NCBI RefSeq assembly: GCF_000177635.2
Contig: NC_014836.1
Coordinates: 1,624,001 to 1,688,000 of the forward strand
Source: Desulfurispirillum indicum S5
Lineage (GTDB): Bacteria > Chrysiogenota > Chrysiogenetes > Chrysiogenales > Chrysiogenaceae
DNA: 64,000 nt
Reading direction: 5' to 3'
Both the position numbers and the translations under genes were made by a program. A model generated the notes under the pieces. The model had not been told where the DNA came from, ran no database searches, and saw only the letters and a list, made by a program, of their open reading frames with translations. Shown here in pieces: positions 1-64,000 of the stretch (within the stretch, counting starts at the first letter, position 1; each line of letters starts with the position of its first letter).

Positions 1-43
1 CCCAGCTAAATTCATTGCAAGCTATCATTAATCAGAGCGTGTA

Positions 44-982
44 ATGAAGATTCGCAGAATACTTGCCACCACCCTTCCTATGCTTCTCTTCACGATATTA
101 ACAGTAACGTCCCTTTATGCTTCACCGGCCAATTTTACACAGGCCAAAACACTAATGAAGCAGGTATATGAGGATAATCCCGTTACTTTTTACTGCGAGT
201 GCTCTATCACATGGCAGGGCAATAAGGGTGCAGGGACTATTGACCTTGAGGGATGCGGGTACAAGATCAGAAGAAATGAGACCAGGGCAAGCCGGGTGGA
301 ATGGGAACATGTGCTCCCAGCCCACTCTTTCGGACACCAACGCCTATGCTGGCAAGATGGTGGCAGAAGCAACTGCGTAAGGACTGACCCCGTGTTCAGG
401 GCCATGGAAGCAGACATGCACAACCTGACCCCCGCAATAGGCGAAGTCAACGGCGACCGTAGCAACTACCGCTTCGGTGTCTTACCAACCACCGATTATC
501 AGCACGGCAGCTGCGATTTCAAAGTGGACTTCCAACAGCGGGTAGCCCAACCACGTCCTGAAATTCGTGGTGATATTGCCCGGATATATTTTTACATGCA
601 CGACCGGTACAACCTGCGTATGTCAGACTCCCAGGAAAAACTCTTGATAGCCTGGCACAAGCAAGACCCGGTTGACGAGTGGGAACTGGAGCGGGACAGG
701 CGAATTGCAGGCCATATAGGACACAGCAACCCCTTTGTCACTGGTGAGCGCACCTGGCACCGGGGTTACCGGCCAACTGGCGACGGACTCACCGAGAATG
801 CCACTTCCAATCAACCACCCATTGACCTCACGGGCCCGGTGCGCGGTAACCAACGCTCAAAGATTTTCCATCGACCTGATTGCCCTGGCTACGACACCAT
901 TAGCGAACACAACAGAGTCGAATTTGCCAGCCCCAAGGCCGCTGAGGATGCAGGGTATCGAATTGCGGGCAATTGTCCTTGA
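44..982 (+). CDS. Secreted endonuclease I family nuclease with C-terminal Ada-like metal-binding motif
   Basis: The 312-residue product starts with a signal peptide (about residues 1-26, ending near LYA). The nuclease core has the endonuclease I (EndA/Vvn/Dns) signatures: EWEHVLPA with the general-base His at 89, and MHNLTPAIGEVNGDRSN (125-141) holding the Mg-binding Asn and the Arg. Paired cysteines at 51/53, 71, 102 and 111 fit a disulfide-bonded periplasmic or secreted enzyme. The tail from about residue 268 (SKIFHRPDCPGY ... AGYRIAGNC) resembles the small Cys/His motif of Ada-type metal-binding domains that is often appended to secreted nucleases. The family degrades DNA non-specifically outside the cytoplasm. 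No strong ribosome binding site precedes the ATG; the start is chosen because it gives a complete signal peptide. Confidence 0.85.
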   Translation: MKIRRILATTLPMLLFTILTVTSLYASPANFTQAKTLMKQVYEDNPVTFYCECSITWQGNKGAGTIDLEGCGYKIRRNETRASRVEWEHVLPAHSFGHQRLCWQDGGRSNCVRTDPVFRAMEADMHNLTPAIGEVNGDRSNYRFGVLPTTDYQHGSCDFKVDFQQRVAQPRPEIRGDIARIYFYMHDRYNLRMSDSQEKLLIAWHKQDPVDEWELERDRRIAGHIGHSNPFVTGERTWHRGYRPTGDGLTENATSNQPPIDLTGPVRGNQRSKIFHRPDCPGYDTISEHNRVEFASPKAAEDAGYRIAGNCP

Positions 983-1321
983 GTGGCAAGCTCCCAGGAG
1001 GTATATTATCTCATTAGGGTATACTTGTGTGAAAATTTTGTATAGAGTGTGAAATGTGTCTCAATGGAGTTGTTTTTGCTGTTTTGAGATAGATGTCTTG
1101 CAGGGTTAAGAGCCTCAATGAGAATTTGCGGCATGGTGGTGTTCACTGTAATCTCCTCGGTACTTGATAGAGAGCGGTAGACGCTCCGCTGCTACCATTA
1201 CCGTATACGCGGGGATATACCGAGAACAGGAAGTTTCTCCCATCGAGGGGTCAAGTATCTCTCGTGCAATACTCCGCGCTGCCCGATATGCTTCTCCTGC
1301 CAAAATCACACTGGAGCCTTC
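983..1321. other. 339-bp AT-rich intergenic region before umuDC
   Basis: No credible gene is seen here. A long reading frame on the opposite strand (1115-1768) covers umuD antisense and lacks any family signature. The umuD ATG has a good ribosome binding site (GGAG five bases upstream). I looked for an E. coli-like LexA box (CTGT-N8-ACAG) and found none; a CTGT at 1146 has no matching half. The umuDC promoter is probably in this stretch, but I cannot place it. Confidence 0.5.
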
Positions 1322-1774
1322 ATGACCGCCAAAATCATAGGCAAGTGCGAGCTGCCCGATACTCCACTTGAAATACCGCTTTTCGTCGAATCCGTGCCTG
1401 CTGGCTTTCCCTCCCCGGCCCAGGATTATGTTGAACGCACCCTGGACCTCAACGAGCTCTGCATCCGCAATGCACCGGCAACTTTCTTTGTGCGGGCAGA
1501 GGGTGATTCCATGATCAATGCGGGAATCCGGCCTGGTGATATCCTCATCGTGGATCGCTCCCTTGAACCACGGCACAAAGATATTGTTATCGCCAAAATT
1601 CATGGCGAGCTGACGGTAAAGCTCCTGCATACCACTCCAACCATATCTCTTGTGCCCATGAATCCGAATTATCAACCAATTCAGGTCAGGGAAGAGCATG
1701 AGATGGAGATTTTCGGAGTCGTTACCTTCATACTCCATCCCACCAGGCGCTCTGAGCACCATGAGCACACCTAA
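1322..1774 (+). CDS. umuD: UmuD-type S24 self-cleaving peptidase (DNA polymerase V subunit)
   Basis: UmuD is cleaved after RecA-filament stimulation to UmuD', which activates the UmuC translesion polymerase. The 150-residue product has the expected layout: an Ala27-Gly28 cleavage site (VPAGFPSP), nucleophile Ser63 in GDSMINAGI, and general-base Lys100 in LTVKLL. Length fits UmuD rather than LexA because there is no N-terminal winged helix. The gene overlaps umuC by 14 bases, so the two are co-translated. Pol V operons are common cargo of integrative elements, which agrees with the adjacent integrase. Confidence 0.95.
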   Translation: MTAKIIGKCELPDTPLEIPLFVESVPAGFPSPAQDYVERTLDLNELCIRNAPATFFVRAEGDSMINAGIRPGDILIVDRSLEPRHKDIVIAKIHGELTVKLLHTTPTISLVPMNPNYQPIQVREEHEMEIFGVVTFILHPTRRSEHHEHT

Positions 1775-3050
1775 ACCCCTCTATGCCCTGATCGACTGCA
1801 ATAACTTCTATGCCAGCTGCGAGAAGCTATTCAGACCCGACCTTGACCATCGCTCTGTGATCGTCCTGTCCAATAATGATGGTTGTGTGGTAGCGCGAAG
1901 CAAGGAAGCCAAAGCTCTTGGTATCAAAATGGGCGAACCAGCCTTCAAGATTGAGCACATTATAGAGCGGGAAAATATTGCCGTATTCTCATCGAATTAT
2001 GCCTTCTACGCTGATATCTCCATGCGGGTAATGCAGACCATCGAGCATCATTGGCCCGACATGGAAATCTACTCCATTGATGAAGCTTTTCTGGACCTTT
2101 CCAGGCTCCCGTCAACAACCAGCCCCACAGAGCTCTGCCATTCCATCAGGGATGCGATATACCAGTGGACTGGCATCACCGTCAGTATTGGTATAGCCCC
2201 TACAAAAACCCTGGCCAAGGCCGCCAATTATGCCGCCAAAAAGTACCCGGCGACAGGTGGTGTTGTACATCTGGAAACCCAGCAAAGAGCGCAGAAGCTT
2301 CTGCAGCTCATGCCGGTGGGAGAGATATGGGGGATTGGACCACGAACCACTGCCAAGCTCATAAACATGGGCATGGAAACCGCAGCAGATCTGGCCGGTA
2401 AAGACCCACTAAGCATGAAAAAGCGATTCTCTGTGAACGTCGCCCGCACCATTGAAGAGCTTCAGGGGAACCCTTGTTTCCACCTCGAAGAAGACCCAGC
2501 ACCCCGCAAGCAGATGGTATGCTCTCGCAGCTTTGGTGAGCGAATTACACAAAAAGAGGCTATGGCCCAGGCCGTCAGCACCTATGCCAGCCGCGTAACC
2601 GAGAAGATGCGCGAGCAAAACCTGCAGACCAATCATGTGACCGTATTTCTGCGCACCAGTCCCTTCAACGATAGCTTGCCCTACTACAGCAATGCTGCCA
2701 GTGCAACTATTGGCGCACCAAGTAATGACACCCGCGAAATTATTGCCATGGCCAATCAGTTGCTTGATTACATCTGGAAAGACGGGTACCGCTATGTGAA
2801 AGCCGGGGTGATGCTCAGCGAACTCACCCCAGCATCAAGCCGGGAGTTGGGCTTATGGGAAGATCGCCAGGAATATGACAAACAGCAACGCCTCATGGCA
2901 GCCATTGACAGCATCAATCATTCAGGCAAGGGCCGAGTATGGTTTGCCAGCGAGGGCGCTTCCAGGAAGCAGGAGTGGAAGGTCAAGCGAGAGCGACTAT
3001 CGCCCAGCTACACGACAGACTGGAGTGAGCTACCGGTGGTACGGCTATAG
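1761..3050 (+). CDS. umuC: UmuC, Y-family DNA polymerase V catalytic subunit
   Basis: The 429-residue protein is a Y-family translesion polymerase. Catalytic carboxylates are visible at Asp12 (YALIDCNNFY) and Asp107-Glu108 (YSIDEAF). The helix-hairpin-helix region (GIGPRTTAKL) and little-finger domain follow, and the C terminus carries the UmuC-specific segment around NHSGKGRVWFAS. A longer frame opens at 1698, but the start at 1761 begins MSTPKPLYALID, matching the family N terminus, and overlaps the end of umuD for coupling. It is full length with no frameshift, so the operon is likely functional. Confidence 0.95.
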   Translation: MSTPKPLYALIDCNNFYASCEKLFRPDLDHRSVIVLSNNDGCVVARSKEAKALGIKMGEPAFKIEHIIERENIAVFSSNYAFYADISMRVMQTIEHHWPDMEIYSIDEAFLDLSRLPSTTSPTELCHSIRDAIYQWTGITVSIGIAPTKTLAKAANYAAKKYPATGGVVHLETQQRAQKLLQLMPVGEIWGIGPRTTAKLINMGMETAADLAGKDPLSMKKRFSVNVARTIEELQGNPCFHLEEDPAPRKQMVCSRSFGERITQKEAMAQAVSTYASRVTEKMREQNLQTNHVTVFLRTSPFNDSLPYYSNAASATIGAPSNDTREIIAMANQLLDYIWKDGYRYVKAGVMLSELTPASSRELGLWEDRQEYDKQQRLMAAIDSINHSGKGRVWFASEGASRKQEWKVKRERLSPSYTTDWSELPVVRL

Positions 3051-3238
3051 TCAGTCTCTATGCCAGAAAACTTGGTTGTGCAGAAAATTTCATCGCAAGC
3101 TTGCGCACAAAGTGACCAACCAAAAGTGCATATCCGGCAAAAAGAGGTAGTGCGGAACAACTCGAATTTACCGATTGATGCGCCTTTATGTCTGTTGCCA
3201 TACACAAAACAATGAGTTCGACTCCCCGTGCCATACCA
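3051..3238. other. Short region between converging umuC and integrase genes
   Basis: No gene is seen. A T-arm-like palindrome GAGTTCGACTC occurs at 3214-3224, followed by CCCGTGCCA, which looks like the 3' end of a tRNA, but the preceding bases do not form the T-stem or the rest of a cloverleaf. It may be an old attachment-site fragment or chance. No clear terminator is visible. Confidence 0.35.
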
Positions 3239-4435
3239 CTATATATTGTTTTGCCCATCCAAATAATCAGCCCACCACTGCATTAACTCCCGCCTTTCAT
3301 CCAGATAATCAGCCCGGTGATACGCCGCCCGGATCCTGTTTTGTTCCTGGTGTGCCAGTTGCCGCTCTACGGCATCGGCACTGAAGTCTGACTTTTCATT
3401 GGCAATGGTGCTAAATAGCGTCCGGAAGCCGTGGACGGTTGAGCGCTTGTGGAAGCCCATGCGGTACAGGGCATAGAGCATGGTGTTTTCTGTGATAGGG
3501 GTATGGGGTTTGTTTTGATTGGGGAACAGGTACTTGTTTTTGCCCGAATACTGAATAAGCTCTTCCACCACAGCCACCGCTTGCCGGGATAGGGGTACTC
3601 GGTGATCCCGTCGCATTTTCATTCGCTCAGCCGGAATGCACCAGAGTGTATTATCAAGATCAAACTCCTGCCAGCTGGCAAACCGAATTTCATTGGTCCT
3701 ACTTGCTGTCAGCAAGCAAAGTTTCAATGCAAGCTTAGTGATTGGGTGGCCATGGTAGCCCTCAATAGCTCGAACCAATTCAGGAACTTCCTCAGCAGAC
3801 AGAGCGGCAAAATTCTGTTTCTTTTGTGGCTTCAGACCCTTCACCAGGCCAGCAGTTGGATTCAGCTCAACGAGGCCATGAGCAAAGGCATAGTCGTATA
3901 TCGCTGAGATACGCTGCAAAACCCGTCTGGCTATTTCACTGGCCCCCCTATCGTCAATGACCTTGACCACATCGAGCAACTCACGAGGCTTTAACTCATA
4001 AATTGGGCGGGAACCTATATAAGGAAAAACATTGGTCTCCAGTGAATTTATGACATCACTTCCGTGACGCTCTGTCCAGCGGGGTTTTTGAATTTCACAC
4101 CATGACCTGGCAACACTTTCAAAGCTGCCCTCTTTTTGTCGCAGTAACTGATTTTCTGCTTCTTCGCGATACCTTTTCGGGTCAATCCCTGCTGCCACCT
4201 GCACCCGTACCTCCTCGCGAAATTCGCGGGCTTTCGACAGTGGTACTTCAGGATAAGTGCCAAGGTGTAGCTCGTGGGACTTCTTTTCATACCGATAGCG
4301 CATTATCCAGTATTTCCCACCATTGGGTTTGATGGTAAATACCAGGCCACCTCCATCATATAGACGATACTGCTTATCCTTCGGCTTTGCGCTATCAATT
4401 TGCTTGACAGTCAAAGGTGTCGTAACTGCTGGCAT
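3239..4435 (-). CDS. P4-type tyrosine recombinase (island integrase)
   Basis: The 398-residue product has the N-terminal DUF4102-type arm-binding domain of P4-family integrases (about 1-95, with GGKYWIMRYRYEKK and the LGTYPEVPLSKAR motif) and a C-terminal tyrosine recombinase domain. Catalytic residues are visible as Arg246 (TASRTNEIR), the HGFR box at 335-338, His362 (LAHQ) and the nucleophile Tyr region AAYHRADYL (Tyr372). A longer frame runs up to 4657 across the tRNA gene. The start at 4435 is chosen because it has GAGG about ten bases upstream and begins with the family N terminus. The protein integrates and excises the island at tRNA-Ser. Confidence 0.93.
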   Translation of the reverse strand: MPAVTTPLTVKQIDSAKPKDKQYRLYDGGGLVFTIKPNGGKYWIMRYRYEKKSHELHLGTYPEVPLSKAREFREEVRVQVAAGIDPKRYREEAENQLLRQKEGSFESVARSWCEIQKPRWTERHGSDVINSLETNVFPYIGSRPIYELKPRELLDVVKVIDDRGASEIARRVLQRISAIYDYAFAHGLVELNPTAGLVKGLKPQKKQNFAALSAEEVPELVRAIEGYHGHPITKLALKLCLLTASRTNEIRFASWQEFDLDNTLWCIPAERMKMRRDHRVPLSRQAVAVVEELIQYSGKNKYLFPNQNKPHTPITENTMLYALYRMGFHKRSTVHGFRTLFSTIANEKSDFSADAVERQLAHQEQNRIRAAYHRADYLDERRELMQWWADYLDGQNNI

Positions 4436-4560
4436 AAATGGAACCTCGCTATTAGGGGTATTATGCGCTCCCTGCAACATTATACCCCTGAAAATACCCC
4501 TAAAAAAGTTGTGTAGTAGGTCATACTTCATCCGATTGGTCACATTAAAAATAACAGAAA

Positions 4561-4588
4561 AAGCCCCTGAAATAAAGATTTCAGGGGC
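4561..4588 (-). terminator. Rho-independent terminator of tRNA-Ser
   Basis: A perfect 10-bp stem (GCCCCTGAAA at 4563-4572 with TTTCAGGGGC at 4579-4588), six-base loop, is followed on the minus strand by TTTTTCTG. It lies 26 bases past the tRNA 3' end and before the integrase start, so it ends the tRNA transcript. Confidence 0.85.
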
Positions 4589-4614
4589 AAATTTGATTTG
4601 TGTCATAATCAAGT

Positions 4615-4700
4615 TGGCGGAAGAGGTAGGATTCGAACCCACGGAGCTTTCGCTCAACGGTTTTCAAGACCGCCGCCTTAAACCACTCGGCCACTCTTCC
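4615..4700 (-). tRNA. tRNA-Ser (anticodon UGA)
   Basis: Read on the minus strand, the 86-base gene has acceptor arms GGAAGAG and CTCTTCC, discriminator G and an encoded CCA at its 3' end (4615-4617). The anticodon loop CTTGAAA holds TGA, and there is a long variable arm with stem GAGC/GCTC, both as expected for serine. The T-arm contains GGGTTCGAATCC. The 3' end is the presumed attachment site of the neighbouring integrase. Confidence 0.95.
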
Positions 4701-4775
4701 GTTTCAACGGGAGATGGTATACCATACCTTTTTCCGCGATAGCAAGTACATATACTCTGCCAAGGATGAATATTT

Positions 4776-5420
4776 ATGGTGATTGATGATTTAAAATTTG
4801 ATGATCGTGGTCTGTTGACGGTGATTGCTCAGGACTGGCGCACGGGCGAGGTCCTGATGGTGGCTTTTGCCAATCGCGAGGCGGTTCAGAAGACGTTTGA
4901 AACGGGCAGGGTGCACTACTATTCCCGCTCCCGTCAGTCACTGTGGCTCAAGGGGGAGTCCAGCGGGGCTTTCCAGCTGGTCAAGGAAATCCGCACGGAT
5001 TGCGATCGCGACGCGCTGCTGATCAAGATTGAACAGCTGGGCGGTGGTGCCTGTCATACGGGTGAGCGTTCCTGTTTTTTCGAGGTGATGCGTGCGGGTG
5101 AGTCGGTTTTTGATGTTCTGGAGCGTCTGGAGGGGGTTATTGAAGAACGTCGTCTCTCCACCGGCGAGAAGTCCTATGTCAAGAGTCTGCTGGAAAAGGG
5201 CGAGGATACGCAACTGAAGAAGGTTGGCGAAGAGTCAATGGAATTTGCCTGTGCGGTGAAGGACAGGGACTCGGCCAGGGTGGTGGCGGAAGCGGCTGAT
5301 GTGCTCTTTCACATGGCGGTGTGCATGGCCGACAAGGGTATTGGCCTGGGTCTGATCAAGGATGAGCTGGCACGGCGTTTCGGCACGGGTGGTCACGAGG
5401 AGAAGGCGGCCCGCTCGTAG
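4776..5420 (+). CDS. hisIE: Bifunctional phosphoribosyl-AMP cyclohydrolase / phosphoribosyl-ATP pyrophosphatase
   Basis: Catalyses steps 2 and 3 of histidine biosynthesis. The N-terminal HisI domain (about 1-110) has the metal-binding run RTDCDRDALL and GGGACHTGERSCFF with conserved cysteines. The C-terminal HisE domain (about 115-214) has the acidic helices KKVGEESMEFACAVK and EAADVLFHMAV of the pyrophosphatase fold. Length (214) is normal for the fused form. AAGGATG lies just upstream of the ATG at 4776. It stands alone here, away from other his genes, and ends at a hairpin shared with the converging mscS gene. Confidence 0.95.
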   Translation: MVIDDLKFDDRGLLTVIAQDWRTGEVLMVAFANREAVQKTFETGRVHYYSRSRQSLWLKGESSGAFQLVKEIRTDCDRDALLIKIEQLGGGACHTGERSCFFEVMRAGESVFDVLERLEGVIEERRLSTGEKSYVKSLLEKGEDTQLKKVGEESMEFACAVKDRDSARVVAEAADVLFHMAVCMADKGIGLGLIKDELARRFGTGGHEEKAARS

Positions 5421-5456
5421 CACTGGCCGATGAAAGCATTTTCCCGGTAGACTTCA

Positions 5457-5485
5457 ACACCCCCGCTGTCTGGCAGCGGGGGTGT
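5457..5485. terminator. Bidirectional hairpin between hisIE and mscS
   Basis: A perfect 12-bp stem (ACACCCCCGCTG at 5457-5468 with its complement at 5474-5485), loop TCTGG. It sits between converging genes and so probably blocks both transcripts, but neither side has a strong T-tract. Confidence 0.6.
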
Positions 5486-5492
5486 TCTGCGT

Positions 5493-6326
5493 TTAATCGG
5501 TTCTGCCCTGGTCGAGGGTGACGGGGAAGGGGCGCGTGACTTCACCGGTGTACAGTGAGAGGTGCGGGAAGGGGATTTCGATGCCATTGCGGTCGAAGGC
5601 TTCCTTGATCTCCTCGTAGAGGGCGTTGCGCGCATCCAGGAAGATTTCGCGCCTGGCCCAGACACAGAAGAGAATATCCATGGAGGAGCTGCCAAAGCCA
5701 GTGATGATAAAGACGGGCGCTGGCTCATCCAGGCAGTTGGGGTTGGCGTTGGCGACGGCCAGCAGGATTTCCTTTACCCGTCGCAGGTCTTCTTTGTAGG
5801 CGACGCCAACGGCTATTTCCATTCGTCTGATGGGGAATTTGGTCAGGGTGGTCACTTCTGATTTCAGGATGCTCTCATTGGGTATGCGCACGTAGAGGTT
5901 GTCAAAGGTGCGCATTTTCACGGAGAGCAGGTCTATGGCGATGACTTCCCCGGTGGTCCCTCCTATTTTCACCACATCGCCCACGGAAAAGGGACGTTCG
6001 CCCAGCAGGAAGAGTCCGCTGATGAGGTTTGATGCCGAAGTCTGGGAGGCAAAGCCGATGGCCACGGTCAGGATGCCGGCGGCGCCCAGCAGAATACTGA
6101 GGCTGAAGCCGAGCTCGTTCAGGGCAGAGATGAAGAAGAGCAGGAGAATGGCGTAGCGGATGACCTTGCCAAGGATCAGCACCTGGTGTGAATCCAGTTT
6201 TCTGCTGGCCACTTTTCCCATCAGGCGCGAGACGATGCGCGCCACCACAAAGCCTGCCAGCAGGTACAGGGACGCCCGCAGCAGGTGCAGCAGCAGGTCA
6301 GCGTGTAAAAGTTTTTCCCATTCCAT
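5493..6326 (-). CDS. MscS-family small-conductance mechanosensitive channel
   Basis: Inner-membrane channel that opens under osmotic down-shock. The 277-residue protein has the MscS layout: three N-terminal transmembrane helices (about 12-32, 57-75, 80-105), the third being the Gly/Ala-rich pore helix (LGAAGILTVAIGFASQT), then the beta domain with the conserved GDVVKIGGTTGEV and RIPNE segments and the alpha/beta C-terminal domain. It starts one base after the upstream DUF432-like gene stops, so the two are translated together, a pairing that suggests the partner modulates the channel. Confidence 0.93.
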   Translation of the reverse strand: MEWEKLLHADLLLHLLRASLYLLAGFVVARIVSRLMGKVASRKLDSHQVLILGKVIRYAILLLFFISALNELGFSLSILLGAAGILTVAIGFASQTSASNLISGLFLLGERPFSVGDVVKIGGTTGEVIAIDLLSVKMRTFDNLYVRIPNESILKSEVTTLTKFPIRRMEIAVGVAYKEDLRRVKEILLAVANANPNCLDEPAPVFIITGFGSSSMDILFCVWARREIFLDARNALYEEIKEAFDRNGIEIPFPHLSLYTGEVTRPFPVTLDQGRTD

Positions 6327-6327
6327 G

Positions 6328-7146
6328 TTACGAACCTCCTCCCGAGAATATGGAGCTGAATGCCTTGACGAGTACCTGACGATCCGGTTTACGGCGTGGC
6401 GGCGCTATCTCCACGCTTTGCCCGCATATGGAGGGGGCACCGGGCTGGATTTTCAGCTCGGCGGCCTGGTCGTCATCACCGCGTTTCACCAGGATTTCCT
6501 GGGTGGAGAGCTGACCGGTGGACTCGTCCTGATACAGGCTGACCATGGGAAGAGGCAGGCAGAATCGTTCGAAGTTCAATGGGGTGGACGCGTGATTTTC
6601 GATGGTCACGGGGGTGAGTGCCCGGTAGCGTTCAAAACTGATATCACCAGTCTGGGTGCGTCCACGGGTGCGCAGGAGGTAGCAGAGTTCGCCACTGCGG
6701 GTATTCGCTCCAAACCAGGTATCCGAGAGCGGCTGGGTAGGAATTTCCTGAAGAAGGTGATTCCCAGAGCCGGTCACCAGCTTCACCCACACCGGTGTGC
6801 CGACGTAGAGGGTCACTTTCTCCCCCGGATGGATGGTGCTTGGCTGGGCCGGACGGATAACCACAGAGCGATCCGGGAGACACGGCAGCAGGGAAAGCGC
6901 GTCTTCGGTTTCCCGGAAAAGGTGTCGCTGCAGCTTGCTACTGGTGGTTGTTCGCTCTTGAAAGCGAAGGGGGATTTTCCCGGAATTTTCTTCAAGCTTG
7001 TACTGAAAAGACACCTGCCATTCCCGGGACAGACGGGTAAGCGAGAGCTGAAGCTGATGGATCAGCCAGTGGCACGACTGATGGCACGGGAAGGTAAATT
7101 CCCCCCAGTGCCCGTGGTCAGTGTATTCCTTCACAGGGCTTTCCAT
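6328..7146 (-). CDS. DUF432-like protein linked to MscS channel
   Basis: A 272-residue cytoplasmic protein with no signal peptide or membrane segment. The middle part (about 95-215) looks like a beta-rich domain, with repeated short strands such as VVIRPAQPSTIHPGEKVTLY and TPVTIENHASTPLNFERF. I assign it tentatively to the DUF432 group, which is known to occur next to MscS genes; function is unknown. Its stop is adjacent to the mscS start, and it lies nine bases downstream of the HD-GYP gene, so all belong to one transcript. The tight link to a channel gene is the main clue to its role. Confidence 0.55.
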   Translation of the reverse strand: MESPVKEYTDHGHWGEFTFPCHQSCHWLIHQLQLSLTRLSREWQVSFQYKLEENSGKIPLRFQERTTTSSKLQRHLFRETEDALSLLPCLPDRSVVIRPAQPSTIHPGEKVTLYVGTPVWVKLVTGSGNHLLQEIPTQPLSDTWFGANTRSGELCYLLRTRGRTQTGDISFERYRALTPVTIENHASTPLNFERFCLPLPMVSLYQDESTGQLSTQEILVKRGDDDQAAELKIQPGAPSICGQSVEIAPPRRKPDRQVLVKAFSSIFSGGGS

Positions 7147-7155
7147 GAGGCCTCC

Positions 7156-9153
7156 TTAACGGGTTAGAGTGTGATGAGCGATGAACTGCGCCATTCGTTT
7201 GTCGGTAACAGCTATGTGATTCGTCAGCCAGTGCACGATCTGCCGGTTCAGATCCATCACCAGGGCCGATGAGGCGCCCTCGTCCAGGAGCTGCTGCTTC
7301 ATCTGCTGCACCTGCGCGCGAAAGTGTTCATGCTGGGCGACATGCTGCTGATATTCCGGATAGCTGTTTTCGCGCATGTACCGTTCTTCGGTGGTAAAGT
7401 GTTCGTGAATATAATCTTCAAGAAACGCCATGGTCTGATAAATGGCGTCTTTGGCACGGCCAAGCAGCAGTGCGTCAAAGAGATTATTGATGCGGTTGAT
7501 CAGCTCACGATGCTGCTGGTCGATTTGCGCAATGCCCACGGCAATATTTTCGCTCCACTGAATGTGCAGATGCCTGGCCGTCAGACCGCTGAACTGTTTA
7601 TGAAATGACTGATCCACGGAGTCATAGGCGGCGTGTATTTCCATGAACTCCTTTTCGCATACCAGGAAGGCGTCTACAATATCGGGGTCGAAGTGGCCAC
7701 CACGTTCACTGCGGATGATCTCACAGGTTCTTTCATGGCTGATGGGCTCTTTATAGGGGCGTCGTGAGCGCAGGGCATCATACACGTCGCACAGGGCGAA
7801 GATCCTCGCCTCCAGGGGAATCTCTTCGCCTTTGAGCTGATCGGGATATCCACGGCCATCGTAACGCTCATGGTGGTAGTGGGCGATATTGCGCCCGATC
7901 TCCAGAAAGGGGTCGTGGAGCCCGCACTGGTCGATGATGGACTGAATCACATTGCGACCGATGGTGGAGTGGGAGCGCATGATGGCAAACTCCTCATCGC
8001 TGAGCTTCCCCGGTTTCAGGAGCACGTGGTCGGGTACGCCCACCTTACCAATGTCATGGAGTAAGGAAGCGTCGGCCATGTCTTTAATAAATGTTTTGCG
8101 CAGCAGACGGGAAAATTTCGGGTTATGGCACAACTGCAGCGCCAGGAGCATCCCGTAGTTGCGGGTGCGTTCCAGGTGATCGCCGGTTTCGGGATCGCGC
8201 CACTCCGCCAGATTAGCCAGGGAAAAGACCGTCGCCTTCTTGGTTTTCAGGGATTCATGAAAACGCCGGAACTTGGCGTACCCAAGGCTTGCCAGCAAGC
8301 CATAGAGCAGACTCACCGCGAAGAGGATCAGCAGGGTCGACTTCAGGGTCTGATTCTCCGCGAAACGCTGATCAGCAGCCACCACAAAAACCAGGGGAGT
8401 CCCCATGAAATCATGGGCAAGATGCGGCAATGACTCGACATCAACCACAGCACCTTCACCATGGCTCGCGCTCAGGGGCAAGGCGCCCTGCATTTGCATG
8501 TCATGCTGCCAGAGAATCTCTCCGTAAATCGGATTGACGACAAGAACCTGGTGTGGCAGTACCCGAAAGAGGCGTTGCGGGCTGAAGGAAACGCTCATGG
8601 CTGAACCATCCCCCAGCGGCACCGACAGACGCATGGACTCACTTACCGGCACACCACCATGAAATTCAAGGCGTGGGCCACTCACCTGCCCTTTCCAGAA
8701 GGGTACCTGCTGATTCACGAGGGTCGATCCATCGCGTGTCACTGCCAGGCGCAGGGCACCTTCTCTGTCCCACACCGCCAGGGCCTGGTAATTGCGTACG
8801 GTCAGAAATCCCTGGAATAGCTCAACCTGTCGCTCCTGCGCCCAGTCGTGTTGAAGCTGACCGAGAAACTGCGCACTTTGACTGAGGAAGTCCAGTTCGT
8901 GAACAAGCGCCTGGCGGGCATTTTCCAGGACTGCCCGAACTTCTGCCTCCTGCGCTGCCACCACATCACGGTGGGAACGCCAGCCCTCCGCTGCTATCAC
9001 CAGTATAATGAGGAGAAAAGCGGCCAGGGAACCCAGCACCACCCCACGGTGATAGCCGAGGATACGTACAGCGAGTGGCTGCGCGTTGTGCCTGTCTGCG
9101 TCGGTGCCGAAACCATCTGCAATGCGTCGAAAAATATCAGGAGCCAATGACAC
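7156..9153 (-). CDS. Membrane HD-GYP c-di-GMP phosphodiesterase with C-terminal hemerythrin domain
   Basis: The 665-residue protein begins with a transmembrane helix (about 38-56), a periplasmic sensor region, and a second helix (about 272-292). The HD-GYP domain follows (about 305-480), with LLHDIGKVGVP and HHERYDGRGYPDQLKGEEIP, both metal-binding motifs intact, so it should hydrolyse c-di-GMP. The last about 130 residues are a bacteriohemerythrin, with IDQQHREL, HEHFTTEERYM, HEHF and the final H-x-x-x-x-D (HIAVTDKRM), which bind a di-iron centre. That domain senses O2, NO or redox state. A sensor inside and another outside the membrane controlling one phosphodiesterase suggests control of motility or biofilm by oxygen. 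It lies five bases downstream of aroG. Confidence 0.92.
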   Translation of the reverse strand: MSLAPDIFRRIADGFGTDADRHNAQPLAVRILGYHRGVVLGSLAAFLLIILVIAAEGWRSHRDVVAAQEAEVRAVLENARQALVHELDFLSQSAQFLGQLQHDWAQERQVELFQGFLTVRNYQALAVWDREGALRLAVTRDGSTLVNQQVPFWKGQVSGPRLEFHGGVPVSESMRLSVPLGDGSAMSVSFSPQRLFRVLPHQVLVVNPIYGEILWQHDMQMQGALPLSASHGEGAVVDVESLPHLAHDFMGTPLVFVVAADQRFAENQTLKSTLLILFAVSLLYGLLASLGYAKFRRFHESLKTKKATVFSLANLAEWRDPETGDHLERTRNYGMLLALQLCHNPKFSRLLRKTFIKDMADASLLHDIGKVGVPDHVLLKPGKLSDEEFAIMRSHSTIGRNVIQSIIDQCGLHDPFLEIGRNIAHYHHERYDGRGYPDQLKGEEIPLEARIFALCDVYDALRSRRPYKEPISHERTCEIIRSERGGHFDPDIVDAFLVCEKEFMEIHAAYDSVDQSFHKQFSGLTARHLHIQWSENIAVGIAQIDQQHRELINRINNLFDALLLGRAKDAIYQTMAFLEDYIHEHFTTEERYMRENSYPEYQQHVAQHEHFRAQVQQMKQQLLDEGASSALVMDLNRQIVHWLTNHIAVTDKRMAQFIAHHTLTR

Positions 9154-9158
9154 ACCAT

Positions 9159-10226
9159 TCAGACGACATTGCGCCCACCCGTACGCTCCAGAGTCTGTCG
9201 CGCGGAACGCAGTAATTCTTCCGTTGTCGGCCAGTCAATACACTTGTCGGTGATGGAGACCCCGTAGCAGAGTTTGGAGGAACAAGGGGCCATGGGTTGA
9301 TTGCCGGCCTGCAGGTTGCTTTCCATCATTACGCCGAAAATGGAGGTATTGCCACCCGTGATCTGCTCCAGAACAGAGTGCAGCACTTCAGCCTGGCGGT
9401 CGTGATCTTTGAAGGAATTGGCGTGGGAGCAATCCACCATGATGGAAGGAGCCAGGCCGGCCTTGTGGAGGACTTCCTCGGTGTCCCTGATATCAGCGGG
9501 TTCATAATTGGGCTTCTGACTGCCGCCCCGCAGCACGATGTGTACCGACTGATTGCCCGTGGTCTGCACAATGGCCGTGCGACCTTCCAGGTTGATACCG
9601 ATAAAACTGTGGGGGTGCTGAGCCGCCTTCATGGCGTCTATGGCAATCTGCAGGCTTCCGTCGGTGCCGTTTTTGAAACCAACGGGGAAGGAGAGGCCAC
9701 TGGCCATTTCCCGGTGTGGCTGCGACTCCGTGGTGCGGGCGCCGATGGCACCCCAGCTGATCATGTCCGAGAGATACTGGGGCGTGATGGGGTCCAGCAT
9801 TTCCGTGGCAATGGGCAGTTCCAGATCGGTAATGGCGCACAGCAGCTGACGGGCAACCCCCAGCCCTTTGGATATCTGGTGGCTGCCGTCCAGATCGGGA
9901 TCGTTGATGAGACCTTTCCAGCCAATGGTGGTCCGGGGCTTTTCAAAGTAGACACGCATGACGATGAACAGCTGATCGCTCACCTCGCGATTCAGCCTGG
10001 CCAGGCGCTGGGCATACTCAAGGGCGGCTTTCGGGTCGTGAATGGAGCAGGGGCCCACCACCACCATCAGGCGACTGTCCTTGCCCGAGAGGATATTGCG
10101 GATATGCTGCCGCGCCTGGGTGACAAAGGCAGCCCCTTCACTGGAGAGGGGGAAGACCTGCTTCAGACTGGCAGGGCTGATAATGGGGGTCAGACGACTG
10201 ACGTTCAGATCACTGGTACGAATCAT
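9159..10226 (-). CDS. aroG: 3-Deoxy-7-phosphoheptulonate synthase (DAHP synthase, class I)
   Basis: First enzyme of the shikimate pathway, joining phosphoenolpyruvate and erythrose 4-phosphate. The 355-residue protein shows the class I AroFGH signatures: VGPCSIHD, RVYFEKPRTTIGWKG, GARTTESQPHREMASGL, FKNGTDG and DCSHANSFKD. The start at 10226 (MIRTSDLNV) is chosen over an upstream in-frame start at 10280 because AGGAGG lies directly before it and the upstream codons fall in a terminator-like hairpin. That hairpin, whose T-tract touches the ribosome binding site, may attenuate expression. Confidence 0.95.
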   Translation of the reverse strand: MIRTSDLNVSRLTPIISPASLKQVFPLSSEGAAFVTQARQHIRNILSGKDSRLMVVVGPCSIHDPKAALEYAQRLARLNREVSDQLFIVMRVYFEKPRTTIGWKGLINDPDLDGSHQISKGLGVARQLLCAITDLELPIATEMLDPITPQYLSDMISWGAIGARTTESQPHREMASGLSFPVGFKNGTDGSLQIAIDAMKAAQHPHSFIGINLEGRTAIVQTTGNQSVHIVLRGGSQKPNYEPADIRDTEEVLHKAGLAPSIMVDCSHANSFKDHDRQAEVLHSVLEQITGGNTSIFGVMMESNLQAGNQPMAPCSSKLCYGVSITDKCIDWPTTEELLRSARQTLERTGGRNVV

Positions 10227-10237
10227 AAAACCTCCTG

Positions 10238-10277
10238 AAAAACAAACCTCTCCCCGGTGACCGATTCCGGAGAGAGG
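10238..10277 (-). terminator. Terminator-like hairpin directly upstream of aroG
   Basis: On the minus strand an 11-bp stem with one mismatch (10247-10257 with 10267-10277) is followed by TTTGTTTTT (10246-10238) and then immediately by the AGGAGG of aroG. It can end the NSS transporter transcript. Because there is no room for a promoter between the T-tract and aroG, transcripts entering aroG must read through it, so it could instead be an attenuator. Confidence 0.6.
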
Positions 10278-10320
10278 CATTCATGGTAACAAGGATCTGT
10301 GGCTTGGTTCCAGGGACGTC

Positions 10321-11673
10321 CTAAAACAGGCCGATGGCCCGCAGAAACACCAGGCCAATGGCAACTGGTGCCACAAAGCGCAGGATAAAGATCCAGGCAT
10401 TGCCCCACAGGGTATCTCCAAAATCAGAGGATTCCAGCGCGTCGGATTTCTTCCATCCCCAGCCGATAAAGAGAGCGATGATCATGCCCCCCAGCGGCAG
10501 GAAGATATTCGAGGCGAGAAAATCCATGGAGTCCAGGATGTCCTTACCGAAAATGGTGACGTTGGAAAGCACTCCAAGACCAAGCGAAGATGGTATACCA
10601 ACCAGGAAAATAATACCACCGATTACCACCGTCGTCATATGCCGACCCCACCCGAAAACACGCATGAAATAGGAGACGGCCACCTCAAGCAGTGACATGG
10701 CGGAAGAAAGGGCAGCCGCAGCCAGCAGGAAGAAGAAGGCGATTCCCACCACAACGCCGATTGCCAGATTCTGGAAGATATCGGGCAGGGTGATGAACAC
10801 CAGTCCGGGGCCAGCTCCAGGTTCGCCTCCAAAGGCGAAAACAGCAGGGAAGATCACCAGACCTGCCACGATGGCAAACATCGTGTCGAGGGAGACAACA
10901 CCCACGGCGGCTCCTGGCAGCTTTTCCTTTGGGGTGAGGTAGCTGCTGTAGGTAATCAGCGCCCCCATACCGAGACTCAGGGAGAAGAAGGCCTGTCCAA
11001 GTGCCGCCAGGTAGAGTTCCGGACGGGACAGAGCGCTCCAGTCAGGCGAGAACAGAAAAGAGATGGCTTCGCGGGCAGCGCCAAGGCTGAGGCTGTAGAG
11101 TGCCAGCACCAGCAGCAGGATAGCCAGCAGGGGCATGAGGATGCGGTTGGCGGTTTCAATGCCTTTCTTCACACCCAGGAAGACAATGCCAATGGTTAAC
11201 GCCATGAAGACAAACTGCCAGAACAGAGGTTCATAGGCATTGGTGATAAAGCCGATGAAGAAGCCGTCATAACCGTTTTCCGGTGTACTCCACAGAGAAC
11301 CCGTCAGATAACTGACCAGGTACTTGACGGTCCAGCCGCCAATAACACCGTAAAAGGAGAGAATGATAAAGGCCGAGGAGACACCCATGATCCCCGCAAC
11401 CACCCAGGGCTTGCCGGGAGCCAGTGAGGTGAAGGCACCAACCACATCGCACTGGGATTTCCGACCGATGGTGAATTCCGCCATGACAATGGGCAGACCA
11501 ATGAGCAGTACGCACAGAACATAGACCAGCAGAAAGGTTCCACCGCCATTTTCACCGGCCACATACGAGAAGCGCCAGATGTTGCCCAGACCCACGGCTG
11601 AGCCCATGGCGGCCAGAATAAAGCCCCAGCGCGAAGCCCAGTGTTCGCGGGGAGTAAGATCACAACGCTGCAT
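10321..11673 (-). CDS. Sodium-dependent transporter of the neurotransmitter:sodium symporter (NSS) family
   Basis: The 450-residue inner-membrane protein has about eleven hydrophobic segments. The N-terminal sequence WASRWGFILAAMGSAVGLGN and WRF are the NSS/LeuT TM1 substrate and sodium site, and GGGTFLL follows in TM2. NSS proteins of bacteria import amino acids (often aromatic, Leu or Ala) with Na+. The neighbouring aroG is suggestive of aromatic amino acids, but that is only context. The start at 11673 (MQRCDLTPREHW) is chosen over 11727 because GGAGAG lies upstream and the family N terminus begins there. Confidence 0.9.
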   Translation of the reverse strand: MQRCDLTPREHWASRWGFILAAMGSAVGLGNIWRFSYVAGENGGGTFLLVYVLCVLLIGLPIVMAEFTIGRKSQCDVVGAFTSLAPGKPWVVAGIMGVSSAFIILSFYGVIGGWTVKYLVSYLTGSLWSTPENGYDGFFIGFITNAYEPLFWQFVFMALTIGIVFLGVKKGIETANRILMPLLAILLLVLALYSLSLGAAREAISFLFSPDWSALSRPELYLAALGQAFFSLSLGMGALITYSSYLTPKEKLPGAAVGVVSLDTMFAIVAGLVIFPAVFAFGGEPGAGPGLVFITLPDIFQNLAIGVVVGIAFFFLLAAAALSSAMSLLEVAVSYFMRVFGWGRHMTTVVIGGIIFLVGIPSSLGLGVLSNVTIFGKDILDSMDFLASNIFLPLGGMIIALFIGWGWKKSDALESSDFGDTLWGNAWIFILRFVAPVAIGLVFLRAIGLF

Positions 11674-11816
11674 ACCAACTCTCCATAAATGAGTGAATAG
11701 CACACCTTCCCCAGGGAAAGTCCTCACCGAGCCTACGCAATCTTCAACATCTTTTGATACAAAAAGCCCATCACAGGAAGTATATACACGCTGAGGAACA
11801 AAAAAATGACAGTGAA

Positions 11817-12167
11817 TTACTCCACACGAAGAGGAATCAGGGTGACGGCATTGCTGGCAAAGCCCGCCAGGTCGGGGGCACCGGCTTCAAGCAGGCCCGC
11901 AAATGCTGCCGTGGCAAAAATATCGGGCTGGACCTCAGCGTCAAACTCCTTCTCCACCTGCTGCGCCAGGGCGGTGATTTCCGCCAGCACAGCGCTGCTG
12001 CGCTCCCTGACCAGAATAATGACACGCACCATGGCATCAGGTTCCGAGGAGGGCGGAAAGGCCAGAATATAGACCCCCTGAACCACTGGCAATGGCTCCA
12101 GTAAGGCGACAAAGGCGTCCAGCACTTCACGGTGTCTGCGGGACAGCACATCAAGAGAACTTCCCAT
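11817..12167 (-). CDS. Small protein of unknown function coupled to a universal stress gene
   Basis: I do not recognise this 116-residue product. It has no signal peptide or membrane helix. A hydrophobic strand run (VYILAFPPSS, then VRVIILV) followed by helix-forming residues suggests a compact alpha/beta fold; a nucleotidyltransferase-like core was considered but its Gly-Ser and Asp motifs are missing. Its ribosome binding site GAGGAG is within the end of the upstream stress gene, three bases separate the two genes, so they are surely co-expressed. Confidence 0.65.
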   Translation of the reverse strand: MGSSLDVLSRRHREVLDAFVALLEPLPVVQGVYILAFPPSSEPDAMVRVIILVRERSSAVLAEITALAQQVEKEFDAEVQPDIFATAAFAGLLEAGAPDLAGFASNAVTLIPLRVE

Positions 12168-12170
12168 GGC

Positions 12171-13040
12171 CTAACTCCTCGCCGTCACATAGAGCACGGG
12201 TACCTCTGCCTGACGGGCAACCTCATTGGCCACGCTGCCCAGAACCGCTTCACGGAGAAAACCCTTGCCCTGATTGCCCATGATGATCAGCGAGGTGTCA
12301 CGGGGATCGGAACGTTTCAAAATTTCCTGCAGCACAACACCCTCCACCAGTTCATAACTGGCATTCAGACCTTCCGCAACCAGAGCGTCCCTGAGCTTGC
12401 ACAGGCGCTCTTCGTCAAAGGCATCCTGTTCCTTCATGGCTTCGGCTGAAAGGTAGGTCAGTCGACGCTGGTTGTCATTGACATGGAGAATTCTGATGGG
12501 ACATCCGTGCACCATTGCGATATCACGGGCTTTCTGGAGAGCCAGGGCAGAGAGCGCCGAAAAGTCATAGGGCACCAGCAGGCTGGTGAAAAGTCGCTGA
12601 CAGGGCGCAACACCCTCTCCTTCAGGGGAGTCCAGCAGCTTCACCCGCACCAGCAGAACCGGACAACGCGCTATCTGCAGCACTTTAAAAGAGACACTGC
12701 CAAGAGCTGCCGCCCGCAACAGGCTTTCACCCCGTGAACCGATGACAATGGCATCCACTTCATAGTTGGACGCTTCTTCTTCAATGGCATATACCGGCAT
12801 GCCAAGGGGAATATCAATCTGCACCCGCAGACCAAGCTCCTCAAGTTGTTCTTTGTACTGGGTCAATTTCTTCGTCGCTTCCGCTCTCAGGGCATTCTCA
12901 AGGCCCGGTACCACAGCGGCGTACACCACATGCAGCAGAATAACCTCTTCAAGGCCAAGCTGCTGCAGGTCGCCGACGCAGGAAACCAGAGCATCAGATG
13001 CCGCTGAAAGATCACTGCAGAGGAGAATTTTACGAAACAT
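12171..13040 (-). CDS. Tandem-domain universal stress protein (UspA family)
   Basis: The 288-residue cytoplasmic protein has two UspA domains (about 1-145 and 155-288). Each ends in the ATP-binding loop G-x2-G-x9-G(S/T): GSRGESLLRAAALGSVS in the first, GNQGKGFLREAVLGSVA in the second, so both halves should bind ATP. Such proteins support survival under starvation or stress. The start at 13040 (MFRKILLCSDLS) has AGGAGG upstream; the longer frame to 13124 lacks family similarity. It is followed by the small unknown gene in the same operon. Confidence 0.92.
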   Translation of the reverse strand: MFRKILLCSDLSAASDALVSCVGDLQQLGLEEVILLHVVYAAVVPGLENALRAEATKKLTQYKEQLEELGLRVQIDIPLGMPVYAIEEEASNYEVDAIVIGSRGESLLRAAALGSVSFKVLQIARCPVLLVRVKLLDSPEGEGVAPCQRLFTSLLVPYDFSALSALALQKARDIAMVHGCPIRILHVNDNQRRLTYLSAEAMKEQDAFDEERLCKLRDALVAEGLNASYELVEGVVLQEILKRSDPRDTSLIIMGNQGKGFLREAVLGSVANEVARQAEVPVLYVTARS

Positions 13041-13222
13041 GGAGCCTCCTTGGCTGGGTGTATGGTGTAAAAGCCAGACCAGTTCGAAGATCACACACCT
13101 GCGAAAGGCTGTCGCAGCCAGCATGTAACCAGACTGACATAGTAGCCGCGCTCCGGCTCAGCGTCAACGATTTTGCTCGGAGCGGCTCTGGTCATATTTT
13201 TATAGTGGACATACTTTTATTC

Positions 13223-13231
13223 TGTTATAAT
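13223..13231 (+). promoter_or_regulatory. Extended -10 promoter before the FapA-type gene
   Basis: TGTTATAAT (TG at 13223-13224, TATAAT at 13226-13231) matches an extended -10 element. The -35 position 17 bases upstream (TAGTGG) is poor, as is usual for extended -10 promoters. It lies 70 bases before the start codon at 13302. Confidence 0.6.
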
Positions 13232-13301
13232 CCTCGGAAAAGTACAACAATCGTACAATAAGTAACATTTTTCGCATTATATCCTTGAAGGGGTCGCTTG
13301 T

Positions 13302-15101
13302 ATGGGGACGTTTGCCGGCGTATCTGATATCATCAAAACCAATGACATACCCACCACCATAAAAGAGTTTGCTCGCGATAACGAACTCCCCCTGAAGGAG
13401 CTGGACTTTTCCATTGCCTTTGAAAGCGACCCCTACGAAAGCAAGCAAATGGGGAAGGTGACCAAAAACTGGCAGATCAAAATCATGCGCAAGGCTCTGC
13501 GCGAATACCAGCACCACCCTATCATGCGCGTCACTCCCAATCGAGAAAATCCCCTTATCTGCGAGCTGACCTTCCTGACCCAGAGCAAGTTTGACCTCAA
13601 TGACCCCAACCTCCTGAAGTCGGTGGTGGCGGAAATACGCAAGGTTCTGGCCTACAACCATATCGTCTTTGGCATCATCAGCTATCCGGAACTGGAAAAG
13701 ATCGCGCAGCAGATCGTGGATATTGGCCGCATGAGCCATACCTCCGTCAAGGAACCCGCCCTTATCTTCCCCATTGCCCGCGGCCGCCTGCGCAAAAACG
13801 GCAAGGATTCCAAGACGGAATACCACTTTGAGACCTATAACACGGCAGGGCAGATTGATGAAAAGGGCAATATCGATTACAGCAAAAAGAACTTTACCCA
13901 GCACGTGGAAGACGGCCAGCTGATTGTCACCTACTACCGCGCCCTCAAAGGCAGCCCCGGCGTACTACCCGACGGTAAGTTGACGCCCCAGTACGTGGGG
14001 CAGACCAAGGACACCTTCCCCTTCCACTCGGTCACCAGCCGCCTCAGCGTCGTGGACCGCCCCGACCGTATCGAAGTGTACGCCCGCCAGGAGGGCTTCT
14101 TCTGCGTCGACAACAACGGTAACGCCGACATCAAGGATAATGTCACCATTGATGGTGCCGTTGACCTGGCGGTTACCGGGGATATCTACTTCAAGGAAGA
14201 TGCCCGCGATGTCATCATCAACCACCAGGGCGTCAGCAAGGATGCCGTGGGCGCTGGCCGCACGGTTCAGGGCAAAAATGTCCAGATCAAGGGCAATATC
14301 GCCTCCAACGCCAAGGTTGCCGGTGAGAATGTGGAGATTGAGGGAACCATTCACCGCTCTGCCACCATCGAGGCCGATGAAAAAGTCAGCCTGACCCTGG
14401 GCAGTGGCACGGTACGAGCCGATGTAGTCCACTGCGACTCCTTCCAGCAGGGCACCATCTACGCGCGCCAGGTCTTCATCAAACAGCATATCCTCAACGC
14501 CACTATTTATTGTGAAGAGATCAACCATCACGGAACCATGCGCAACGCCGAGGTATTCTTCTCCGGCAACAGCGCCCATCTGGGACATATGGTTGGCGAT
14601 GAGAACAGCGTCCACGCTGATCCGACCCTGGTTCCCGCTGTCAACGAAGTTCTCGAAGGCTACAAGGCCACCATGGAAAAGGATCGCGAGCGCATGACCG
14701 AGCTGAGCAAGCAGGCGCGGCGCATATCCTCGGAACTGCAGAAGGATCGCTCCCGCCTGGAAATGGCCATGCGCACGGTCAAGGAGTGCAAGGCTGCGGG
14801 CAGAAAAATTCCTCCTTCCTCCATCGCCGTCATCCAGAGTGTCCGTGACAAAAAGACGGAGCTGGAAGCCATCGTAACCGAGACGGAAACACTGAAAGTC
14901 GATTTTGCCAAAACAGAAAAACTCTATGACCGCATCATCAAAACCAGCAAGGAAGCCAACCTCTTCATAGAGGCCGCCGAAGAAGGCAATCGCATTCGCT
15001 TCTATGGCATTACCCAGACGAAGCACTTGAATCGCTTCGAGATACCAATCATGATCTGCGTTGAAGAAGGCAAGGACGAAATCAAGGTCCAGCGTCAATA
15101 A
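13302..15101 (+). CDS. FapA-domain (DUF342) polymer-binding protein
   Basis: The 599-residue cytoplasmic protein has an N-terminal region (1-240) of mixed fold, then a long right-handed beta-helix-like run (about 260-430) of short repeats such as VTIDGAVDLAVTGDIYF, KNVQIKGNIASNAKVAGENVEIEGTI. This is the FapA/DUF342 architecture. A coiled coil (about 440-545, rich in Glu, Lys and Arg) and a small C-terminal domain follow. FapA proteins are widespread, often near flagellar, chemotaxis or surface genes, and their role is poorly known. It ends 81 bases before the switch protein start on the same strand, so co-expression is likely. Confidence 0.85.
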   Translation: MGTFAGVSDIIKTNDIPTTIKEFARDNELPLKELDFSIAFESDPYESKQMGKVTKNWQIKIMRKALREYQHHPIMRVTPNRENPLICELTFLTQSKFDLNDPNLLKSVVAEIRKVLAYNHIVFGIISYPELEKIAQQIVDIGRMSHTSVKEPALIFPIARGRLRKNGKDSKTEYHFETYNTAGQIDEKGNIDYSKKNFTQHVEDGQLIVTYYRALKGSPGVLPDGKLTPQYVGQTKDTFPFHSVTSRLSVVDRPDRIEVYARQEGFFCVDNNGNADIKDNVTIDGAVDLAVTGDIYFKEDARDVIINHQGVSKDAVGAGRTVQGKNVQIKGNIASNAKVAGENVEIEGTIHRSATIEADEKVSLTLGSGTVRADVVHCDSFQQGTIYARQVFIKQHILNATIYCEEINHHGTMRNAEVFFSGNSAHLGHMVGDENSVHADPTLVPAVNEVLEGYKATMEKDRERMTELSKQARRISSELQKDRSRLEMAMRTVKECKAAGRKIPPSSIAVIQSVRDKKTELEAIVTETETLKVDFAKTEKLYDRIIKTSKEANLFIEAAEEGNRIRFYGITQTKHLNRFEIPIMICVEEGKDEIKVQRQ

Positions 15102-15182
15102 TCACAATGTTCCTCTCCTGTTTCCCCTGTAGTTCCCACCCTTGTTGTGCTAGTATTCACTCTGGAGAAAAAAGGGGGACGG

Positions 15183-17516
15183 ATGGCATTTTACTATCAG
15201 TACCAGTACACTGACCACTTTATCCTGGAGTACCATACTCCTGAAAAAGCCCCCTGCATCTCCATTGAAAAGATAAATGATCAGCTCACCTTCTTTGCCC
15301 TGTCCAATGACACGCATTTGAGCGACCTGTTGCTGAAAAGCTTGCGCGCCTATGTCACGGAACACCGGTTTTTCACCAGCTATAACTTTGTCCCTTTTCT
15401 GCGCGAATACGCACGGGGCGAACTCACCCTGAAGCACCGTCTGCTGCTGGGAGTCCTGGACCAGGGCAGCCAGACCCTGCGCTTTATCAATTTCGGCATG
15501 TACTATGTGCTCTTCAAGGATACGGATGGACGGATTTTCACCGCCCGCGATCACGAAAACACCCTTTCCGAACAGCCCACGCCCTTTCGCGTCCAAGTAT
15601 ACCCCCTCAACGATATTCAGAGCGTCTTCTTTGCCAACAATTCCAGGCTGCTCAGCATGGCTGAAGCCAATATGGCCCTGCTGACCACCAAAAAACAGTT
15701 TCTGTATGTGCACAGTGCACTGGAGGATGTACAGCCGACTGCAGAGACCGGCTCCTTTCTCCTCATCAATCACCTGCCAGCCGGCTCCGTCACGATCCTC
15801 TCCCGCGAGACTGTCACGCAGCCGAATCTGGATGCCCTTTCCAACCTTGAAATACGATTCGAAGCCTCTTTGGCGGCTTCAGGCCTCCACGAGGAGCTGG
15901 CGGACAATGCCATGCTCATCTTCCATGAAATGCTGCTGAACGCCTTTGAACATGGTGTACTGCGCATGACATCGGAACAGAAGCAGGAGCTGATCCGCAG
16001 TGGACAGTACGAAGGCTTTATCATTGAGCAGGAAAAGGCCTGTACCGGCCAGATTGATATCAGCTGTGAACTTTTTGCGAACCGGGTGCTGCGCATATCC
16101 ATCTCCGACAGCGGTGACGGTTTTGAGTACGAAAGTTACCTGCGGACAAAGGCGACAGAAACCCAAAGCCTCTTCCATAACCGTGGAATCAAAATTACCC
16201 AGGAGCTCAGCGATGGCATGTATTACTCAGACCAGGGGCGACAGGTTCACCTGATCCTCTCCCTGACCAGTCTCTCCGCCATTACTCAGCACAGGAAAAC
16301 GACCCCGGAGGAAGAACTGCAGAACTCACCGCTGCGGGATGTGTCCATACTCTATGTAGAGGATGACGAACTGACCCGGGAGCTCTATGTTCGTCTGCTC
16401 AAGCGCATGTCAAAATCCCTCCATGTGGCGGAAAATGGCCAGGAAGGCCTTGAGCTGTTCCATAAATTTCATCCGGACATCATCCTCAGCGACATCCAGA
16501 TGCCCGTCATGAACGGCCTCGATATGGCACGGGAAATCCGCCAGCACAACCGCGACATCCCGATCCTCCTGATAACGGCCTTCTCCGACAAGGACCATAT
16601 CCTGAGCGCCATCGACGCCGGCGTCGATCGTTTTATCAACAAGCCCGTCCAGCTTGGCAAGCTGCGCATGCACCTGGAACATTACGCACGCATCATCCAG
16701 ATGCAGCAGCAGCTCCAGAAACGCCTGGAGGAGGAACAGCGGCACCGCGAAGAGGAGTTTTTCGCCCTCAAGGACAAGAGCAGACGCGAAGAGCAGCAGC
16801 AGAAGGAAGCCTTCGCCAAGGAGGAGCTGATCATCCATAACGACGCCGCAACGCTCGAAGGAATCAGAGCCGAGGTATTCTACAAGCCCCAGGATATCCT
16901 CAGCGGCGACATCTACGGAATTTTCAGAATCGATGAACGCCGCACCCTTTTCTATATCATCGACAGCATGGGCAAGGGGATCGGCGCCTCCGTCACCGCC
17001 ATTCTGTCGGCATCATTCATCAACCAGTACCTCAAGACCACACCCAAAGCAACAGCTCCATCATTACAGGATATAGTCACCACCTATGCCGACTATATCA
17101 AGAGCTACCTGCTTGATGACGAGGTCATTTCCCTCTCCATGGCCTGCATCGACACACAGAGCCTGCTGATGGAGTACAGCTCGTTCGGCATGTACCCGAT
17201 CTTCATCAAGGATATCGACAAGGACAGCCTCCATGAGTGCCGCACCAATAACCTGCCGCTTATGATCTACTCCCAGGATATCCGCATCGACCAGTTCACG
17301 CTTCCCCGCAACTTCCATATTCTCATCTACTCTGACGGACTGTGCGAAAACGATGATTTCAGCGGTACGGAACTGCGGAGATCCTTCGTCAAAAGCCACT
17401 GCCTGAATGACATCCTGCAGGACTTCTTCAAGGCCACCAATAATCAGGAGCCGGTACCTGGCTCTGATGACACCAGCATCCTCTACATCAGCAACCAGAG
17501 TGTCGCACACCCTTGA
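15183..17516 (+). CDS. Multi-domain switch protein: degenerate PP2C, HATPase, receiver, coiled coil, PP2C (SpoIIE-type)
   Basis: The 777-residue protein joins several modules. A HATPase_c of the anti-sigma kinase kind (about 215-365) has N-box HEMLLNAFEHG and the SDSGDGFEY motif. A receiver domain follows (about 387-505), with acidic DD at its start and phospho-acceptor Asp437 in SDIQMP. A Glu/Gln-rich coiled coil (about 505-555) leads to a SpoIIE-type PP2C phosphatase (about 560-777) with PQDILSGDIYG and DSMGKGIGAS. Residues about 85-165 (GVLDQGSQTLRFINFGMYYV) look like half of another PP2C domain. The protein may phosphorylate and dephosphorylate an anti-anti-sigma partner under receiver control, but no such partner is in the window. 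The start at 15183 has GGGGGA upstream. Confidence 0.85.
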   Translation: MAFYYQYQYTDHFILEYHTPEKAPCISIEKINDQLTFFALSNDTHLSDLLLKSLRAYVTEHRFFTSYNFVPFLREYARGELTLKHRLLLGVLDQGSQTLRFINFGMYYVLFKDTDGRIFTARDHENTLSEQPTPFRVQVYPLNDIQSVFFANNSRLLSMAEANMALLTTKKQFLYVHSALEDVQPTAETGSFLLINHLPAGSVTILSRETVTQPNLDALSNLEIRFEASLAASGLHEELADNAMLIFHEMLLNAFEHGVLRMTSEQKQELIRSGQYEGFIIEQEKACTGQIDISCELFANRVLRISISDSGDGFEYESYLRTKATETQSLFHNRGIKITQELSDGMYYSDQGRQVHLILSLTSLSAITQHRKTTPEEELQNSPLRDVSILYVEDDELTRELYVRLLKRMSKSLHVAENGQEGLELFHKFHPDIILSDIQMPVMNGLDMAREIRQHNRDIPILLITAFSDKDHILSAIDAGVDRFINKPVQLGKLRMHLEHYARIIQMQQQLQKRLEEEQRHREEEFFALKDKSRREEQQQKEAFAKEELIIHNDAATLEGIRAEVFYKPQDILSGDIYGIFRIDERRTLFYIIDSMGKGIGASVTAILSASFINQYLKTTPKATAPSLQDIVTTYADYIKSYLLDDEVISLSMACIDTQSLLMEYSSFGMYPIFIKDIDKDSLHECRTNNLPLMIYSQDIRIDQFTLPRNFHILIYSDGLCENDDFSGTELRRSFVKSHCLNDILQDFFKATNNQEPVPGSDDTSILYISNQSVAHP

Positions 17517-17571
17517 CAACACGCGGCACCTGGGTCATATACATGCACAATCATACCGGATGGGGAAGACT

Positions 17572-18204
17572 GTGAAACAACGACTTTATCAGTTTTATAT
17601 CGGCTTTCTCGTGAACTTTAGCCGAATGCTCTTCTTTGTTCTGAACAGACTGCAGGTGAAGGGGGATCAGTACATTCCCACTGACGCCAGGGCCGTCCTG
17701 TACGTTTCCAACCACGTCAGCTTCCTTGAGACCATGGCCATTCCCATGACCATAGTGGGACGACAAAAGGTGCACACCTTGCGTATCGCCGCCAAAGAAG
17801 AGCTTCTCCAGATACCCGTCATCGGCCGCGTCCTGCGCAGCATTCACATCATTCCCGTCAAACGGGGCAGCGGAGCGAAGGCCTATGCCGCCATCCTCCA
17901 GAACATCCGCCAGGGTAACTCCATTCTGGTCTTCCCCGAGGGCACCAGGGCCAAAGATGGCATCATGAAACGGCCCAAGCGCGCCATCGGGAAACTCATG
18001 CATGAATCGGGATTGCCCATCGTTCCCATCCGCGTTGATGGGCTGCATACCTGGAGGCTGTGGAAACTGGGGCAGAAAGGTGCTCTCACCTTCGGCGAAC
18101 CCTTTGCCATTGATGAAATACTCCCCGTCAATCAGGACGAAGAAGCCATTGACTACCAGCTTGTCGCTGATAAAGTCATGGAAAAAATACGCTCACTTTG
18201 CTAG
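17572..18204 (+). CDS. 1-Acyl-sn-glycerol-3-phosphate acyltransferase (PlsC family)
   Basis: Makes phosphatidic acid by acylating lysophosphatidic acid at the inner membrane. The 210-residue product has an N-terminal hydrophobic helix (about 8-28), the catalytic box NHVSFLE (HX4E in place of the more common HX4D, a variant seen in other PlsC proteins), and the substrate-binding FPEGTRAKDG. In-frame starts exist at 17407 and 17560; GTG at 17572 is chosen because GGGGA lies seven bases upstream while the others have none. It follows the switch gene by 55 bases on the same strand. Confidence 0.88.
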   Translation: MKQRLYQFYIGFLVNFSRMLFFVLNRLQVKGDQYIPTDARAVLYVSNHVSFLETMAIPMTIVGRQKVHTLRIAAKEELLQIPVIGRVLRSIHIIPVKRGSGAKAYAAILQNIRQGNSILVFPEGTRAKDGIMKRPKRAIGKLMHESGLPIVPIRVDGLHTWRLWKLGQKGALTFGEPFAIDEILPVNQDEEAIDYQLVADKVMEKIRSLC

Positions 18205-18255
18205 AGTACCTGCCATGTTCACCCGAAAACAGCACCACTTTGTATTGAGGGAACC

Positions 18256-18699
18256 ATGAAAAAACTGCTGCTTCTGTTTATCTTCATACACACTCTGGTT
18301 CTTACGGCAATCGCCGACAATTATGTTGCCGTTACCGGCGATCGGGTCAATCTGCGCGCGCAGCCCTCCACCAATGCCGAAGTCCTCTGGACCCTGGGCA
18401 AGTACTTCCCCTTGAAAGTGCTGAAGCAGCAGGGTAACTGGTATCAGGTGGAAGACTTCGAGGGTGACAAAGGGTGGATTCACAACAGTGTTGCCAACAA
18501 GGAAAACCGTGGCGTCATCGTCATCCGCAATAATGTAAATGTGCGCAGCTCCAACTCCACCAATAGCGATATTCTCTTCCGCACCAGCTATGGCGTTGCC
18601 TTCCGCATCATTGGTCAGCGCAGTAACTGGTATCAGGTTGAACACCCCGATGGTCACCAGGGATGGATTCGCGGTGATCTGCTGTGGGGCGCCAAGTAA
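18256..18699 (+). CDS. Exported protein with two bacterial SH3 domains
   Basis: The 147-residue protein has a signal peptide (about 1-20, ending TAIA) and two SH3b domains (about 23-80 and 87-145). Each shows the family pattern, VNLRAQPSTNAEVLW ... WYQVEDFEGDKGWIH and VNVRSSNSTNSDILF ... WYQVEHPDGHQGWIRGDL. SH3b domains of this kind bind cell-wall peptides. The protein has no catalytic domain, so a structural or targeting role in the periplasm is likely. A terminator follows about 120 bases on. Confidence 0.88.
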   Translation: MKKLLLLFIFIHTLVLTAIADNYVAVTGDRVNLRAQPSTNAEVLWTLGKYFPLKVLKQQGNWYQVEDFEGDKGWIHNSVANKENRGVIVIRNNVNVRSSNSTNSDILFRTSYGVAFRIIGQRSNWYQVEHPDGHQGWIRGDLLWGAK

Positions 18700-18817
18700 T
18701 CTCCCGTCTCTGACTGGAGCCATTGAGGGGATGGGGTACGCAAAGCCTGGCTTCCCATTTTTCTCTGCGCCTGCAAAAGTACTCTTCCAGCTTTTGCCAT
18801 TGCCTTTATGCCTGTAC

Positions 18818-18845
18818 GTCCGCGTAATCTGCGGACACGTTTTTT
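18818..18845 (+). terminator. Terminator after the SH3b gene
   Basis: GTCCGC (18818-18823) pairs with GCGGAC (18831-18836), loop of seven, followed by ACG and TTTTTT. A weak but plausible rho-independent terminator. Confidence 0.6.
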
Positions 18846-18949
18846 CCCTCATTCCCCAAAATCCCCTCCATGCCTTCTGTTTTCCTCCCTCGCCTTTGCT
18901 GTGAACGAAAGTTTCGTATCCCATAATTTTCATATAAAACATTAAAAAT

Positions 18950-19617
18950 AACTCAACTTTCGCACCTTGTCGCGCTGGGCTAAGGTGTTGCTATAATGAG
19001 ATTTACCATGAGGAAACAGTGTATATTTTGCGTACTTGACTCATCTGGCATCACTTTTCGTTTCCGGATATTGCCCTTTTTGACCGCCCAAAAAGGGCAC
19101 AAAAACGCGCCCCCCGAACGCCCGTTTTTCCGGCTTATTGCTTGCCTGTTCTGGAGATCCGGCAGACACTGCGTCCCTGCAGTGCTGCCGGACCACTCAC
19201 TTCCTGTGAGTGTCCCGTTCGGGTCTTGCCAGCCAGGCGTCGCACTCACCGGACGGGCTCAGGGGGGAACGGCCTGCTCCTGTTTCTCCCCCGTGTGCTG
19301 GCCCAGCCAGGACGCGAAGACTGGAACGCTATGGACCCGCAGGGTTGACGCCACGAGGGCGGCAACCGCAAACCAAAAACCACGGAGGGCGGTTGTTTGC
19401 GGTCCCCAGTTCCAGGCAAGCGGGCGGCTGATAAGGACAGCACTGGGGGTCGCTTCCCAGCCACTTTTTGCGGGTAAAAAGTGGCAAAAGAAACTCGTGT
19501 ATATGGTGAGGATAATGTCAAGCAACGCAGTCTGTGCAGAACCACTTCCTCCATTCCAGCATGGCATCAGGGTCGGTGCCGATAACCTGCAGTTTCGGAG
19601 GTGAAACCTCGAGTTTG
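18950..19617 (+). repeat. Structured dispersed element, copy A
   Basis: First of three copies. The core (19073-19485) opens with a 10-bp hairpin (GCCCTTTTTG, loop ACCGCC) and closes with another (GCCACTTTTT at 19460-19469, loop GCGGGT, AAAAAGTGGC at 19476-19485). Internal helices lie at 19158-19192, 19194-19212, 19344-19366 and 19366-19402, and CTGGAAC (19321-19327) can pair with GTTCCAG (19409-19415). Left and right flanks (18950-19072 and 19486-19617) are also shared with copy B. In the left flank TATAAT with an extended TG (18989-18997) could be a promoter. No reading frame is conserved among copies. It lies between the ends of the converging SH3b and flgE genes. Confidence 0.85.
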
Positions 19618-19620
19618 CAG

Positions 19621-19655
19621 AAAAAAATTCCCGCCTGCGGAGCAGGCGGGAAAAA
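19621..19655 (-). terminator. Rho-independent terminator of the hook operon
   Basis: On the minus strand an 11-bp perfect stem (19628-19638 with 19642-19652, three-base loop) is followed by a run of seven T. It is 280 bases past the flgE stop and directly abuts the end of repeat copy A. Confidence 0.85.
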
Positions 19656-19933
19656 CCAAATACGATGAGCGAAGAATATTGTCATGTCCACTTCCCTGAC
19701 GGGAACCATGGATAGTGGCAATGTTTCTCTTCCTGTTCCACACAAAAGCCGCTCGAATCTTTTGGGTTTCACTTGCCTCTGGTGTATCCCAAGGGCCTGG
19801 TACGCCACGAGGGCAGAGGTACGGACGCGTGTCTGCCCGCGGAAGATCACTGCCGTGCCCCTCAAGGGGGCAACCCTGAGAGCCTGGTCACCTTGCCAGC
19901 GCTCCCCGGATTGCCCCCCGAAGGGGGGATTGT
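19656..19933. other. Long 3' untranslated region of flgE
   Basis: No gene is recognised here. On the minus strand, five bases after the flgE stop, C6-TTC-G6 (19914-19928) forms a very stable hairpin with a C(UUCG)G tetraloop, and a second smaller inverted repeat (CTCA..GGG / CCCTGAG) is at 19861-19880. The flgE transcript must cross this before the terminator at 19621-19655. Confidence 0.5.
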
Positions 19934-22900
19934 TTAGCGTTTCATGTTCAGGACTTCCTGAATCATGCTGTCCGAGGTGGAGATGATGCGCGAGTTGGCC
20001 TGGAAACCACGCTCGACGATGATCATCTGGGTGAACTCCATGGAAAGGTCTACGTTACTCATCTCCAGGGAGTTACTGATGATGGTTCCGAATCCGGCTG
20101 AGCCGGGAGCAGCATAGTTGGGCTGTCCACTGGCATTGGTGGAGACAAAGAGGGAATTCCCAACCTTGGAAAGGCCCTGAGGGTTGGTGAAGTCCGCCAG
20201 GGTCAACTGAGCCAGCGGACGGGAAAGGTCGTTACTGAACAGGCCGTAGACGATACCATTTTCATCAATGGAATAGTCTTCAAGCGTTCCTTCCTTATAG
20301 CCGTTCTGCCGCTGTTTAGTGGTATCAGACTTGCTGGCGTACTGGGTAAAGCCGTCAAACCCGCCACCAGGCGTGCCCATGTCGATGACGACCTCCATTG
20401 GGTTGGCACCATTGTTGGGAACGATGAACAGCGGGCCACCGATCATCATTTCCAGGCCGCCATCGGGGCTGAAAGTAATGCTTCCCTCCGGCAGGGAGAG
20501 CGATCCGGCGCCGCCGGTGATCTCAGCTGGTTTGGGTACGCTGGCCTTCCAGGTCCACTGGTTCACATTACGCGGATCAGGGTCCTTGTAGAATTCAAAA
20601 TCCAGAGAATGAACAAAGCTTTCGGAGTCAATGATATTGACCGTGGTGGCATGATAGCCTCCGGAAGCCAGCTGCTCCACACTCAGGGAGGTGGTGATGG
20701 CGTTGAAAATGGGGTTGCCCGGCACCGAGAGCTTCAGGTCGAGGATGGAGAAGTGTTCGCCATCATCGCCGTTGATGACAATAGAGCCATTCTCATTGAC
20801 GTAGACACCCTTGTTGTTCTTGAGGTTCAGGGACTGCTCCAGGGCGTAGGCCAGGTCTCCCAGGGTGGTGTCGCTCTGTCCCAGGTTATTGTTCACCGAC
20901 ATGGAGGAGCTGAACTGCTGCCCCATACCAAGGGTGGCACTCAGGGAAATGCGGTCGTTGGTACCCAGGCCAAGGCTCGTGCCATTGCTGTTATAGAGAC
21001 GTGCCAGCTTGGTGTCTTCGTTGGCACTGGTCAGGAAGCGCTCCGACGTTGACATGGAACCGGTCAGCAGGGTCGCGGGCAGGTTCAGGGCCTGGTTCAG
21101 GCGCGCCGAAGAGGTAATGATCTCGGCACCGGTGATATGGTGGTTAATGGGGCCACGCAGGATACCGGAAGTGCCGGCCGCGCTGACATTGAGGTTGCTG
21201 AATGGGCCACTTGCCGTGGTGTTCAGCTGGTGGCGCAGATTGATGTCACGGCCCACATAGTTGATGGGGCCTGTCATGCCGATCTGCATGGTACGGGCCG
21301 AAACACCAGCTGAGAAAATTACATTGCTCAGGGGCTCAAACAGGGGATTCAGCAGATCCTGATAGGCCGCATCAACGCCGGCATTGATAGAAACGCTCAG
21401 TTCGGCCAGTCCACCACTGCTGGGGTTTTTAAATTCGAAATCCTTGCCGGTCCAATTAACAATAAAGCCCGTGACCCCTGCAGCTACAAGCTGATCCTGA
21501 ATATGGGCGGCGATATTGGCCATGGAGGTCATGGCAGTGGCATCGACGTTAATGGTGGTCAGAACCGTCTGTCCGGGGCGACGGAAGGTGATATCGAAGT
21601 TGGCCCCGTCAAAATCTGTACCATTAAAACCAAAATAATCGGTGGCTTCAAAGTCAGCATTCACCGCGCCCGTTGCCGTGGCATCAAAATTCAATCGTCC
21701 GTCCTCTTCCAGGGTGACATTCACATCGGCCAGGGCAGGGTTGGTATTGATGATGGTGATCAGTTCGTCCAGGGAGCTGAAGTAATAGGCTCCCGCGTTG
21801 CTGTTATTGCCACGAATCCCTTCAGGGTCATAGACAAAGGTGGCAATCTGGGGAACATCAACACCGGCCACGTTCACTGTGCCCGTGACCACGGAGATGG
21901 CATCGTTGGCGTCCTTAAAGCCCATCTTCTGCAGCGTAAAACCACCGTCGTGATTGTTATCATAGGTGATCTTGCCACCCAGCTGGTCGGACGTCTTGGG
22001 GTCGGCGCCGAAGATAAAGTCGCCAGTCAGATTATCCAGATACTCGTTGACGGCCTTGTCGTTGCCCACATTGGTGCCGCTGTAGCTCACCTGAATATTG
22101 CCCAGGTCAAACCCGGCGATATTGGCGAAAGCCAGGCGACCACCATCATTGTAGGCGCGTATGAGGTTCATGGCGTCGGTGGAAATGGAACCATCCTGGC
22201 TGTCACCAACGGTATAGGCGCTGAACGCGGTACTGACCGTGGTTCCGGCAGGAATTTTCACACCCGACGAAAAACTGAAGCGGATCCAGTCACCAGCACC
22301 GTTGACCTGCACCAGGTTGGGATCGGTGGCGTGGATGGTGACAAAGTCACCGGCGGCAAGCTCAATGCTGCGGTAGAGACCATTGGGGTCTTTGCTGCCA
22401 TCATAGAGGGTCATGGGAGCGCCACTGGTGTTGGTGACGACGGTGCCATTCTCCAGGCGCTCGGAAAGGCGCACACCATCAGCCTGCATGCCCGTATAGG
22501 GAGCATCGACGTTGACCTCGTAGCCAGCCGGGAAAGCGGTGGTGTGATTACCGGGGGCAAAGTCGGAGTTGATCTGCATGATCAGCTCATCAAGAGTTGA
22601 AAAAGGTTTGGCCATGTTATCCACGCCGCCAATGGCAGTCGTGTCGAGGGAAACAGGGTTGGTGGCCGTGGAGTAGTAGTACTCCTGGGTCACCAGGTTG
22701 CCCTTGACTTCCATGGAAATGCGGATACGGTCGTTGCCGTCCTGGAAGTTAAAGACGCTGATATCGCCGATATAGGCGCGGCTGGTGGCGCTGACATTCT
22801 GCATGGAACCCTGGAGGCGGGCAGTCAGTTCTTCCAGGGTATTGAAGTCAAGCCCCTTGTTGTACTGCTCCTGGAAGAAGAATTCGCTGGATGTCTTGAC

Positions 22901-23959
22901 GCCGTTGGCGTTGTACTGACCATTCAGGCTGGAAATGACGTTGTTGAATTTGGTGTTGGCGGGAACGCTGCTTGACTCCATGCTCAGATCCATGCTCTCG
23001 CGGGCCGTGACGCGCAGTTTTCCTTCCACAATATCAACACTCTGCACATACCCGGCAAAGCGCTCTTCGATTTTTCGCGCCAGCCCTCCCAAGGTACTGA
23101 AGATGTTATCATTGGAGTCAAAGTCCCGCGGAATACCATTGGCACTGTATTCATTTGAGGCGCTGGGACGGTAGCGGAAGGTCACCGTCTCCTGGACACC
23201 ATCCTTGGTGATGGTCACCTTGAAGGTTTCGTTGTCCACGATGCTCAGACCGGTGTCGGCAGAATCGTAGAGCTGACCCATGCTGGTAAGCGCCGTGGCG
23301 TGGGACTTGAAGGTCACCGCCTGGTCATCGAGGATGGAGAGGGCATTGCCCTGTTCGTTGAAGAGTGTGGAGAGATCCTTGTTGCCGTCGGCAGCAGTGC
23401 GCAGGACCGGCGTACTGAGAATGGTTCCCGAAGCTTCAGCGTTCAGGTTCCCACCTAATTCGACATTACTCGTGGGAGAAGCCGGAGATTTTATTCCTAC
23501 GGGAATCTGGATGTTACCCACAACGGTGGTGGGGTTGATGGTAAACTCGCCGTACTGGTTCTGGGTTGCCATGCGGCCCTGCATGACCAGACCATCGGGG
23601 GTGACCATCATCCCCTCTTTATTGAAGGTAAAATTGCCGTTACGGGTAAAGAAGTTCTGGGCGCCGTTGGAGACGACGAAGAAGCCACGTCCGGCAATGG
23701 CCATATCAGTGGACTTATTTGACGCCTCAATACCACCCTGACTGAAGATAAGGTTGGTGGAGTTGACCCGCGTACCAATACCCACCTGCATGGGGTTAAC
23801 GCCGGATCCGCCGATGCTGATACTCATGACATCAGCAAAACCGGCACGGGCTTTTTTATAGCCGAAGGTGTTTACGTTGGAAATGTTGTTACCGATAATA
23901 TCCATCGACCGCTGATGATTGACCAGACCGGATACACCGGCATACATGGATTGCAGCAT
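19934..23959 (-). CDS. flgE: Flagellar hook protein FlgE, unusually large
   Basis: Builds the flagellar hook. The N terminus (MLQSMYAGVSGLVNHQRSMD, then GNNISNVNTFGYK) and C terminus (MEFTQMIIVERGFQANSR, then SDSMIQEVLNMKR) are the paired D0/D1 axial coiled coils of FlgE. The 1341-residue length is about three times that of E. coli FlgE; the expansion is all in the surface-exposed middle. There, segments with a shared pattern recur: STLGGLARKIEERF, NTLEELTARLQ, STLDELIMQIN, SSLDELITIIN, TTLGDLAYALEQ, which points to repeated insert domains. GGAGC precedes the ATG. It is the last gene of the fliK-flgD-flgE operon. Confidence 0.95.
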   Translation of the reverse strand: MLQSMYAGVSGLVNHQRSMDIIGNNISNVNTFGYKKARAGFADVMSISIGGSGVNPMQVGIGTRVNSTNLIFSQGGIEASNKSTDMAIAGRGFFVVSNGAQNFFTRNGNFTFNKEGMMVTPDGLVMQGRMATQNQYGEFTINPTTVVGNIQIPVGIKSPASPTSNVELGGNLNAEASGTILSTPVLRTAADGNKDLSTLFNEQGNALSILDDQAVTFKSHATALTSMGQLYDSADTGLSIVDNETFKVTITKDGVQETVTFRYRPSASNEYSANGIPRDFDSNDNIFSTLGGLARKIEERFAGYVQSVDIVEGKLRVTARESMDLSMESSSVPANTKFNNVISSLNGQYNANGVKTSSEFFFQEQYNKGLDFNTLEELTARLQGSMQNVSATSRAYIGDISVFNFQDGNDRIRISMEVKGNLVTQEYYYSTATNPVSLDTTAIGGVDNMAKPFSTLDELIMQINSDFAPGNHTTAFPAGYEVNVDAPYTGMQADGVRLSERLENGTVVTNTSGAPMTLYDGSKDPNGLYRSIELAAGDFVTIHATDPNLVQVNGAGDWIRFSFSSGVKIPAGTTVSTAFSAYTVGDSQDGSISTDAMNLIRAYNDGGRLAFANIAGFDLGNIQVSYSGTNVGNDKAVNEYLDNLTGDFIFGADPKTSDQLGGKITYDNNHDGGFTLQKMGFKDANDAISVVTGTVNVAGVDVPQIATFVYDPEGIRGNNSNAGAYYFSSLDELITIINTNPALADVNVTLEEDGRLNFDATATGAVNADFEATDYFGFNGTDFDGANFDITFRRPGQTVLTTINVDATAMTSMANIAAHIQDQLVAAGVTGFIVNWTGKDFEFKNPSSGGLAELSVSINAGVDAAYQDLLNPLFEPLSNVIFSAGVSARTMQIGMTGPINYVGRDINLRHQLNTTASGPFSNLNVSAAGTSGILRGPINHHITGAEIITSSARLNQALNLPATLLTGSMSTSERFLTSANEDTKLARLYNSNGTSLGLGTNDRISLSATLGMGQQFSSSMSVNNNLGQSDTTLGDLAYALEQSLNLKNNKGVYVNENGSIVINGDDGEHFSILDLKLSVPGNPIFNAITTSLSVEQLASGGYHATTVNIIDSESFVHSLDFEFYKDPDPRNVNQWTWKASVPKPAEITGGAGSLSLPEGSITFSPDGGLEMMIGGPLFIVPNNGANPMEVVIDMGTPGGGFDGFTQYASKSDTTKQRQNGYKEGTLEDYSIDENGIVYGLFSNDLSRPLAQLTLADFTNPQGLSKVGNSLFVSTNASGQPNYAAPGSAGFGTIISNSLEMSNVDLSMEFTQMIIVERGFQANSRIISTSDSMIQEVLNMKR

Positions 23960-24056
23960 GTTTGTGCTCCATAATAGTGTAGTATGCCTCCGTGCATTGT
24001 ATTTTCCATCCCTGTAGTGTTTATGAAGTGCCCGGCTCCTTACCGGACACAGTCCT

Positions 24057-24803
24057 CTATGTCATATCGGACTCAGTGTCTTCCTCACCCCCTGAACCCG
24101 GATCCGGCATGCCTCCTGAGATGTTCGGCATATAGAAGCTCTCCAGCTCCTCCAGCAGGAACTCTTCATTGTTCATCATAAACAAGCTCACCCCTCCTTC
24201 ATTGCGCACAGCGGTAATGAGTCCATAGGTATAGTTTTCCACTTCCATGGGATTGCCATCATCACCAAACGCCACCACCCGGTAGGTGTAGTGACCGTCC
24301 GGCAGAACCTGCCCGGAAGAATCATAGGCGTCCCAGGCGATGCTGTTGACGCCTTTGCCAAGGGCCCCCACATCAAGGCGATCGATAAACGAGCCCTGGG
24401 AGTTGTAGATCATTATCTGTACTTCATCGGAAGCTTCGGGCAGTTTAAACTCGATATTCTGGGTCATGCCCTGGTAGGCCTGAACTGTATTGCCAAGGGC
24501 GCGTGCTTCCAGACCGATATAGGCGGCGGCGTTGAAGTTCATGGTCTGCTGCTGCATGGCCACCAGTCGATCCACAGCGGCCGTCATGTTGGTCAACTGC
24601 TCCAGTTGGGAGAACTGCGCCGTCTGGGCAATCATCTGGGAGTTGTCCTGGGGGTTGGTGGGATCCTGATTGCGCAGCTGCGTAATCATCAGATGCAGGA
24701 AAGCATCCTTGTCCATCTCCTTCTTGGGTAACTCGGGCTTCAGAGTGCTCCAGTCATCAATGTTTCCGATGTTCCGAACTGGTGCTGATGTGTTCATTGG
24801 CAT
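24057..24803 (-). CDS. flgD: Flagellar hook-capping protein FlgD
   Basis: Scaffold that caps the growing hook. The N-terminal region has the family signature DKDAFLHLMITQLRNQDPTNP and a Gln-rich helix (SQMIAQTAQFSQLEQL). The middle (about 95-190) is the FlgD Ig-like and tudor-like region, with VNSIAWDAYDSSGQVLPDGHYTYRV. The 248-residue length is normal. AGGAGG lies directly before the start at 24803. It is 13 bases downstream of fliK, and 97 bases separate it from flgE. Confidence 0.94.
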   Translation of the reverse strand: MPMNTSAPVRNIGNIDDWSTLKPELPKKEMDKDAFLHLMITQLRNQDPTNPQDNSQMIAQTAQFSQLEQLTNMTAAVDRLVAMQQQTMNFNAAAYIGLEARALGNTVQAYQGMTQNIEFKLPEASDEVQIMIYNSQGSFIDRLDVGALGKGVNSIAWDAYDSSGQVLPDGHYTYRVVAFGDDGNPMEVENYTYGLITAVRNEGGVSLFMMNNEEFLLEELESFYMPNISGGMPDPGSGGEEDTESDMT

Positions 24804-24816
24804 GAGAGCCTCCTTG

Positions 24817-26946
24817 TCAAACGGTTATATCCAGAGCGTCCGACGTAGCGATGGCACCGGTTTCACGGGTGTCATCGACATGTTCATGGTTTCCTTGGTT
24901 TTGGTGTGTTTCGGTATCATGATTCCGCGATCCTCCGTCGCGCTCACCTTGCTGATCATTGCGGGCGTGACGGAATTCCTCGGAAAACTGACTTTGGTTA
25001 TCCTGGGCTGCGGACTGATGAGCTGGCTGAACTATTTCAAAACGCTCAACGCGCAGGCCCATGTTGCTCAGAGCCTCCCGCAGCTGTGCAGCCGCGCGCT
25101 GCATGTTTTCGCGCAGGCCACTGTCTTCCACCATCAGGCGACCCACCAGCTGGGCATTCTCAATGGAGAGGCGGATATGCACCTTGCCCAGATGCTGCGG
25201 ATTCAACGCGACCGTAATGGTCTTCAGTGAGCCGCTTTGATGGACACTGACTTTGCGCAGTATCTGGTCGATGACACTGTCCATGTCAACCCGGCGCCCG
25301 GCAGACTCCGGGGCAGACTCCGGTGTCAGTGAACTCTGGGTTGCACTACTGCCCTGCTGTCCGACAAACGGCTGTCCTGCTGGCGTCGAGCTGGTGCTCC
25401 CTGCTGCCTGAAGAGTCACGGAGGACTCGGCATGTGCCGATACCGGTGTGGCTCCGGTGGCAGTTACGGTGTTTTCCCGCCCGGTGGCAGAAGTTTTTTC
25501 CGTGGGCAGCGTGCGCGTGGGCCGCTGCTCTTCCTGCAGGCTCTCATCTTCGGCTTCCAGAGCTTTGTTCATAACAGCCCTGGCAAGCTCGCTGTCGCGG
25601 CCCTGGGTTTCCTTTGCCATGGCCGCCTGGGCGACAACCGGTTGTCGTGCGACTGCCGCGCTCTGCCTGTCTACAGTTATTTCAGCAGCAGACCCATTGT
25701 GTCGGTTCGCATTCTGCTGTTTTCGGGAGAGCTCCTCCTCCAGGGATTCGCTGGAAGCGTCCGAAGCCACAACCCGACTCATGGCTTCCACCAGCTGGCG
25801 CAGGGGTGACTTCTCCAGCAGAGCTTCAAACCCCGCGTATTGACGTGGTGTAGCTATATTATCCGCCTGGGCTGTTCGTCCAGGATTCTGGTTCGCCTGA
25901 ATCAGCATGCCCATGGCGGCAAGGGATTGGCCAAGCTGACGGGCTACCTCGGTCCCTTCAGCGGTTTCGCCCACAAGGCGCTGCAGTGCCTGCTCCGTCG
26001 CTGGCTGCTTCTCATGCAGCCCCAGGCTTTCGATATCACGCATCAGCTGCACAAAATGCTGCATGCCTTCTTCACCATCAAGCACCTGGGCCAATATCTG
26101 TCCATCATGCTCTGGTGTCATGGATCGGCTCTGGCGTACCTCTTCCATCATTGCGCTCATGGTCATCAGGCCCTGGAATACCTGGGCTATACCGGCCGGC
26201 AGATCATCGGGCTGCAGGCCCGCCTCATCCATCAGGCGCATGAAGAGCTCACCTGCCTGCTTCATGAAATGCACAAGAGTGCCGAGTTCTTCCGCCAGGT
26301 CAGTTCTGGCGAGAAGGTCTGCCGGGATATGGGTATCAGGATCTTCCACTGCAGACTCATCGGGCGCCACTACGGTTTCCTGTTTCTGGAACAGGGCACC
26401 AAAGAGCAGGGAGCGCTCAAGGTGATGATATGCCTGTACATCCTGATCCTTGTCGTCTTTGCCCTTGCGGTGGGCAGAAAATTTTTCAATCAGGAGCGTC
26501 AGATCACGGAGCTGTTGGGGGGAGAGTTCAAAGGAACTTTTTTCCAGATTCATCACAGTGCTGTTGAAGTCCATAACTTCTGCAATCAGCGCACGTCCAA
26601 TGGAGTCGGGAGGAAGGACATTCTGATTGAGAATATCCTGCAGGGCATGGTTGAACTGGGGAGTCAGTACGTCCGACTGGGCCAGCTGGCGCAGGCTGCG
26701 GCCGGAAAGGGGCAGTGACTCAAGAGCTGTCTGCAGTTCCTGTTTCAGTCGCTCCATGGCCTTTTCGGCTTCAGGGACATCTGCAGGAAGCAAAGGAGAA
26801 TTTTTTTCACTGGCTCCCTTGTCCATGGACTGGAAGAGGAGCTGCAGGAAACCACCTTGCTGGCCATCGGCCATGGCACTTCCTGTACCTTTATCTGCTT
26901 TTTTTAGAAGGGGAAAGTTCCCGATGTCGAGAATCTGGGTGATCAA
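24817..26946 (-). CDS. fliK: Flagellar hook-length control protein FliK
   Basis: Secreted molecular ruler that switches the export apparatus from hook to filament subunits. The 709-residue protein has a long, variable, Gln- and Ser-rich body and a conserved C-terminal domain (about 565-660) with LKTITVALNPQHLGKVHIRL and VRLMVEDSGLRENM-type segments. The start is TTG at 26946, supported by AGGAGG seven bases upstream. A sigma-54-like promoter lies 30 bases upstream. The greater length than usual FliK fits the need to measure a hook made of very large subunits, which is inference. Confidence 0.9.
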   Translation of the reverse strand: MITQILDIGNFPLLKKADKGTGSAMADGQQGGFLQLLFQSMDKGASEKNSPLLPADVPEAEKAMERLKQELQTALESLPLSGRSLRQLAQSDVLTPQFNHALQDILNQNVLPPDSIGRALIAEVMDFNSTVMNLEKSSFELSPQQLRDLTLLIEKFSAHRKGKDDKDQDVQAYHHLERSLLFGALFQKQETVVAPDESAVEDPDTHIPADLLARTDLAEELGTLVHFMKQAGELFMRLMDEAGLQPDDLPAGIAQVFQGLMTMSAMMEEVRQSRSMTPEHDGQILAQVLDGEEGMQHFVQLMRDIESLGLHEKQPATEQALQRLVGETAEGTEVARQLGQSLAAMGMLIQANQNPGRTAQADNIATPRQYAGFEALLEKSPLRQLVEAMSRVVASDASSESLEEELSRKQQNANRHNGSAAEITVDRQSAAVARQPVVAQAAMAKETQGRDSELARAVMNKALEAEDESLQEEQRPTRTLPTEKTSATGRENTVTATGATPVSAHAESSVTLQAAGSTSSTPAGQPFVGQQGSSATQSSLTPESAPESAGRRVDMDSVIDQILRKVSVHQSGSLKTITVALNPQHLGKVHIRLSIENAQLVGRLMVEDSGLRENMQRAAAQLREALSNMGLRVERFEIVQPAHQSAAQDNQSQFSEEFRHARNDQQGERDGGSRNHDTETHQNQGNHEHVDDTRETGAIATSDALDITV

Positions 26947-26975
26947 GCTACACCTCCTGTCGTACAGGAGTGTCC

Positions 26976-26991
26976 TGCATGTAGCGTGCCA
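26976..26991 (-). promoter_or_regulatory. Sigma-54-type promoter of the fliK-flgD-flgE operon
   Basis: Read on the minus strand, TGGCACGCTACATGCA matches TGGCACG-N4-TTGCA with one change; GG and GC elements are ten bases apart, the spacing required by sigma-54. It lies 30 bases before the fliK start codon, in agreement with sigma-54 control of hook genes in many bacteria. Confidence 0.8.
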
Positions 26992-27102
26992 GAAATGAAA
27001 ACAGGGGAAGTGCCGACCACAGGCACAGAAGAGTTCGGCGCAGGCGAGGCAGAAGTGGTGGCCTCCAGAGCGCGCAGCACCACCGCTTCTTTTCGCGGGA
27101 AA

Positions 27103-28608
27103 CTACAGGGGAACTATCTCGTAGTGCTCCTGATGAAAATGGGGGTTGGACTTGATGACCAGCTTGACGCAGCAGTCCTCTTCCAGCTTTTCCACATATT
27201 CGGCTTCTTCGGAGAACATGATATCAGCCACATCGGCATAGGCCTCGATATAGAGCTTCTTGCCTTTGTAAATACCGGCGATACGCTGAATCTCCCGGAA
27301 AATATCGTAGCAGACGGTGTGGGGCGACTTCAGGAATCCGCGTCCCTCACAGTAGTGGCAGGACTCATACAGCACGCGCCCGATGCTGTCACGCACCCGC
27401 TTGCGGGTCATCTCCACCAGTCCCAGTTCGCTGACAGGTAATACGTTGGTTTTGGCCCGATCTTTCTTCAGGTTCACCTCGAGGGCCTGCAAAAGCTTCA
27501 GGCGGTTCTCCTCTTCCTCCATATCGATGAAGTCGATGATGATGATCCCACCGATATTGCGCAGTCTGAGCTGGTAGCAGATTTCGCGGGCGGCCTCCAG
27601 GTTGGTCTGCAAAATAGTGTCTTCCAGATTCTTCTTCCCCACATAGCGCCCGGTATTCACATCGATGGCCGTCAGGGCCTCAGCCTGGTCGATGACAATA
27701 TAGCCACCCGACTTCAGCCAGACCTTCTTGTTACTGAGCTTGTTCAACTCCACTTCGATATTAAAGGCGTCGAAAAGAGGCTCTTTGCCATGGTACAGCT
27801 CAATGCGATCAAAGAGGTGGGGCAGCAGTCGCGATGCGAACTCGCGACAGCGCAGGTACTCCGCTTCATCATCAATGTAGAGCGTCGCGACTTCCCGCGT
27901 GAACAGGTCACGCATGGTCTTCAGGATCAGATCAAGATCCTGATAGAGGAGTGCCGGGGCCTTCACCTCCCCGGCCTTCTTCATGATCACATCCCACAGG
28001 TTGGTCAGAAAACTCTGGTCACTGGCAAAATCCTCTTTTTGACGGTTCTCGGCAACAGTGCGCGCAATCAGCCCCATGCCCGCCGGTTTGAGATCATTAA
28101 GGATGCTGCGCAGACGGTGCCGTTCCTGTTCCGAAGCAATGCGACGTGATATGCCGATATGGTCGATGGTGGGCATCAGCACCAGGTGTCTGCCGGGAAG
28201 GGTGATGTAGCTGGTGATACGCGCGCCCTTGGTGGAAATGGGCTCCTTGGAAACCTGCACTATCAGCTCATCGCCAAGGCGCAGGATTTCGTCAATGGGA
28301 GGATATTCCGCGCTGCGGGCTTTTTCGCCGTTGGCATCGCCATCTTCAAGATCCGGCAGTGCGGCATCAACACCCAGCTGCTCGCGTCCAAGATCAGCGA
28401 CATAGAGAAAGGCTGCCTTTTCCAGACCGATATCCACAAAAGCCGCCTGCATTCCGGGCAGTACCTTTGAGACGACCCCCTTGTAAATATTCCCCACAAT
28501 GCCGCCTTCGCGCTTGCGTTCGATGAGAATTTCACTCAATTCACCATTTTCCATATAGGCGACGCGGGATTCATAACTGCGATGATTGATAAAGATAGTT
28601 GTTGACAT
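27103..28608 (-). CDS. rng: Ribonuclease G/E family endoribonuclease
   Basis: Single-strand endoribonuclease for rRNA 5' maturation and mRNA decay. The 501-residue protein has an S1 RNA-binding domain (about 35-125, with GNIYKGVVSKVLPGMQAAFVDIG), the 5'-sensor and RNase H-like regions and the DNase I-like catalytic part with AIDVNTGRYVG (Mg-binding Asp) and IIIIDFIDM. The zinc-link is CHYCEGRG. The absence of a long C-terminal scaffold marks it as RNase G rather than full RNase E. It follows sppA by 22 bases and may share its transcript. Confidence 0.94.
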   Translation of the reverse strand: MSTTIFINHRSYESRVAYMENGELSEILIERKREGGIVGNIYKGVVSKVLPGMQAAFVDIGLEKAAFLYVADLGREQLGVDAALPDLEDGDANGEKARSAEYPPIDEILRLGDELIVQVSKEPISTKGARITSYITLPGRHLVLMPTIDHIGISRRIASEQERHRLRSILNDLKPAGMGLIARTVAENRQKEDFASDQSFLTNLWDVIMKKAGEVKAPALLYQDLDLILKTMRDLFTREVATLYIDDEAEYLRCREFASRLLPHLFDRIELYHGKEPLFDAFNIEVELNKLSNKKVWLKSGGYIVIDQAEALTAIDVNTGRYVGKKNLEDTILQTNLEAAREICYQLRLRNIGGIIIIDFIDMEEEENRLKLLQALEVNLKKDRAKTNVLPVSELGLVEMTRKRVRDSIGRVLYESCHYCEGRGFLKSPHTVCYDIFREIQRIAGIYKGKKLYIEAYADVADIMFSEEAEYVEKLEEDCCVKLVIKSNPHFHQEHYEIVPL

Positions 28609-28630
28609 GTATGTGGCAGATCCTTCCTGA

Positions 28631-29611
28631 TTATTCGTACTGGGGAGCCCAGAGATAGTAAAAACCGCTCTTCAGGGATGCCATGTGGCCCACAAAGCCA
28701 AAATCGACCAGAGCTGGGCCCGGAGCACTGTTCGTCATGGTGTTATAGACATTGTCATTTGCGTAGGCACTCCGGCGATAAACAACCACCCTGGCATCGG
28801 GGCTGGCACCGGAAATTTCTGCAGCCCGTGTGAGCACGCGGGGAAAGTGCAGAACCTCGTCTATCAGACCCACTTCAAGGGCCTGGCTGGCAGTATAGAT
28901 TCTTGCGCTCGCGACATCGGCCATGTGTTCCGCCGAAAGCCTGCGGCGCTGCTGCACCAGTTCAAGAAAGAAGCCATTGACATCATCAACCATCTGCTGA
29001 ATCAGCTCCTGCTCTGCAGGCAGCTCAGGGCGGAAGGGACTGCCCATATCCTTCAGGGAGCCAGACCTGGTAACCTGCGCCTCAAGCCCAAGTTTCTCCA
29101 TGAGCCCATGCACCTTCGGACGGATGAAGATCGTGCCCACCGATCCCGTGATGGTTGCAGGGTGAGCCGTAATAAGATCTGAAGCCAGGCTGATGTAATA
29201 ACCGCCTGAAGTTGCCATTCCCATCAGACTTACCACCACCGGAGTGCCCGTTTCAAGACGGAAACGCTCAATTTCATGATAGAGGATATCACTGTCAACG
29301 GTCGTCCCCCCAGGAGTGTCCACGGTCAGGATAACCGCCCGGATTAAAGGATCACGACGCGCCATATCCAGGTGGGCAACCACCTCCTGCACCAGACTGG
29401 GCTTGGTGGTCAACATTCCCTCCCGGGGAGTACTGGAAATAAAACCCTGGATGGGGATGACCAGAATCTTATCCTGGTGAGTCCCCTGCAGCACCTGCTC
29501 CTCCAGAGGATCGGAGTAGCGGGGGAAGAGGGTGATATTGGCAGGAGCACAGCCTGCAAGGAGAAGGGCGCAGGCCACATACAGTGAGAAAATCAAGTGT
29601 GATATCTTCAT
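28631..29611 (-). CDS. Lipoprotein S49 family peptidase (SppA-like)
   Basis: The 326-residue product begins with a lipoprotein signal (MKISHLIFSLYVACALLLAGC), with the lipobox Cys at 21, so it is anchored in a membrane facing the periplasm. The S49 Ser/Lys dyad is visible: nucleophile in MATSGGYYISLAS and Lys in SGSLKDMGSPFRP. The oxyanion motif TPGGTT and TGSVGTIF also match SppA. It lacks the second catalytic repeat of long SppA, so it should act as a multimer with one domain per subunit. It probably degrades signal peptides or membrane protein fragments. The start at 29611 has GAGGAA upstream. Confidence 0.9.
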   Translation of the reverse strand: MKISHLIFSLYVACALLLAGCAPANITLFPRYSDPLEEQVLQGTHQDKILVIPIQGFISSTPREGMLTTKPSLVQEVVAHLDMARRDPLIRAVILTVDTPGGTTVDSDILYHEIERFRLETGTPVVVSLMGMATSGGYYISLASDLITAHPATITGSVGTIFIRPKVHGLMEKLGLEAQVTRSGSLKDMGSPFRPELPAEQELIQQMVDDVNGFFLELVQQRRRLSAEHMADVASARIYTASQALEVGLIDEVLHFPRVLTRAAEISGASPDARVVVYRRSAYANDNVYNTMTNSAPGPALVDFGFVGHMASLKSGFYYLWAPQYE

Positions 29612-29654
29612 AGGTGTTCCTCTTGTTTCTGGCATAATATTTTCATAAGAATTC

Positions 29655-30325
29655 ACTCAAGTTTCGCATCTTGTCGTCTTAGGCTAAGGCACTATTATTC
29701 TGACATTTATCGCGCGGAAACTGTATTGATTCTGAATGCTTGACTTATCTGGTCTTCCACTTTTCGCCTCTGGATATTGTCCTTTTTGACCGCGCAAAAA
29801 GGACACAAAACGCGCCCCCCGAACGCCCGTTTTTCCGGCTCGCCTGCTCGCCTGTTCTGGAGATCCGACAGACACTGCCTCCCTGCAGTGCTGCCGGACC
29901 ACTCACCTCCTGTGAGTGTCCCTTCGGGTCTTGCCAGCCAGGCTTCACACTCACCGGACGGGCTCAGGGGGGAACGGCCTGCTTCTGTCTCTCCCCCGTG
30001 TGCTAGCCCAGCCAGGACGCGCCGACTGGAACGCTATGGACCCGCAGGGTTGACGCCACGAGGGCGGCAACCGCAAACCAAAAGCCACGGAGGGCGGTTG
30101 TTTGCGGTCCCCAGTTCCAGGCAAGCGGGCGGCTGAAAAGGACAGCACTGGGGGCCGCTTTTGCGCCACTTTGGGCGGGTCCAAAGTGGCAAAGAAACTC
30201 ATAGACAAGGCGAGGGCAATGTCAAGAAACGCAGTCTGTGCAGAACCATTTTGGCCATCCCAGTATGGTATCCAGGTCGGCGCCGACAACCTGCCGCTTC
30301 GGGGTGCGAAACTTCAGTTTGAAGT
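29655..30325 (+). repeat. Structured dispersed element, copy B
   Basis: Second copy, with core 29779-30190. Its end hairpins differ from copy A by paired changes: GTCCTTTTTG/CAAAAAGGAC (29779-29788, 29795-29804) and GCCACTTTGG/CCAAAGTGGC (30165-30174, 30181-30190), the loop GCGGGT being unchanged. Internal helices at 29864-29898, 29900-29918 and 30049-30071 match those of A. The 29655-29778 and 30191-30325 flanks are similar to those of copy A. It lies in the divergent region between sppA (minus) and thiC (plus). A short deletion (CCCTTCGGG instead of CCCGTTCGGG) shifts any reading frame relative to copy A. Confidence 0.85.
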
Positions 30326-30520
30326 TTTCGAATACAAGAAAGACAATTCCCTCTCGCAGATCCGCTGGGAACGCAGGGAAGACGACAGCCAGATACACTG
30401 TCCCCATGGTGTATTCGCCGCGTTCCCCGCGTCCCGTGTGAGCGCAGTGAACGGGCGAGAGACCGATTTCACTCTTCTTGATTTGTATTCATTCGCGTGT
30501 ATTCGCGGTCAAATTTCCCC
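30326..30520. other. Region between repeat copy B and the thiC promoter
   Basis: No gene seen. The stretch near 30487-30510 contains the motif ATTCGCGTGTATTCGCGG, a simple inverted GCGAA-type repeat often seen in intergenic DNA. Confidence 0.35.
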
Positions 30521-30548
30521 TTGAAATTATCGGAATTACTGCCATACT
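30521..30548 (+). promoter_or_regulatory. Promoter of the thiamine operon
   Basis: TTGAAA (30521-30526), 16-base spacer, CATACT (30543-30548) is a good sigma-70-like promoter, ending about 13 bases before the riboswitch. Confidence 0.6.
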
Positions 30549-30560
30549 TGCAATACATTT

Positions 30561-30640
30561 TCCGTTGGGGGCGCTTCCGTAAGGAGGCTGAGAAGAACCC
30601 CATGAACCTGATCCAGGTAATGCTGGCGAAGGGAAACGGG
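30561..30640 (+). promoter_or_regulatory. TPP riboswitch (THI element) aptamer
   Basis: The conserved THI-box cores are present: GGGG..GCTGAGA (to 30592), ACCC (30597-30600), and GAACCTGATCCAGGTAATG then CTGGCGAAGGGA. Stem P1 is CCGTT (30562-30566) with AACGG (30635-30639). Bound thiamine pyrophosphate stabilises P1. It sits between the promoter and thiC. Confidence 0.95.
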
Positions 30641-30659
30641 TGCCGTGTTCACGACATAC

Positions 30660-30692
30660 AACCGTTTCCCCTTCGTCGGGAAACGGTTTTTT
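30660..30692 (+). terminator. Riboswitch-controlled terminator before thiC
   Basis: AACCGTTTCCC (30660-30670) pairs perfectly with GGGAAACGGTT (30678-30688), loop CTTCGTC, followed by TTTTTATTTT. The 5' arm can pair instead with GGGAAACGG at 30631-30639 in the aptamer, a nine-base antiterminator that competes with P1. High TPP should thus stop transcription. Confidence 0.9.
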
Positions 30693-30713
30693 ATTTTCCA
30701 CAAAGGAGCAAGC

Positions 30714-32027
30714 ATGAATGTAACCCAGATGCACCGGGCCCGCAAAGGCGAAATCACCGAGGCCATGCAGACGGTAGCGGCCAGCGAACAGCTCGAACCG
30801 GAGTTCGTGCGCAGCGAAGTGGCCCGTGGCCGCATGGTCATCACCGCCAACATTAACCACAAGAACCTTGTCCCCATGGGCATCGGCATCAACGCCCGCT
30901 GTAAGGTCAACGCCAACATCGGCAACAGCAAGCTCTCCAGCGGCTGCCGTGAAGAGCTGGAAAAGCTGCACATGGCCATCAGGTATGGCGCCGACACGGT
31001 CATGGACCTTTCCACAGGCGAGGATATCAACCGCATCCGTACCGCCATCATTGAAAACTCTCCCGTGCCCATCGGCACCGTACCCATGTACCAGGCGGTG
31101 GAGGAAGTGGAGGATCCCCTTGATCTGAGTGCCCGCAAAATCCTCGATGTCATAGAAGAGCAGGCCCGCCAGGGCGTGGACTACATGACTGTGCACTGCG
31201 GCATTCTGCGCCGCCACATTCCCATGGCCATTGGCCGCACCACAGGCATTGTCAGCCGTGGTGGCAGCCTGATGGCTCAGTGGATGCAGAAGCACCAGAA
31301 GGAAAACCCCATCTTCGACCACTACGATGAGCTGCTGGAAATCTGCAAAGCCTACGACGTCACCCTCTCCCTGGGAGACAGCCTGCGCCCCGGCTGCCTG
31401 GCCGACGCCTCCGACGAAGCCCAGCTCAGCGAGCTGGAAGTCCTGGGTCAATTATGCAAACGAGCCTGGGAGCAGGATGTTCAGGTAATGATCGAAGGCC
31501 CCGGCCATGTACCCATCGACCAGATCGAGTTCAACGTGCGTAAGCAACAGGAGCTGTGCCACGAAGCCCCCTTCTATGTCCTCGGCCCCCTGGTCACTGA
31601 CATAGCCCCCGGCTACGACCACATCACCGGCGCCATCGGTGGCGCCCTGGCAGCCTACTACGGCGTGTCCATGCTCTGCTACGTCACCCCCAAGGAACAC
31701 CTGGGCCTGCCCAACGCTGAAGACGTGCGCAACGGCATCATCGCATTCAAGATTGCCGCTCACAGCGCCAACATCGCCCGCAAGTTTCCCGGCGTCCGCG
31801 ATCGCGACGACGAGATGAGCCGCGCCCGCTTCGCCTTCGACTGGCAGAAGCAGTTCGCCCTCTCCCTCGACCCCGAACGCGCCCGTCAGTACCGCATGGA
31901 ATCCATGCCCGAAGAACTCAGGAACGACTGCAGCACCGAACACTGCTCCATGTGCGGACCCAAGTTCTGCTCCATGAATATCAGCCACCAGATCATGAAC
32001 GCCGACGCTGCCAATGCAGCCAAGTAA
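30714..32027 (+). CDS. thiC: Phosphomethylpyrimidine synthase ThiC
   Basis: Radical SAM enzyme turning aminoimidazole ribotide into HMP phosphate for thiamine. The 437-residue protein has the iron-sulfur motif near its end, CSMCGPKFC (CxxCxxxxC), and typical ThiC blocks [22 protein letters not shown] and [13 protein letters not shown]. The start at 30714 has AAAGGAGC upstream; a longer frame at 30645 would pass through the terminator. It is controlled by the TPP riboswitch. Confidence 0.96.
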
Positions 32028-32038
32028 AGGAGGAAACC

Positions 32039-32236
32039 ATGGCACAAGTCAACGGACGCACCGTACCCATCCCCGAAAGTATCTCCATTGAACAGCTGAA
32101 AGAACAGCTGGGCGTCAACGCCTGCCGCATGGCCGTGGAAGTCAACGGCGAGCTGATCGACCAGAACCGCTTCGGGGAAGCGATCATTAACGACCAGTGT
32201 ACGGTGGAGATTATTACCCTGGCTGGAGGCGGTTGA
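32039..32236 (+). CDS. thiS: Sulfur carrier protein ThiS
   Basis: A 65-residue ubiquitin-like sulfur carrier for the thiazole part of thiamine. The C terminus ITLAGGG provides the di-glycine that becomes a thiocarboxylate; an extra glycine is present. AGGAGG lies eight bases before the ATG at 32039, and the gene begins 11 bases after thiC. The gene is followed, four bases past its stop, by repeat copy C. The activating ThiF is not in the window. Confidence 0.92.
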   Translation: MAQVNGRTVPIPESISIEQLKEQLGVNACRMAVEVNGELIDQNRFGEAIINDQCTVEIITLAGGG

Positions 32237-32240
32237 TACT

Positions 32241-32656
32241 GTTCCTTTTTGACCGGCCAAAAAGGAACCAAAAAGCCGCCCCCCGAACGCCCGTTTTTCC
32301 AGCTCGTTAGCTTGCCTGTCCTGGAGATCAGGCAGAAGCTGCATCCCTGCAGCTCTCCCGGACCACCTGCCTCCTGCAGGCGTCCCGTTCGGGTCTTGCC
32401 AACCAGGCTTCGCACTCACCGGACAGGCTCAGGGGGGGGGAGAGAGTGAGATGCTTTGCTCCCCGTGTGCTTGCTTCTGCCAGGCAGCACCGACTGGAAC
32501 GCTGGCAGCCCGCAGGGTCGCCGCCACGAAGGCGGCGACCGCAAACACAGTCAGGGATGACGGTTGTTTGCGGCCCCAGTTCCAGACAAGCTGACGGCAG
32601 AAATCTGCAAGCACTGAGGGCCGCTTTTGCGCACCTTTTGGCGGGTCAAAAGGTGC
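32241..32656 (+). repeat. Structured dispersed element, copy C (core only), inside the thi operon
   Basis: Third copy, without the outer flanks shared by A and B. It starts four bases after thiS and ends 60 bases before thiG. Left hairpin GTTCCTTTTTG/CAAAAAGGAAC (32241-32251, 32258-32268), right hairpin GCACCTTTTG/CAAAAGGTGC (32631-32640, 32647-32656), loop GCGGGT conserved. Stem 32517-32525 with 32531-32539 is a full 9-bp helix here. A 23-base block at 32278-32300 is identical to that of A (19109-19131) and B (29814-29836). It must be transcribed through for thiG and thiH to be made, unless it carries a promoter. Confidence 0.85.
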
Positions 32657-32716
32657 AACTGACTCAATTAACCATTTAACCCGATCGCAGCATGGTGACT
32701 GCATAAGGAAACTCAT

Positions 32717-33493
32717 ATGTCAACAGACCAACTGATCATAGCCGACCGTTCATTCACTTCCCGCCTGCTCATGGGCACCGGGAAATTCGCCAACAATCAG
32801 CTTATGGCCGAGGCTATCCGCGCTTCCGAGACGGAAGTGGTGACGGTGGCCCTGCGCCGGGTTGATCTGGATGCGCCCCAGGACGATATGCTGGCGGCCA
32901 TTGACACGGAGCGCATTCTGCTGCTGCCCAATACGGCGGGGGCACGGGATGCGGAGGAGGCGGTGCGTCTGGCCCGCTACGCCCGCATGGCGGGTTGCCC
33001 TTCCTGGGTGAAGCTGGAGGTGACGCCCGATCCGCGCTACCTGTTGCCTGACCCGCTGGAGACCTACAAGGCGGCCCAGATCCTCATCAAGGAGGGCTTT
33101 ACGGTGCTGCCCTATATCAACGCCGATCCGGTGCTGTGCAAGCACCTGGAGGAGATCGGCTGCGCCACGGTCATGCCCCTGGGCAGCCCCATTGGCAGCA
33201 ATAAGGGGATCAAGACCCGCGAAAACCTGCGTATAATCATAGAGCAATCCCATGTGCCGGTGGTGGTGGATGCGGGGCTGGGCGCTCCTTCCCACGCGGC
33301 TGAGGCCATGGAGATGGGGGCTGACGCGGTGCTGGTGAATACAGCCATTGCCATTGCCAGCGATCCAGCTGCCATGGCCCGCGCCTTTGCCAAGGCCGTT
33401 CAGGCGGGTCGTGAGGGGTATCTGGCGGGACTTGGCCCCCAATCCAGTTTGGCTTCAGCTTCCAGCCCCCTCAAGGGCCTGATGTGGGAGTGA
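32717..33493 (+). CDS. thiG: Thiazole synthase ThiG
   Basis: Forms the thiazole phosphate ring from deoxyxylulose phosphate, dehydroglycine and ThiS thiocarboxylate. The 258-residue TIM-barrel protein has the Schiff-base Lys in [10 protein letters not shown], phosphate-binding [13 protein letters not shown] and [12 protein letters not shown] ribosome binding site AAGGAA precedes the ATG. It is separated from thiS by 480 bases of repeat copy C. Confidence 0.95.
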
Positions 33494-33495
33494 AT

Positions 33496-34602
33496 ATGTA
33501 CAGTCAGCACTTTGCCAGCATTGATCAGACGGAACTGCGGCGCATGGTGGAGGGGGTGGGTGAGCAGGATGTGCGCATCGCCCTGGAGAAGGAGCACCTT
33601 GGCATCAAGGATTTTGCCGCCCTTATCAGTTCTTCCGCCGACCCGTACCTGGAACAGATTGCCAACAAGGCCCGCCAGCTCACCATCCAGCGTTTCGGAC
33701 GCACCATCCTGATGTATGCTCCGCTCTATGTCAGCAACTACTGCACCAATGGCTGTCTCTACTGTGGTTTCAACCACGACAACCAGGTTGATCGGTTGCT
33801 GCTGACACCAGAACAGGTCATGCAGGATGCCCATATCATCGCCAGCGAGGGTTTTCGCCATCTGCTGCTGGTCTCCGGTGAGGACCGACGCTATGCTGAC
33901 ACGCCCTACCTGTGCCAGATCGCTCGCCAGCTCAAGGGCCAGTTCAGTTCCATTGGCGTCGAAGTACAACCCCTGGAAGAGGCTGAATACGCGCAGCTCA
34001 ATACCTGCGGAGTGGACAGCCTGACCATCTACCAGGAGACCTATGACCGCGAGCTCTATGCCCACGTACACCCCAAGGGGCGCAAGCACGACTTTAACTA
34101 CCGCATAGACACCCCTGATCGGGGTGCGCGGGGTGGCATGCGCAAGGTGGGGCTTGGAGTTCTGCTGGGCCTGGGCAACTGGGCCATGGATGCCTGCAAC
34201 CTGGCCCTGCACGTGCAATACATGATGAAGACCTACTGGCGTACCCAGGTTTCCGTCTCCTTTCCCCGCCTGCGCGTGGCAGCTGGTGGTTTCCAGCCAT
34301 CTGACCCAGTCAGCGACAAGCACCTGTTCAAGCTGATCTGCGCCTTTCGCCTCTTCACCCAGGATGGGGTACTGGTGCTTTCGACCCGCGAGTCGGCGCA
34401 GTTTCGCGACCTGGTTTTCCCTTATGGGGTTACCCAGATGTCGGCGGGTTCCAAAACAAACCCGGGTGGCTATACAGATCATGACGCCTCTGAGGAACAG
34501 TTTCATGTGGAAGACCCCCGCTCAGCAGGGGAAGTAGCCAGGGCAATAAAAGAACATGGTTATGAAGCAGTATGGAAAGATTGGGACGTGCAGCTGGTGT
34601 AA
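33496..34602 (+). CDS. thiH: 2-Iminoacetate synthase ThiH (tyrosine lyase)
   Basis: Radical SAM enzyme that splits tyrosine to dehydroglycine and p-cresol, which marks an oxygen-sensitive, anaerobic-type thiamine route instead of ThiO. The iron-sulfur cluster motif is NYCTNGCLYCGF (CxxxCxxC), at about residues 78-85. Starts at 33484 (within thiG) and 33496 are possible; 33496 is chosen because GGGAG lies six bases upstream. It is the last gene of the operon. Confidence 0.94.
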   Translation: MYSQHFASIDQTELRRMVEGVGEQDVRIALEKEHLGIKDFAALISSSADPYLEQIANKARQLTIQRFGRTILMYAPLYVSNYCTNGCLYCGFNHDNQVDRLLLTPEQVMQDAHIIASEGFRHLLLVSGEDRRYADTPYLCQIARQLKGQFSSIGVEVQPLEEAEYAQLNTCGVDSLTIYQETYDRELYAHVHPKGRKHDFNYRIDTPDRGARGGMRKVGLGVLLGLGNWAMDACNLALHVQYMMKTYWRTQVSVSFPRLRVAAGGFQPSDPVSDKHLFKLICAFRLFTQDGVLVLSTRESAQFRDLVFPYGVTQMSAGSKTNPGGYTDHDASEEQFHVEDPRSAGEVARAIKEHGYEAVWKDWDVQLV

Positions 34603-34651
34603 GGAGCATCATGAGAAAAGTTTCACACGTAAAATATTCCATATAAAGGTG

Positions 34652-34680
34652 TTGACAGCTCAAGTATATTACCGTATCCT
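34652..34680 (+). promoter_or_regulatory. Promoter of the marR-family gene
   Basis: TTGACA (34652-34657), 17-base spacer, TATCCT (34675-34680). A perfect -35 with acceptable -10, 47 bases before the start codon. Confidence 0.65.
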
Positions 34681-34727
34681 CCAGCTCAATTAAAACGTTG
34701 TTCTGATTAACGCAGCGGAGGTGCACT

Positions 34728-35198
34728 TTGGAACCTGATTTCCCCATGCAGTTTTACTGGGACCTGTGTGCAGCATTGCGTGAAATCAAACACGCTGATC
34801 TGGAATTCCTGAAGAAATACGATGTAGGACCAGCACAGTTCCGCATCATGCGCTATACCCACGGCAAGCGCGGCGGCGTTAACCTTAAGGATATAGCAAC
34901 CCTGATGGAGGTTTCTCCCAGCAATGCCAGTCGCCTGGTGGATAAACTGGTTCAGAAAGGGTGGATAGACAGGTCCATATCTCCCATCAGCAAGCGGGAA
35001 ATACTGCTTCAGTTAACACCTGATGGCAAGAAAATGCTGAAAAGGATTGCGCCGGAACAGCGAAAAAATATTGGAAAGCTTCTGAACGCCAAGCTTTCCC
35101 AACACGACCTCGAACAGCTTCACGAACTGCTTCAAAAACTCCTGGGCGGCCAGCAGAGCCAGGAAGAGTACGCCGAAGAGTGTGACAGGGCCATATAG
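34728..35198 (+). CDS. MarR-family transcriptional regulator
   Basis: The 156-residue protein has the winged-helix of MarR proteins: VNLKDIATLMEVSPSNASRL (recognition helix region, about 57-76), then the wing DRSISPISKREILLQLTPDGKK. Flanking N- and C-terminal helices would make the dimer. The start is TTG at 34728 with GGAGGT seven bases upstream; the ATG at 34746 lacks a site. It has its own promoter. Its ligand and target are unknown; converging and upstream genes give no clue. Confidence 0.88.
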   Translation: MEPDFPMQFYWDLCAALREIKHADLEFLKKYDVGPAQFRIMRYTHGKRGGVNLKDIATLMEVSPSNASRLVDKLVQKGWIDRSISPISKREILLQLTPDGKKMLKRIAPEQRKNIGKLLNAKLSQHDLEQLHELLQKLLGGQQSQEEYAEECDRAI

Positions 35199-35218
35199 CA
35201 GATGAACTGAAGGAGCGA

Positions 35219-35770
35219 TCAGCAGCGTTCCATGGAATACAGGCATCCACAGTAGTGTTGACGGTAAAAACCCATTTCGCGTGATATCTGGAGGCTTCGC
35301 TGGAAGCCTCCTTTTTTTTTGAAGTTCGCCTGCAGAAATCTGACACCAGAGCGGGAAGCGGCATCTTCTCCCAGCGCATTGATGCGCTCAGCGTCTTTGT
35401 GGGGAGATATACTCAGCGTCGTGGTGAAGATGTCATAGCCATGGGCAGCGGCATACTGTGCGCTCTTTTCCAGGCGCATACCATAGCATATGGTACAGCG
35501 CAGACCTTTTTCCGGCTCCTGCTCGTACCCTCGAATTATTTCAAACCACGTTCTACTGTCATCATCGGCAATGACTATATCGACTTCCGGATTGCGGTGT
35601 GCCCAGCGAACAAGTTCGTTTCGACGCTGGATATACTCGTCCCGCGGGTGAATATTCGGGTTATAGAAGTAGAGAGTCACCTGATATTCTTGCACCAGCT
35701 GCTCTATAACCGGACCGGAGCAGGGCGCACAGCATGCGTGCAGCAGCATGCGCAGACGAGCATCACTCAT
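35219..35770 (-). CDS. queH: Epoxyqueuosine reductase QueH
   Basis: Last step of queuosine tRNA modification in bacteria without QueG. The 183-residue protein (DUF208 family) has the metal-binding cysteine pairs LLHACCAPCSGP near the N terminus, LRCTICYGMRLEKSA in the middle and YCGCLYS at the end. The start at 35770 overlaps the upstream hydrolase gene by eight bases. A plus-strand terminator lies inside the coding sequence. Confidence 0.93.
   Translation of the reverse strand: MSDARLRMLLHACCAPCSGPVIEQLVQEYQVTLYFYNPNIHPRDEYIQRRNELVRWAHRNPEVDIVIADDDSRTWFEIIRGYEQEPEKGLRCTICYGMRLEKSAQYAAAHGYDIFTTTLSISPHKDAERINALGEDAASRSGVRFLQANFKKKGGFQRSLQISREMGFYRQHYCGCLYSMERC
35290..35320 (+). terminator. 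Terminator of marR embedded in the end of queH
   Basis: A perfect 9-bp stem (35290-35298 with 35303-35311), loop GCTG, followed by nine T (35312-35320). It works for the plus-strand marR transcript, yet lies inside the queH reading frame, where it encodes a Lys-Lys-Lys-Gly-Gly run. Confidence 0.85.
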
Positions 35771-37022
35771 GGATCACCATCTGCTCCAGCCACAGGTCAA
35801 GGATATCCATCATCTCCCCGAAGCGGGGATTGTAGGTCAGCCGACGCATATACCCGCCCTCCTGACTGAAAGGCACGAACACTTCGCCAGACCAGACCTG
35901 CAGCGCCCTGCGGCACTGTTCTTCCTCTTCGGCAGCGCGGTAGTGGAGGCAGTTCACGTAACGGCCATCAACACCATAGTGTCTGTCATCGGGTTGGTAG
36001 GGCAGGCTGACGTGGGAGAAGTGATAGATGTTCCGCTGCGGCAGGTAACTGTTCAGAATATGCGTTCTCTGCTGAGCGAGAAACTGATCGCCACTGGACT
36101 TCTGAAACAGCAGCAGACGACTCCCATCGTGGACGGCCTGCTCCTGAAAAAACCTGATCGCGGCAGGCGCGCTCACAGTGGCATCATCCATGGAGATGGC
36201 CAGGAAAACCGGCACATGACCCAAACTGCCGGAACTGCGCATGAGCCGGTCATTGTGCTGAATCAGTCGAAATACCTGCAATGCGCCATTCAGAGCAAAG
36301 GATTCATACTTTACCGCGTCAAGGTCTGCAGAAGTGCGCAGCCAGGGGCGAAACTGTACCGCCAGTGGCAGCAGATGAGAAAACGGACTGTCTATGGCTA
36401 TGGCCGGTGCCAGCAGCACAATGCCCTGCAGGTCATGTCCGCCCTCCAGGGCCATGCGCACACTGAGGGTACCTCCGGTGGAAAAGCCCCCCATATACAG
36501 GGAGTGCACAGCGCGGGACAGATGGTGCAGGCCATACTCTACGGCTCTGACCCACTCATCGTGATGCACCGTGAGCAGATCACCCGGAATGGTTCCGTGG
36601 CCGGGCATAAGGAGAGTGCGCACCAGAAAACAGCGTTGTGAGAGGTGCTCGGTCAGCGCGCGCATGCTGTAAGGAGAATCCGTCAGTCCATGCACCAGCA
36701 GTATGCCCTGCCGGTGCATTCCGTCGTCATCCGCCTCCGGGCAGTGGGAAGCTGGCTGAAGTTCGTAGGGCGTATTGGCGTCAATGGAAAACTCCAGAAT
36801 ATCGGGAGCTATGTGTTCCTGCTGCTCGCGCACGGCACGCACCATCGCTTCTGTCAGCTGCAGGTATGCGGAGAACGGCGTCTCCAGAGCCACCGGGAAT
36901 GTACGGTTCATGGAAGAAGGCTGAAGGCGCTGCTCATGGGAAACAGGTATCAGCAACAGCAGAAGCAGGCTGACGAGAATCACCGCCGCTGCTGCCAGCA
37001 GGAAAAGGCGACCAGGCTTCAT
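35763..37022 (-). CDS. Membrane-anchored alpha/beta hydrolase
   Basis: The 419-residue protein has an N-terminal transmembrane anchor (about 5-27). The hydrolase fold shows the oxyanion HGLTDSPYSMRALTEHL, nucleophile GFSTGGT, acidic residue near ISMDDATVS and a His in the FSHVSLPYQPDDRHYG segment, which suits the lysophospholipase / serine aminopeptidase group. The substrate is unknown; the periplasm-facing anchor suggests lipids or peptides. The start at 37022 forms an ATGA overlap with the msrB stop, so translation is coupled. It overlaps queH by eight bases. Confidence 0.85.
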   Translation of the reverse strand: MKPGRLFLLAAAAVILVSLLLLLLIPVSHEQRLQPSSMNRTFPVALETPFSAYLQLTEAMVRAVREQQEHIAPDILEFSIDANTPYELQPASHCPEADDDGMHRQGILLVHGLTDSPYSMRALTEHLSQRCFLVRTLLMPGHGTIPGDLLTVHHDEWVRAVEYGLHHLSRAVHSLYMGGFSTGGTLSVRMALEGGHDLQGIVLLAPAIAIDSPFSHLLPLAVQFRPWLRTSADLDAVKYESFALNGALQVFRLIQHNDRLMRSSGSLGHVPVFLAISMDDATVSAPAAIRFFQEQAVHDGSRLLLFQKSSGDQFLAQQRTHILNSYLPQRNIYHFSHVSLPYQPDDRHYGVDGRYVNCLHYRAAEEEEQCRRALQVWSGEVFVPFSQEGGYMRRLTYNPRFGEMMDILDLWLEQMVIHE

Positions 37023-37417
37023 GGGCCCGTGCCGAGAAAGTTGAGAGACAGGGAGTTGGTACAATACCGCTTGTGGGTGGGCGCAGGCCCGTCTTCAAAG
37101 ACATGGCCCAGGTGGCAGCTGCACACTGCACAGACGATCTCGACTCTTTGCATACCGTGACTTGTGTCGGCATGATACGCCAGCGCACCATCAATGGCTT
37201 CCCAAAAGCTTGGCCAGCCGGAGCCGGAATCGTATTTCCAGATGGAGTGAAACAGGGGAGCGCCACAACAGGCACAGGTATAGGTACCCTCTTCGTGATG
37301 GAGAAGATAGCGACCGCTCCCCGGTCGTTCTGTGCCCCTGCAGCGGCAGATATGATACTGCTCGGCAGTCAGGCGCTCGCGCCACTGTGCTTCTGTGAGT
37401 TCTTTCCACCGGGTCAT
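37019..37417 (-). CDS. msrB: Peptide-methionine (R)-S-oxide reductase MsrB
   Basis: Repairs methionine-R-sulfoxide in proteins. The 132-residue protein has both zinc-binding CxxC pairs (CACCG and CAVCSCHLGH) and the catalytic Cys in RYCTNSLSL. The sequence GSGWPSFWE also matches the family. The start at 37417 has GGAGGGG upstream; a frame open to 37462 gives only unrelated residues. Overlaps the downstream hydrolase by four bases. Confidence 0.94.
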   Translation of the reverse strand: MTRWKELTEAQWRERLTAEQYHICRCRGTERPGSGRYLLHHEEGTYTCACCGAPLFHSIWKYDSGSGWPSFWEAIDGALAYHADTSHGMQRVEIVCAVCSCHLGHVFEDGPAPTHKRYCTNSLSLNFLGTGP

Positions 37418-37474
37418 GGTATGCCCCTCCACGGGAAAATATCCATCATTGTATGCATACACAGCATCTGGCCG

Positions 37475-38608
37475 TCAGGACAGACGCATCCGATAGTCTT
37501 CGTAGCCGAATTTTCTGACGACATCAAGCCTGCCCGACTTCCTCCAGATGGCAATGGAGGGGAGGGGGACACCATTGAAGGTATTGTTCTTCACCATGGT
37601 ATAGTGGGTCATATCCTCAAAGACAATGCGGTCTCCCGGCTGCAGGGGGCTGGCAAAGGAATAATCCCCGATCACATCGCCCGCCAGGCAGGTATTCCCG
37701 CCAAGGCGATAGGTGAAGGGCAACTCACCTGGCTCTGCAGCTCCACGAATAGCCGGCCGATAGGGCATTTCCAGCACATCGGGCATATGGGCAGCAGCCG
37801 AGGCGTCGAGAATGGCGATATCCATGCCATTGTGCAGAATATCCACCACGCTGGCCACCAGCGGGCCCGTCTGCCAGCCCACGGCTTCGCCGGGCTCCAG
37901 GTAGATCTCCAGGTTATAGCGGTGCCGGAACTGCTGAATAATGCGGATCAGGCGGTCCACATCGTAATCGGCCCGGGTGATATGGTGACCTCCACCGAAG
38001 TTCACCCATTTCAGCTGTGGGAAAAACTGGCTGAATTTGGCTTCGACCACTTCAAGGGTACGCTCCAGGGCATCGGAGTTCTGTTCGCAGTGGGTGTGAA
38101 AGTGAATCCCGTCAAGGCCGTCAAGGAGATCGGGACGGAACTGATCACGGGTAACCCCAAAGCGGGAAAAGGCCACGCAGGGGTTGTAGATAGGAGGCTC
38201 CACTTCGGAGTATTCGGGGTTCACCCGAATACCGCAGGAGACACCTTCTTTTTCCCGGATCACATGCTGCAGGCGCTCCCACTGACTGAAGGAGTTGAAG
38301 ACGATATGATCACTGTACCCCAGGATCTCCCGCAGAGACTCCTCGGTAAAGGCCGGCGAAAAGGTGTGCACCTCGCGTCCCATCTCCTCACAGCCAAGGC
38401 GCGCCTCATGCAGTCCGCTGGCAGCGGTGCCGTGGAGTACCTCGCGGATCATGGGAAAAGTGCTCCACATGGCAAAGCCCTTCAGTGCCAGGAGAATCTT
38501 GGCCCCCGACTCGCGCTGAACCCGGTCCAGAATATTCAGGTTATGCTGCAGTTTCTCCTCTTCCAGCACGTAGCAGGGCGTGGGGACCTGGGCTATATCC
38601 AGCGACAT
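37475..38608 (-). CDS. nspC: Carboxynorspermidine decarboxylase NspC
   Basis: PLP enzyme of the alternative spermidine/norspermidine route that removes the carboxyl group from carboxy(nor)spermidine. The 377-residue fold-type III protein has PLP-Lys in LLALKGFAMWS, GVTRDQF, HTHCEQ and the PLP phosphate loop VNFGGGHHITR; LEPGEAVGW and DASAAAHMPDVLE are typical of the family. It starts with an A shared with the stop codon of the dehydrogenase, so both steps are made together. Confidence 0.95.
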   Translation of the reverse strand: MSLDIAQVPTPCYVLEEEKLQHNLNILDRVQRESGAKILLALKGFAMWSTFPMIREVLHGTAASGLHEARLGCEEMGREVHTFSPAFTEESLREILGYSDHIVFNSFSQWERLQHVIREKEGVSCGIRVNPEYSEVEPPIYNPCVAFSRFGVTRDQFRPDLLDGLDGIHFHTHCEQNSDALERTLEVVEAKFSQFFPQLKWVNFGGGHHITRADYDVDRLIRIIQQFRHRYNLEIYLEPGEAVGWQTGPLVASVVDILHNGMDIAILDASAAAHMPDVLEMPYRPAIRGAAEPGELPFTYRLGGNTCLAGDVIGDYSFASPLQPGDRIVFEDMTHYTMVKNNTFNGVPLPSIAIWRKSGRLDVVRKFGYEDYRMRLS

Positions 38609-39786
38609 CAGTACTCCTTGATGTGCCAGGGCAGGCCCTGCTGGTTGAGAAGCTCCATGAAGGGCTTGGCGTCAAATTCTTCCATGTTGAACACACCGGC
38701 ACGGTGCCAGATCTTCTGCACCATGAGCATGGCACCGATGACCGCCGGGACACCGGTGGTATAGGAGATGGCCTGGGAGCCCACTTCGCGGTAGGCATCC
38801 TGATGGTCGCACACGTTGTAGATGCGCACGCGCTTCACCTTGCCGTCCTTGATGCCCTCGATGTTGCAGCCAATGTTGGTCTTGCCTTTGGTCAGGGGCC
38901 CCAGGTCGCCGGGATCGGGCAGCACGGCCTTGAGAAACTGCAGGGGAACAATCTGCTGTCCCTGAAATTCGATGGGCTCAATACTGGTCATCCCCACATT
39001 CTGCAGAACACGCAGGTGGGTGAGATACTGCTCACCGAAGCTCATGTAGAAGCGGATGCGTTTTAGTCCCTTGATGTTGCGGCACAGGGATTCCAGCTCT
39101 TCGTGGTAGAGCAGGTACATGCGCTTGGGGCCGACCTCTTCAAAGTCATATTCAAAGGATTCAGAGAGGGGCGGGGTGATCTTCCACTCGCCATCCTCCC
39201 AGTAGCGGCCATTGGCCGTAATCTCGCGGATATTGATTTCTGGATTGAAGTTGGTGGCAAAGGGCAGACCGTGGTCGCCACCGTTGCAGTCCAGGATGTC
39301 CACATAGTGGATTTCATCAAAGAGATACTGCTGGGCGTAGGCACAGAACACGTTGGTCACGCCGGGGTCAAAACCGGAACCCAGGAGCGCCATAATGCCT
39401 CGCTTCTCGTAGCGTTCCCGATAGGCCCACTGATACTTGTACTCAAAGACCGGGTTGTCCTTGGGTTCGTAGTTGGCGGTGTCCAGATAGTCCACACCCG
39501 TCTCCAGGCAGGCATCCATGATGGTCAGATCCTGATAGGGCAGGGCCACATTGAGCACCAGATCCGGCTGAACCTTGCGGATCAGGGCCACGAGCTCGGG
39601 AACATTGTCGGCATCCACTTGGGCGACTTCAAGTTTCTCCGTGCCAACGGCACGCTGTATTTCCTCACACTTGGAGAGGGTGCGACTGGCCAGTACCACC
39701 CGCGTGAATACCTGAGGATTCATGACACACTTGCGGGCAACCACATTTCCAACGCCACCGGCGCCAATAATCAAGACCGTGCTCAT
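38608..39786 (-). CDS. Carboxynorspermidine / carboxyspermidine dehydrogenase (saccharopine dehydrogenase family)
   Basis: Joins aspartate semialdehyde to putrescine or diaminopropane by NADPH reduction. The 392-residue protein has an N-terminal Rossmann loop (IGAGGVGNVVARKC), and the saccharopine dehydrogenase-like substrate domain with GSGFDPGVTNVF. Its partner nspC follows directly, which sets its substrate. The two enzymes supply spermidine without S-adenosylmethionine. It overlaps the lspA stop by four bases (ATGA). Confidence 0.93.
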   Translation of the reverse strand: MSTVLIIGAGGVGNVVARKCVMNPQVFTRVVLASRTLSKCEEIQRAVGTEKLEVAQVDADNVPELVALIRKVQPDLVLNVALPYQDLTIMDACLETGVDYLDTANYEPKDNPVFEYKYQWAYRERYEKRGIMALLGSGFDPGVTNVFCAYAQQYLFDEIHYVDILDCNGGDHGLPFATNFNPEINIREITANGRYWEDGEWKITPPLSESFEYDFEEVGPKRMYLLYHEELESLCRNIKGLKRIRFYMSFGEQYLTHLRVLQNVGMTSIEPIEFQGQQIVPLQFLKAVLPDPGDLGPLTKGKTNIGCNIEGIKDGKVKRVRIYNVCDHQDAYREVGSQAISYTTGVPAVIGAMLMVQKIWHRAGVFNMEEFDAKPFMELLNQQGLPWHIKEY

Positions 39787-40283
39787 AGACTCTCCTTTGC
39801 TTTTGAGGATTTCCTTTGCTGCTCAGCGCGAAATTCCATGGTGAGGGCTACAGCATAACACGCTGCCCCGACCGTAATACATATGTCAGCCACGTTAAAG
39901 GCCGGCCAGTGATATGAACCAAGAAAAACGTCAAAAAAGTCGATGACATACCCCAGGCGTACGCGATCTATCATATTGCCAATGGCTCCGGCCGCGATGA
40001 GCAAGGCGCCCTGGCGATGAAACCAGGTACTGCCGTGGCGGTAGAGGTACACACAGACAGCCAGGGCCACACACCCTACCACCACAAAAAAACCAATGCG
40101 CAGGCTGGCGTCCAGACCACCAAGTAACCCGAAAGCCGCACCTGGGTTATATACCAGTGTCCACTGAAAAAAACCTGGTATTACCGGCACGCTCTGACCC
40201 AGGAAAAGCCATGTATCCATAAAAACCTTGCTCGCCTGATCCGCGACGACAAGCAGGGTAACCAGTACGGCGAACTTCCTCAT
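39783..40283 (-). CDS. lspA: Lipoprotein signal peptidase (signal peptidase II)
   Basis: Inner-membrane aspartyl protease that cuts signal peptides from prolipoproteins, such as the SppA-like protein of this window. The 166-residue protein has four hydrophobic segments and the two catalytic Asp boxes, GAIGNMIDRV and AFNVADICI. Start at 40283 forms ATGA overlap with the ileS stop. The ileS-lspA pair is common in bacteria. Confidence 0.95.
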   Translation of the reverse strand: MRKFAVLVTLLVVADQASKVFMDTWLFLGQSVPVIPGFFQWTLVYNPGAAFGLLGGLDASLRIGFFVVVGCVALAVCVYLYRHGSTWFHRQGALLIAAGAIGNMIDRVRLGYVIDFFDVFLGSYHWPAFNVADICITVGAACYAVALTMEFRAEQQRKSSKAKESL

Positions 40284-43057
40284 CGATCGCGAATCACTGC
40301 GGCACAGCGCGGGCACAGACCAGTTTCCTGCTTCCCGGTATCCACATCACTGATCCAGCAGCGCTCACACTTGGCGCCAAGTGCCTTGGACACTTCCACC
40401 AGCAGGCCGTTCTCCAGTTCCTCCAGGCCGCTGAGTGGTTCCACACTGAGCTGACTGACAATGCAGGAGTCGCGCAGCTCTGCGTTTGTGAAGCTTTCCA
40501 GGAAAGCAACGGTCTCGCGGTCGTTGGAGTACACCCTGACCCTGGCATCCAGGGAGTGACCGATGACTTTCTCATTGCGGGCCAGCTCAAGGGCCTTACT
40601 CACATCGGAGCGCAACTTCATCAGTCGATCCCAGCGAGCCATGAGAGCTTCATTGAAAAACTCGCCACGGGGCTCAGGGAAGTCCAGCAGGTGCACGCTG
40701 GCCAGTTTTTCCGGCTCATTGAGGTGCTGATAGACCTCTTCCATGGTGAAGCTGAGCACGGGAGCCAGCAGGCGCATCATGCCCGAAAGGATGAGGTGCA
40801 GCGCCGACTGGGCACTGCGCCGCTTAAATCCATCGGCATCCTCTGCGTAGAGGCGATCCTTGATGATATCCAGATACTGGGCCGACATATCCACACTGCA
40901 GAAGTTGTTGCAGGCATGGTAGATCACGTGGAACTCATAGTTTTCGTAGGCATCCAGTACCCTCTTCTCGAAGGCGTGGTACCTGGCCAGGGCGTAACGG
41001 TCAAACTCCAGCATATCCCCGTAGAGAATCGCGTCGGTCAACGGATTAAAGTCATACAGGTTTCCCAGCATGTAGCGCGCCGTATTGCGGATGCGGCGGT
41101 AGGATTCAGCCAGGCGATTGATGATCTCATCGGAGATGCGCAGGTCATCACGGTAGTCCTCGGCAGCCACCCACAGGCGCAGGATATCGGCACCGTATTT
41201 CTTGATAATCGCATCAGGGGCCACCACGTTGCCCATGGATTTGCTCATCTTGCGCCCCTTGCCATCCAGCACAAAGCCGTGGGTCAGCACGGTCTTATAG
41301 GGAGCCTGACCACGGGTAGCCACGGCAGTCAGCAGGGAAGAGTGGAACCAGCCCCGGTGCTGGTCACTGCCCTCCAGGTACATATCAGCCGGCCAGGGCA
41401 GGCCGCGTTTGCGCAGCACTGCCGCATGGGTCACGCCGGAGTCGAACCAGACGTCCAGAATGTCCTTTTCCTTGTAAAACTCACCATGGCCGCAGTGGGT
41501 GCAGGTCGTCCCCGGCTGGAGAAAATCACTTACCGGCCGCTCATACCAGGCGTCCACGCCCTCGGACTCAATCAGGTTCGCGGCTTTCTCAAACACGGCG
41601 ATATCCTGCAGGGGTTCTTCACACTGTGAGCAGTACAGAACCGTTATGGGCACTCCCCACAGGCGCTGACGGGAGACACACCAGTCGGGACGATTCTCTA
41701 TCATGTTGTAAATGCGGTCACGTCCCCAGGCAGGCACCCAGGTGACCTCTTCCTTGATCTGCTGAAGGGACTTTTCGCGCAGGTCATTGTGTTCCATGGA
41801 GATAAACCACTGGGGCGTGGCGCGGTAGATAACCGGCTTCTTGCAGCGCCAGCAGTGGGGGTAGGAGTGTTCAATGCGACTGCCCGCCAGCAAGGAACCG
41901 CTCTGCTTCATGTGCTCGATAATGGCCGGGTTGGCCTTGTTGATATGCATGCCACCGAAGTGAGGCACCTCCGCACGGAAAACACCATGGTTATCCACGG
42001 GGTTATAGGGCTCAAGACCATATTTCAGGCCGACAATATAGTCCTCCATCCCGTGGCCTGGCGCAGTGTGCACCGCGCCGGTTCCGGCTTCGGTGGTCAC
42101 GTGGTCACCCATGATCACCATGGAGTCGCGTTCGATAAAAGGATGACCACAGACGCTGTTTTCCAGCACAGCACCGGGGAAAGTGGCCAGAATGGAGAAC
42201 TCATCAAAGCCAAAGATCTGCATCAGAGAACCCAGCAACTGACTGGCAACAATCAGGATGCCGCGGCTTGTCTCCACAGCGCTGTACTCCAGCTCAGGGT
42301 TCAGGCAGACAGCCAGGTTGGCGGGCAGGGTCCAGGGCGTGGTCGTCCAGATGACAATGGACACATCCGTCTTCCCCTGCAGTTCCGGTATAATGCCACC
42401 AAGGGCGGAGACAACGGGGAAGGCGACATAGACCGAATCTGAAGTGTGGTCATGGTACTCCACTTCGGCCTCAGCCAGGGCGGTAACACAGTCGCAGCAC
42501 CAGTAAATGGGCTTCAGTCCGCGATAGAGGGAGCCCTTGGCCATAAAACTGCCCAGCTCGCGCACGATATCCGCCTCATAGGCGAAGTCCATGGTCAGAT
42601 ACGGCTCATCCCAGGCGCCGAAGACACCAAAGCGCTGGAATTCCTCGCGCTGGATCTCAATGTACCTGGCGGCGTGTTCACGGCACAGCTGACGTTTGTC
42701 AACGGCCGTGGTCGTATGCTTGTCCTTGCCCAGGGCCTTGTCAACACCCAATTCAATGGGTAGTCCATGGCAGTCCCAACCGGGCACATAGGGTGCCTGG
42801 AAACCCTGCATGGACTTCTGCTTGATGATAATGTCCTTGAGTATCTTGTTGAGTGCGTGACCTATGTGCAGATGCCCGTTCGCGTAGGGGGGGCCATCAT
42901 GGAGTACGAAGAGGGACTTGCCCTGACGTGACTGCTGAATCGCGGAATAAATGTCCTCCTGTTTCCACTTTTCCAGAAACTGGGGTTCGCGCTGGGGCAG
43001 GTTGCCGCGCATGGGAAAGTCAGTGACAGGTAGATTCAGGGTATCTTTCAACTCCAT
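40280..43057 (-). CDS. ileS: Isoleucyl-tRNA synthetase
   Basis: Charges tRNA-Ile. The 925-residue class I enzyme has HIGH (64-67), KMSKS in GKGRKMSKSMGN, the editing domain TTTPWTLPANLAV and a C-terminal zinc motif (CERCWISD and CPRCAAVI), the zinc-bearing bacterial form. Full length. AAGGAG lies before the ATG. It heads a long run of co-directional genes through queH. Confidence 0.97.
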   Translation of the reverse strand: MELKDTLNLPVTDFPMRGNLPQREPQFLEKWKQEDIYSAIQQSRQGKSLFVLHDGPPYANGHLHIGHALNKILKDIIIKQKSMQGFQAPYVPGWDCHGLPIELGVDKALGKDKHTTTAVDKRQLCREHAARYIEIQREEFQRFGVFGAWDEPYLTMDFAYEADIVRELGSFMAKGSLYRGLKPIYWCCDCVTALAEAEVEYHDHTSDSVYVAFPVVSALGGIIPELQGKTDVSIVIWTTTPWTLPANLAVCLNPELEYSAVETSRGILIVASQLLGSLMQIFGFDEFSILATFPGAVLENSVCGHPFIERDSMVIMGDHVTTEAGTGAVHTAPGHGMEDYIVGLKYGLEPYNPVDNHGVFRAEVPHFGGMHINKANPAIIEHMKQSGSLLAGSRIEHSYPHCWRCKKPVIYRATPQWFISMEHNDLREKSLQQIKEEVTWVPAWGRDRIYNMIENRPDWCVSRQRLWGVPITVLYCSQCEEPLQDIAVFEKAANLIESEGVDAWYERPVSDFLQPGTTCTHCGHGEFYKEKDILDVWFDSGVTHAAVLRKRGLPWPADMYLEGSDQHRGWFHSSLLTAVATRGQAPYKTVLTHGFVLDGKGRKMSKSMGNVVAPDAIIKKYGADILRLWVAAEDYRDDLRISDEIINRLAESYRRIRNTARYMLGNLYDFNPLTDAILYGDMLEFDRYALARYHAFEKRVLDAYENYEFHVIYHACNNFCSVDMSAQYLDIIKDRLYAEDADGFKRRSAQSALHLILSGMMRLLAPVLSFTMEEVYQHLNEPEKLASVHLLDFPEPRGEFFNEALMARWDRLMKLRSDVSKALELARNEKVIGHSLDARVRVYSNDRETVAFLESFTNAELRDSCIVSQLSVEPLSGLEELENGLLVEVSKALGAKCERCWISDVDTGKQETGLCPRCAAVIRDR

Positions 43058-43138
43058 AGGTATAGCTCCTTGTAAAATTCAGACGAACAGTCATCACGCA
43101 AAAGAGCGCACTGATACAGCAGGCCCACACGGAAAATC

Positions 43139-43738
43139 TTAAAGATAAATGATTATCACAGACTGAATCAAGCCAATAATAAAACCGAGCACGGCCCCCA
43201 GCAGCTCAATGTGACGCAGCTCTTTTTTTGCCAGGCGAAGGATCATCGCCTCGAACTCATCGAGGTCAAACTGATCCAGTTTCTCCTCGACGATTTTGCC
43301 GATGTCCACTTCCCGGTGAATCTTATCCACCATATCCTGTTTCAGTTTCATGGCCTGGGCGTAAAAGTCCTCTACCACCACGGGGCGGATCTTGGGTATC
43401 AGGCTGTCGATAACCGATGCCATCATGGGTATCTTCTCGGTTATCTTGTTGCGCAGTTTCTCGCGAATCAGCTCATCGACAGCGGCCTCAATCTGTGTGC
43501 GGATATCGAAACCGTGAAAGATGCGAGTGATCTCCTCTACGCTCAGGAGCTCGTCCTGCACGGTTCCGGCGATTTTGCGGGCGATCTCGCCGCGCCGCTT
43601 CGGAAGGATACCCTGAAAATTCAGGCCCAGAAAATACACCGGACGGTGAGGGCGAAAGAGCATTCTGATCGCCAGCATATTGGTACCCCAGCCAATGAAT
43701 AGGCCTATAAACGGCATAAGAATGATCTTTATATCCAC
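43139..43738 (-). CDS. DUF445 family membrane protein
   Basis: A 199-residue protein with hydrophobic helices at both ends (about 5-25 and 180-199) around a charged, alpha-helical middle. The N-terminal GWGTNMLAIRMLFRPHRP is the conserved DUF445 signature. Function is unknown; related proteins occur in envelope contexts. The start is GTG at 43738 with GAGG upstream. It lies between the pyrE operon terminator and ileS, which follows after 81 bases. Confidence 0.82.
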   Translation of the reverse strand: MDIKIILMPFIGLFIGWGTNMLAIRMLFRPHRPVYFLGLNFQGILPKRRGEIARKIAGTVQDELLSVEEITRIFHGFDIRTQIEAAVDELIREKLRNKITEKIPMMASVIDSLIPKIRPVVVEDFYAQAMKLKQDMVDKIHREVDIGKIVEEKLDQFDLDEFEAMILRLAKKELRHIELLGAVLGFIIGLIQSVIIIYL

Positions 43739-43776
43739 AAGAGGTCCTCACGGTATGGAATGGGCGCCAAGGATAA

Positions 43777-43813
43777 CAAAAAAATCGTTTTCTGTCACGG
43801 GACAGAAAACGAT
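43777..43813 (-). terminator. Terminator of the rluB-pyrD-pgm-ftsB-pyrE operon
   Basis: A perfect 13-bp stem (43784-43796 with 43801-43813), four-base loop, followed on the minus strand by seven T. Very strong. Confidence 0.93.
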
Positions 43814-43865
43814 CAGTATATCTCCAGAAAACGGGATCACCATCAAAGGTACCCCTGCTGCCCGG

Positions 43866-44453
43866 TCAGACCTGTTTAATCAGGTCACGGCTGCCAGGCT
43901 TCACCAGGTCGATCTTTCCTTCACGGCACATGGGGCATTCCTCGGGGGCATAGGCGGGAACACTCATGACCAGCAGACTGGTATAGGGCACGCCCAGCTG
44001 CGCCGTGCCGTTGCTGCGGTCAACCAGCGACGCAGCCCGCACCACTTCGGCCCCATGGGCCTGAGCCAGCTTGATGACTTCCTTGACACTGCCGCCAGTC
44101 GTAATGACATCTTCCACGATCAGGACGCGCTCGCCGGGCTGCAGCACAAAACCGCGACGCAGGGTAAACTTGCCGTGCTCGCGCTCAGCATAGATCGACC
44201 GCGCTCCCAGGGCCCGAGCCACTTCATGTCCGGCACGAATACCTCCCAGTGCCGGAGCCAGCACCACATCGATCGCGTCTTCTATCTTGGATGCCAGTTC
44301 AGAGCACAGCAGCTCGCCCTTTTTCGGATACTGCATCACCCGCGCGCACTGCAGATAGCTGTCGGAGTGCTTGCCACTGGTGAGCAGAAAGTGTCCTTTC
44401 AAGAGGGCTCCGGTCTCCCTGAAAACATCCAAAACCTGTTCATTGCTCATCAT
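43866..44453 (-). CDS. pyrE: Orotate phosphoribosyltransferase
   Basis: Pyrimidine biosynthesis step 5, making OMP. The 195-residue protein has the PRPP-binding motif VLIVEDVITTGGS and the flexible loop region YAEREHGKFTLRRG. Its start overlaps the end of ftsB by 14 bases. A second ATG directly follows the first, so either could be used. Confidence 0.95.
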   Translation of the reverse strand: MMSNEQVLDVFRETGALLKGHFLLTSGKHSDSYLQCARVMQYPKKGELLCSELASKIEDAIDVVLAPALGGIRAGHEVARALGARSIYAEREHGKFTLRRGFVLQPGERVLIVEDVITTGGSVKEVIKLAQAHGAEVVRAASLVDRSNGTAQLGVPYTSLLVMSVPAYAPEECPMCREGKIDLVKPGSRDLIKQV

Positions 44454-44742
44454 AACTCATCTCTCCATCCAGTAATTTTATCACCCGCTCACCTGGCATC
44501 ATCATACCCAGCTCACGGCGGGCAAGACGAATGAGGTGCTCTTTGTCATCGGTCAGGCGGCTGATCTGATCTTCCACCAGGCTGATCTCATAGGCCAGGT
44601 CGCGCAGGCGCGTATCCAGCTCTGTTTTATTCTTCACAATCTCTTGGTAACGCAGGAACCCCATGTCACTGAAGAGAAATGACAGAAAGAAACCGATGGC
44701 AAAACACAGGAGGGTTACGGGTACAAACAGGTTTTTTCCCAT
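44440..44742 (-). CDS. Septum formation initiator (FtsB/DivIC-like)
   Basis: A 100-residue bitopic membrane protein: short cytoplasmic end, transmembrane helix (about 6-27), then a periplasmic coiled coil (about 35-75) and the family motif RLARRELGMMMPGERVIKL. Acts in the divisome with FtsL/FtsQ homologues. The start at 44742 follows the pgm stop by four bases; an upstream in-frame TTG at 44757 has no site. Its place among pyr genes is unusual but the overlap with pyrE is clear. Confidence 0.82.
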   Translation of the reverse strand: MGKNLFVPVTLLCFAIGFFLSFLFSDMGFLRYQEIVKNKTELDTRLRDLAYEISLVEDQISRLTDDKEHLIRLARRELGMMMPGERVIKLLDGEMSYDEQ

Positions 44743-44746
44743 GTTT

Positions 44747-46132
44747 CTACTGGCCAAGTAAATAGTTTTTTCCAGCTTCCAACAGCTGTTCTACTTCGAC
44801 GGCATCACCAGATTCCGCGTAAACCCTTGCCACAGGCTCGGTTCCAGACAGTCGAACCAGAATCCAACGGTCGTCTCCAAAAAGGAATTTTATTCCATCA
44901 GCCCGATTCACTTCCTGCACAGAAAATGAACCAACACGCTCAGTGTCATGGCTGAGGCGAGCTTTCAGCTGCGCCATATCAACACCTTCCAGAGCCACAT
45001 TGATGCGCTTGCAGGTAAGTGAACCCACGGTTTCGTGTATATCCGCCAGAACGCGAAAAAAATCCTTTTCGTAAAAGGCCAGCGCCTCAGCCACGAGCAG
45101 CACGGCAATAATCCCATCCTTTTCCGGAACATGGCCAAAGACGGAGAGCCCCGCGCTCTCCTCGGCACCGAGGGCGATCTTGTCCTGGGTAATCAGTTCC
45201 CCCAGCCACTTGAAACCAACCGGAGTTTCGAAATACTCCCGTCCGTTATGAGCCGCGACCCGATCCAGCATATGGGTGGTGGCCACGCTGCGACCCGTGC
45301 CACCGGGGAACTGCTTTTCCCGGATCAGGTACCACGCCAGAACGGTGGCAACATCATTGGGGTTAAGCACGGTGCCATCATTGGTCAGGATGCCGAAACG
45401 GTCGCCATCGCCATCGCACATCAGGCCAAGGGTGTGTTCCGGCTGGATAAAATCGATGAAATCCTGAATATACTCCGGTGCCGGCTCAGGCGGATAGCCA
45501 CCAAAAGCAGCATCCCGATAGTCGTTAATAATGTCGTAGTCCACCCCATTGCGCTCCAGCAGGGCATCCAGAACCCCCCCCGCCGTTCCGTAGAGCGGAT
45601 TGACCGCGTACTTGTGGTTGCGCAGCAGGCTGAAGTCTATGATGCGCTCGATAGAGTCGAAGTAGGCCTCCAAGGGGTCCATGGTACGATAGTCTTCACT
45701 GAACCGGGGCTTCCAGCCAGAGTTCAGCAGCTGATTGGCCAGGTCGGCTATTTCTCTGGTGACATGGGGCAGCGCCGGACCTCCGGTGGACATGCTGAAT
45801 TTAATCCCGCCATAATCACTGGGGTTGTGGCTGGCCGTAAAATTGATGGCGCCAGCCAGTTCGTTATGAATAACCGCATGGGCCAGTACCGGGGTGGGAA
45901 CATCACGCTCGACCAGGTACGCCGTCACGCCTTCAGCGGCGAGGATGCGGGCCGTATCCCGGGCGAATTTGTCGCCCAGAAAGCGGGGGTCGCGCCCGAT
46001 GATGACACCATTGGCGCCCCTGGGGTCTTTCTTCACCACCTCCGCGATAGCCTTCACCACACAGGATACACCTTCAAAGGTAAAGTCATAGGCCAGATGT
46101 CCCCTCCAGCCACTGGTGCCAAATGCGATCAT
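44747..46132 (-). CDS. Phosphoglucomutase/phosphomannomutase family protein
   Basis: Interconverts hexose 1- and 6-phosphates. The 461-residue protein has all family loops: phospho-Ser in NFTASHNPSDYGG, metal site CDGDGDRFG, sugar-binding GAEESAG and phosphate-binding RLSGTEPVARVY. Whether it prefers glucose or mannose cannot be told. It overlaps pyrD by four bases (ATGA). Confidence 0.93.
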   Translation of the reverse strand: MIAFGTSGWRGHLAYDFTFEGVSCVVKAIAEVVKKDPRGANGVIIGRDPRFLGDKFARDTARILAAEGVTAYLVERDVPTPVLAHAVIHNELAGAINFTASHNPSDYGGIKFSMSTGGPALPHVTREIADLANQLLNSGWKPRFSEDYRTMDPLEAYFDSIERIIDFSLLRNHKYAVNPLYGTAGGVLDALLERNGVDYDIINDYRDAAFGGYPPEPAPEYIQDFIDFIQPEHTLGLMCDGDGDRFGILTNDGTVLNPNDVATVLAWYLIREKQFPGGTGRSVATTHMLDRVAAHNGREYFETPVGFKWLGELITQDKIALGAEESAGLSVFGHVPEKDGIIAVLLVAEALAFYEKDFFRVLADIHETVGSLTCKRINVALEGVDMAQLKARLSHDTERVGSFSVQEVNRADGIKFLFGDDRWILVRLSGTEPVARVYAESGDAVEVEQLLEAGKNYLLGQ

Positions 46133-47028
46133 ACCACCATCCCTCCGATGTACGAGTCAAGGTCAATGGAGTTTTCGGAAAAGTACCGCTCAAGATCTTC
46201 GAGAATTTTCAGGGAAGCACAGGGATCGGTGAAGTTCACCGTTCCGACCTGTACCGCGCTGGCTCCGGCCAGGAAATACTCCAGCGCGTCCCGGTAGTTC
46301 ATGATGCCGCCCATGCCAATCACCGGAACATCGGTAACACCGCAGACCTGATAGACCATGCGCACTCCCACCGGCTTGATGGCGGGGCCACTGAGCCCGC
46401 CAGTCAGATTGCCGATGCGCGGCTTGCGAGTCTCCACGTCAATGGCCATGCCGATCAGGGTATTGATGAGGCTCAGGGAGTCGGCTCCGGCCGCCACAGC
46501 GGTCTCGGCAAAAGGGCGGATATCGGCCACATTCGGACTGAGCTTCACGATCAGGGGTTTTTCGGTGGCGGCACGCACGGCCTGCACCACCGCTGCCGTC
46601 ATGCTCACGTCGGAGCCAAAGGCAATGCCACCGCTTTTGACATTGGGGCAGGAGATATTCATCTCCAGTGCCTGGATACCTTCTACAGAGAGGGCTTTGG
46701 CACATTCCACGTATTCTTCCACGGTATTCCCATAGAAATTGGCGATCACGCTGGCACCGATTTCGCGCAGACGGGGCAGCTTCTCTTCCACAAAGCTGCG
46801 CACGCCGATATTCTGCAGCCCGATGGCATTGAGCATGCCGCCATAGGTCTCCGCGATACGCGGCATTCTATTCCCCTGGCTGCCCGCGAGGCTCAGGCCC
46901 TTGACGCTGATACCGCCCAGGCGCGCCACGGGGAAATACTCATTGAACTCAAGGCCATAACCAAAGGTTCCGCTGGCCACCATGACACGATTGGGAAAAG
47001 TCGCGTTGCCGATCTTCAGTGGTTTCAT
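46129..47028 (-). CDS. pyrD: Dihydroorotate dehydrogenase, class 1B catalytic subunit
   Basis: Pyrimidine biosynthesis step 4. The 299-residue flavoprotein has the class 1 catalytic Cys in NISCPNVKSGG, FMN site GMGGIMNYRDALEY and GLSGPAIKP. Class 1B enzymes pair with an iron-sulfur subunit PyrK for NAD; no pyrK gene is next to it here. Overlaps rluB by four bases. Confidence 0.93.
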   Translation of the reverse strand: MKPLKIGNATFPNRVMVASGTFGYGLEFNEYFPVARLGGISVKGLSLAGSQGNRMPRIAETYGGMLNAIGLQNIGVRSFVEEKLPRLREIGASVIANFYGNTVEEYVECAKALSVEGIQALEMNISCPNVKSGGIAFGSDVSMTAAVVQAVRAATEKPLIVKLSPNVADIRPFAETAVAAGADSLSLINTLIGMAIDVETRKPRIGNLTGGLSGPAIKPVGVRMVYQVCGVTDVPVIGMGGIMNYRDALEYFLAGASAVQVGTVNFTDPCASLKILEDLERYFSENSIDLDSYIGGMVV

Positions 47029-47780
47029 TTTCGCTTCCTGGTAAGTTTTTCTCGTTTCAGCTTCTCGAAGTACTCAATCTCCCAGGCTTCAGCCCTGCGA
47101 TACTTGCCGACGCCGACTCCCCCCAGCAGAATTTCACCCAGACTGACCCGCTTGAGCTTGCGCACATCATACTTCAGGGCTTCAAACATCTTGCGGATTT
47201 GCCGGTTACGACCTTCGGTGATGGTCACTTCGTACCAGAGGTTGGGCGTGGCCGTCTGCTTGCCGGTGTTCACGCGACGTACCCGGGCGGGTTTGGTCTT
47301 GCCATCTTCAAGGAGAATGCCCTTCTCAAAAACCTGCATATGCTCAGCCGTCATGGGCTTGTCAAGGCGCACCAGATAGGTTTTCGCGACGTGAAAGGCG
47401 GGGTGCGTCAGCACATAGGCCAGGTCGCCGTCATTGGTGAGCAGCAGCAGTCCCGAGGTATCCCAGTCAAGGCGCCCCACCGGAATCAGTGGCTCCCGGA
47501 TATTGGGAAGCAGATCCATGACCACAGGACGTTCCTTGTCATCAGAGCGGGAAGTGATATAGCCCGTCGGCTTATGGAGAATGATATAGGCGTGGTTGTG
47601 GAATATCTGAATCCGTTTGCCGTCAACGGCCACAAAGTCTTCATCGGGATCGGCCTGGGTTCCAAGTTCTGTCACCACCTTGCCGTTGACCATGACCCGA
47701 CCCTGCCGTATGTACTCTTCCGCTTTACGGCGTGAAGCGACACCGGCCTGGGCCAGAATTTTCTGTAAACGCATATGCAT
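47025..47780 (-). CDS. rluB: Ribosomal large subunit pseudouridine synthase B family
   Basis: Modifies 23S rRNA. The 251-residue protein starts with an S4 RNA-binding domain (about 3-60), followed by the RsuA/RluB core with catalytic GRLDWDTSGLLLLTNDG and EGRNRQIRKMFEA. Basic C-terminal tail. AGGAAG lies before the start. First gene of the pyr/pgm run. Confidence 0.93.
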   Translation of the reverse strand: MHMRLQKILAQAGVASRRKAEEYIRQGRVMVNGKVVTELGTQADPDEDFVAVDGKRIQIFHNHAYIILHKPTGYITSRSDDKERPVVMDLLPNIREPLIPVGRLDWDTSGLLLLTNDGDLAYVLTHPAFHVAKTYLVRLDKPMTAEHMQVFEKGILLEDGKTKPARVRRVNTGKQTATPNLWYEVTITEGRNRQIRKMFEALKYDVRKLKRVSLGEILLGGVGVGKYRRAEAWEIEYFEKLKREKLTRKRK

Positions 47781-47823
47781 GTATACTTCCTGTCTGTAGT
47801 CTCTTACCAGTGCCGCACACGTA

Positions 47824-48573
47824 TCAAGGCGACTGTGATGAAAATTCTATCATAAGCGTCCCCCGTTGCACATGACTAACTGGCAGCCACTCAAAACGGA
47901 TACGCTGCGCGTAGCCCATGCCCTGGCGATCCAGCTCCTCGTTACCGGTACGGCGCAATACATTCACCTGGGATACGGTACCCGAGGGCTCCACAAAGAG
48001 CATCATCTCCATGGTTACGGCATAGGCGACACTGATGCGGGGAAAGGCCGGCATAAAAGTAATCTTGCGTTGGGAAAGGTCACCAGTAATCTGAACGCGC
48101 TCGTCCAGCTGTTCGCCACTGACCTCTGGCACCACGCGCTGGACCTGGGCCTCGCGGCGCTGGGCGAAAAGTTCCTGGATATGCTCATCCACATAGCCAA
48201 GCTCCGCTGGCGGGGTGGGGCGAGACATGCGTCGATTGCGTTCCAGGGAGGAGTCGCGCATCTCCCGCTGCCCGAAGACACCCGATGCCAGCGGTATCGA
48301 AAATTCGCGCACCTGCCCATCGGGTTGCTCCGTTCGGGGGAGAGCCACCGTGCGCCCGGAAATCTGATCGATATTTTCGCCAGCCAGCTCAAGGCGACGC
48401 GGAAGTTCCCGCGCGACGGGAACCGGCGCAACGGGCTGACGCATGCGTCGCTCGAATTCCACCGCCACCAGTTGGGGCACGTCTAATTCCTGGGGCTGAT
48501 AACGGGGAAAGAGCGCGAAGAATATCCCGTGAATCAGCAGCGAAAGGCAGACCAGCAAAGGCAGTCGTAACAT
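47824..48573 (-). CDS. TonB-family energy transducer
   Basis: A 249-residue protein with a single N-terminal transmembrane helix (about 4-22), a periplasmic Arg- and Pro-containing linker, and a TonB C-terminal domain (about 165-249), with PRISVAYAVTMEMMLFVEPSGTVSQV-type strands and a helix (LDRQGMGYAQRIRF). It transmits proton-motive force from ExbB/ExbD to an outer-membrane partner. The partner here may be the TPR protein of the same operon, as no TonB-dependent receptor is in the window. Confidence 0.85.
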   Translation of the reverse strand: MLRLPLLVCLSLLIHGIFFALFPRYQPQELDVPQLVAVEFERRMRQPVAPVPVARELPRRLELAGENIDQISGRTVALPRTEQPDGQVREFSIPLASGVFGQREMRDSSLERNRRMSRPTPPAELGYVDEHIQELFAQRREAQVQRVVPEVSGEQLDERVQITGDLSQRKITFMPAFPRISVAYAVTMEMMLFVEPSGTVSQVNVLRRTGNEELDRQGMGYAQRIRFEWLPVSHVQRGTLMIEFSSQSP

Positions 48574-48623
48574 ATATCATCCATCAGGACAGAGTGCGCG
48601 GTCGAAGACGCTTGCTCGCCCGC

Positions 48624-49013
48624 TCAGTTTCCATCCACTACCGTGGCAATGGATATTTTTTCGATACCATGGGTCTTTGCCGCATCCATCACCGCTACGA
48701 CCCTGCCGTGCTGGACATGCTCATCGGCCATGATAACGATTGAGGGGTACTGGTTGCCCCGCAGCACTTCCACAACTTCCTGCAGGGTCTTGCGCTGACC
48801 GCCATGGAAGTATTCCCCCTCGGCGGTAATGGTGATCTCCAGAGGTGTCGTGACCGTGGATGTCGCTTCACCGCGGGGCAGGCTCACCTCAACTCCACCC
48901 GTGGGGTTAAAGGTCGTCGTCACCATGAAGAATATCAGCAGCAGGAACACCACATCAATCATGGGCGTTAGATTGATAATCAGCTGGGACGGTCGTTTGG
49001 GAATGAAATTCAT
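48624..49013 (-). CDS. ExbD/TolR family biopolymer transport protein
   Basis: A 129-residue protein with the ExbD helix (about 12-32: NLTPMIDVVFLLLIFFMVTT) and its proton-carrying Asp in MIDVVF, then a periplasmic domain. Overlaps the exbB stop by four bases. Forms the proton channel with ExbB. Confidence 0.93.
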   Translation of the reverse strand: MNFIPKRPSQLIINLTPMIDVVFLLLIFFMVTTTFNPTGGVEVSLPRGEATSTVTTPLEITITAEGEYFHGGQRKTLQEVVEVLRGNQYPSIVIMADEHVQHGRVVAVMDAAKTHGIEKISIATVVDGN

Positions 49014-49609
49014 AGCATCCCCGCGATATCCGATGCGTGTTTTTCCATATGGGTGACCAGGTTCTGGGCTTTGGCTTCAAAGTAGTTGTGGGCAGCCAGG
49101 GCGGGAATCGCCACGATGAGTCCGAATGCCGTGGTCATAAGCGCCTCGGAGATACCACCGGCCATGGCCTGTGAGTGGCCAAGCCCCTGCTGCTGTATGG
49201 TGAAAAAAACCTTGATCATGCCACTGACCGTACCCAGCAGGCCAAAGAGCGGCGAAATATTGGCTATGGTTCCAAGCGTTGTCAGGTAACGTTCCAGGCG
49301 CAGAGCTTCCAGTTTCCCCGCGTCAAGAATGCGATTGCGGGCCTGCTCGCCACCGGACTCAAGGCCCGCCAGAATGATGCGTGTCATGGGAGTGTTATGC
49401 TCAGCACAGAACTTCGCAGCATCATCAATATTGCCAGAGGCCAGTGAGCGTTTAACCTTTGCCACCAGCTGCGGATTGATCACCACGCTGGCGCGCAGGG
49501 TGATGGCCTTCTCCAGAATGATGGCAACGGAGAGGACGCTGAACAGAAATATGGGGGTCATGATGTAGTAACCACCGAGGGAGAAGTAGTGCAAAAGCGT
49601 GTCGATCAT
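49010..49609 (-). CDS. ExbB/TolQ/MotA proton channel protein
   Basis: A 199-residue inner-membrane protein with three hydrophobic segments and the family motif ANISPLFGLLGTVSGMIKVF then AFGLIVAIPALAAHNYF. Overlaps the TPR gene by four bases, so translation is coupled. Confidence 0.94.
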   Translation of the reverse strand: MIDTLLHYFSLGGYYIMTPIFLFSVLSVAIILEKAITLRASVVINPQLVAKVKRSLASGNIDDAAKFCAEHNTPMTRIILAGLESGGEQARNRILDAGKLEALRLERYLTTLGTIANISPLFGLLGTVSGMIKVFFTIQQQGLGHSQAMAGGISEALMTTAFGLIVAIPALAAHNYFEAKAQNLVTHMEKHASDIAGML

Positions 49610-52359
49610 CGATTCACTCCTTGGTTCATTCGCTCTTCAAGTGCTTGAGCCCTTTCAGGCTGATTGGTCAATATATAGAGTTCATGGAGCCTTTGGAAGG
49701 CTTTCTGCACATAGGGGGAGCTTTCGTGCAGATAGGTCACCTTGAGGTATTCCACAATGGCTCGCTGCGGGTCGGTTTTTTCAAAGGACCACGCAAAAGC
49801 GTAGCCCGCCAGATCCCGGTGTGCCGTATAGGTGAACAGCAGGGCACGGCTGATGGACTGCGCGCCCTGGGCGTTGCCCTGCTCCATGAGAATCGGCAGC
49901 GCTTCCGCCAGGTTGCGGGTACTGCCGGTGGACTCCGCCTGCTGCAGCAGCAGGGTGACATCGGGGGTGCCCAGGGCCATGGACGCCTCGATGGCGTGAT
50001 GGCGGGCCTGTTCGCGATAGTTGGGGTTCTCAAGCATCTGCTGCAGAAAGAGGTAGGCATCACGGTAGTTACCCTGGCGCAGATATGCCATACCCAGGTA
50101 GTAGCGCAGCTGTGGGTGCTGCTCACGATGCTGAGCGGCAAAACGCACCACAAAGTCATATTCACCGCGCTCCAGCAGCACACGGGCAAAACCCACAAAG
50201 GCGTCCCGGTCACCAATACGCTCCACATGACTCTGGGCCCGCTGATAGTCACCCAGCTCCACATACTTGCGGCTGAGATACGCATAGGCGCTGCTGAGTG
50301 TGGCGCGATCCATGGAAGCCTGGTGTTCGCTGACATAGGTTTCCACCTCGCGGAAGCGATCCTGCATGATCAGACTGTTGAAATACCCGCTGTGGAAGCT
50401 GTCGCTGGACACCCTGGCGTAGTACCGCTGCGCCCGATCATAGCGCCCGGCGTTATAGTGAGCGTCCCCCATGAGGCGCAGGGCACGCTCTCGGTAGTAG
50501 GCGTCGGCTTCAAAGCGCTCCTGAAAGCGCTCCAGCACCATGAGCGTCCGGTCATAATCCTGGGCATGGAACATGGACAGTGCCTGAAAGAAGGTGCACT
50601 CCAGATAGTCGGCCGACGACTCGTCAAAACGCTGGCGGCACAGGAAGTAGGAGCGGGTGGCCTCCTGGTAGTGCCCAAGCTTCAGGAAGGCATGTCCGCG
50701 CTGGCGAACGGCGGCACCACTGCTCTCTGTCACGGTATCAAGGACCTGCTGATAGCGGCCCCAGTTGTTATAGAGGATCGCCAGCGAAATGCGCACGTCA
50801 TCTTCACGATACTGGCGGCGCAGAAGGTCACGATAGATTCTCTCGGCCTCTTCATAACGCTCACGCTGGGTATGGAGGTTTGCCAGGTGAAAGCGGGCAC
50901 TGGTGTAGTAGGCCGACGAAGAGGGGATCTCGGCATAGAGCTGGGCAGCCCGCTCAAGATTTCCAATCAACAGCGAGGCCTTGGCACTTTCAAAGAGCCA
51001 CAGGTCATAGTAATCCACCCCTGGCCGAAAGTGCTGATGCCCTGCCGTTATAACCCGCTGAGATTCGGCAAAGTGTTCCATCTGCGTACGGTTGATCAGG
51101 GAGAACAGGAAGAAGGCGCGTTTGTTTTCGCTGCTCAGGGCGTCCACGACAATCTGCTCGAGGGAGTCGAACATGGACTGGGCAAAGCGCCCGGTATTGA
51201 TAAAGTGTTCCGCCTGGAGGAGGTACGCCTCATTGCGCACATCAAAGGGCGAATACTCGACCAGAACACGGGCAAAGTAATCGCGCATGCGGATATCCGG
51301 CTGGACCATATAGGCTTCGTAGGCGGCGCTGGATTTCATGGTGGAAGAGCCGATACGCTCAAGCCAGAAGCGCGCTGCCTCCATATCACCAAGCCGCGCA
51401 GCGCTGACCACCGCCCGGCGGGCTACTCCATCATCAGCCAGGTCAAGGCGATCCGCGGCCATGCCCAGCACACGACGATCATCTTCCTGGCTGGCGTAGT
51501 GCTCAAGCACCCGCGTAAATGCCAGGGACATTCCCTGTTCAAAGGCTTTTTCAAAGGATTCAACGGCCTTCTCGTGCTCGCGCAGCTGCTCGTAGGCATG
51601 GCCCCTGAAGTAGAGGGAGTGGGCCGAGAAGGGCGTCCCTTCGAGATTGCGGGCAACCCGCACGGATTCTTCAAACTCCCCTGCATCGAAGAGGGCTATC
51701 TGCTGCAACAGCCAGGGTGCTGGCTGGATATTCTGCGTTGGCGTGCGCTCGTGATAACGCCTGACAAAGGAAGCGTACTCCATGTCGCCACGATTGTAGA
51801 GCAGCGTCGCCAGGGCCAGGGAGGATTCCGCCGCCACTTCCGGTGAGGCGGAGCGTGCTGCGCGGCGGAAGAACTCGATACTCTGCTGCTCATCCCCGAT
51901 CCCTTTCCAGGACAGGGCGCGTAAATAGAGGGAAATAGGGTAATGGGGCGAGGACTCCCCGATCCCTTCAAGGGTGGCAAGGGCCTGTTGATAGTCCTGG
52001 GCTGCATAGTGAAAGCGGGCCGCTCGCACTTTGCCATCGTCACTCATGGCCGCTGCGACGGAAGCGCCAAAGCGCGAAGTGAACAGACAGCCGCCGGGTT
52101 TTCCCACCAGAACCTGATACTCCAGGGGGCGACGCAACATCTCAGGACTTTCCGTATACTCCTCCACCTGCAGACGCATCAGAGCCGTCTGGGGTGCCTC
52201 GCCACCGGGCTTGAACAAAGGTGCGGTTATCGTATCTGGTTTAATAAGGACGTTCACCTGAAGGGGATCCAGTTGAACCGGCGGCAAATCGGTGACAGCC
52301 TGGGCATCCCAGACACCTATTCCCAATACCATGAACAGGAGAATCGCGCTTTTTCTCAT
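49606..52359 (-). CDS. Large periplasmic tetratricopeptide-repeat protein
   Basis: The 917-residue product has a signal peptide (about 1-21, ending AQA) and then TPR-like repeats almost throughout, such as YFRGHAYEQLREHEKAVESFEKAFEQ and GRYDRAQRYYARV. Coupled to exbB, exbD and tonB genes, as in TonB2-like systems where a TPR protein is an accessory component. It may bridge the Ton complex to an outer-membrane partner or peptidoglycan. The start at 52359 has GGGG upstream; a longer frame to 52494 crosses into the divergent map promoter region and lacks a signal peptide. Confidence 0.87.
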   Translation of the reverse strand: MRKSAILLFMVLGIGVWDAQAVTDLPPVQLDPLQVNVLIKPDTITAPLFKPGGEAPQTALMRLQVEEYTESPEMLRRPLEYQVLVGKPGGCLFTSRFGASVAAAMSDDGKVRAARFHYAAQDYQQALATLEGIGESSPHYPISLYLRALSWKGIGDEQQSIEFFRRAARSASPEVAAESSLALATLLYNRGDMEYASFVRRYHERTPTQNIQPAPWLLQQIALFDAGEFEESVRVARNLEGTPFSAHSLYFRGHAYEQLREHEKAVESFEKAFEQGMSLAFTRVLEHYASQEDDRRVLGMAADRLDLADDGVARRAVVSAARLGDMEAARFWLERIGSSTMKSSAAYEAYMVQPDIRMRDYFARVLVEYSPFDVRNEAYLLQAEHFINTGRFAQSMFDSLEQIVVDALSSENKRAFFLFSLINRTQMEHFAESQRVITAGHQHFRPGVDYYDLWLFESAKASLLIGNLERAAQLYAEIPSSSAYYTSARFHLANLHTQRERYEEAERIYRDLLRRQYREDDVRISLAILYNNWGRYQQVLDTVTESSGAAVRQRGHAFLKLGHYQEATRSYFLCRQRFDESSADYLECTFFQALSMFHAQDYDRTLMVLERFQERFEADAYYRERALRLMGDAHYNAGRYDRAQRYYARVSSDSFHSGYFNSLIMQDRFREVETYVSEHQASMDRATLSSAYAYLSRKYVELGDYQRAQSHVERIGDRDAFVGFARVLLERGEYDFVVRFAAQHREQHPQLRYYLGMAYLRQGNYRDAYLFLQQMLENPNYREQARHHAIEASMALGTPDVTLLLQQAESTGSTRNLAEALPILMEQGNAQGAQSISRALLFTYTAHRDLAGYAFAWSFEKTDPQRAIVEYLKVTYLHESSPYVQKAFQRLHELYILTNQPERAQALEERMNQGVNR

Positions 52360-52454
52360 TTTTGCCCCGCCATGTAGTCCCAAAAGGTTTTCATAGTGCT
52401 CATGGTATGATAATTTAGCCGCCGTTGCAACTTCCCCAAGAAGGACTGTTTCCC

Positions 52455-53234
52455 ATGAGCACACGATCAGCCACCGGCCTGAAACTCTACACACTGGAAG
52501 AGATCGAAAGCATCTCCCAGGCCGCCCGCATAGCCGCCACCGTCCTACGCGACATTGAACAGCAGATCAAACCCGGCATTGACACTGAGACCATAGACGC
52601 GCTGTGCGCGCAGATGATTGCCGACCATGGAGCTACAGCGGCACCCCTGAACTACAAGGGTTTTCCAAAAAGCGTCTGCACCTCCATCAACAACGTCATC
52701 TGTCACGGCATCCCCTCAACGGGTGAGGTTCTCAAGGATGGTGATATCATCAACGTCGACATCACCGCCATCTACCGCGGCTACTACGGCGACACCTCAC
52801 GCACCTTCTGCGTCGGCGAAGTACCAAATCCGGTACGCCTCTTTGTGGAGCGCGTCGAGAAGGCCATGGACAAAGGTATAGAGGCTGTAATGGCCGGCAA
52901 GCCTTTTACGGTGATTGGTGATGCCATCGAGAAATATGTTCGTCGCTTCGGCTATTCGGTAGTCCGCGACTACTGTGGACACGGAATTGGCGAATCCTTC
53001 CATGAAGAACCGGCCGTGCTGCACTACAGCAGCAACAGCCCCTCCCATATCCTGCAGAATGGCATGGTCTTCACCATCGAGCCCATGGTCAATCAGAGTA
53101 AAAACTGGCGCAGCGTGCTCGACAAAAATGATGGCTGGACCGCCAGAACAGCCGATGGCGCACTGTCTGCACAGTTTGAACACACCATCGCCGTCGTCGA
53201 TGGACGGGCAAAGGTTCTCAGTCACGCCCATTAA
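52455..53234 (+). CDS. map: Type I methionine aminopeptidase
   Basis: Removes initiator Met from new proteins. The 259-residue protein has the five metal ligands in family context: INVDITAIYRGYYGDTSRTF (two Asp), CGHGIGESFHEEP (His), FTIEPMVN (Glu) and QFEHTIAV (Glu). The start at 52455 has AAGGA upstream. A single-gene transcript divergent from the TPR operon. Confidence 0.95.
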   Translation: MSTRSATGLKLYTLEEIESISQAARIAATVLRDIEQQIKPGIDTETIDALCAQMIADHGATAAPLNYKGFPKSVCTSINNVICHGIPSTGEVLKDGDIINVDITAIYRGYYGDTSRTFCVGEVPNPVRLFVERVEKAMDKGIEAVMAGKPFTVIGDAIEKYVRRFGYSVVRDYCGHGIGESFHEEPAVLHYSSNSPSHILQNGMVFTIEPMVNQSKNWRSVLDKNDGWTARTADGALSAQFEHTIAVVDGRAKVLSHAH

Positions 53235-53259
53235 CCGCTTGCTGAAACACCTCAGCACA

Positions 53260-53317
53260 GACAGGTAATTGAAAAACACGCGAAGCGCCGCTAATGAGAC
53301 TTTTTCAGCAGCCTGTC
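53260..53317. repeat. 58-bp imperfect palindrome between map and the EVE gene
   Basis: Ends are inverted: GACAGGTAATTGAAAAA at 53260-53276 and, on the other strand, GACAGGCTGCTGAAAAA ending at 53317, sharing GACAGG-N3-(C/T)TGAAAAA. The centre is CGCGAAGCGCCGC. It overlaps the EVE stop codon by two bases and separates two converging genes; it may act as a terminator or be a small palindromic repeat (REP/MITE-like). Confidence 0.6.
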
Positions 53318-53774
53318 AACCCAAACCCCTGATAATCCGAAATTCCTCACCGGTAACCGGCTGGACAGAAAGCCGTTGCCCCGCTTTGCTCAACAGCACC
53401 ATGGAAGCCAGTTCCGGTACCGTCTTCAGGAAACCCAGCTCAAGCACCCGGGGAAAGATCTCCACCAGCTGCAGGTCCACCTGGTACCAGCGGGGATTCG
53501 CACGGTCACTGCGCGGATCAAAAGAGGCAGAGCCAGGGTCAAGGGCCGTTTCATCGGGATAGGCTTCGCGCACTACCGTTGCCAGACCGACAATGCCGCG
53601 CTCCTTTACATTGGAGTGATAGAGAAAAACCTCATCCCCCAGCGACATGGCCCGCAGGTTATTGCGGGCCTGATAGTTGCGTACACCATCCCATCCACTG
53701 ACCCTGTCCGGCATCCGCAGAAAATCTTGAATTGCAAATACGTGAGGCTCTGTTTTTACTAACCAGAAAGCCAT
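53316..53774 (-). CDS. EVE domain-containing protein
   Basis: A 152-residue protein consisting of one EVE (PUA-like) domain. It begins with AFWLVKTEP and includes WDGVRNYQARNNL, MSLGDEVFLYHSN and ARVVREAYPD-type strands, all family hallmarks. EVE domains bind modified bases in DNA or RNA. The start at 53774 shares its A with the stop of the HIT gene. Confidence 0.9.
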   Translation of the reverse strand: MAFWLVKTEPHVFAIQDFLRMPDRVSGWDGVRNYQARNNLRAMSLGDEVFLYHSNVKERGIVGLATVVREAYPDETALDPGSASFDPRSDRANPRWYQVDLQLVEIFPRVLELGFLKTVPELASMVLLSKAGQRLSVQPVTGEEFRIIRGLG

Positions 53775-54229
53775 TATCGCTCCCATGGCCGGGCAAAGGT
53801 AAAAAACGCAGGCATATGGGCGTGCAACCTCTCAACGAGCTGCTCCAGCGCCGCCTCATCATAGGCTGCAGCGGGAAGATTTCCCCATACCGGGCCAGGC
53901 CAGGCGGGATCGCTCTCATAACGGGCGATATGGTGAAGGTGAAGCTGAGGAACCATATTCCCCAGGGCGGCAATATTGAGTTTCGACGGTGAATGAAGTT
54001 GCTGCATGAGCATGGCAAGCTGTGAGGATTCATCTACGAGCTGGTGCTGATGAGCGCGGCTCAAGTCGTGAATTTCCCGCAATCCGGGCAGCATGGGCAC
54101 CAGAATGTACCAGGGCAGGGTGGCATTCTTCAGAAGCAACAGCTGGCACAGGGGAAAATCCCCAAGATGAATGGTATCTTCATGCAATTGGGGGTGCAGC
54201 CTGAAGGCTGTTGATGGTACGCTACTCAT
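53774..54229 (-). CDS. HIT-family nucleotide hydrolase-like protein
   Basis: A 151-residue protein with the motif VPQLHLHHIARYESDPAWP; the first His of the classic HxHxH triad is Gln, as in a known HIT subgroup. Family members hydrolyse nucleotide phosphoramidates or dinucleotide polyphosphates. GTG at 54235 and ATG at 54229 are both possible; ATG is chosen, with GGGG about nine bases upstream. Coupled to the EVE gene. Confidence 0.83.
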   Translation of the reverse strand: MSSVPSTAFRLHPQLHEDTIHLGDFPLCQLLLLKNATLPWYILVPMLPGLREIHDLSRAHQHQLVDESSQLAMLMQQLHSPSKLNIAALGNMVPQLHLHHIARYESDPAWPGPVWGNLPAAAYDEAALEQLVERLHAHMPAFFTFARPWER

Positions 54230-54307
54230 AGCCACTGCCCCTGCCTGCAGAAGCTGCGAATCCCAATATCCATAGGGAATGACAGCTGGTCAAATCTCCT
54301 GTACCTT

Positions 54308-56095
54308 TCATGGACAAGACTCCCCCTCCCGTGAAATATGGTCATAGAGCCGGACGATAAAACAGGCCCCCTGGCCACGATTTTCCGCTTCAAGCGACCC
54401 GCAGTAACTATCCTCCACCATGCGCCTGAGGTAGTACAGGCCCATGCCCTTGTCACGCTTTCTGAACTGGCTGGTGGTATAGGGAACAAAGAGCATGGGC
54501 AGGATCTCCTGGTCAATACCGCCGGCATTATCACGACAGACGATCTGGACAGCACCGTCATCAGTGGTAACCACTGTCATTGCCACCGCCACCTGACTGC
54601 GTTTGCGAGCACGGGCAATGGAGATGGCATTGGCAAGCAGCTCGACAAATATCTCAACCACATCGCTCTGCACCGCCTGCAGGGTGATGTGCGGGCAGAT
54701 ATCCTGTTCCAGGCACAGCATACCACGCTGTTCCTGGGTCAGGTACCCCAGACTCTGACGGAATATCGCGGCAAGATGTACCGCAACCACCTCGCCCTGG
54801 GTTTCGTAGAGATGCGTCAGGCTGGAGATGGTGCCTGAAAGGTCAACAAGCTGCTCCATGGCCTGAGCAATCGACTGGCGTATGTGTTTATGGTCAACAT
54901 CCTCAGCCAGGAAGCACTCCTCAATCTCCTGAATCAGCAAACCGGCCACATTCAAAGGCTGGCGCCACTGATGGGCCAGATTCAACAGTAGACGGGACAT
55001 CGACTGACGGCGGCTCTGCTCATAAATTATGCGATCCTGCTGTCGCGAGCGGGTAACGGCATCGTCGATCTGCTGCTGCAGGCTGGCCAGGGTTGCCTGA
55101 AGCTCCTGCTGCGCCTGTTTACGTTCGGTGATATCAATGAGGCTGAACTGCAGCATTCTCCTGCCCGCATGCTCAAAACGCATCAAGTGGACATCGGCAA
55201 GCCACTGGTTGCCATCGGCACGCTGATGCCACCATTCAAATCGAGCATTCCCTTCTTTCAGAGCATGTTGAATTTTTTCCACCGCCAGCGTTGCTGAGTC
55301 ACTTCCATCCTCCTGGGTTGCCGCCGAGACATCGGCTGGCGTGGAACCAAGCAACTCCTGGCGATTTGACATTCCATAGATCGCAACCGCTGCGTCATTA
55401 CAATCGGTATAATGAAAGTCTTCCGCATCCATGACAATCAGCGGAATGCGCGAGTGGCGGAAGAGCACCCGATTATATTCCTGACTCTGGCGCAGCTCTT
55501 CCATTAACTTTTTGCGGCTCACGATGACTTTGAGCAGGGCAAAGATGATGATGAACTGCACCAGCAAGGCACCGGAAAGAGCGGTCACAAACCAGCCAGT
55601 GCGCGTGCGCAGCTCAGAGGTCCGCTGTTCAACGGTCTGTTCCAGATGCTGCTGATACATATGCAGCTCCTCACGGGCCTGCAACTCTTCGGTGATATCC
55701 TGTATTATAGAAAAAAGTACTATCCGGCCACTGTGTTCAACGGGCCAGGAGTAAACCTCAACAGTGCGGACTTCGCCGCTGGCGAGGCGGTGGGGAAAGA
55801 CAAAGAAATTTCGCTCTTCTGCGGCAGCGGCTTGCCGTTCCGACTCCACTTCGACAGAACTGAGCATATTGAGATCCTGAATGTGAAAGCTGCGCAGCTC
55901 TTCTGAAGTGTAGCCATAGAAATCTTCCGCCGCCTGATTGGCGTCGAGAATCGCTCCGCTCACCGGATCAATGAGCAGCATAATGGCCCCGTGGCGCTGA
56001 AACATCTCATAACCGAAGGTAGGCGTCTCCTCAGTCTCAGTGGCCTGTGCGGGGAACCAGAGCGCAACTATGAAAAACACAATGAGAAGCTTCAT
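54308..56095 (-). CDS. PAS-domain sensor histidine kinase
   Basis: The 595-residue protein has a signal-like hydrophobic N terminus (about 1-18), a PAS domain (about 30-135), a coiled coil, a transmembrane helix (about 167-190), a second PAS domain (about 205-330), and a kinase core. The phospho-accepting His lies in LAHQWRQPLN. The HATPase shows LANAISIAR (N box), DNAGGIDQEI and KGMGLYYLRRM. The layout suggests the first PAS is outside the inner membrane. Overlaps the receiver gene by four bases. Closely related in H-box to the other kinase (56605-59700). Confidence 0.9.
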   Translation of the reverse strand: MKLLIVFFIVALWFPAQATETEETPTFGYEMFQRHGAIMLLIDPVSGAILDANQAAEDFYGYTSEELRSFHIQDLNMLSSVEVESERQAAAAEERNFFVFPHRLASGEVRTVEVYSWPVEHSGRIVLFSIIQDITEELQAREELHMYQQHLEQTVEQRTSELRTRTGWFVTALSGALLVQFIIIFALLKVIVSRKKLMEELRQSQEYNRVLFRHSRIPLIVMDAEDFHYTDCNDAAVAIYGMSNRQELLGSTPADVSAATQEDGSDSATLAVEKIQHALKEGNARFEWWHQRADGNQWLADVHLMRFEHAGRRMLQFSLIDITERKQAQQELQATLASLQQQIDDAVTRSRQQDRIIYEQSRRQSMSRLLLNLAHQWRQPLNVAGLLIQEIEECFLAEDVDHKHIRQSIAQAMEQLVDLSGTISSLTHLYETQGEVVAVHLAAIFRQSLGYLTQEQRGMLCLEQDICPHITLQAVQSDVVEIFVELLANAISIARARKRSQVAVAMTVVTTDDGAVQIVCRDNAGGIDQEILPMLFVPYTTSQFRKRDKGMGLYYLRRMVEDSYCGSLEAENRGQGACFIVRLYDHISREGESCP

Positions 56096-56466
56096 GGTCT
56101 TGTGGCAGCAGACTGCAGAGCATCAATAAGCTGTGTTTTCAGCAGAGGCTTCACGAGAAAGAAGTCGGCCTCAGGAACCAGGTGATCTTCGTCGGCAAAA
56201 GCCGTGACCACGATAACCGGCAGATCAGGGTGCAGCTGCTTCAGGTGTGACACCATCTCCATACCACTCATGACAGGCATCTCCAGATCAGTCAGGACGA
56301 TATCCGGCCCCAACTGCTCGCACACATCAAGGCCATCCTGACCATGAACGGCCTCATAGACCTTTTTCACGCGGTACTTTATCAGGCGCGCGAGACTGCT
56401 GCGAGTCATGGGGTCGTCTTCTACGATCAATACGGTTTTGGTTTTCAGCTGTTCTTCAGGCGTCAT
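56092..56466 (-). CDS. Single-domain response regulator (first of two paralogues)
   Basis: A 124-residue CheY-like receiver with no output domain. Acidic pocket and phospho-acceptor are visible in VLIVEDDPMTRSS and LTDLEMP, the conserved Lys in FFLVKPLL, and TAFADE. The start at 56466 has AGGAG upstream; a longer frame to 56601 lacks similarity. Its stop overlaps the kinase start (ATGA), so it is the natural partner. Confidence 0.9.
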   Translation of the reverse strand: MTPEEQLKTKTVLIVEDDPMTRSSLARLIKYRVKKVYEAVHGQDGLDVCEQLGPDIVLTDLEMPVMSGMEMVSHLKQLHPDLPVIVVTAFADEDHLVPEADFFLVKPLLKTQLIDALQSAATRP

Positions 56467-56604
56467 CCTTTTCTCCTGGGTATTCTCACAGGCGCACCCT
56501 GAAACAGGTGCCTTGCGCTGTATTAACTGCATCGGATGAATTTGCCATTCTGGCTCTGCCTCGAATAGTATCACAATGCCCCGGAAACTGCCCAGCAGCA
56601 AAGT

Positions 56605-59600
56605 TCATCCATGCTCCGTTTCCTGGAAGCCTTCAGTAACCACGCCACCCTCTTCTGGAAATTCTATCCGAAAACAGGCCCCCGGCGCATTGCTGGTGAC
56701 ACGAAGCGTTCCACCCATCTTTTTCATGATCAGACGACTCAGGGAAAGACCAATCCCGGTGCCATGCTCACCCCTGGTGGAAGTAAAGGGCTGGAAAAGT
56801 TTTTCCGGCAAAAGATCAGGGTGAATACCTCCGGCATTATCGCTGAAAAGGAGGACGGGCTTCCCCCGTGACCATTCCAGCTGAATGTTCACATAGGGGT
56901 CATTGGTTCCATGGACACCATGGGCATCACGGGCATTTGACAGAAGGTTGAGAATGACCTGTTTAAATTCGCTGGCATATCCCATGACCTTCACGCCCCT
57001 GTCACCACCGATCTCAACACGCAGCCCTTGCTTTTGCAGCTGTGGTTTCATGAGATCCACCACCTCTTCGACACACTGCACAATGGAAAAGGACTCCACT
57101 TGCCTTGATGGCTTGAAGAAATTACGAAAATCATCCAGCGTGCGGCTCATGAACTGGAACTGTTTCAGAATTCTCTCCACTGTTTCATCCAGGATATCGG
57201 CATCAAGTTCGTCACTGTGATAGCGATCCTGCATATCCTGAATCAGCAGTGATACGTTGTTGAGGGGCTGATGCCACTGGTGGACAATGGCACCCATCAT
57301 ACTGCCCAGTTCAGCCATCTTGGCCTGCTGGACAACAATGGCCTGCTGCAGGTCTCGCTCCTGCTGCAGCTGTTTGAGTTCAGTAATATCGCGCCAGATG
57401 CAGAGCAGCTGTGGCTTTCCATCGTAATGAAAAGGAACCATCTGCACGTCCACGAGCACTTCCCGGCCACTGCGGGCGACCAGCAGCCATTCAAACCGGG
57501 CGGGTTCGGCAGCATGTACAGGCCGCGCCAAGCCAGCAGCCTGGAGAGGGCTCAATGGAGCACGTACACTTTGCAAGGACCAGATAAGCGTTCCGATCAT
57601 TTCGTCGGGTTCATACTCCAGCATCCGCGCAGCCGCTGGATTACACTTCACGAAGGCACCGTCGTCATTGAGAATCAGAATGCCTTCAGGGTTCTGCTCA
57701 AACAGAACCTGAAACTGCTTCTGACTCTCCAGATTGCGCGCCACTTCCACCTCAACCTGGAGAGCCAGCTCCTGACGGAAATTCTGCTGCATCTGCTCGT
57801 GGGCCTTGCGAATGGTGATATCTTCCTTGATCCCCACATAATGCGTAATGGCACCTTTACCATCGCGGATGGAGGATATGGTCGCCTGTTCCCAGTACAG
57901 CTCTCCGTTTTTGCGCCGGTTGCGGATTTCACCACTCCACTGACTGCCACTGGCAATAGTCTGCCACATCTGACGATAGAACGTGTCGGGGTGTGACTGT
58001 GACTGGAGAATACGCGGATTCCTGCCGAGAACGTCACTGGCACTGAAGCCCGTCACCTCTTCAAATTTCGGATTCACATATTCAATCTGCCCGACAGCAT
58101 TGGTAATGATAATGGAAACCGGCGCCTGTTCCACCGCCAGGGAGAGCTTACGCAGGTTGTCCTCAGTGCGTTTGCGTTGCGTTATGTCACGGGAAACCCC
58201 CAGAATGCCCACAGCCTTCGCGTTGGCATCGTACATGAGGTGGGCAAGCACTTCGGTCCAGACCGTGGAACCATCACGACACGGCTGTTCCACATACTCA
58301 TAAACCGGGTGACGCTCCTGGCCACTGGCCGCCAGCTCATTGGCGAGCATCAGACCACGCAGCACCACTTCACGGGATCCCGCACAGACCACCTCGTCAA
58401 AACTCTGAGCCATGACCTCGTCTGGAGTATAACCGCGAAGCTGGAATACCGAAGGACTGATATAGGTGAACTTTCCCTGCATATCCATCACCCAGATCAC
58501 GTCAGTGGCGTTTTCCGCCAGCAGGCGATACTGTTCTTCGCTCCTTTCCAGGCGCTGCGTGATCAGTTTCATTCGGCGCAGCAGCAGCACCAGCGCCGTC
58601 GCCAGCAACAGCAGCAACCCGATAATCCCCCACATGAGCGCGAACTGCTGACGGTAACGCTCCATGCGCTCTGCCAGGAGATTTGGCCCAGTAAAGAGAA
58701 AGCCATCCAGGTCAAACTCGCCATCGGAAAGGCCGGCTTCTACAAAGGTCTGAGCCATATACTGAATACGACCGGGATTGATGTGGCCTATGGGGATCAA
58801 CTCCGGCATGATCAGCGCGCGCATGGCCTCGGCTTCAAATGCAAGGTGCTCCCGTGTCTTCTCCACACCATACACCTGCTGCAGCCAATCAATCACCTGA
58901 TCAGGATTGGCCATGGCATACTTCCAGCCCCGCAGGGAAGCATTGCGAAAGCGCTCCACAGTATCGGGACGTTGCCGCAGCATCTCTTCGGAAGTGAAGA
59001 GAAAATCCGAGTAGAAATCCACTCCATAGGTGCGCGGGTTGAGCACATGATAGTCGACGCCCCGCTGCCCCAGAGAAAACGGCTCGTTGGTGAGATAGGC
59101 GTGATACGCGTCGACCTGGCCACTGACGAGGTCGCCAAGGTTGAACGAACTGGTGATGATCTCAACCTTTTCAAGGGGAACCCCCTCCCGGATTATCATG
59201 GCAAGGAGATCCGCTTCGGCAAGGGGATCGGTGATCATGACCTTTCTGCCGGCAAGCTGGTGAGGGGAAAGGATATGGCTCTGCGCCCTGGTAAGAAGTA
59301 CTGAAGGGGAGTGCTGAAAGAGGGCCGCCAGCACCACGGTGGGCATGCCCTGCATGCGGGCGTACAGGACACCGCTGTTGTCGACACCGAAATCTGCCTT
59401 GCCCTCCAGAACCTGCCGTGTGGCATTCAGTCCGGGTGAAGCAGCGTGAATGCGCACATCAAGTCCGGCGTCAGTGTAATAGCCCATCTGCTCTGCCGCG
59501 TAGTATCCAGCAAACTGAAACTGATGATACCAACGCAGCTGAAGGTTAACAACTTCCAGGGAAAAGGCGTGCGTGACGAGCCCCAGGACAAGAAGCATTG

Positions 59601-59700
59601 CGATGAGTTGCCGTGTGCAGTGGCGCAGGCGTTGACATCTCGAGACTAAACGGACAGACAGCGGCCCCCGCTGCACTGGGGATGGACAGGCACGGCTCAT
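56605..59700 (-). CDS. Sensor histidine kinase with NMT1/THI5-like periplasmic binding domain and PAS domains
   Basis: The 1031-residue protein has a signal/anchor (about 28-48) and a periplasmic NMT1/THI5-type ligand-binding domain (about 50-315), with LQLRWYHQFQFAGYYAAEQM and GKADFGVDNSGVL. A transmembrane helix (about 355-378) then leads to three PAS domains (about 395-510, 520-645, 670-780), and a kinase core with the phospho-accepting His in VHQWHQPLNN and HATPase boxes LLNLLSNARDAHG, DNAGGIHPDLL and GTGIGLSL. The family of the sensor domain binds pyrimidine, nitrate/sulfonate-type or other small ligands; the ligand here is not known. The start at 59700 is chosen over a TTG at 59733 that lies inside the upstream receiver gene. 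Confidence 0.9.
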   Translation of the reverse strand: MSRACPSPVQRGPLSVRLVSRCQRLRHCTRQLIAMLLVLGLVTHAFSLEVVNLQLRWYHQFQFAGYYAAEQMGYYTDAGLDVRIHAASPGLNATRQVLEGKADFGVDNSGVLYARMQGMPTVVLAALFQHSPSVLLTRAQSHILSPHQLAGRKVMITDPLAEADLLAMIIREGVPLEKVEIITSSFNLGDLVSGQVDAYHAYLTNEPFSLGQRGVDYHVLNPRTYGVDFYSDFLFTSEEMLRQRPDTVERFRNASLRGWKYAMANPDQVIDWLQQVYGVEKTREHLAFEAEAMRALIMPELIPIGHINPGRIQYMAQTFVEAGLSDGEFDLDGFLFTGPNLLAERMERYRQQFALMWGIIGLLLLLATALVLLLRRMKLITQRLERSEEQYRLLAENATDVIWVMDMQGKFTYISPSVFQLRGYTPDEVMAQSFDEVVCAGSREVVLRGLMLANELAASGQERHPVYEYVEQPCRDGSTVWTEVLAHLMYDANAKAVGILGVSRDITQRKRTEDNLRKLSLAVEQAPVSIIITNAVGQIEYVNPKFEEVTGFSASDVLGRNPRILQSQSHPDTFYRQMWQTIASGSQWSGEIRNRRKNGELYWEQATISSIRDGKGAITHYVGIKEDITIRKAHEQMQQNFRQELALQVEVEVARNLESQKQFQVLFEQNPEGILILNDDGAFVKCNPAAARMLEYEPDEMIGTLIWSLQSVRAPLSPLQAAGLARPVHAAEPARFEWLLVARSGREVLVDVQMVPFHYDGKPQLLCIWRDITELKQLQQERDLQQAIVVQQAKMAELGSMMGAIVHQWHQPLNNVSLLIQDMQDRYHSDELDADILDETVERILKQFQFMSRTLDDFRNFFKPSRQVESFSIVQCVEEVVDLMKPQLQKQGLRVEIGGDRGVKVMGYASEFKQVILNLLSNARDAHGVHGTNDPYVNIQLEWSRGKPVLLFSDNAGGIHPDLLPEKLFQPFTSTRGEHGTGIGLSLSRLIMKKMGGTLRVTSNAPGACFRIEFPEEGGVVTEGFQETEHG

Positions 59701-59716
59701 GACTGAACTGCTGACA

Positions 59717-60091
59717 TCAGAGTTTTTGAGCAACGGCGGCCAGCACGCCGAGCAACTCTTTTTTGAAAATAGGCTTTACCAGGACACAATCAGCCTCGCA
59801 CGCGAGATGCTCATCATCGTCAAAGGCCGTTATCACCACAATCGGCTTATCAGGGCTCACCTGCCTGATGGCCCGGATCATATCGGCCCCATTCATCACC
59901 GGCATTTCCAGATCAGAGAGAATAATATCGGGATTGCGGGAATGAAACAGCTCAAGTCCTTCCTTGCCGTTGGCTGCCACGATCACTTCACCCACGCGAA
60001 AACTCAGGATTCGAGCCAGCATCTGTCGGGTCAGGGGCTCGTCTTCGACAATCAGAACTGATTTGTTTTTGAGTATTTCTTCAACTTCCAA
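59717..60091 (-). CDS. Single-domain response regulator (second paralogue)
   Basis: A 124-residue CheY-like receiver with SVLIVEDEPLTRQ, phospho-acceptor in LSDLEMP and Lys in CVLVKPIF. Clearly paralogous to the receiver at 56092-56466. TTG at 60091 is chosen with AAGGA eight bases upstream; the ATG at 60139 lacks a site, so the start is uncertain. It lies 16 bases before the NMT1 kinase. Confidence 0.85.
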   Translation of the reverse strand: MEVEEILKNKSVLIVEDEPLTRQMLARILSFRVGEVIVAANGKEGLELFHSRNPDIILSDLEMPVMNGADMIRAIRQVSPDKPIVVITAFDDDEHLACEADCVLVKPIFKKELLGVLAAVAQKL

Positions 60092-60258
60092 CGAAAAAAT
60101 CCTTGCCCACCACGCCCCTGGAGGGACAAATGATGCCATTCATAATACAGCTTTTGTATTGCAGCAAATATTACCATTACAGGACCATGTTGTATGCACT
60201 TTTTTCTGCCACGCAGCGGAGATCACCGGAGCAAGACTGCGCAAAGTGGCGCGAAAGC

Positions 60259-62007
60259 TCAGTGGTCACCAAAGACACCAGCCTGGTTGCGGCTCTCCTT
60301 TTCCTGGGCATCGGTGATCACAATGGTGATCGTGAATCCTTTCCCGGTATCGGAGTCAACAGCAAACGCCAGGCGTGAACCATAGAGGTTGCGCAGCCGC
60401 TCATACACATTACTGAGCCCCACACCGGAGCCCTTCCCCACACCCATCTGCATGATATTCCTCAGCTGTTCACGGGCTACGCCATGACCATTGTCGCAGA
60501 TCTTCAGGGAAAATCTCCCCTCCTCATAGTGCGCCTTGATATCGATAAGCCATTTGCCGGTACGACCCTTGAAACCATGGGCGAAGCTGTTTTCCACCAG
60601 TGGCTGCACAATCAGCTGGGGGAGATGGTACTTCATGGCCGGAGGGCTGATGTCCAGCTGCACACTGATATTGTCGCCAAAGCGGGCTTTTTCCAGCTCC
60701 AGGTACCCCTGAACAATCTCCAGTTCCGTGCTCAGCGGCACCGTTTCTGCCGTGCTCTTGAAAGTGACCCGGAATATCTCACTCATCTTCAGCAGCAAGC
60801 GGCGAGCCTTGGGCGGATCGATGCGAATAAGGCTCATAATGGTATTGAGGGAGTTAAAGAAAAAATGCGGATTGATCTGCCGCTGCAAAGCCAGCAGCTC
60901 CGCCTGAATAGAGAGTTCCTTATGCTTCTGCAGTTTGGCGAACTCAATCTGCACGCCAATCAGCTGTTGCAGCCCTGAGATGAGTTCCATGACATAGGGG
61001 GAGAAACTGCGACTGCCCCAGTTGCGTAGCACGAGCAGGCCTGTCACCTCATCGGAGGCCTTGAGGGGGACATAGAGCCCATGATACGGCAACCGGTTGC
61101 CCTTGCGACGGCGTTCACGCTTGCTGTACACAATTTCCCCCGTACGGATTGCCTTGCGGGCATCGCGGTCGAAGAGCCGCGCTCCGTCTCCGTGAACCTC
61201 GTCATCAATGGTCCCATAAGCGGAGAGCACCTGTTCATGGTCAGTAATCGCCACCACATCCACGGGAATACTGCGGTGGATGATACTGCACACCTGGCGC
61301 GCGCCATCGGCAGTAAATCCGCCCTTGAAGAAAACGATGGTCTTGCTGGCAATCTGCAGCGCGTTTGAGGTGGCAAAACTGTGCTCTTTTTCCTGTTCCG
61401 AGTTCATGAAATTCAGCATGAACAGCAGCAGCAGCCCACCGAAAAAATCACTGGCAAAGGTGGCCACACCGCTCTTGATCAGCAGAAAGAGCGCCACCGG
61501 GTAGTCGGAAAGCATCACATAAAAGATGAGAACCTTCAGAAATGCCAGGAAGAAGACAATGGGAATCAGCTTCAGATTGAAGCGAAAGGCGTTACGGCCG
61601 AAGTAGCCCGCGAGAAAACCGATGATGGCCGACGCGGTGAACTGGGCCGCCCCGGCCCAGTCTCCAAGGATGAAGTGGTAGAGCCCGGCGATAGCCCCCA
61701 GGACGAGCCCCCAGAACATGCTGCCCAGAAGGTAACCGGCGGCAATGACCACCGCCGAAGTGGAATAAAGACGCGTTCCATGGTAGGCGGTGGCCAGAAA
61801 TTCCCCCACCGTGATAATCAGCAGAAAAAAGACAAGCAGCCGGGCCTGGCATTTGATATCGGTGCGATCATAGAAGCAGTGGCGCACCCAGGTGTGTTTT
61901 CCCAGCAGCAGAATAATAATGCCATACACACCGATCTGCTGAAAAAGCTGGATGAACAGATGGAAGTTGGACTTGATATCGACATCAAGCACAAGGGAGA
62001 AAAACAC
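60259..62007 (-). CDS. LytS/YehU-type sensor histidine kinase
   Basis: The 582-residue protein has five to six transmembrane helices of the 5TM-5TMR_LYT type (about 15-205, with GEFLATAYHGTRLYSTSAVV), a GAF-like domain (about 225-350), and a His_kinase domain whose phospho-accepting His is in INPHFFFNSLNTI. HATPase shows QPLVENSFAHG and GSGVGLSNVYERL. Such kinases normally pair with a LytTR-type regulator, absent here. The start is GTG at 62007 with GAGGAG upstream. It is 18 bases downstream of the GST gene. Confidence 0.9.
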   Translation of the reverse strand: MFFSLVLDVDIKSNFHLFIQLFQQIGVYGIIILLLGKHTWVRHCFYDRTDIKCQARLLVFFLLIITVGEFLATAYHGTRLYSTSAVVIAAGYLLGSMFWGLVLGAIAGLYHFILGDWAGAAQFTASAIIGFLAGYFGRNAFRFNLKLIPIVFFLAFLKVLIFYVMLSDYPVALFLLIKSGVATFASDFFGGLLLLFMLNFMNSEQEKEHSFATSNALQIASKTIVFFKGGFTADGARQVCSIIHRSIPVDVVAITDHEQVLSAYGTIDDEVHGDGARLFDRDARKAIRTGEIVYSKRERRRKGNRLPYHGLYVPLKASDEVTGLLVLRNWGSRSFSPYVMELISGLQQLIGVQIEFAKLQKHKELSIQAELLALQRQINPHFFFNSLNTIMSLIRIDPPKARRLLLKMSEIFRVTFKSTAETVPLSTELEIVQGYLELEKARFGDNISVQLDISPPAMKYHLPQLIVQPLVENSFAHGFKGRTGKWLIDIKAHYEEGRFSLKICDNGHGVAREQLRNIMQMGVGKGSGVGLSNVYERLRNLYGSRLAFAVDSDTGKGFTITIVITDAQEKESRNQAGVFGDH

Positions 62008-62025
62008 CGGCTGACTCCTCGCAGA

Positions 62026-62988
62026 TCAGATATGACGCCCATGGGGGGAGTCGAGATCCAGAACCGGCCCCAGGGGCACAATGCGTGCCGGATTCATATG
62101 ACCGTGGCTGAAAAAGTAGTGCTGCTTGATGTGCTCGAAATTCACCGTCTCCCGCACTCCCGGATACTGATAGAGCTCCTTGAGATATCCCTGGAGGTGG
62201 GCATAGGATGAGATCATCCGCTGGTTTGTCTTGAAATGACAGAAATAGACTGCGTCAAAACGCACCAGGGTAGTGAAAAGACGCCAATCCGCTTCGGTCA
62301 GGCGATCTCCCACCAGGTAGCGACTCTTCCCCAGCAGCAGTTCCAGTTCATCCAGGGCCCCAAACAGCTCATGAAAAGCCTCTTCGTAGGCATCCTGCGT
62401 AGTAGCGAACCCACAGCGATAGACGCCGTTATTCACACGGTGATAGACAAACTCGTTGATGCGGTCTATCTCCGGCAGAAGCCCTATGGGGCAGAAGTCT
62501 TCAGTATTTGCAGTGAGATGATCAAAGGCACCGTTGAACATGCGAATGATTTCAGCAGACTCATTGCTCACAATGGTCTGCTGCTTCTTGTCCCACAGTA
62601 CCGGCACCGTAACCCTTCCCGTGTAGGTGTCATCTGCACGGGTATAGAGTTCGTGCAGGAAACGGCTGCCATGGAGGGGTTCCGGATCAGGGGCGAACTC
62701 CCAGCCGCTGGCGAGCATATGGGGGTGCACCACGCTGACCGGTATCAGTTCCTGCAGGCCCTTCAGAGCACGAAAAATCAGGGTACGATGGGCCCAGGGG
62801 CAGGCCAGGCTAACGTACAGGTGATAGCGATCCGCTTCAGCGGTAAACCCAGCTGAGCCACCTGGCCCGGCACTGCCATCAGCAGTGATCCAGTTGCGGA
62901 AGCGGGCATCTTCGCGCACAAATCGTCCACCGTGCTTGGCAGTGTCATACCACTTGTCATGCCATTTTCCATCGACGAGTAAACCCAC
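62026..62988 (-). CDS. Glutathionyl-hydroquinone reductase (Xi-class GST, YqjG-like)
   Basis: Reduces glutathionyl-hydroquinones. The 320-residue protein has the catalytic Cys in SLACPWAHRTLI, thioredoxin-like N-terminal and GST helical C-terminal domains with GLLPEIDRINEFVYHRVNNGVYRCGFA. Start is GTG at 62988 with GAGG five bases upstream. Thiol chemistry may differ in bacteria lacking glutathione. Confidence 0.92.
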   Translation of the reverse strand: MGLLVDGKWHDKWYDTAKHGGRFVREDARFRNWITADGSAGPGGSAGFTAEADRYHLYVSLACPWAHRTLIFRALKGLQELIPVSVVHPHMLASGWEFAPDPEPLHGSRFLHELYTRADDTYTGRVTVPVLWDKKQQTIVSNESAEIIRMFNGAFDHLTANTEDFCPIGLLPEIDRINEFVYHRVNNGVYRCGFATTQDAYEEAFHELFGALDELELLLGKSRYLVGDRLTEADWRLFTTLVRFDAVYFCHFKTNQRMISSYAHLQGYLKELYQYPGVRETVNFEHIKQHYFFSHGHMNPARIVPLGPVLDLDSPHGRHI

Positions 62989-63001
62989 GGAGACCTCGAC
63001 C

Positions 63002-63265
63002 TTACTTGTTTTGCAGGGAATAAAGGTACTGGGCTACAGATTCCATCTGCGCGTTGTCCAGTGCGGCTCCATTTACAACCATCATCAAAACCGTCTCACG
63101 CCACTGATCCAGGGACTTTGGCGGAGCATTGTAGATGCGTTCAGAGGTATGGCACATGGTACAGCGCTGGTCGATGAGTGCCTTCATGTTGTCGGAGGCC
63201 AGAGCTGAAGTACTGAGGGCAAACAGGATTCCCAGACCAAAGAGCACGAGTGCTGATTTTTTCAT
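63002..63265 (-). CDS. Small periplasmic monohaem c-type cytochrome
   Basis: An 87-residue protein with a signal peptide (about 1-23, ending ALA) and one haem-binding CTMCH. A downstream Met (near LMMVV or NAQM) is the likely axial ligand. About 64 residues mature, so a short electron carrier. AGGAGGTG-type site before the ATG. Confidence 0.87.
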   Translation of the reverse strand: MKKSALVLFGLGILFALSTSALASDNMKALIDQRCTMCHTSERIYNAPPKSLDQWRETVLMMVVNGAALDNAQMESVAQYLYSLQNK

Positions 63266-63316
63266 GGTATCACCTCCAGAAAGTTTCAGGGCAGTATAGC
63301 GAAACGGGAAGCAAAA

Positions 63317-64000
63317 TCATAGGGGCACGCGCAGCAGGTCAATTTCCCTGGCCCAGCCTTCCATTCCCGCCGGAGTTTCCAGAATCATGGGCAGATTGCG
63401 CAATCGCGGATGGTGCACCACCTGCCGCATGGCCACAAGGCCGATTTCCCCCTCGCCGATGCGGGCGTGCCGATCGCGACGTGAAGCCAAGACAGCCTGG
63501 GAATCATTGAGATGGAGCATGCTCAGCCGAGAAAAGCCAACGGCATCCTGAACCTCGGCCAGTAACCCCTCCAGACCATCAGCGTGGCGAAAATCATAGC
63601 CAGCGGCAAAGGCGTGGGCCGTGTCAATGCATATTCCAAGCTCGGCACCGTGGACACACCGCTCAAGAATCATGCCCAGTTCAGCCACGGTCGAGCCTAT
63701 GGTGGTACCCTGGCCGGCCACGTTCTCCAGCACCAGTCGGGGGCCAATATTGTGGTCAACCTGCTCCAGTACCGCATCCAGGGTCTGGGCAATGTGCCCG
63801 ACCCCCACCTCCAACCCCGATTGCAGATGCGCCCCCGGATGCAGCACCAGTTGTTCGATTCCCAGCAGGGTACAGCGCTCGTATTCAGCCACCAGCGCAT
63901 CCACGCAGAGCTGTCGCTTCCCGGAGTCGGGATTGGCCAGATTCAGCAGGTAAGAAGCATGGGAGATGACCTGCGCCATTCCCACCCTCTCCCGGGTGCG
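63317..64000 (-). CDS. nfo: Endonuclease IV (AP endonuclease), N terminus outside window
   Basis: Repairs abasic sites. Visible signatures are HPGAHLQSG (His), LVLENVAGQG (Glu), CIDTAHAFAAGYDF, MLHLNDSQAVLASRRDRH and GEG, MILETP, all zinc ligands of the family. The visible part is at least 222 residues; the frame continues open to the window edge, and about the first 55-60 residues of a normal enzyme are missing, so the apparent start at 63985 is not real. Partial. Confidence 0.92.
   Translation of the reverse strand, partial: RTRERVGMAQVISHASYLLNLANPDSGKRQLCVDALVAEYERCTLLGIEQLVLHPGAHLQSGLEVGVGHIAQTLDAVLEQVDHNIGPRLVLENVAGQGTTIGSTVAELGMILERCVHGAELGICIDTAHAFAAGYDFRHADGLEGLLAEVQDAVGFSRLSMLHLNDSQAVLASRRDRHARIGEGEIGLVAMRQVVHHPRLRNLPMILETPAGMEGWAREIDLLRVPL

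Follow-up and report, generated by a model that had tools for sequence, protein, structure and literature searches.

The three repeats that stand out in the analysed part of the Desulfurispirillum indicum S5 genome are copies of a folded core that is dispersed at about 70 sites of this genome, and we regard this core as, probably, a non-coding, non-autonomous mobile repeat that depends on its fold. Each core is an inverted dimer of one unit, the signal of the fold is not due to chance, and the distribution of changes over its stems argues for a fold needed during propagation and not for a role as host RNA at the individual sites. The stretch of DNA under study, hereafter the window, is 64,000 nt long and corresponds to positions 1,624,001–1,688,000 of a single-contig genome of 2,928,377 bases.

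An initial annotation of the window had reported three co-oriented copies, and their coordinates, lengths and common orientation are as it gave them (Table 1). Likewise, the terminal hairpins are perfect in all three copies and the loop GCGGGT is common to the three right hairpins of the window. At the scale of the genome, neither this loop, in place of which GCGACC, GCGAGT and GCGGTT also occur, nor the 23-base block described as unchanged in all copies turns out to be invariant. A unit (about 200 nt) is made, in this order, of an AT-rich terminal hairpin (26–28 nt), an A-rich linker of the CAAAAACGCG type, a C-run, a three-hairpin cloverleaf and a G-run, the C-run and the G-run pairing as the closing stem of the cloverleaf. 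When a covariance model built from 5′ units alone (R2) was applied to the window, it matched all three 3′ halves, each on the opposite strand (E 2e-12, 1e-7 and 1e-7), and direct alignment of the halves agrees with the model: the 3′ half is an inverted, diverged relative of the 5′ half. Half copies exist in this genome, some of which break close to the junction between the G-run and the C-run. Moreover, one core (L073) is preceded, about 60 nt upstream, by another hairpin of this type (GCCATTTTTGCATCGCCAAAAGTGGC), which is paired in part and has a linker of its own; it is perhaps the remnant of an older copy.

Table 1. Position and architecture of the core copies and outer elements in the window (window coordinates unless stated otherwise; TIR, terminal inverted repeat).
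Feature	Position	Strand	Remarks
Outer TIR element of copy 1	18952..19613	+	662 bp; left TIR CTCAACTTTCGCACC intact, right TIR degenerate GGTGAAACCTCGAG
Copy 1, left TIR pattern match	genome 1642952-1642969 = window 18952		also from flank alignment
Core copy 1	19073..19485	+	inverted dimer of folded unit; 413 nt
Copy 1, 5′ unit	19073..19267	+	terminal hairpin 19073-19098, linker, cloverleaf closed by CCCCCC/GGGGGG
Copy 1, 5′ unit model match	19140-19243	+	E 1e-30; pair counts
Copy 1, 3′ unit	19288..19485	-	inverted relative of 5′ unit; terminal hairpin 19460-19485
Copy 1, 3′ unit match to 5′-unit model	19314-19421	-	E 1e-7
Outer TIR element of copy 2	29656..30317	+	662 bp; both TIRs recognisable
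Copy 2, TIR pattern matches	genome 1653656-1653673; genome 1654300-1654317	+; -	
Core copy 2	29779..30190	+	terminal hairpins 29779-29804 and 30165-30190
Copy 2, unit matches	5′ unit 29846-29948; 3′ unit 30019-30126	+; -	
Core copy 3, bare	32241..32656	+	without outer TIR element; hairpins 32241-32268 and 32631-32656
Copy 3, unit matches	5′ unit 32310-32413; 3′ unit 32487-32591	+; -	3′ unit E 2e-12

The count of three copies was a gross underestimate. A BLAST search of the core against the full genome, which the initial annotation had proposed as a check, returned 58 matching pieces with copy 1 as the query and 53 with copy 3, while R1, a covariance model made for the 5′ cloverleaf, gave at least 73 matches in the 2.93 Mb of the genome, a figure that is a lower bound, since 78 of 1955 candidates were scored, and in which a few composite copies match twice. 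All of these copy numbers are minima. In the same search, one sister genus gave five matches to R1 (E 1e-24 to 5e-16), whose units stand singly there, with one hairpin, and 49 other genomes of the phylum gave none among the candidates scored. A second sister genus contains 3′-type fragments (L031 and L033). Searching plasmids and phages with the core by blastn yielded no match, and the genome paper (PMC3368425) does not mention the repeats. As the initial annotation expected, the family is not in Rfam: there was no gathering-level match for the window copies and 18 related loci, nor anything convincing at E values up to 10. A protein-coding repeat was considered and rejected, the open reading frames differing between copies and matching nothing in Pfam or NCBIfam.

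Several measures bear on the fold itself. RNA-folding z values are −5.0 for copy 1 and −4.8 for copy 3, and the DNA-folding z value of copy 1 is −7.1. Across 17 sequences of the 5′ cloverleaf, 94.8% of the cells are paired and 17 of the 36 pairs show two-sided changes. The covariation announced by the initial annotation withstood the control, its score for the 5′ cloverleaf being reached by none of 500 shuffles, while slid controls collapse and the score rises to 0.37 once five sister-genus units are added. The internal stems do covary, but two of the details given for them contain minor errors: the stem CACCTGC/GCAGGCG of copy 3 has the three compensatory pairs ascribed to it and also one A.C mismatch, and GTTGACGCC/GGCGGCAAC of copy 1 contains one A.G mismatch.

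At face value, strong covariation and folding z values of −5 to −6.5 could also point to a core that codes for a functional structured RNA, regulatory or catalytic, and is multicopy by chance. Strand-specific changes lend themselves to the same explanation, since the one-sided stem changes, read on the plus strand, comprise 23 C-A types versus 8 G-T types, an excess that G.U pairing would tolerate on the minus strand, as for a selected minus-strand RNA. This bias comes mainly from the 5′ unit, however, and is inconsistent once the inversion of the two units is taken into account. A strand preference drawn from G.U tolerance (23 versus 8, in favour of the minus strand) was thus set aside as weak, the 5′ and 3′ units disagreeing in their own frames. 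Against a structured RNA also stand the absence of any Rfam family, the failure to find a sigma-70-like promoter in positions 18700–19950 and a random orientation to neighbouring genes: among the cores, 18 point in the same direction as the flanking genes and 14 in the opposite one, 16 lie between divergent and 12 between convergent genes (gene calls being longest-ORF guesses). Because there is no orientation bias, we likewise reject a terminator or cis-regulatory role. Pairs are also freely broken by private changes (see below), and we consider such an RNA unlikely. The new structured RNA envisaged by the initial annotation, with a host function at each locus, does not fit copies that show no preferred orientation to genes and decay individually.

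To return to the preferred reading of a fold-dependent mobile repeat, we split the changes into private ones, seen in one copy, and shared ones, seen in three or more copies. Shared changes amount to 0.142 per site at paired versus 0.355 at unpaired sites, and 24 of 33 keep Watson–Crick pairing, whereas private changes strike paired and unpaired sites alike (0.216 versus 0.247 per site) and keep pairing in 19 of 50 cases (Fisher p = 0.003), so that stems are not maintained in individual resident copies. Since shared changes spare the stems and private ones do not, the fold is preserved along the spreading lineages and not in the resident copies. From this pattern, we infer a single-stranded intermediate. 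The earlier claim of selection on structure and not on protein consequently holds for the propagating lineage but fails for single copies, whose stems private changes break freely.

Copy 3 lies between thiS (stop codon at 32234–32236) and thiG (start at 32717), where the gap measures 480 nt versus 1–3 nt in both sister genera; going by this comparison with two genera, copy 3 would have been acquired within the thi operon. A transcript of the thiamine operon would carry its 416-nt fold. Upstream of thiC, at 30557–30651, lies a TPP riboswitch (RF00059), with thiC, thiS and thiG following downstream. Elsewhere in the window, a terminator-like hairpin on the minus strand (19621–19665), just past the outer element of copy 1, bears a weak, sub-threshold resemblance to RF02837 (anti-hemB), and the only tRNA gene is a tRNA-Ser (TGA) at 4615–4700 on the minus strand.

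Most cores inspected sit within an outer element of 662 bp that has no gene inside and is bounded by 15-bp TIRs, with CTSAASTTTCGCAYC at both ends of the 27 elements scored. An 18-base TIR pattern matches 56 times in comparison with once for its reversed control, and exact target duplications of 6–7 bp flank 15 of the 27 outer elements versus 1 of 702 mismatched flank pairs, although copies 1 and 2 themselves show no matching target duplications. TIRs combined with target duplications of 6–7 bp are the signature of a cut-and-paste (DDE-type) transposase that acts in trans, and the outer element has the TIR and target-duplication features of a miniature inverted-repeat transposable element (MITE). 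Along with the position of copy 3 between thiS and thiG, which adjoin each other in the sister genera, and the roughly 70 dispersed copies, these features, present around most cores, bear out the suggestion of a hairpin-ended mobile element made by the initial annotation. Neither the TIRs nor the bare core could be assigned a transposase, and the two core-less copies of the outer arms (L136 and L138), examined as potential autonomous partners, have no transposase downstream. At another locus (L022, genome 2515253–2515580), a DDE_Tnp_ISL3 transposase gene (PF01610, E 6e-41) immediately adjoins the truncated end of a core copy; there, an insertion sequence has probably landed in the element.

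Many cores harbour, at one or two fixed positions, a nested element of 124–128 nt (CAGGCTGCT...TTGCCTG) that is probably another MITE (L020, L021, L030 (twice), L065, L067–L070, L113, L119–L121 and L124–L127). Its recurrent position suggests that one lineage of core plus insert was amplified.

Copy 3 and about ten other cores are bare. In several of these, the left hairpin lies 2–16 nt from a gene, which leaves no room for an outer arm, and their ends are the inverted, diverged units; flank alignments show no obvious target duplication. A core that is merely the passive cargo of the TIR element would make such bare copies deletion remnants, its stems being kept by template-switching at hairpins or by gene conversion between the arms. 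This would agree with the location of most copies inside the TIR element and with the abundance of two-sided changes and rarity of G.U intermediates, which template-switch correction of quasipalindromes would produce likewise. Yet both a sister genus and the phylum of Desulfobacula have the same cloverleaf without this TIR element, private changes are left uncorrected, and copy 3 and others adjoin genes directly at the hairpin, all of which renders passive carriage quite improbable.

If the core is a fold-dependent mobile repeat, one folded strand (single-stranded DNA, e.g., a lagging-strand template, or RNA) would be required during copying or mobilisation of the element. The cloverleaf and the terminal hairpins would be maintained owing to this need for folding, and the copies, once inserted, would be inert and decay. 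Bare cores would move independently, and some of them could be what the outer element left behind; the element may also make a functional RNA during its mobilisation. With a fold kept only in spreading lineages, conservation of structure would mark a transposition intermediate and not a host RNA, which, if true, is a trap for RNA discovery based on covariation.

Related units extend beyond the phylum. When R2 was applied to 395 genomes sampled from the phylum to which a Desulfobacula genome belongs, one of them yielded two units (E 4e-8 and 3e-7) built in the same order, i.e., hairpin, CAAAGAAAA, CCGCCCCC, cloverleaf and GGGGGG. Among 399 Pseudomonadota genomes, 4 contain a head motif, CAAAAGAAA-N-ACCAAAGAAAA (reversed control: 0), at loci that have the same hairpin head and long-range stems; this motif was not found in the literature texts searched. 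One element of similar architecture, with two hairpins, lies between dapF and a DUF484 gene in Pasteurella multocida (L157, 898–1320); its setting is probably an operon, as it is for copy 3 in thi. The locus of Ilyobacter polytropus (Fusobacteriota) has the hairpin head only, with a degenerate body. Neither the loci of Pseudomonadota nor those of Fusobacteriota were matched convincingly by R2 (best E 0.16), and their kinship, suggested by head motif and architecture only, is weaker. In viral contigs, the hairpin-head pattern matched 81 stretches, 5 of which have a hairpin. A scan of the genome collection, leaving out the genome of the window, for GGAGATCYGGCAGA..CTGCCRGAC returned six chance matches, none with the architecture, and was discarded.

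Taken at its widest, the family might be an unclassified superfamily (hairpin, A-rich linker, C/G-run cloverleaf) present in at least four phyla and moving as a folded single strand through a non-Y1 recombinase or a host pathway, the inverted dimer described here being a derived form captured by a TIR transposon. We put this forward as a speculative extension that is more doubtful than not. The family would bring together hairpin-headed intergenic repeats from several phyla as one testable mobile class, and it raises the question of which enzyme moves them.

Among known systems, REP/BIME repeats associated with TnpA-REP, a Y1 transposase (PMC8266576), are likewise intergenic palindromes, and the inverted unit pair with its variable linker resembles a BIME; the ends of IS200/IS605 and palindrome-associated elements also carry hairpins and, like bare cores, show no clear target duplication. 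Mobilisation by a Y1 (HUH) transposase, as an element of REP/BIME-like or IS200/IS605-derived type, would explain the terminal hairpins at both ends, but is very improbable. No Y1_Tnp (PF01797) was found in this genome by a search that matches both sister genera and 5 of 14 control genomes; no GTAG-type tetranucleotide is conserved 5′ of the hairpin, where the flank is ATATTG-like and variable in this genome and GTAG directly precedes the hairpin in 1 of 5 sister-genus copies; and the cloverleaf units of about 200 nt far exceed REPs, which are palindromes of 20–50 nt (PMC8266576). For these three reasons, we file the core neither as REP nor as IS200. It further differs from IS200/IS605 in having no tnpA or tnpB inside, inverted end hairpins and a fully structured interior.

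Stem-loop repeat families from a catalogue of 40 bacterial genomes (PMC2267715), like the R-families of Pseudomonas fluorescens (PMC2718517), are similarly multicopy, intergenic and structured, some having inverted repeats in common with insertion sequences. The R-families are set apart by their descriptions, in which they measure 50–352 bp and, where described, are simply flanked by inverted repeats (PMC2718517). Finally, the outer 662-bp element resembles bacterial MITEs in its 15-bp TIRs, its 6–7-bp target duplications, its lack of genes and its dozens of intergenic copies. It differs from them in carrying the 413-nt cloverleaf core, and because this core also exists by itself, as well as in other genera and a further phylum, it is not just MITE filler.

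Follow-up and report, generated by a model that had tools for sequence, protein, structure and literature searches.

The thi operon of Desulfurispirillum indicum S5, whose genome is a single contig of 2,928,377 bp, was analyzed in a window of 64,000 nucleotides, and the positions below refer to this whole stretch unless a genome copy is named. The operon lies on the forward strand with the order thiC-thiS-[copy C]-thiG-thiH behind a TPP riboswitch (30557..30651; Rfam RF00059, 76.7 bits). The open reading frame of thiC (30714..32027) has a start and gene order homologous in the two family relatives G001 and G002. It is followed by the open reading frames of thiS (32039..32236), which is intact with the C-terminus GGG, and thiG (32717..33493), which is intact, 258 aa long, and single-copy in the genome. 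The gap between the latter two is 480 bp and holds copy C (32241..32656, unstranded), a core-only element in the form of an inverted pair of structured units, running from stem base to stem base of its two end hairpins. The thiS stop TGA (32234-32236) is followed by TACT and then by copy C, and from the final stem base at 32656, the thiG ATG at 32717 is reached after 60 nt. The placement given in the sequence-only reading, four bases past the thiS stop and 60 before thiG, was exact to the base. The 60-nt stretch (32657..32716, forward strand), which carries the thiG Shine-Dalgarno AAGGAAA, is absent in G001 and G002. The thiG leader AAGGAAACTCATA (32700-32716) equals 12/13 bases of the right-flank start AAAGAAACTCATA of the long-type copies described below, possibly by chance.

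The left end hairpin of copy C (32241..32268, unstranded) has the form GTTCCTTTTTG-ACCGGC-CAAAAAGGAAC, with stem bases that covary between copies, and its loop bases CGGC (32254-32257) are able to pair with GCCG at 32275..32278. The right end hairpin (32631..32656, unstranded), GCACCTTTTG-GCGGGT-CAAAAGGTGC, mirrors the left end, and an upstream CCGC pairs with the loop GCGG. Thus, each end has a hairpin loop able to pair with a tetranucleotide just inside. The left loop pairing is CGGC/GCCG in copy C, CGCG/CGCG in the long type, and CGCA/TGCG in copy 2183194, while the right one is CCGC/GCGG or TCGC/GCGA (Fisher p 1e-5, with related copies counted as independent). The outer stem variants were likewise compensatory, namely, GTTCC/GGAAC, GCTCC/GGAGC, ACAC/GTGT, and GATAC/GTATC.

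Approximately 65 element copies were found in the genome by searches with copies C and B, a terminal-repeat pattern search, and fetched flanks; a BLAST search of the genome gave 52 matching pieces from 40 scored candidates. The copies are of two kinds, the majority being of a long type and the rest core-only. The cores of the D. indicum elements measure 412-416 bp, and the core-only copies, which include copy C and those at 1037117, 297839, 39207, and 1171340, terminate at identical hairpin stem bases in unrelated flanks. Accordingly, the description of copy C in the sequence-only reading as a bounded core without the flanks of copies A and B holds, as the other core-only copies share its boundaries. 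For core C and the G001 unit described below, no plasmid matches were obtained, and in phages the matches were limited to hairpin-like stretches of 38-44 nt in two unannotated records.

In the window, the long type is represented by copy A (18952..19612, 661 bp) and copy B (29656..30317, 662 bp, core 29780-30192), both on the forward strand, in which a core lies inside an element with terminal inverted repeats (TIRs) and no target-site duplication (TSD) is visible. The long type, of which there are approximately 40-50 copies without coding capacity, is approximately 660 bp in size, or 690-1070 bp where at least one 128-bp repeat is nested. Its TIRs are approximately 15 bp long, with CTSAAGTTTCGCAYC at both ends, and an exact 6-bp TSD was found in 19 of the 43 family members (shuffled mean, 0.57). 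No autonomous partner was found among the TIR-flanked candidates inspected and the lone TIR matches. The nested repeat of approximately 128 bp (G1/G2; consensus CAGGCTGCTCAAAGAGGCCCATCTGCTGCG...GCGTTGCCTG) sits at two fixed sites within many long-type cores, for example, L088 1349-1478, L080 1296-1425, and L077, and also occurs elsewhere in the genome. The long-type left flank contains a promoter-like TTGTCG-16-TATTAT (29671-29698), and the cores of the A/B type may be transcribed from this site of the element's own. In another part of the window, two 55-bp direct repeats (18427-18670) encode tandem SH3-like segments (NWYQVE...KGWI).

The thi site was compared with those of the two family relatives. 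G001 had 3 nt between thiS and thiG, G002 had 1 nt, and the element was absent from this site in both. The sequence-only reading had suggested an insertion at this site, to be recognized by an empty site in relatives and a TSD. The empty site was found in both genomes, so that the contrary outcome, in which all relatives carry the same 480 bases or no empty site exists, did not occur; no TSD was found beside the end hairpins. On inspection of the flanks, copy C had neither TIR nor TSD, and the element stopped at its own hairpins. Since the site is empty in both nearest relatives, copy C very probably jumped into the thi operon, the act of insertion being read from the empty sites alone in the two relatives compared. 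If copy C were instead ancestral in the family, as the core-family remnants in G002 and the single units in G001 might suggest by indicating that the family is old, two independent exact deletions restoring the 1- and 3-nt gaps would be required, which makes a clean loss in both relatives highly improbable.

With insertion as the preferred reading, the translation signals of thiG can be considered. In G001 and G002, the thiG Shine-Dalgarno is apparently located within the G-rich 3' end of thiS (GGAGGCGG in G002). The D. indicum counterpart in the thiS end is 480 nt from thiG, and AAGGAAA precedes the thiG start instead. Copy C would have entered the thiS-thiG gap once the lineage had diverged from the two sequenced relatives, and the insertion would have parted thiG from the Shine-Dalgarno in the thiS end, leaving thiG with one of its own.

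The starting point for the internal design of the core was the cysN-sulfite reductase site, home of the sister copy 1037117 in D. indicum. The cysN-sulfite/nitrite reductase interval holds this sister copy in D. indicum (G000:C1:1037117-1037528; L002) versus a solo end hairpin of approximately 30 bp in G001 (G001:C4:32044-32071; L167, L175), a pattern that would fit either partial loss of an ancient insertion common to both or repeated targeting of the site. Elsewhere in G001, a family of approximately 205 bp starts with this hairpin, and its alignment to the D. indicum core covers the left half (E 1.6e-7). Across the genera, RNAalifold gave 35 pairs for the 107-nt shared module, 16 of them with double compensatory changes, and a covariance model of this module is termed R1.

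In copy C, the left 107-nt multibranched module (32307..32413, forward strand) was matched by R1 with 108.8 bits (E 5.9e-24), and the right module (32487..32594, reverse strand), which has the same fold inverted and a strongly diverged sequence, with 53.8 bits (E 8.8e-11). A variable apex or spacer lies between the inverted units (32433..32462, unstranded, approximate bounds from the copy alignment), and unit-only copies stop nearby. R1 picked out all left halves reading along the element's orientation, and in approximately 25 cores it matched the right half on the opposite strand (E 9e-11 to 2e-5); the opposite-strand match had an E of 2.6e-6 in copy A and 1e-5 in copy B. In the 98 kb of loci searched, all R1 matches at E <= 0.05 were cores or core parts, and among 384 genomes the matches were restricted to D. 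indicum and G001. The stem sequences of the left and right modules are almost wholly different, while the pairs and the loops CAUCCCUG, UUCNUG, and CCC-UGC-GGG are kept. As a model built from the left module also recognizes the right half when that half is read from the other strand, the core consists of two diverged copies of a single structured unit in head-to-head arrangement.

Moreover, the copies were compared for the order in which the core and the TIR element arose. The long-type cores form a clade (support 100/100) that excludes copy C and its nearest sister, 1037117; G002 contains core remnants only, with no trace of TIR flanks, and the related single units of G001 also lack TIR flanks. 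Since the tree and the TIR-free cores and units of the relatives agree in this order, the core-only form is probably the ancestral state, from which a TIR element would have taken up a core to give the A/B type. A MITE-like TIR element apparently captured one core and then spread. Independent insertion of cores into pre-existing empty TIR elements was rejected, as no core-free TIR pair was found. It could also be supposed that copy C is the remnant of an A/B-type element stripped of its flanks, since its core is clearly homologous to those of A and B, which bear additional flanks, and some truncated long copies exist. However, C and 1037117 are placed outside the long-type clade, the stem bases at which the other core-only copies end are the very ones of C, and neither relative shows TIR flanks around its units or cores; such flank loss is therefore very unlikely. 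In the case of core-only copy 1171340, the sequence was nested among long-type sequences, which is only suggestive of a core having moved back out of the long type. In G002, a decayed core was also seen directly upstream of hisF, after a trpB-like gene (G002:C9; L096 1540-1700).

Whether the structure acts at the RNA or DNA level bears on the effect of copy C in the operon. The RNA fold of the core had z = -6 on both strands, and neither a sigma-70-like promoter nor a forward terminator was predicted inside copy C. Since both are missing from the prediction, read-through from the riboswitch promoter probably includes the fold in the operon mRNA, and transcription would probably continue into thiG. 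The strong fold, the conserved loops with compensatory changes, and the site between two cistrons without a forward terminator could point to a functional RNA in the thi mRNA, kept as useful for stabilizing or processing the transcript and setting the ThiS:ThiG ratio; mRNA-stabilizing roles have been discussed for BIMEs (PMC3733652). However, RNA-level selection is disfavored by the wobble changes, because G-U changes should exceed A-C changes on the sense strand, and the left unit showed the reverse (1 vs 8; 3 vs 3 in the right unit; small counts). Wobble pairs thus gave no sign of RNA-level selection on one strand, the direction being, if anything, opposite. The 55 copies with assigned gene context occurred in every kind of it (20 tandem-same, 12 tandem-opposite, 12 divergent, and 11 convergent), and no significant preference for gene orientation was found among them. 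Copy C, with its broken R1 pairs, is itself among the more decayed copies, and the relatives manage without the element, its position in orthologous thi operons not being conserved in G001 and G002. A functional RNA of this kind was thus judged unlikely. By analogy with REP/IS200-type systems, we prefer the reading that the structure is kept for DNA-level mobility over that of a regulatory RNA, and copy C would have a mild, probably passive effect on thiG expression. A peptide encoded in the core or a separate thiG promoter was considered extremely improbable: the open reading frames of 66-95 aa that cross the core in several frames overlap on both strands, as expected of GC-rich palindromic DNA, indels separate the copies, and no sigma-70-like promoter was found inside C.

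The element was compared with known systems. REPINs and BIMEs are paired inverted REP sequences mobilized by RAYT/TnpA-REP (PMC3116915, PMC3733652, PMC8266576). Similar to these, the element is a dispersed, intergenic, non-coding repeat that occurs as single palindromic units and as inverted pairs (here approximately 65 copies, with R1 in both halves of approximately 25 cores), its structure is kept by compensatory changes, and its core has no TSD. Unlike the REP units of 20-40 nt, the units here are approximately 200 nt with a multibranched domain, and no consistent GTAG/CGTC tag was seen at the unit foot on inspection of the D. indicum and G001 copies. The Y1_Tnp domain (PF01797) had 0 matches in the D. 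indicum genome and one match each in G001 and G002, with no element hairpins adjoining; a RAYT/IS200 mobilizer was rejected on the D. indicum result. Because the tag and the Y1 transposase are missing and the unit is five- to tenfold larger, the element is not a REPIN but a REPIN/BIME-like dispersed repeat, and A and B are MITEs that captured it.

Bacterial MITEs are non-autonomous DDE-type elements (PMC2229807). Only the A/B type resembles them, with TIRs of approximately 15 bp, 6-bp TSDs, 40-50 copies, and no coding capacity, and it differs in having an older structured repeat as its interior and no autonomous partner among the inspected candidates. IS200/IS605-type ends have subterminal hairpins with guide-to-site pairing. 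The end hairpins here also have a short pairing sequence nearby at each end, but the ends are mirror images, the loop pairs with the inside tetranucleotide, and the genome has no Y1 transposase. As in a curated RNA family, the secondary structure is conserved; a search of Rfam 15 gave nothing above gathering, and the best sub-threshold matches were at chance level.

The best explanation overall, which we regard as likely, is that copy C, an old core-only member of a mobile repeat family, was inserted between thiS and thiG. This repeat would be a dispersed, non-coding, non-autonomous element of the Chrysiogenes family, with a unit of approximately 200 nt composed of an end hairpin, a loop-pairing tetranucleotide just inside, and the 107-nt multibranched module. 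Two diverged units would have been joined head to head in D. indicum into an inverted pair, like REPs in REPINs. A TIR element would then have taken up one such pair and multiplied it, with 6-bp target duplications, giving A, B, and approximately 45-50 others. It is plausible, falling just short of probable, that the core moved through recognition of its single-strand hairpins by an enzyme lost or yet to be found. One genome would thereby hold three layers of repeat evolution, namely, an old structured unit, the pairing of two such units in inverted orientation, and the capture and spread of the pair by a TIR element. The thi operon offers a natural experiment on how translational coupling responds to a 416-nt fold between two cistrons.

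The compensatory changes between genera open the fold to testing and suggest very large REPIN-like units outside known RAYT systems. A broader proposal, which is tentative and rather doubtful, is a family-specific class of mobile repeats with a multibranched, loop-locked fold of approximately 200 nt, present as single units in G001 and as inverted pairs in D. indicum, recognized as structured single-stranded DNA by a yet-unnamed enzyme and capturable by conventional TIR transposons. The end-hairpin module, that is, the hairpin plus AAAAAGCCGC, is multicopy beyond the family. A Bacteroidetes MAG and two Gemmiger genomes each contain multiple copies of the exact 22-nt hairpin CCTTTTTGACCGGCCAAAAAGG, and AAAAAGCCGC follows it in most cases. 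R1 did not recognize the remainder of these elements, and the common hairpin may reflect either shared descent or a shared recognition rule. The Gemmiger copies of the end-hairpin element also contain a nested repeat similar to that of the long-type cores.
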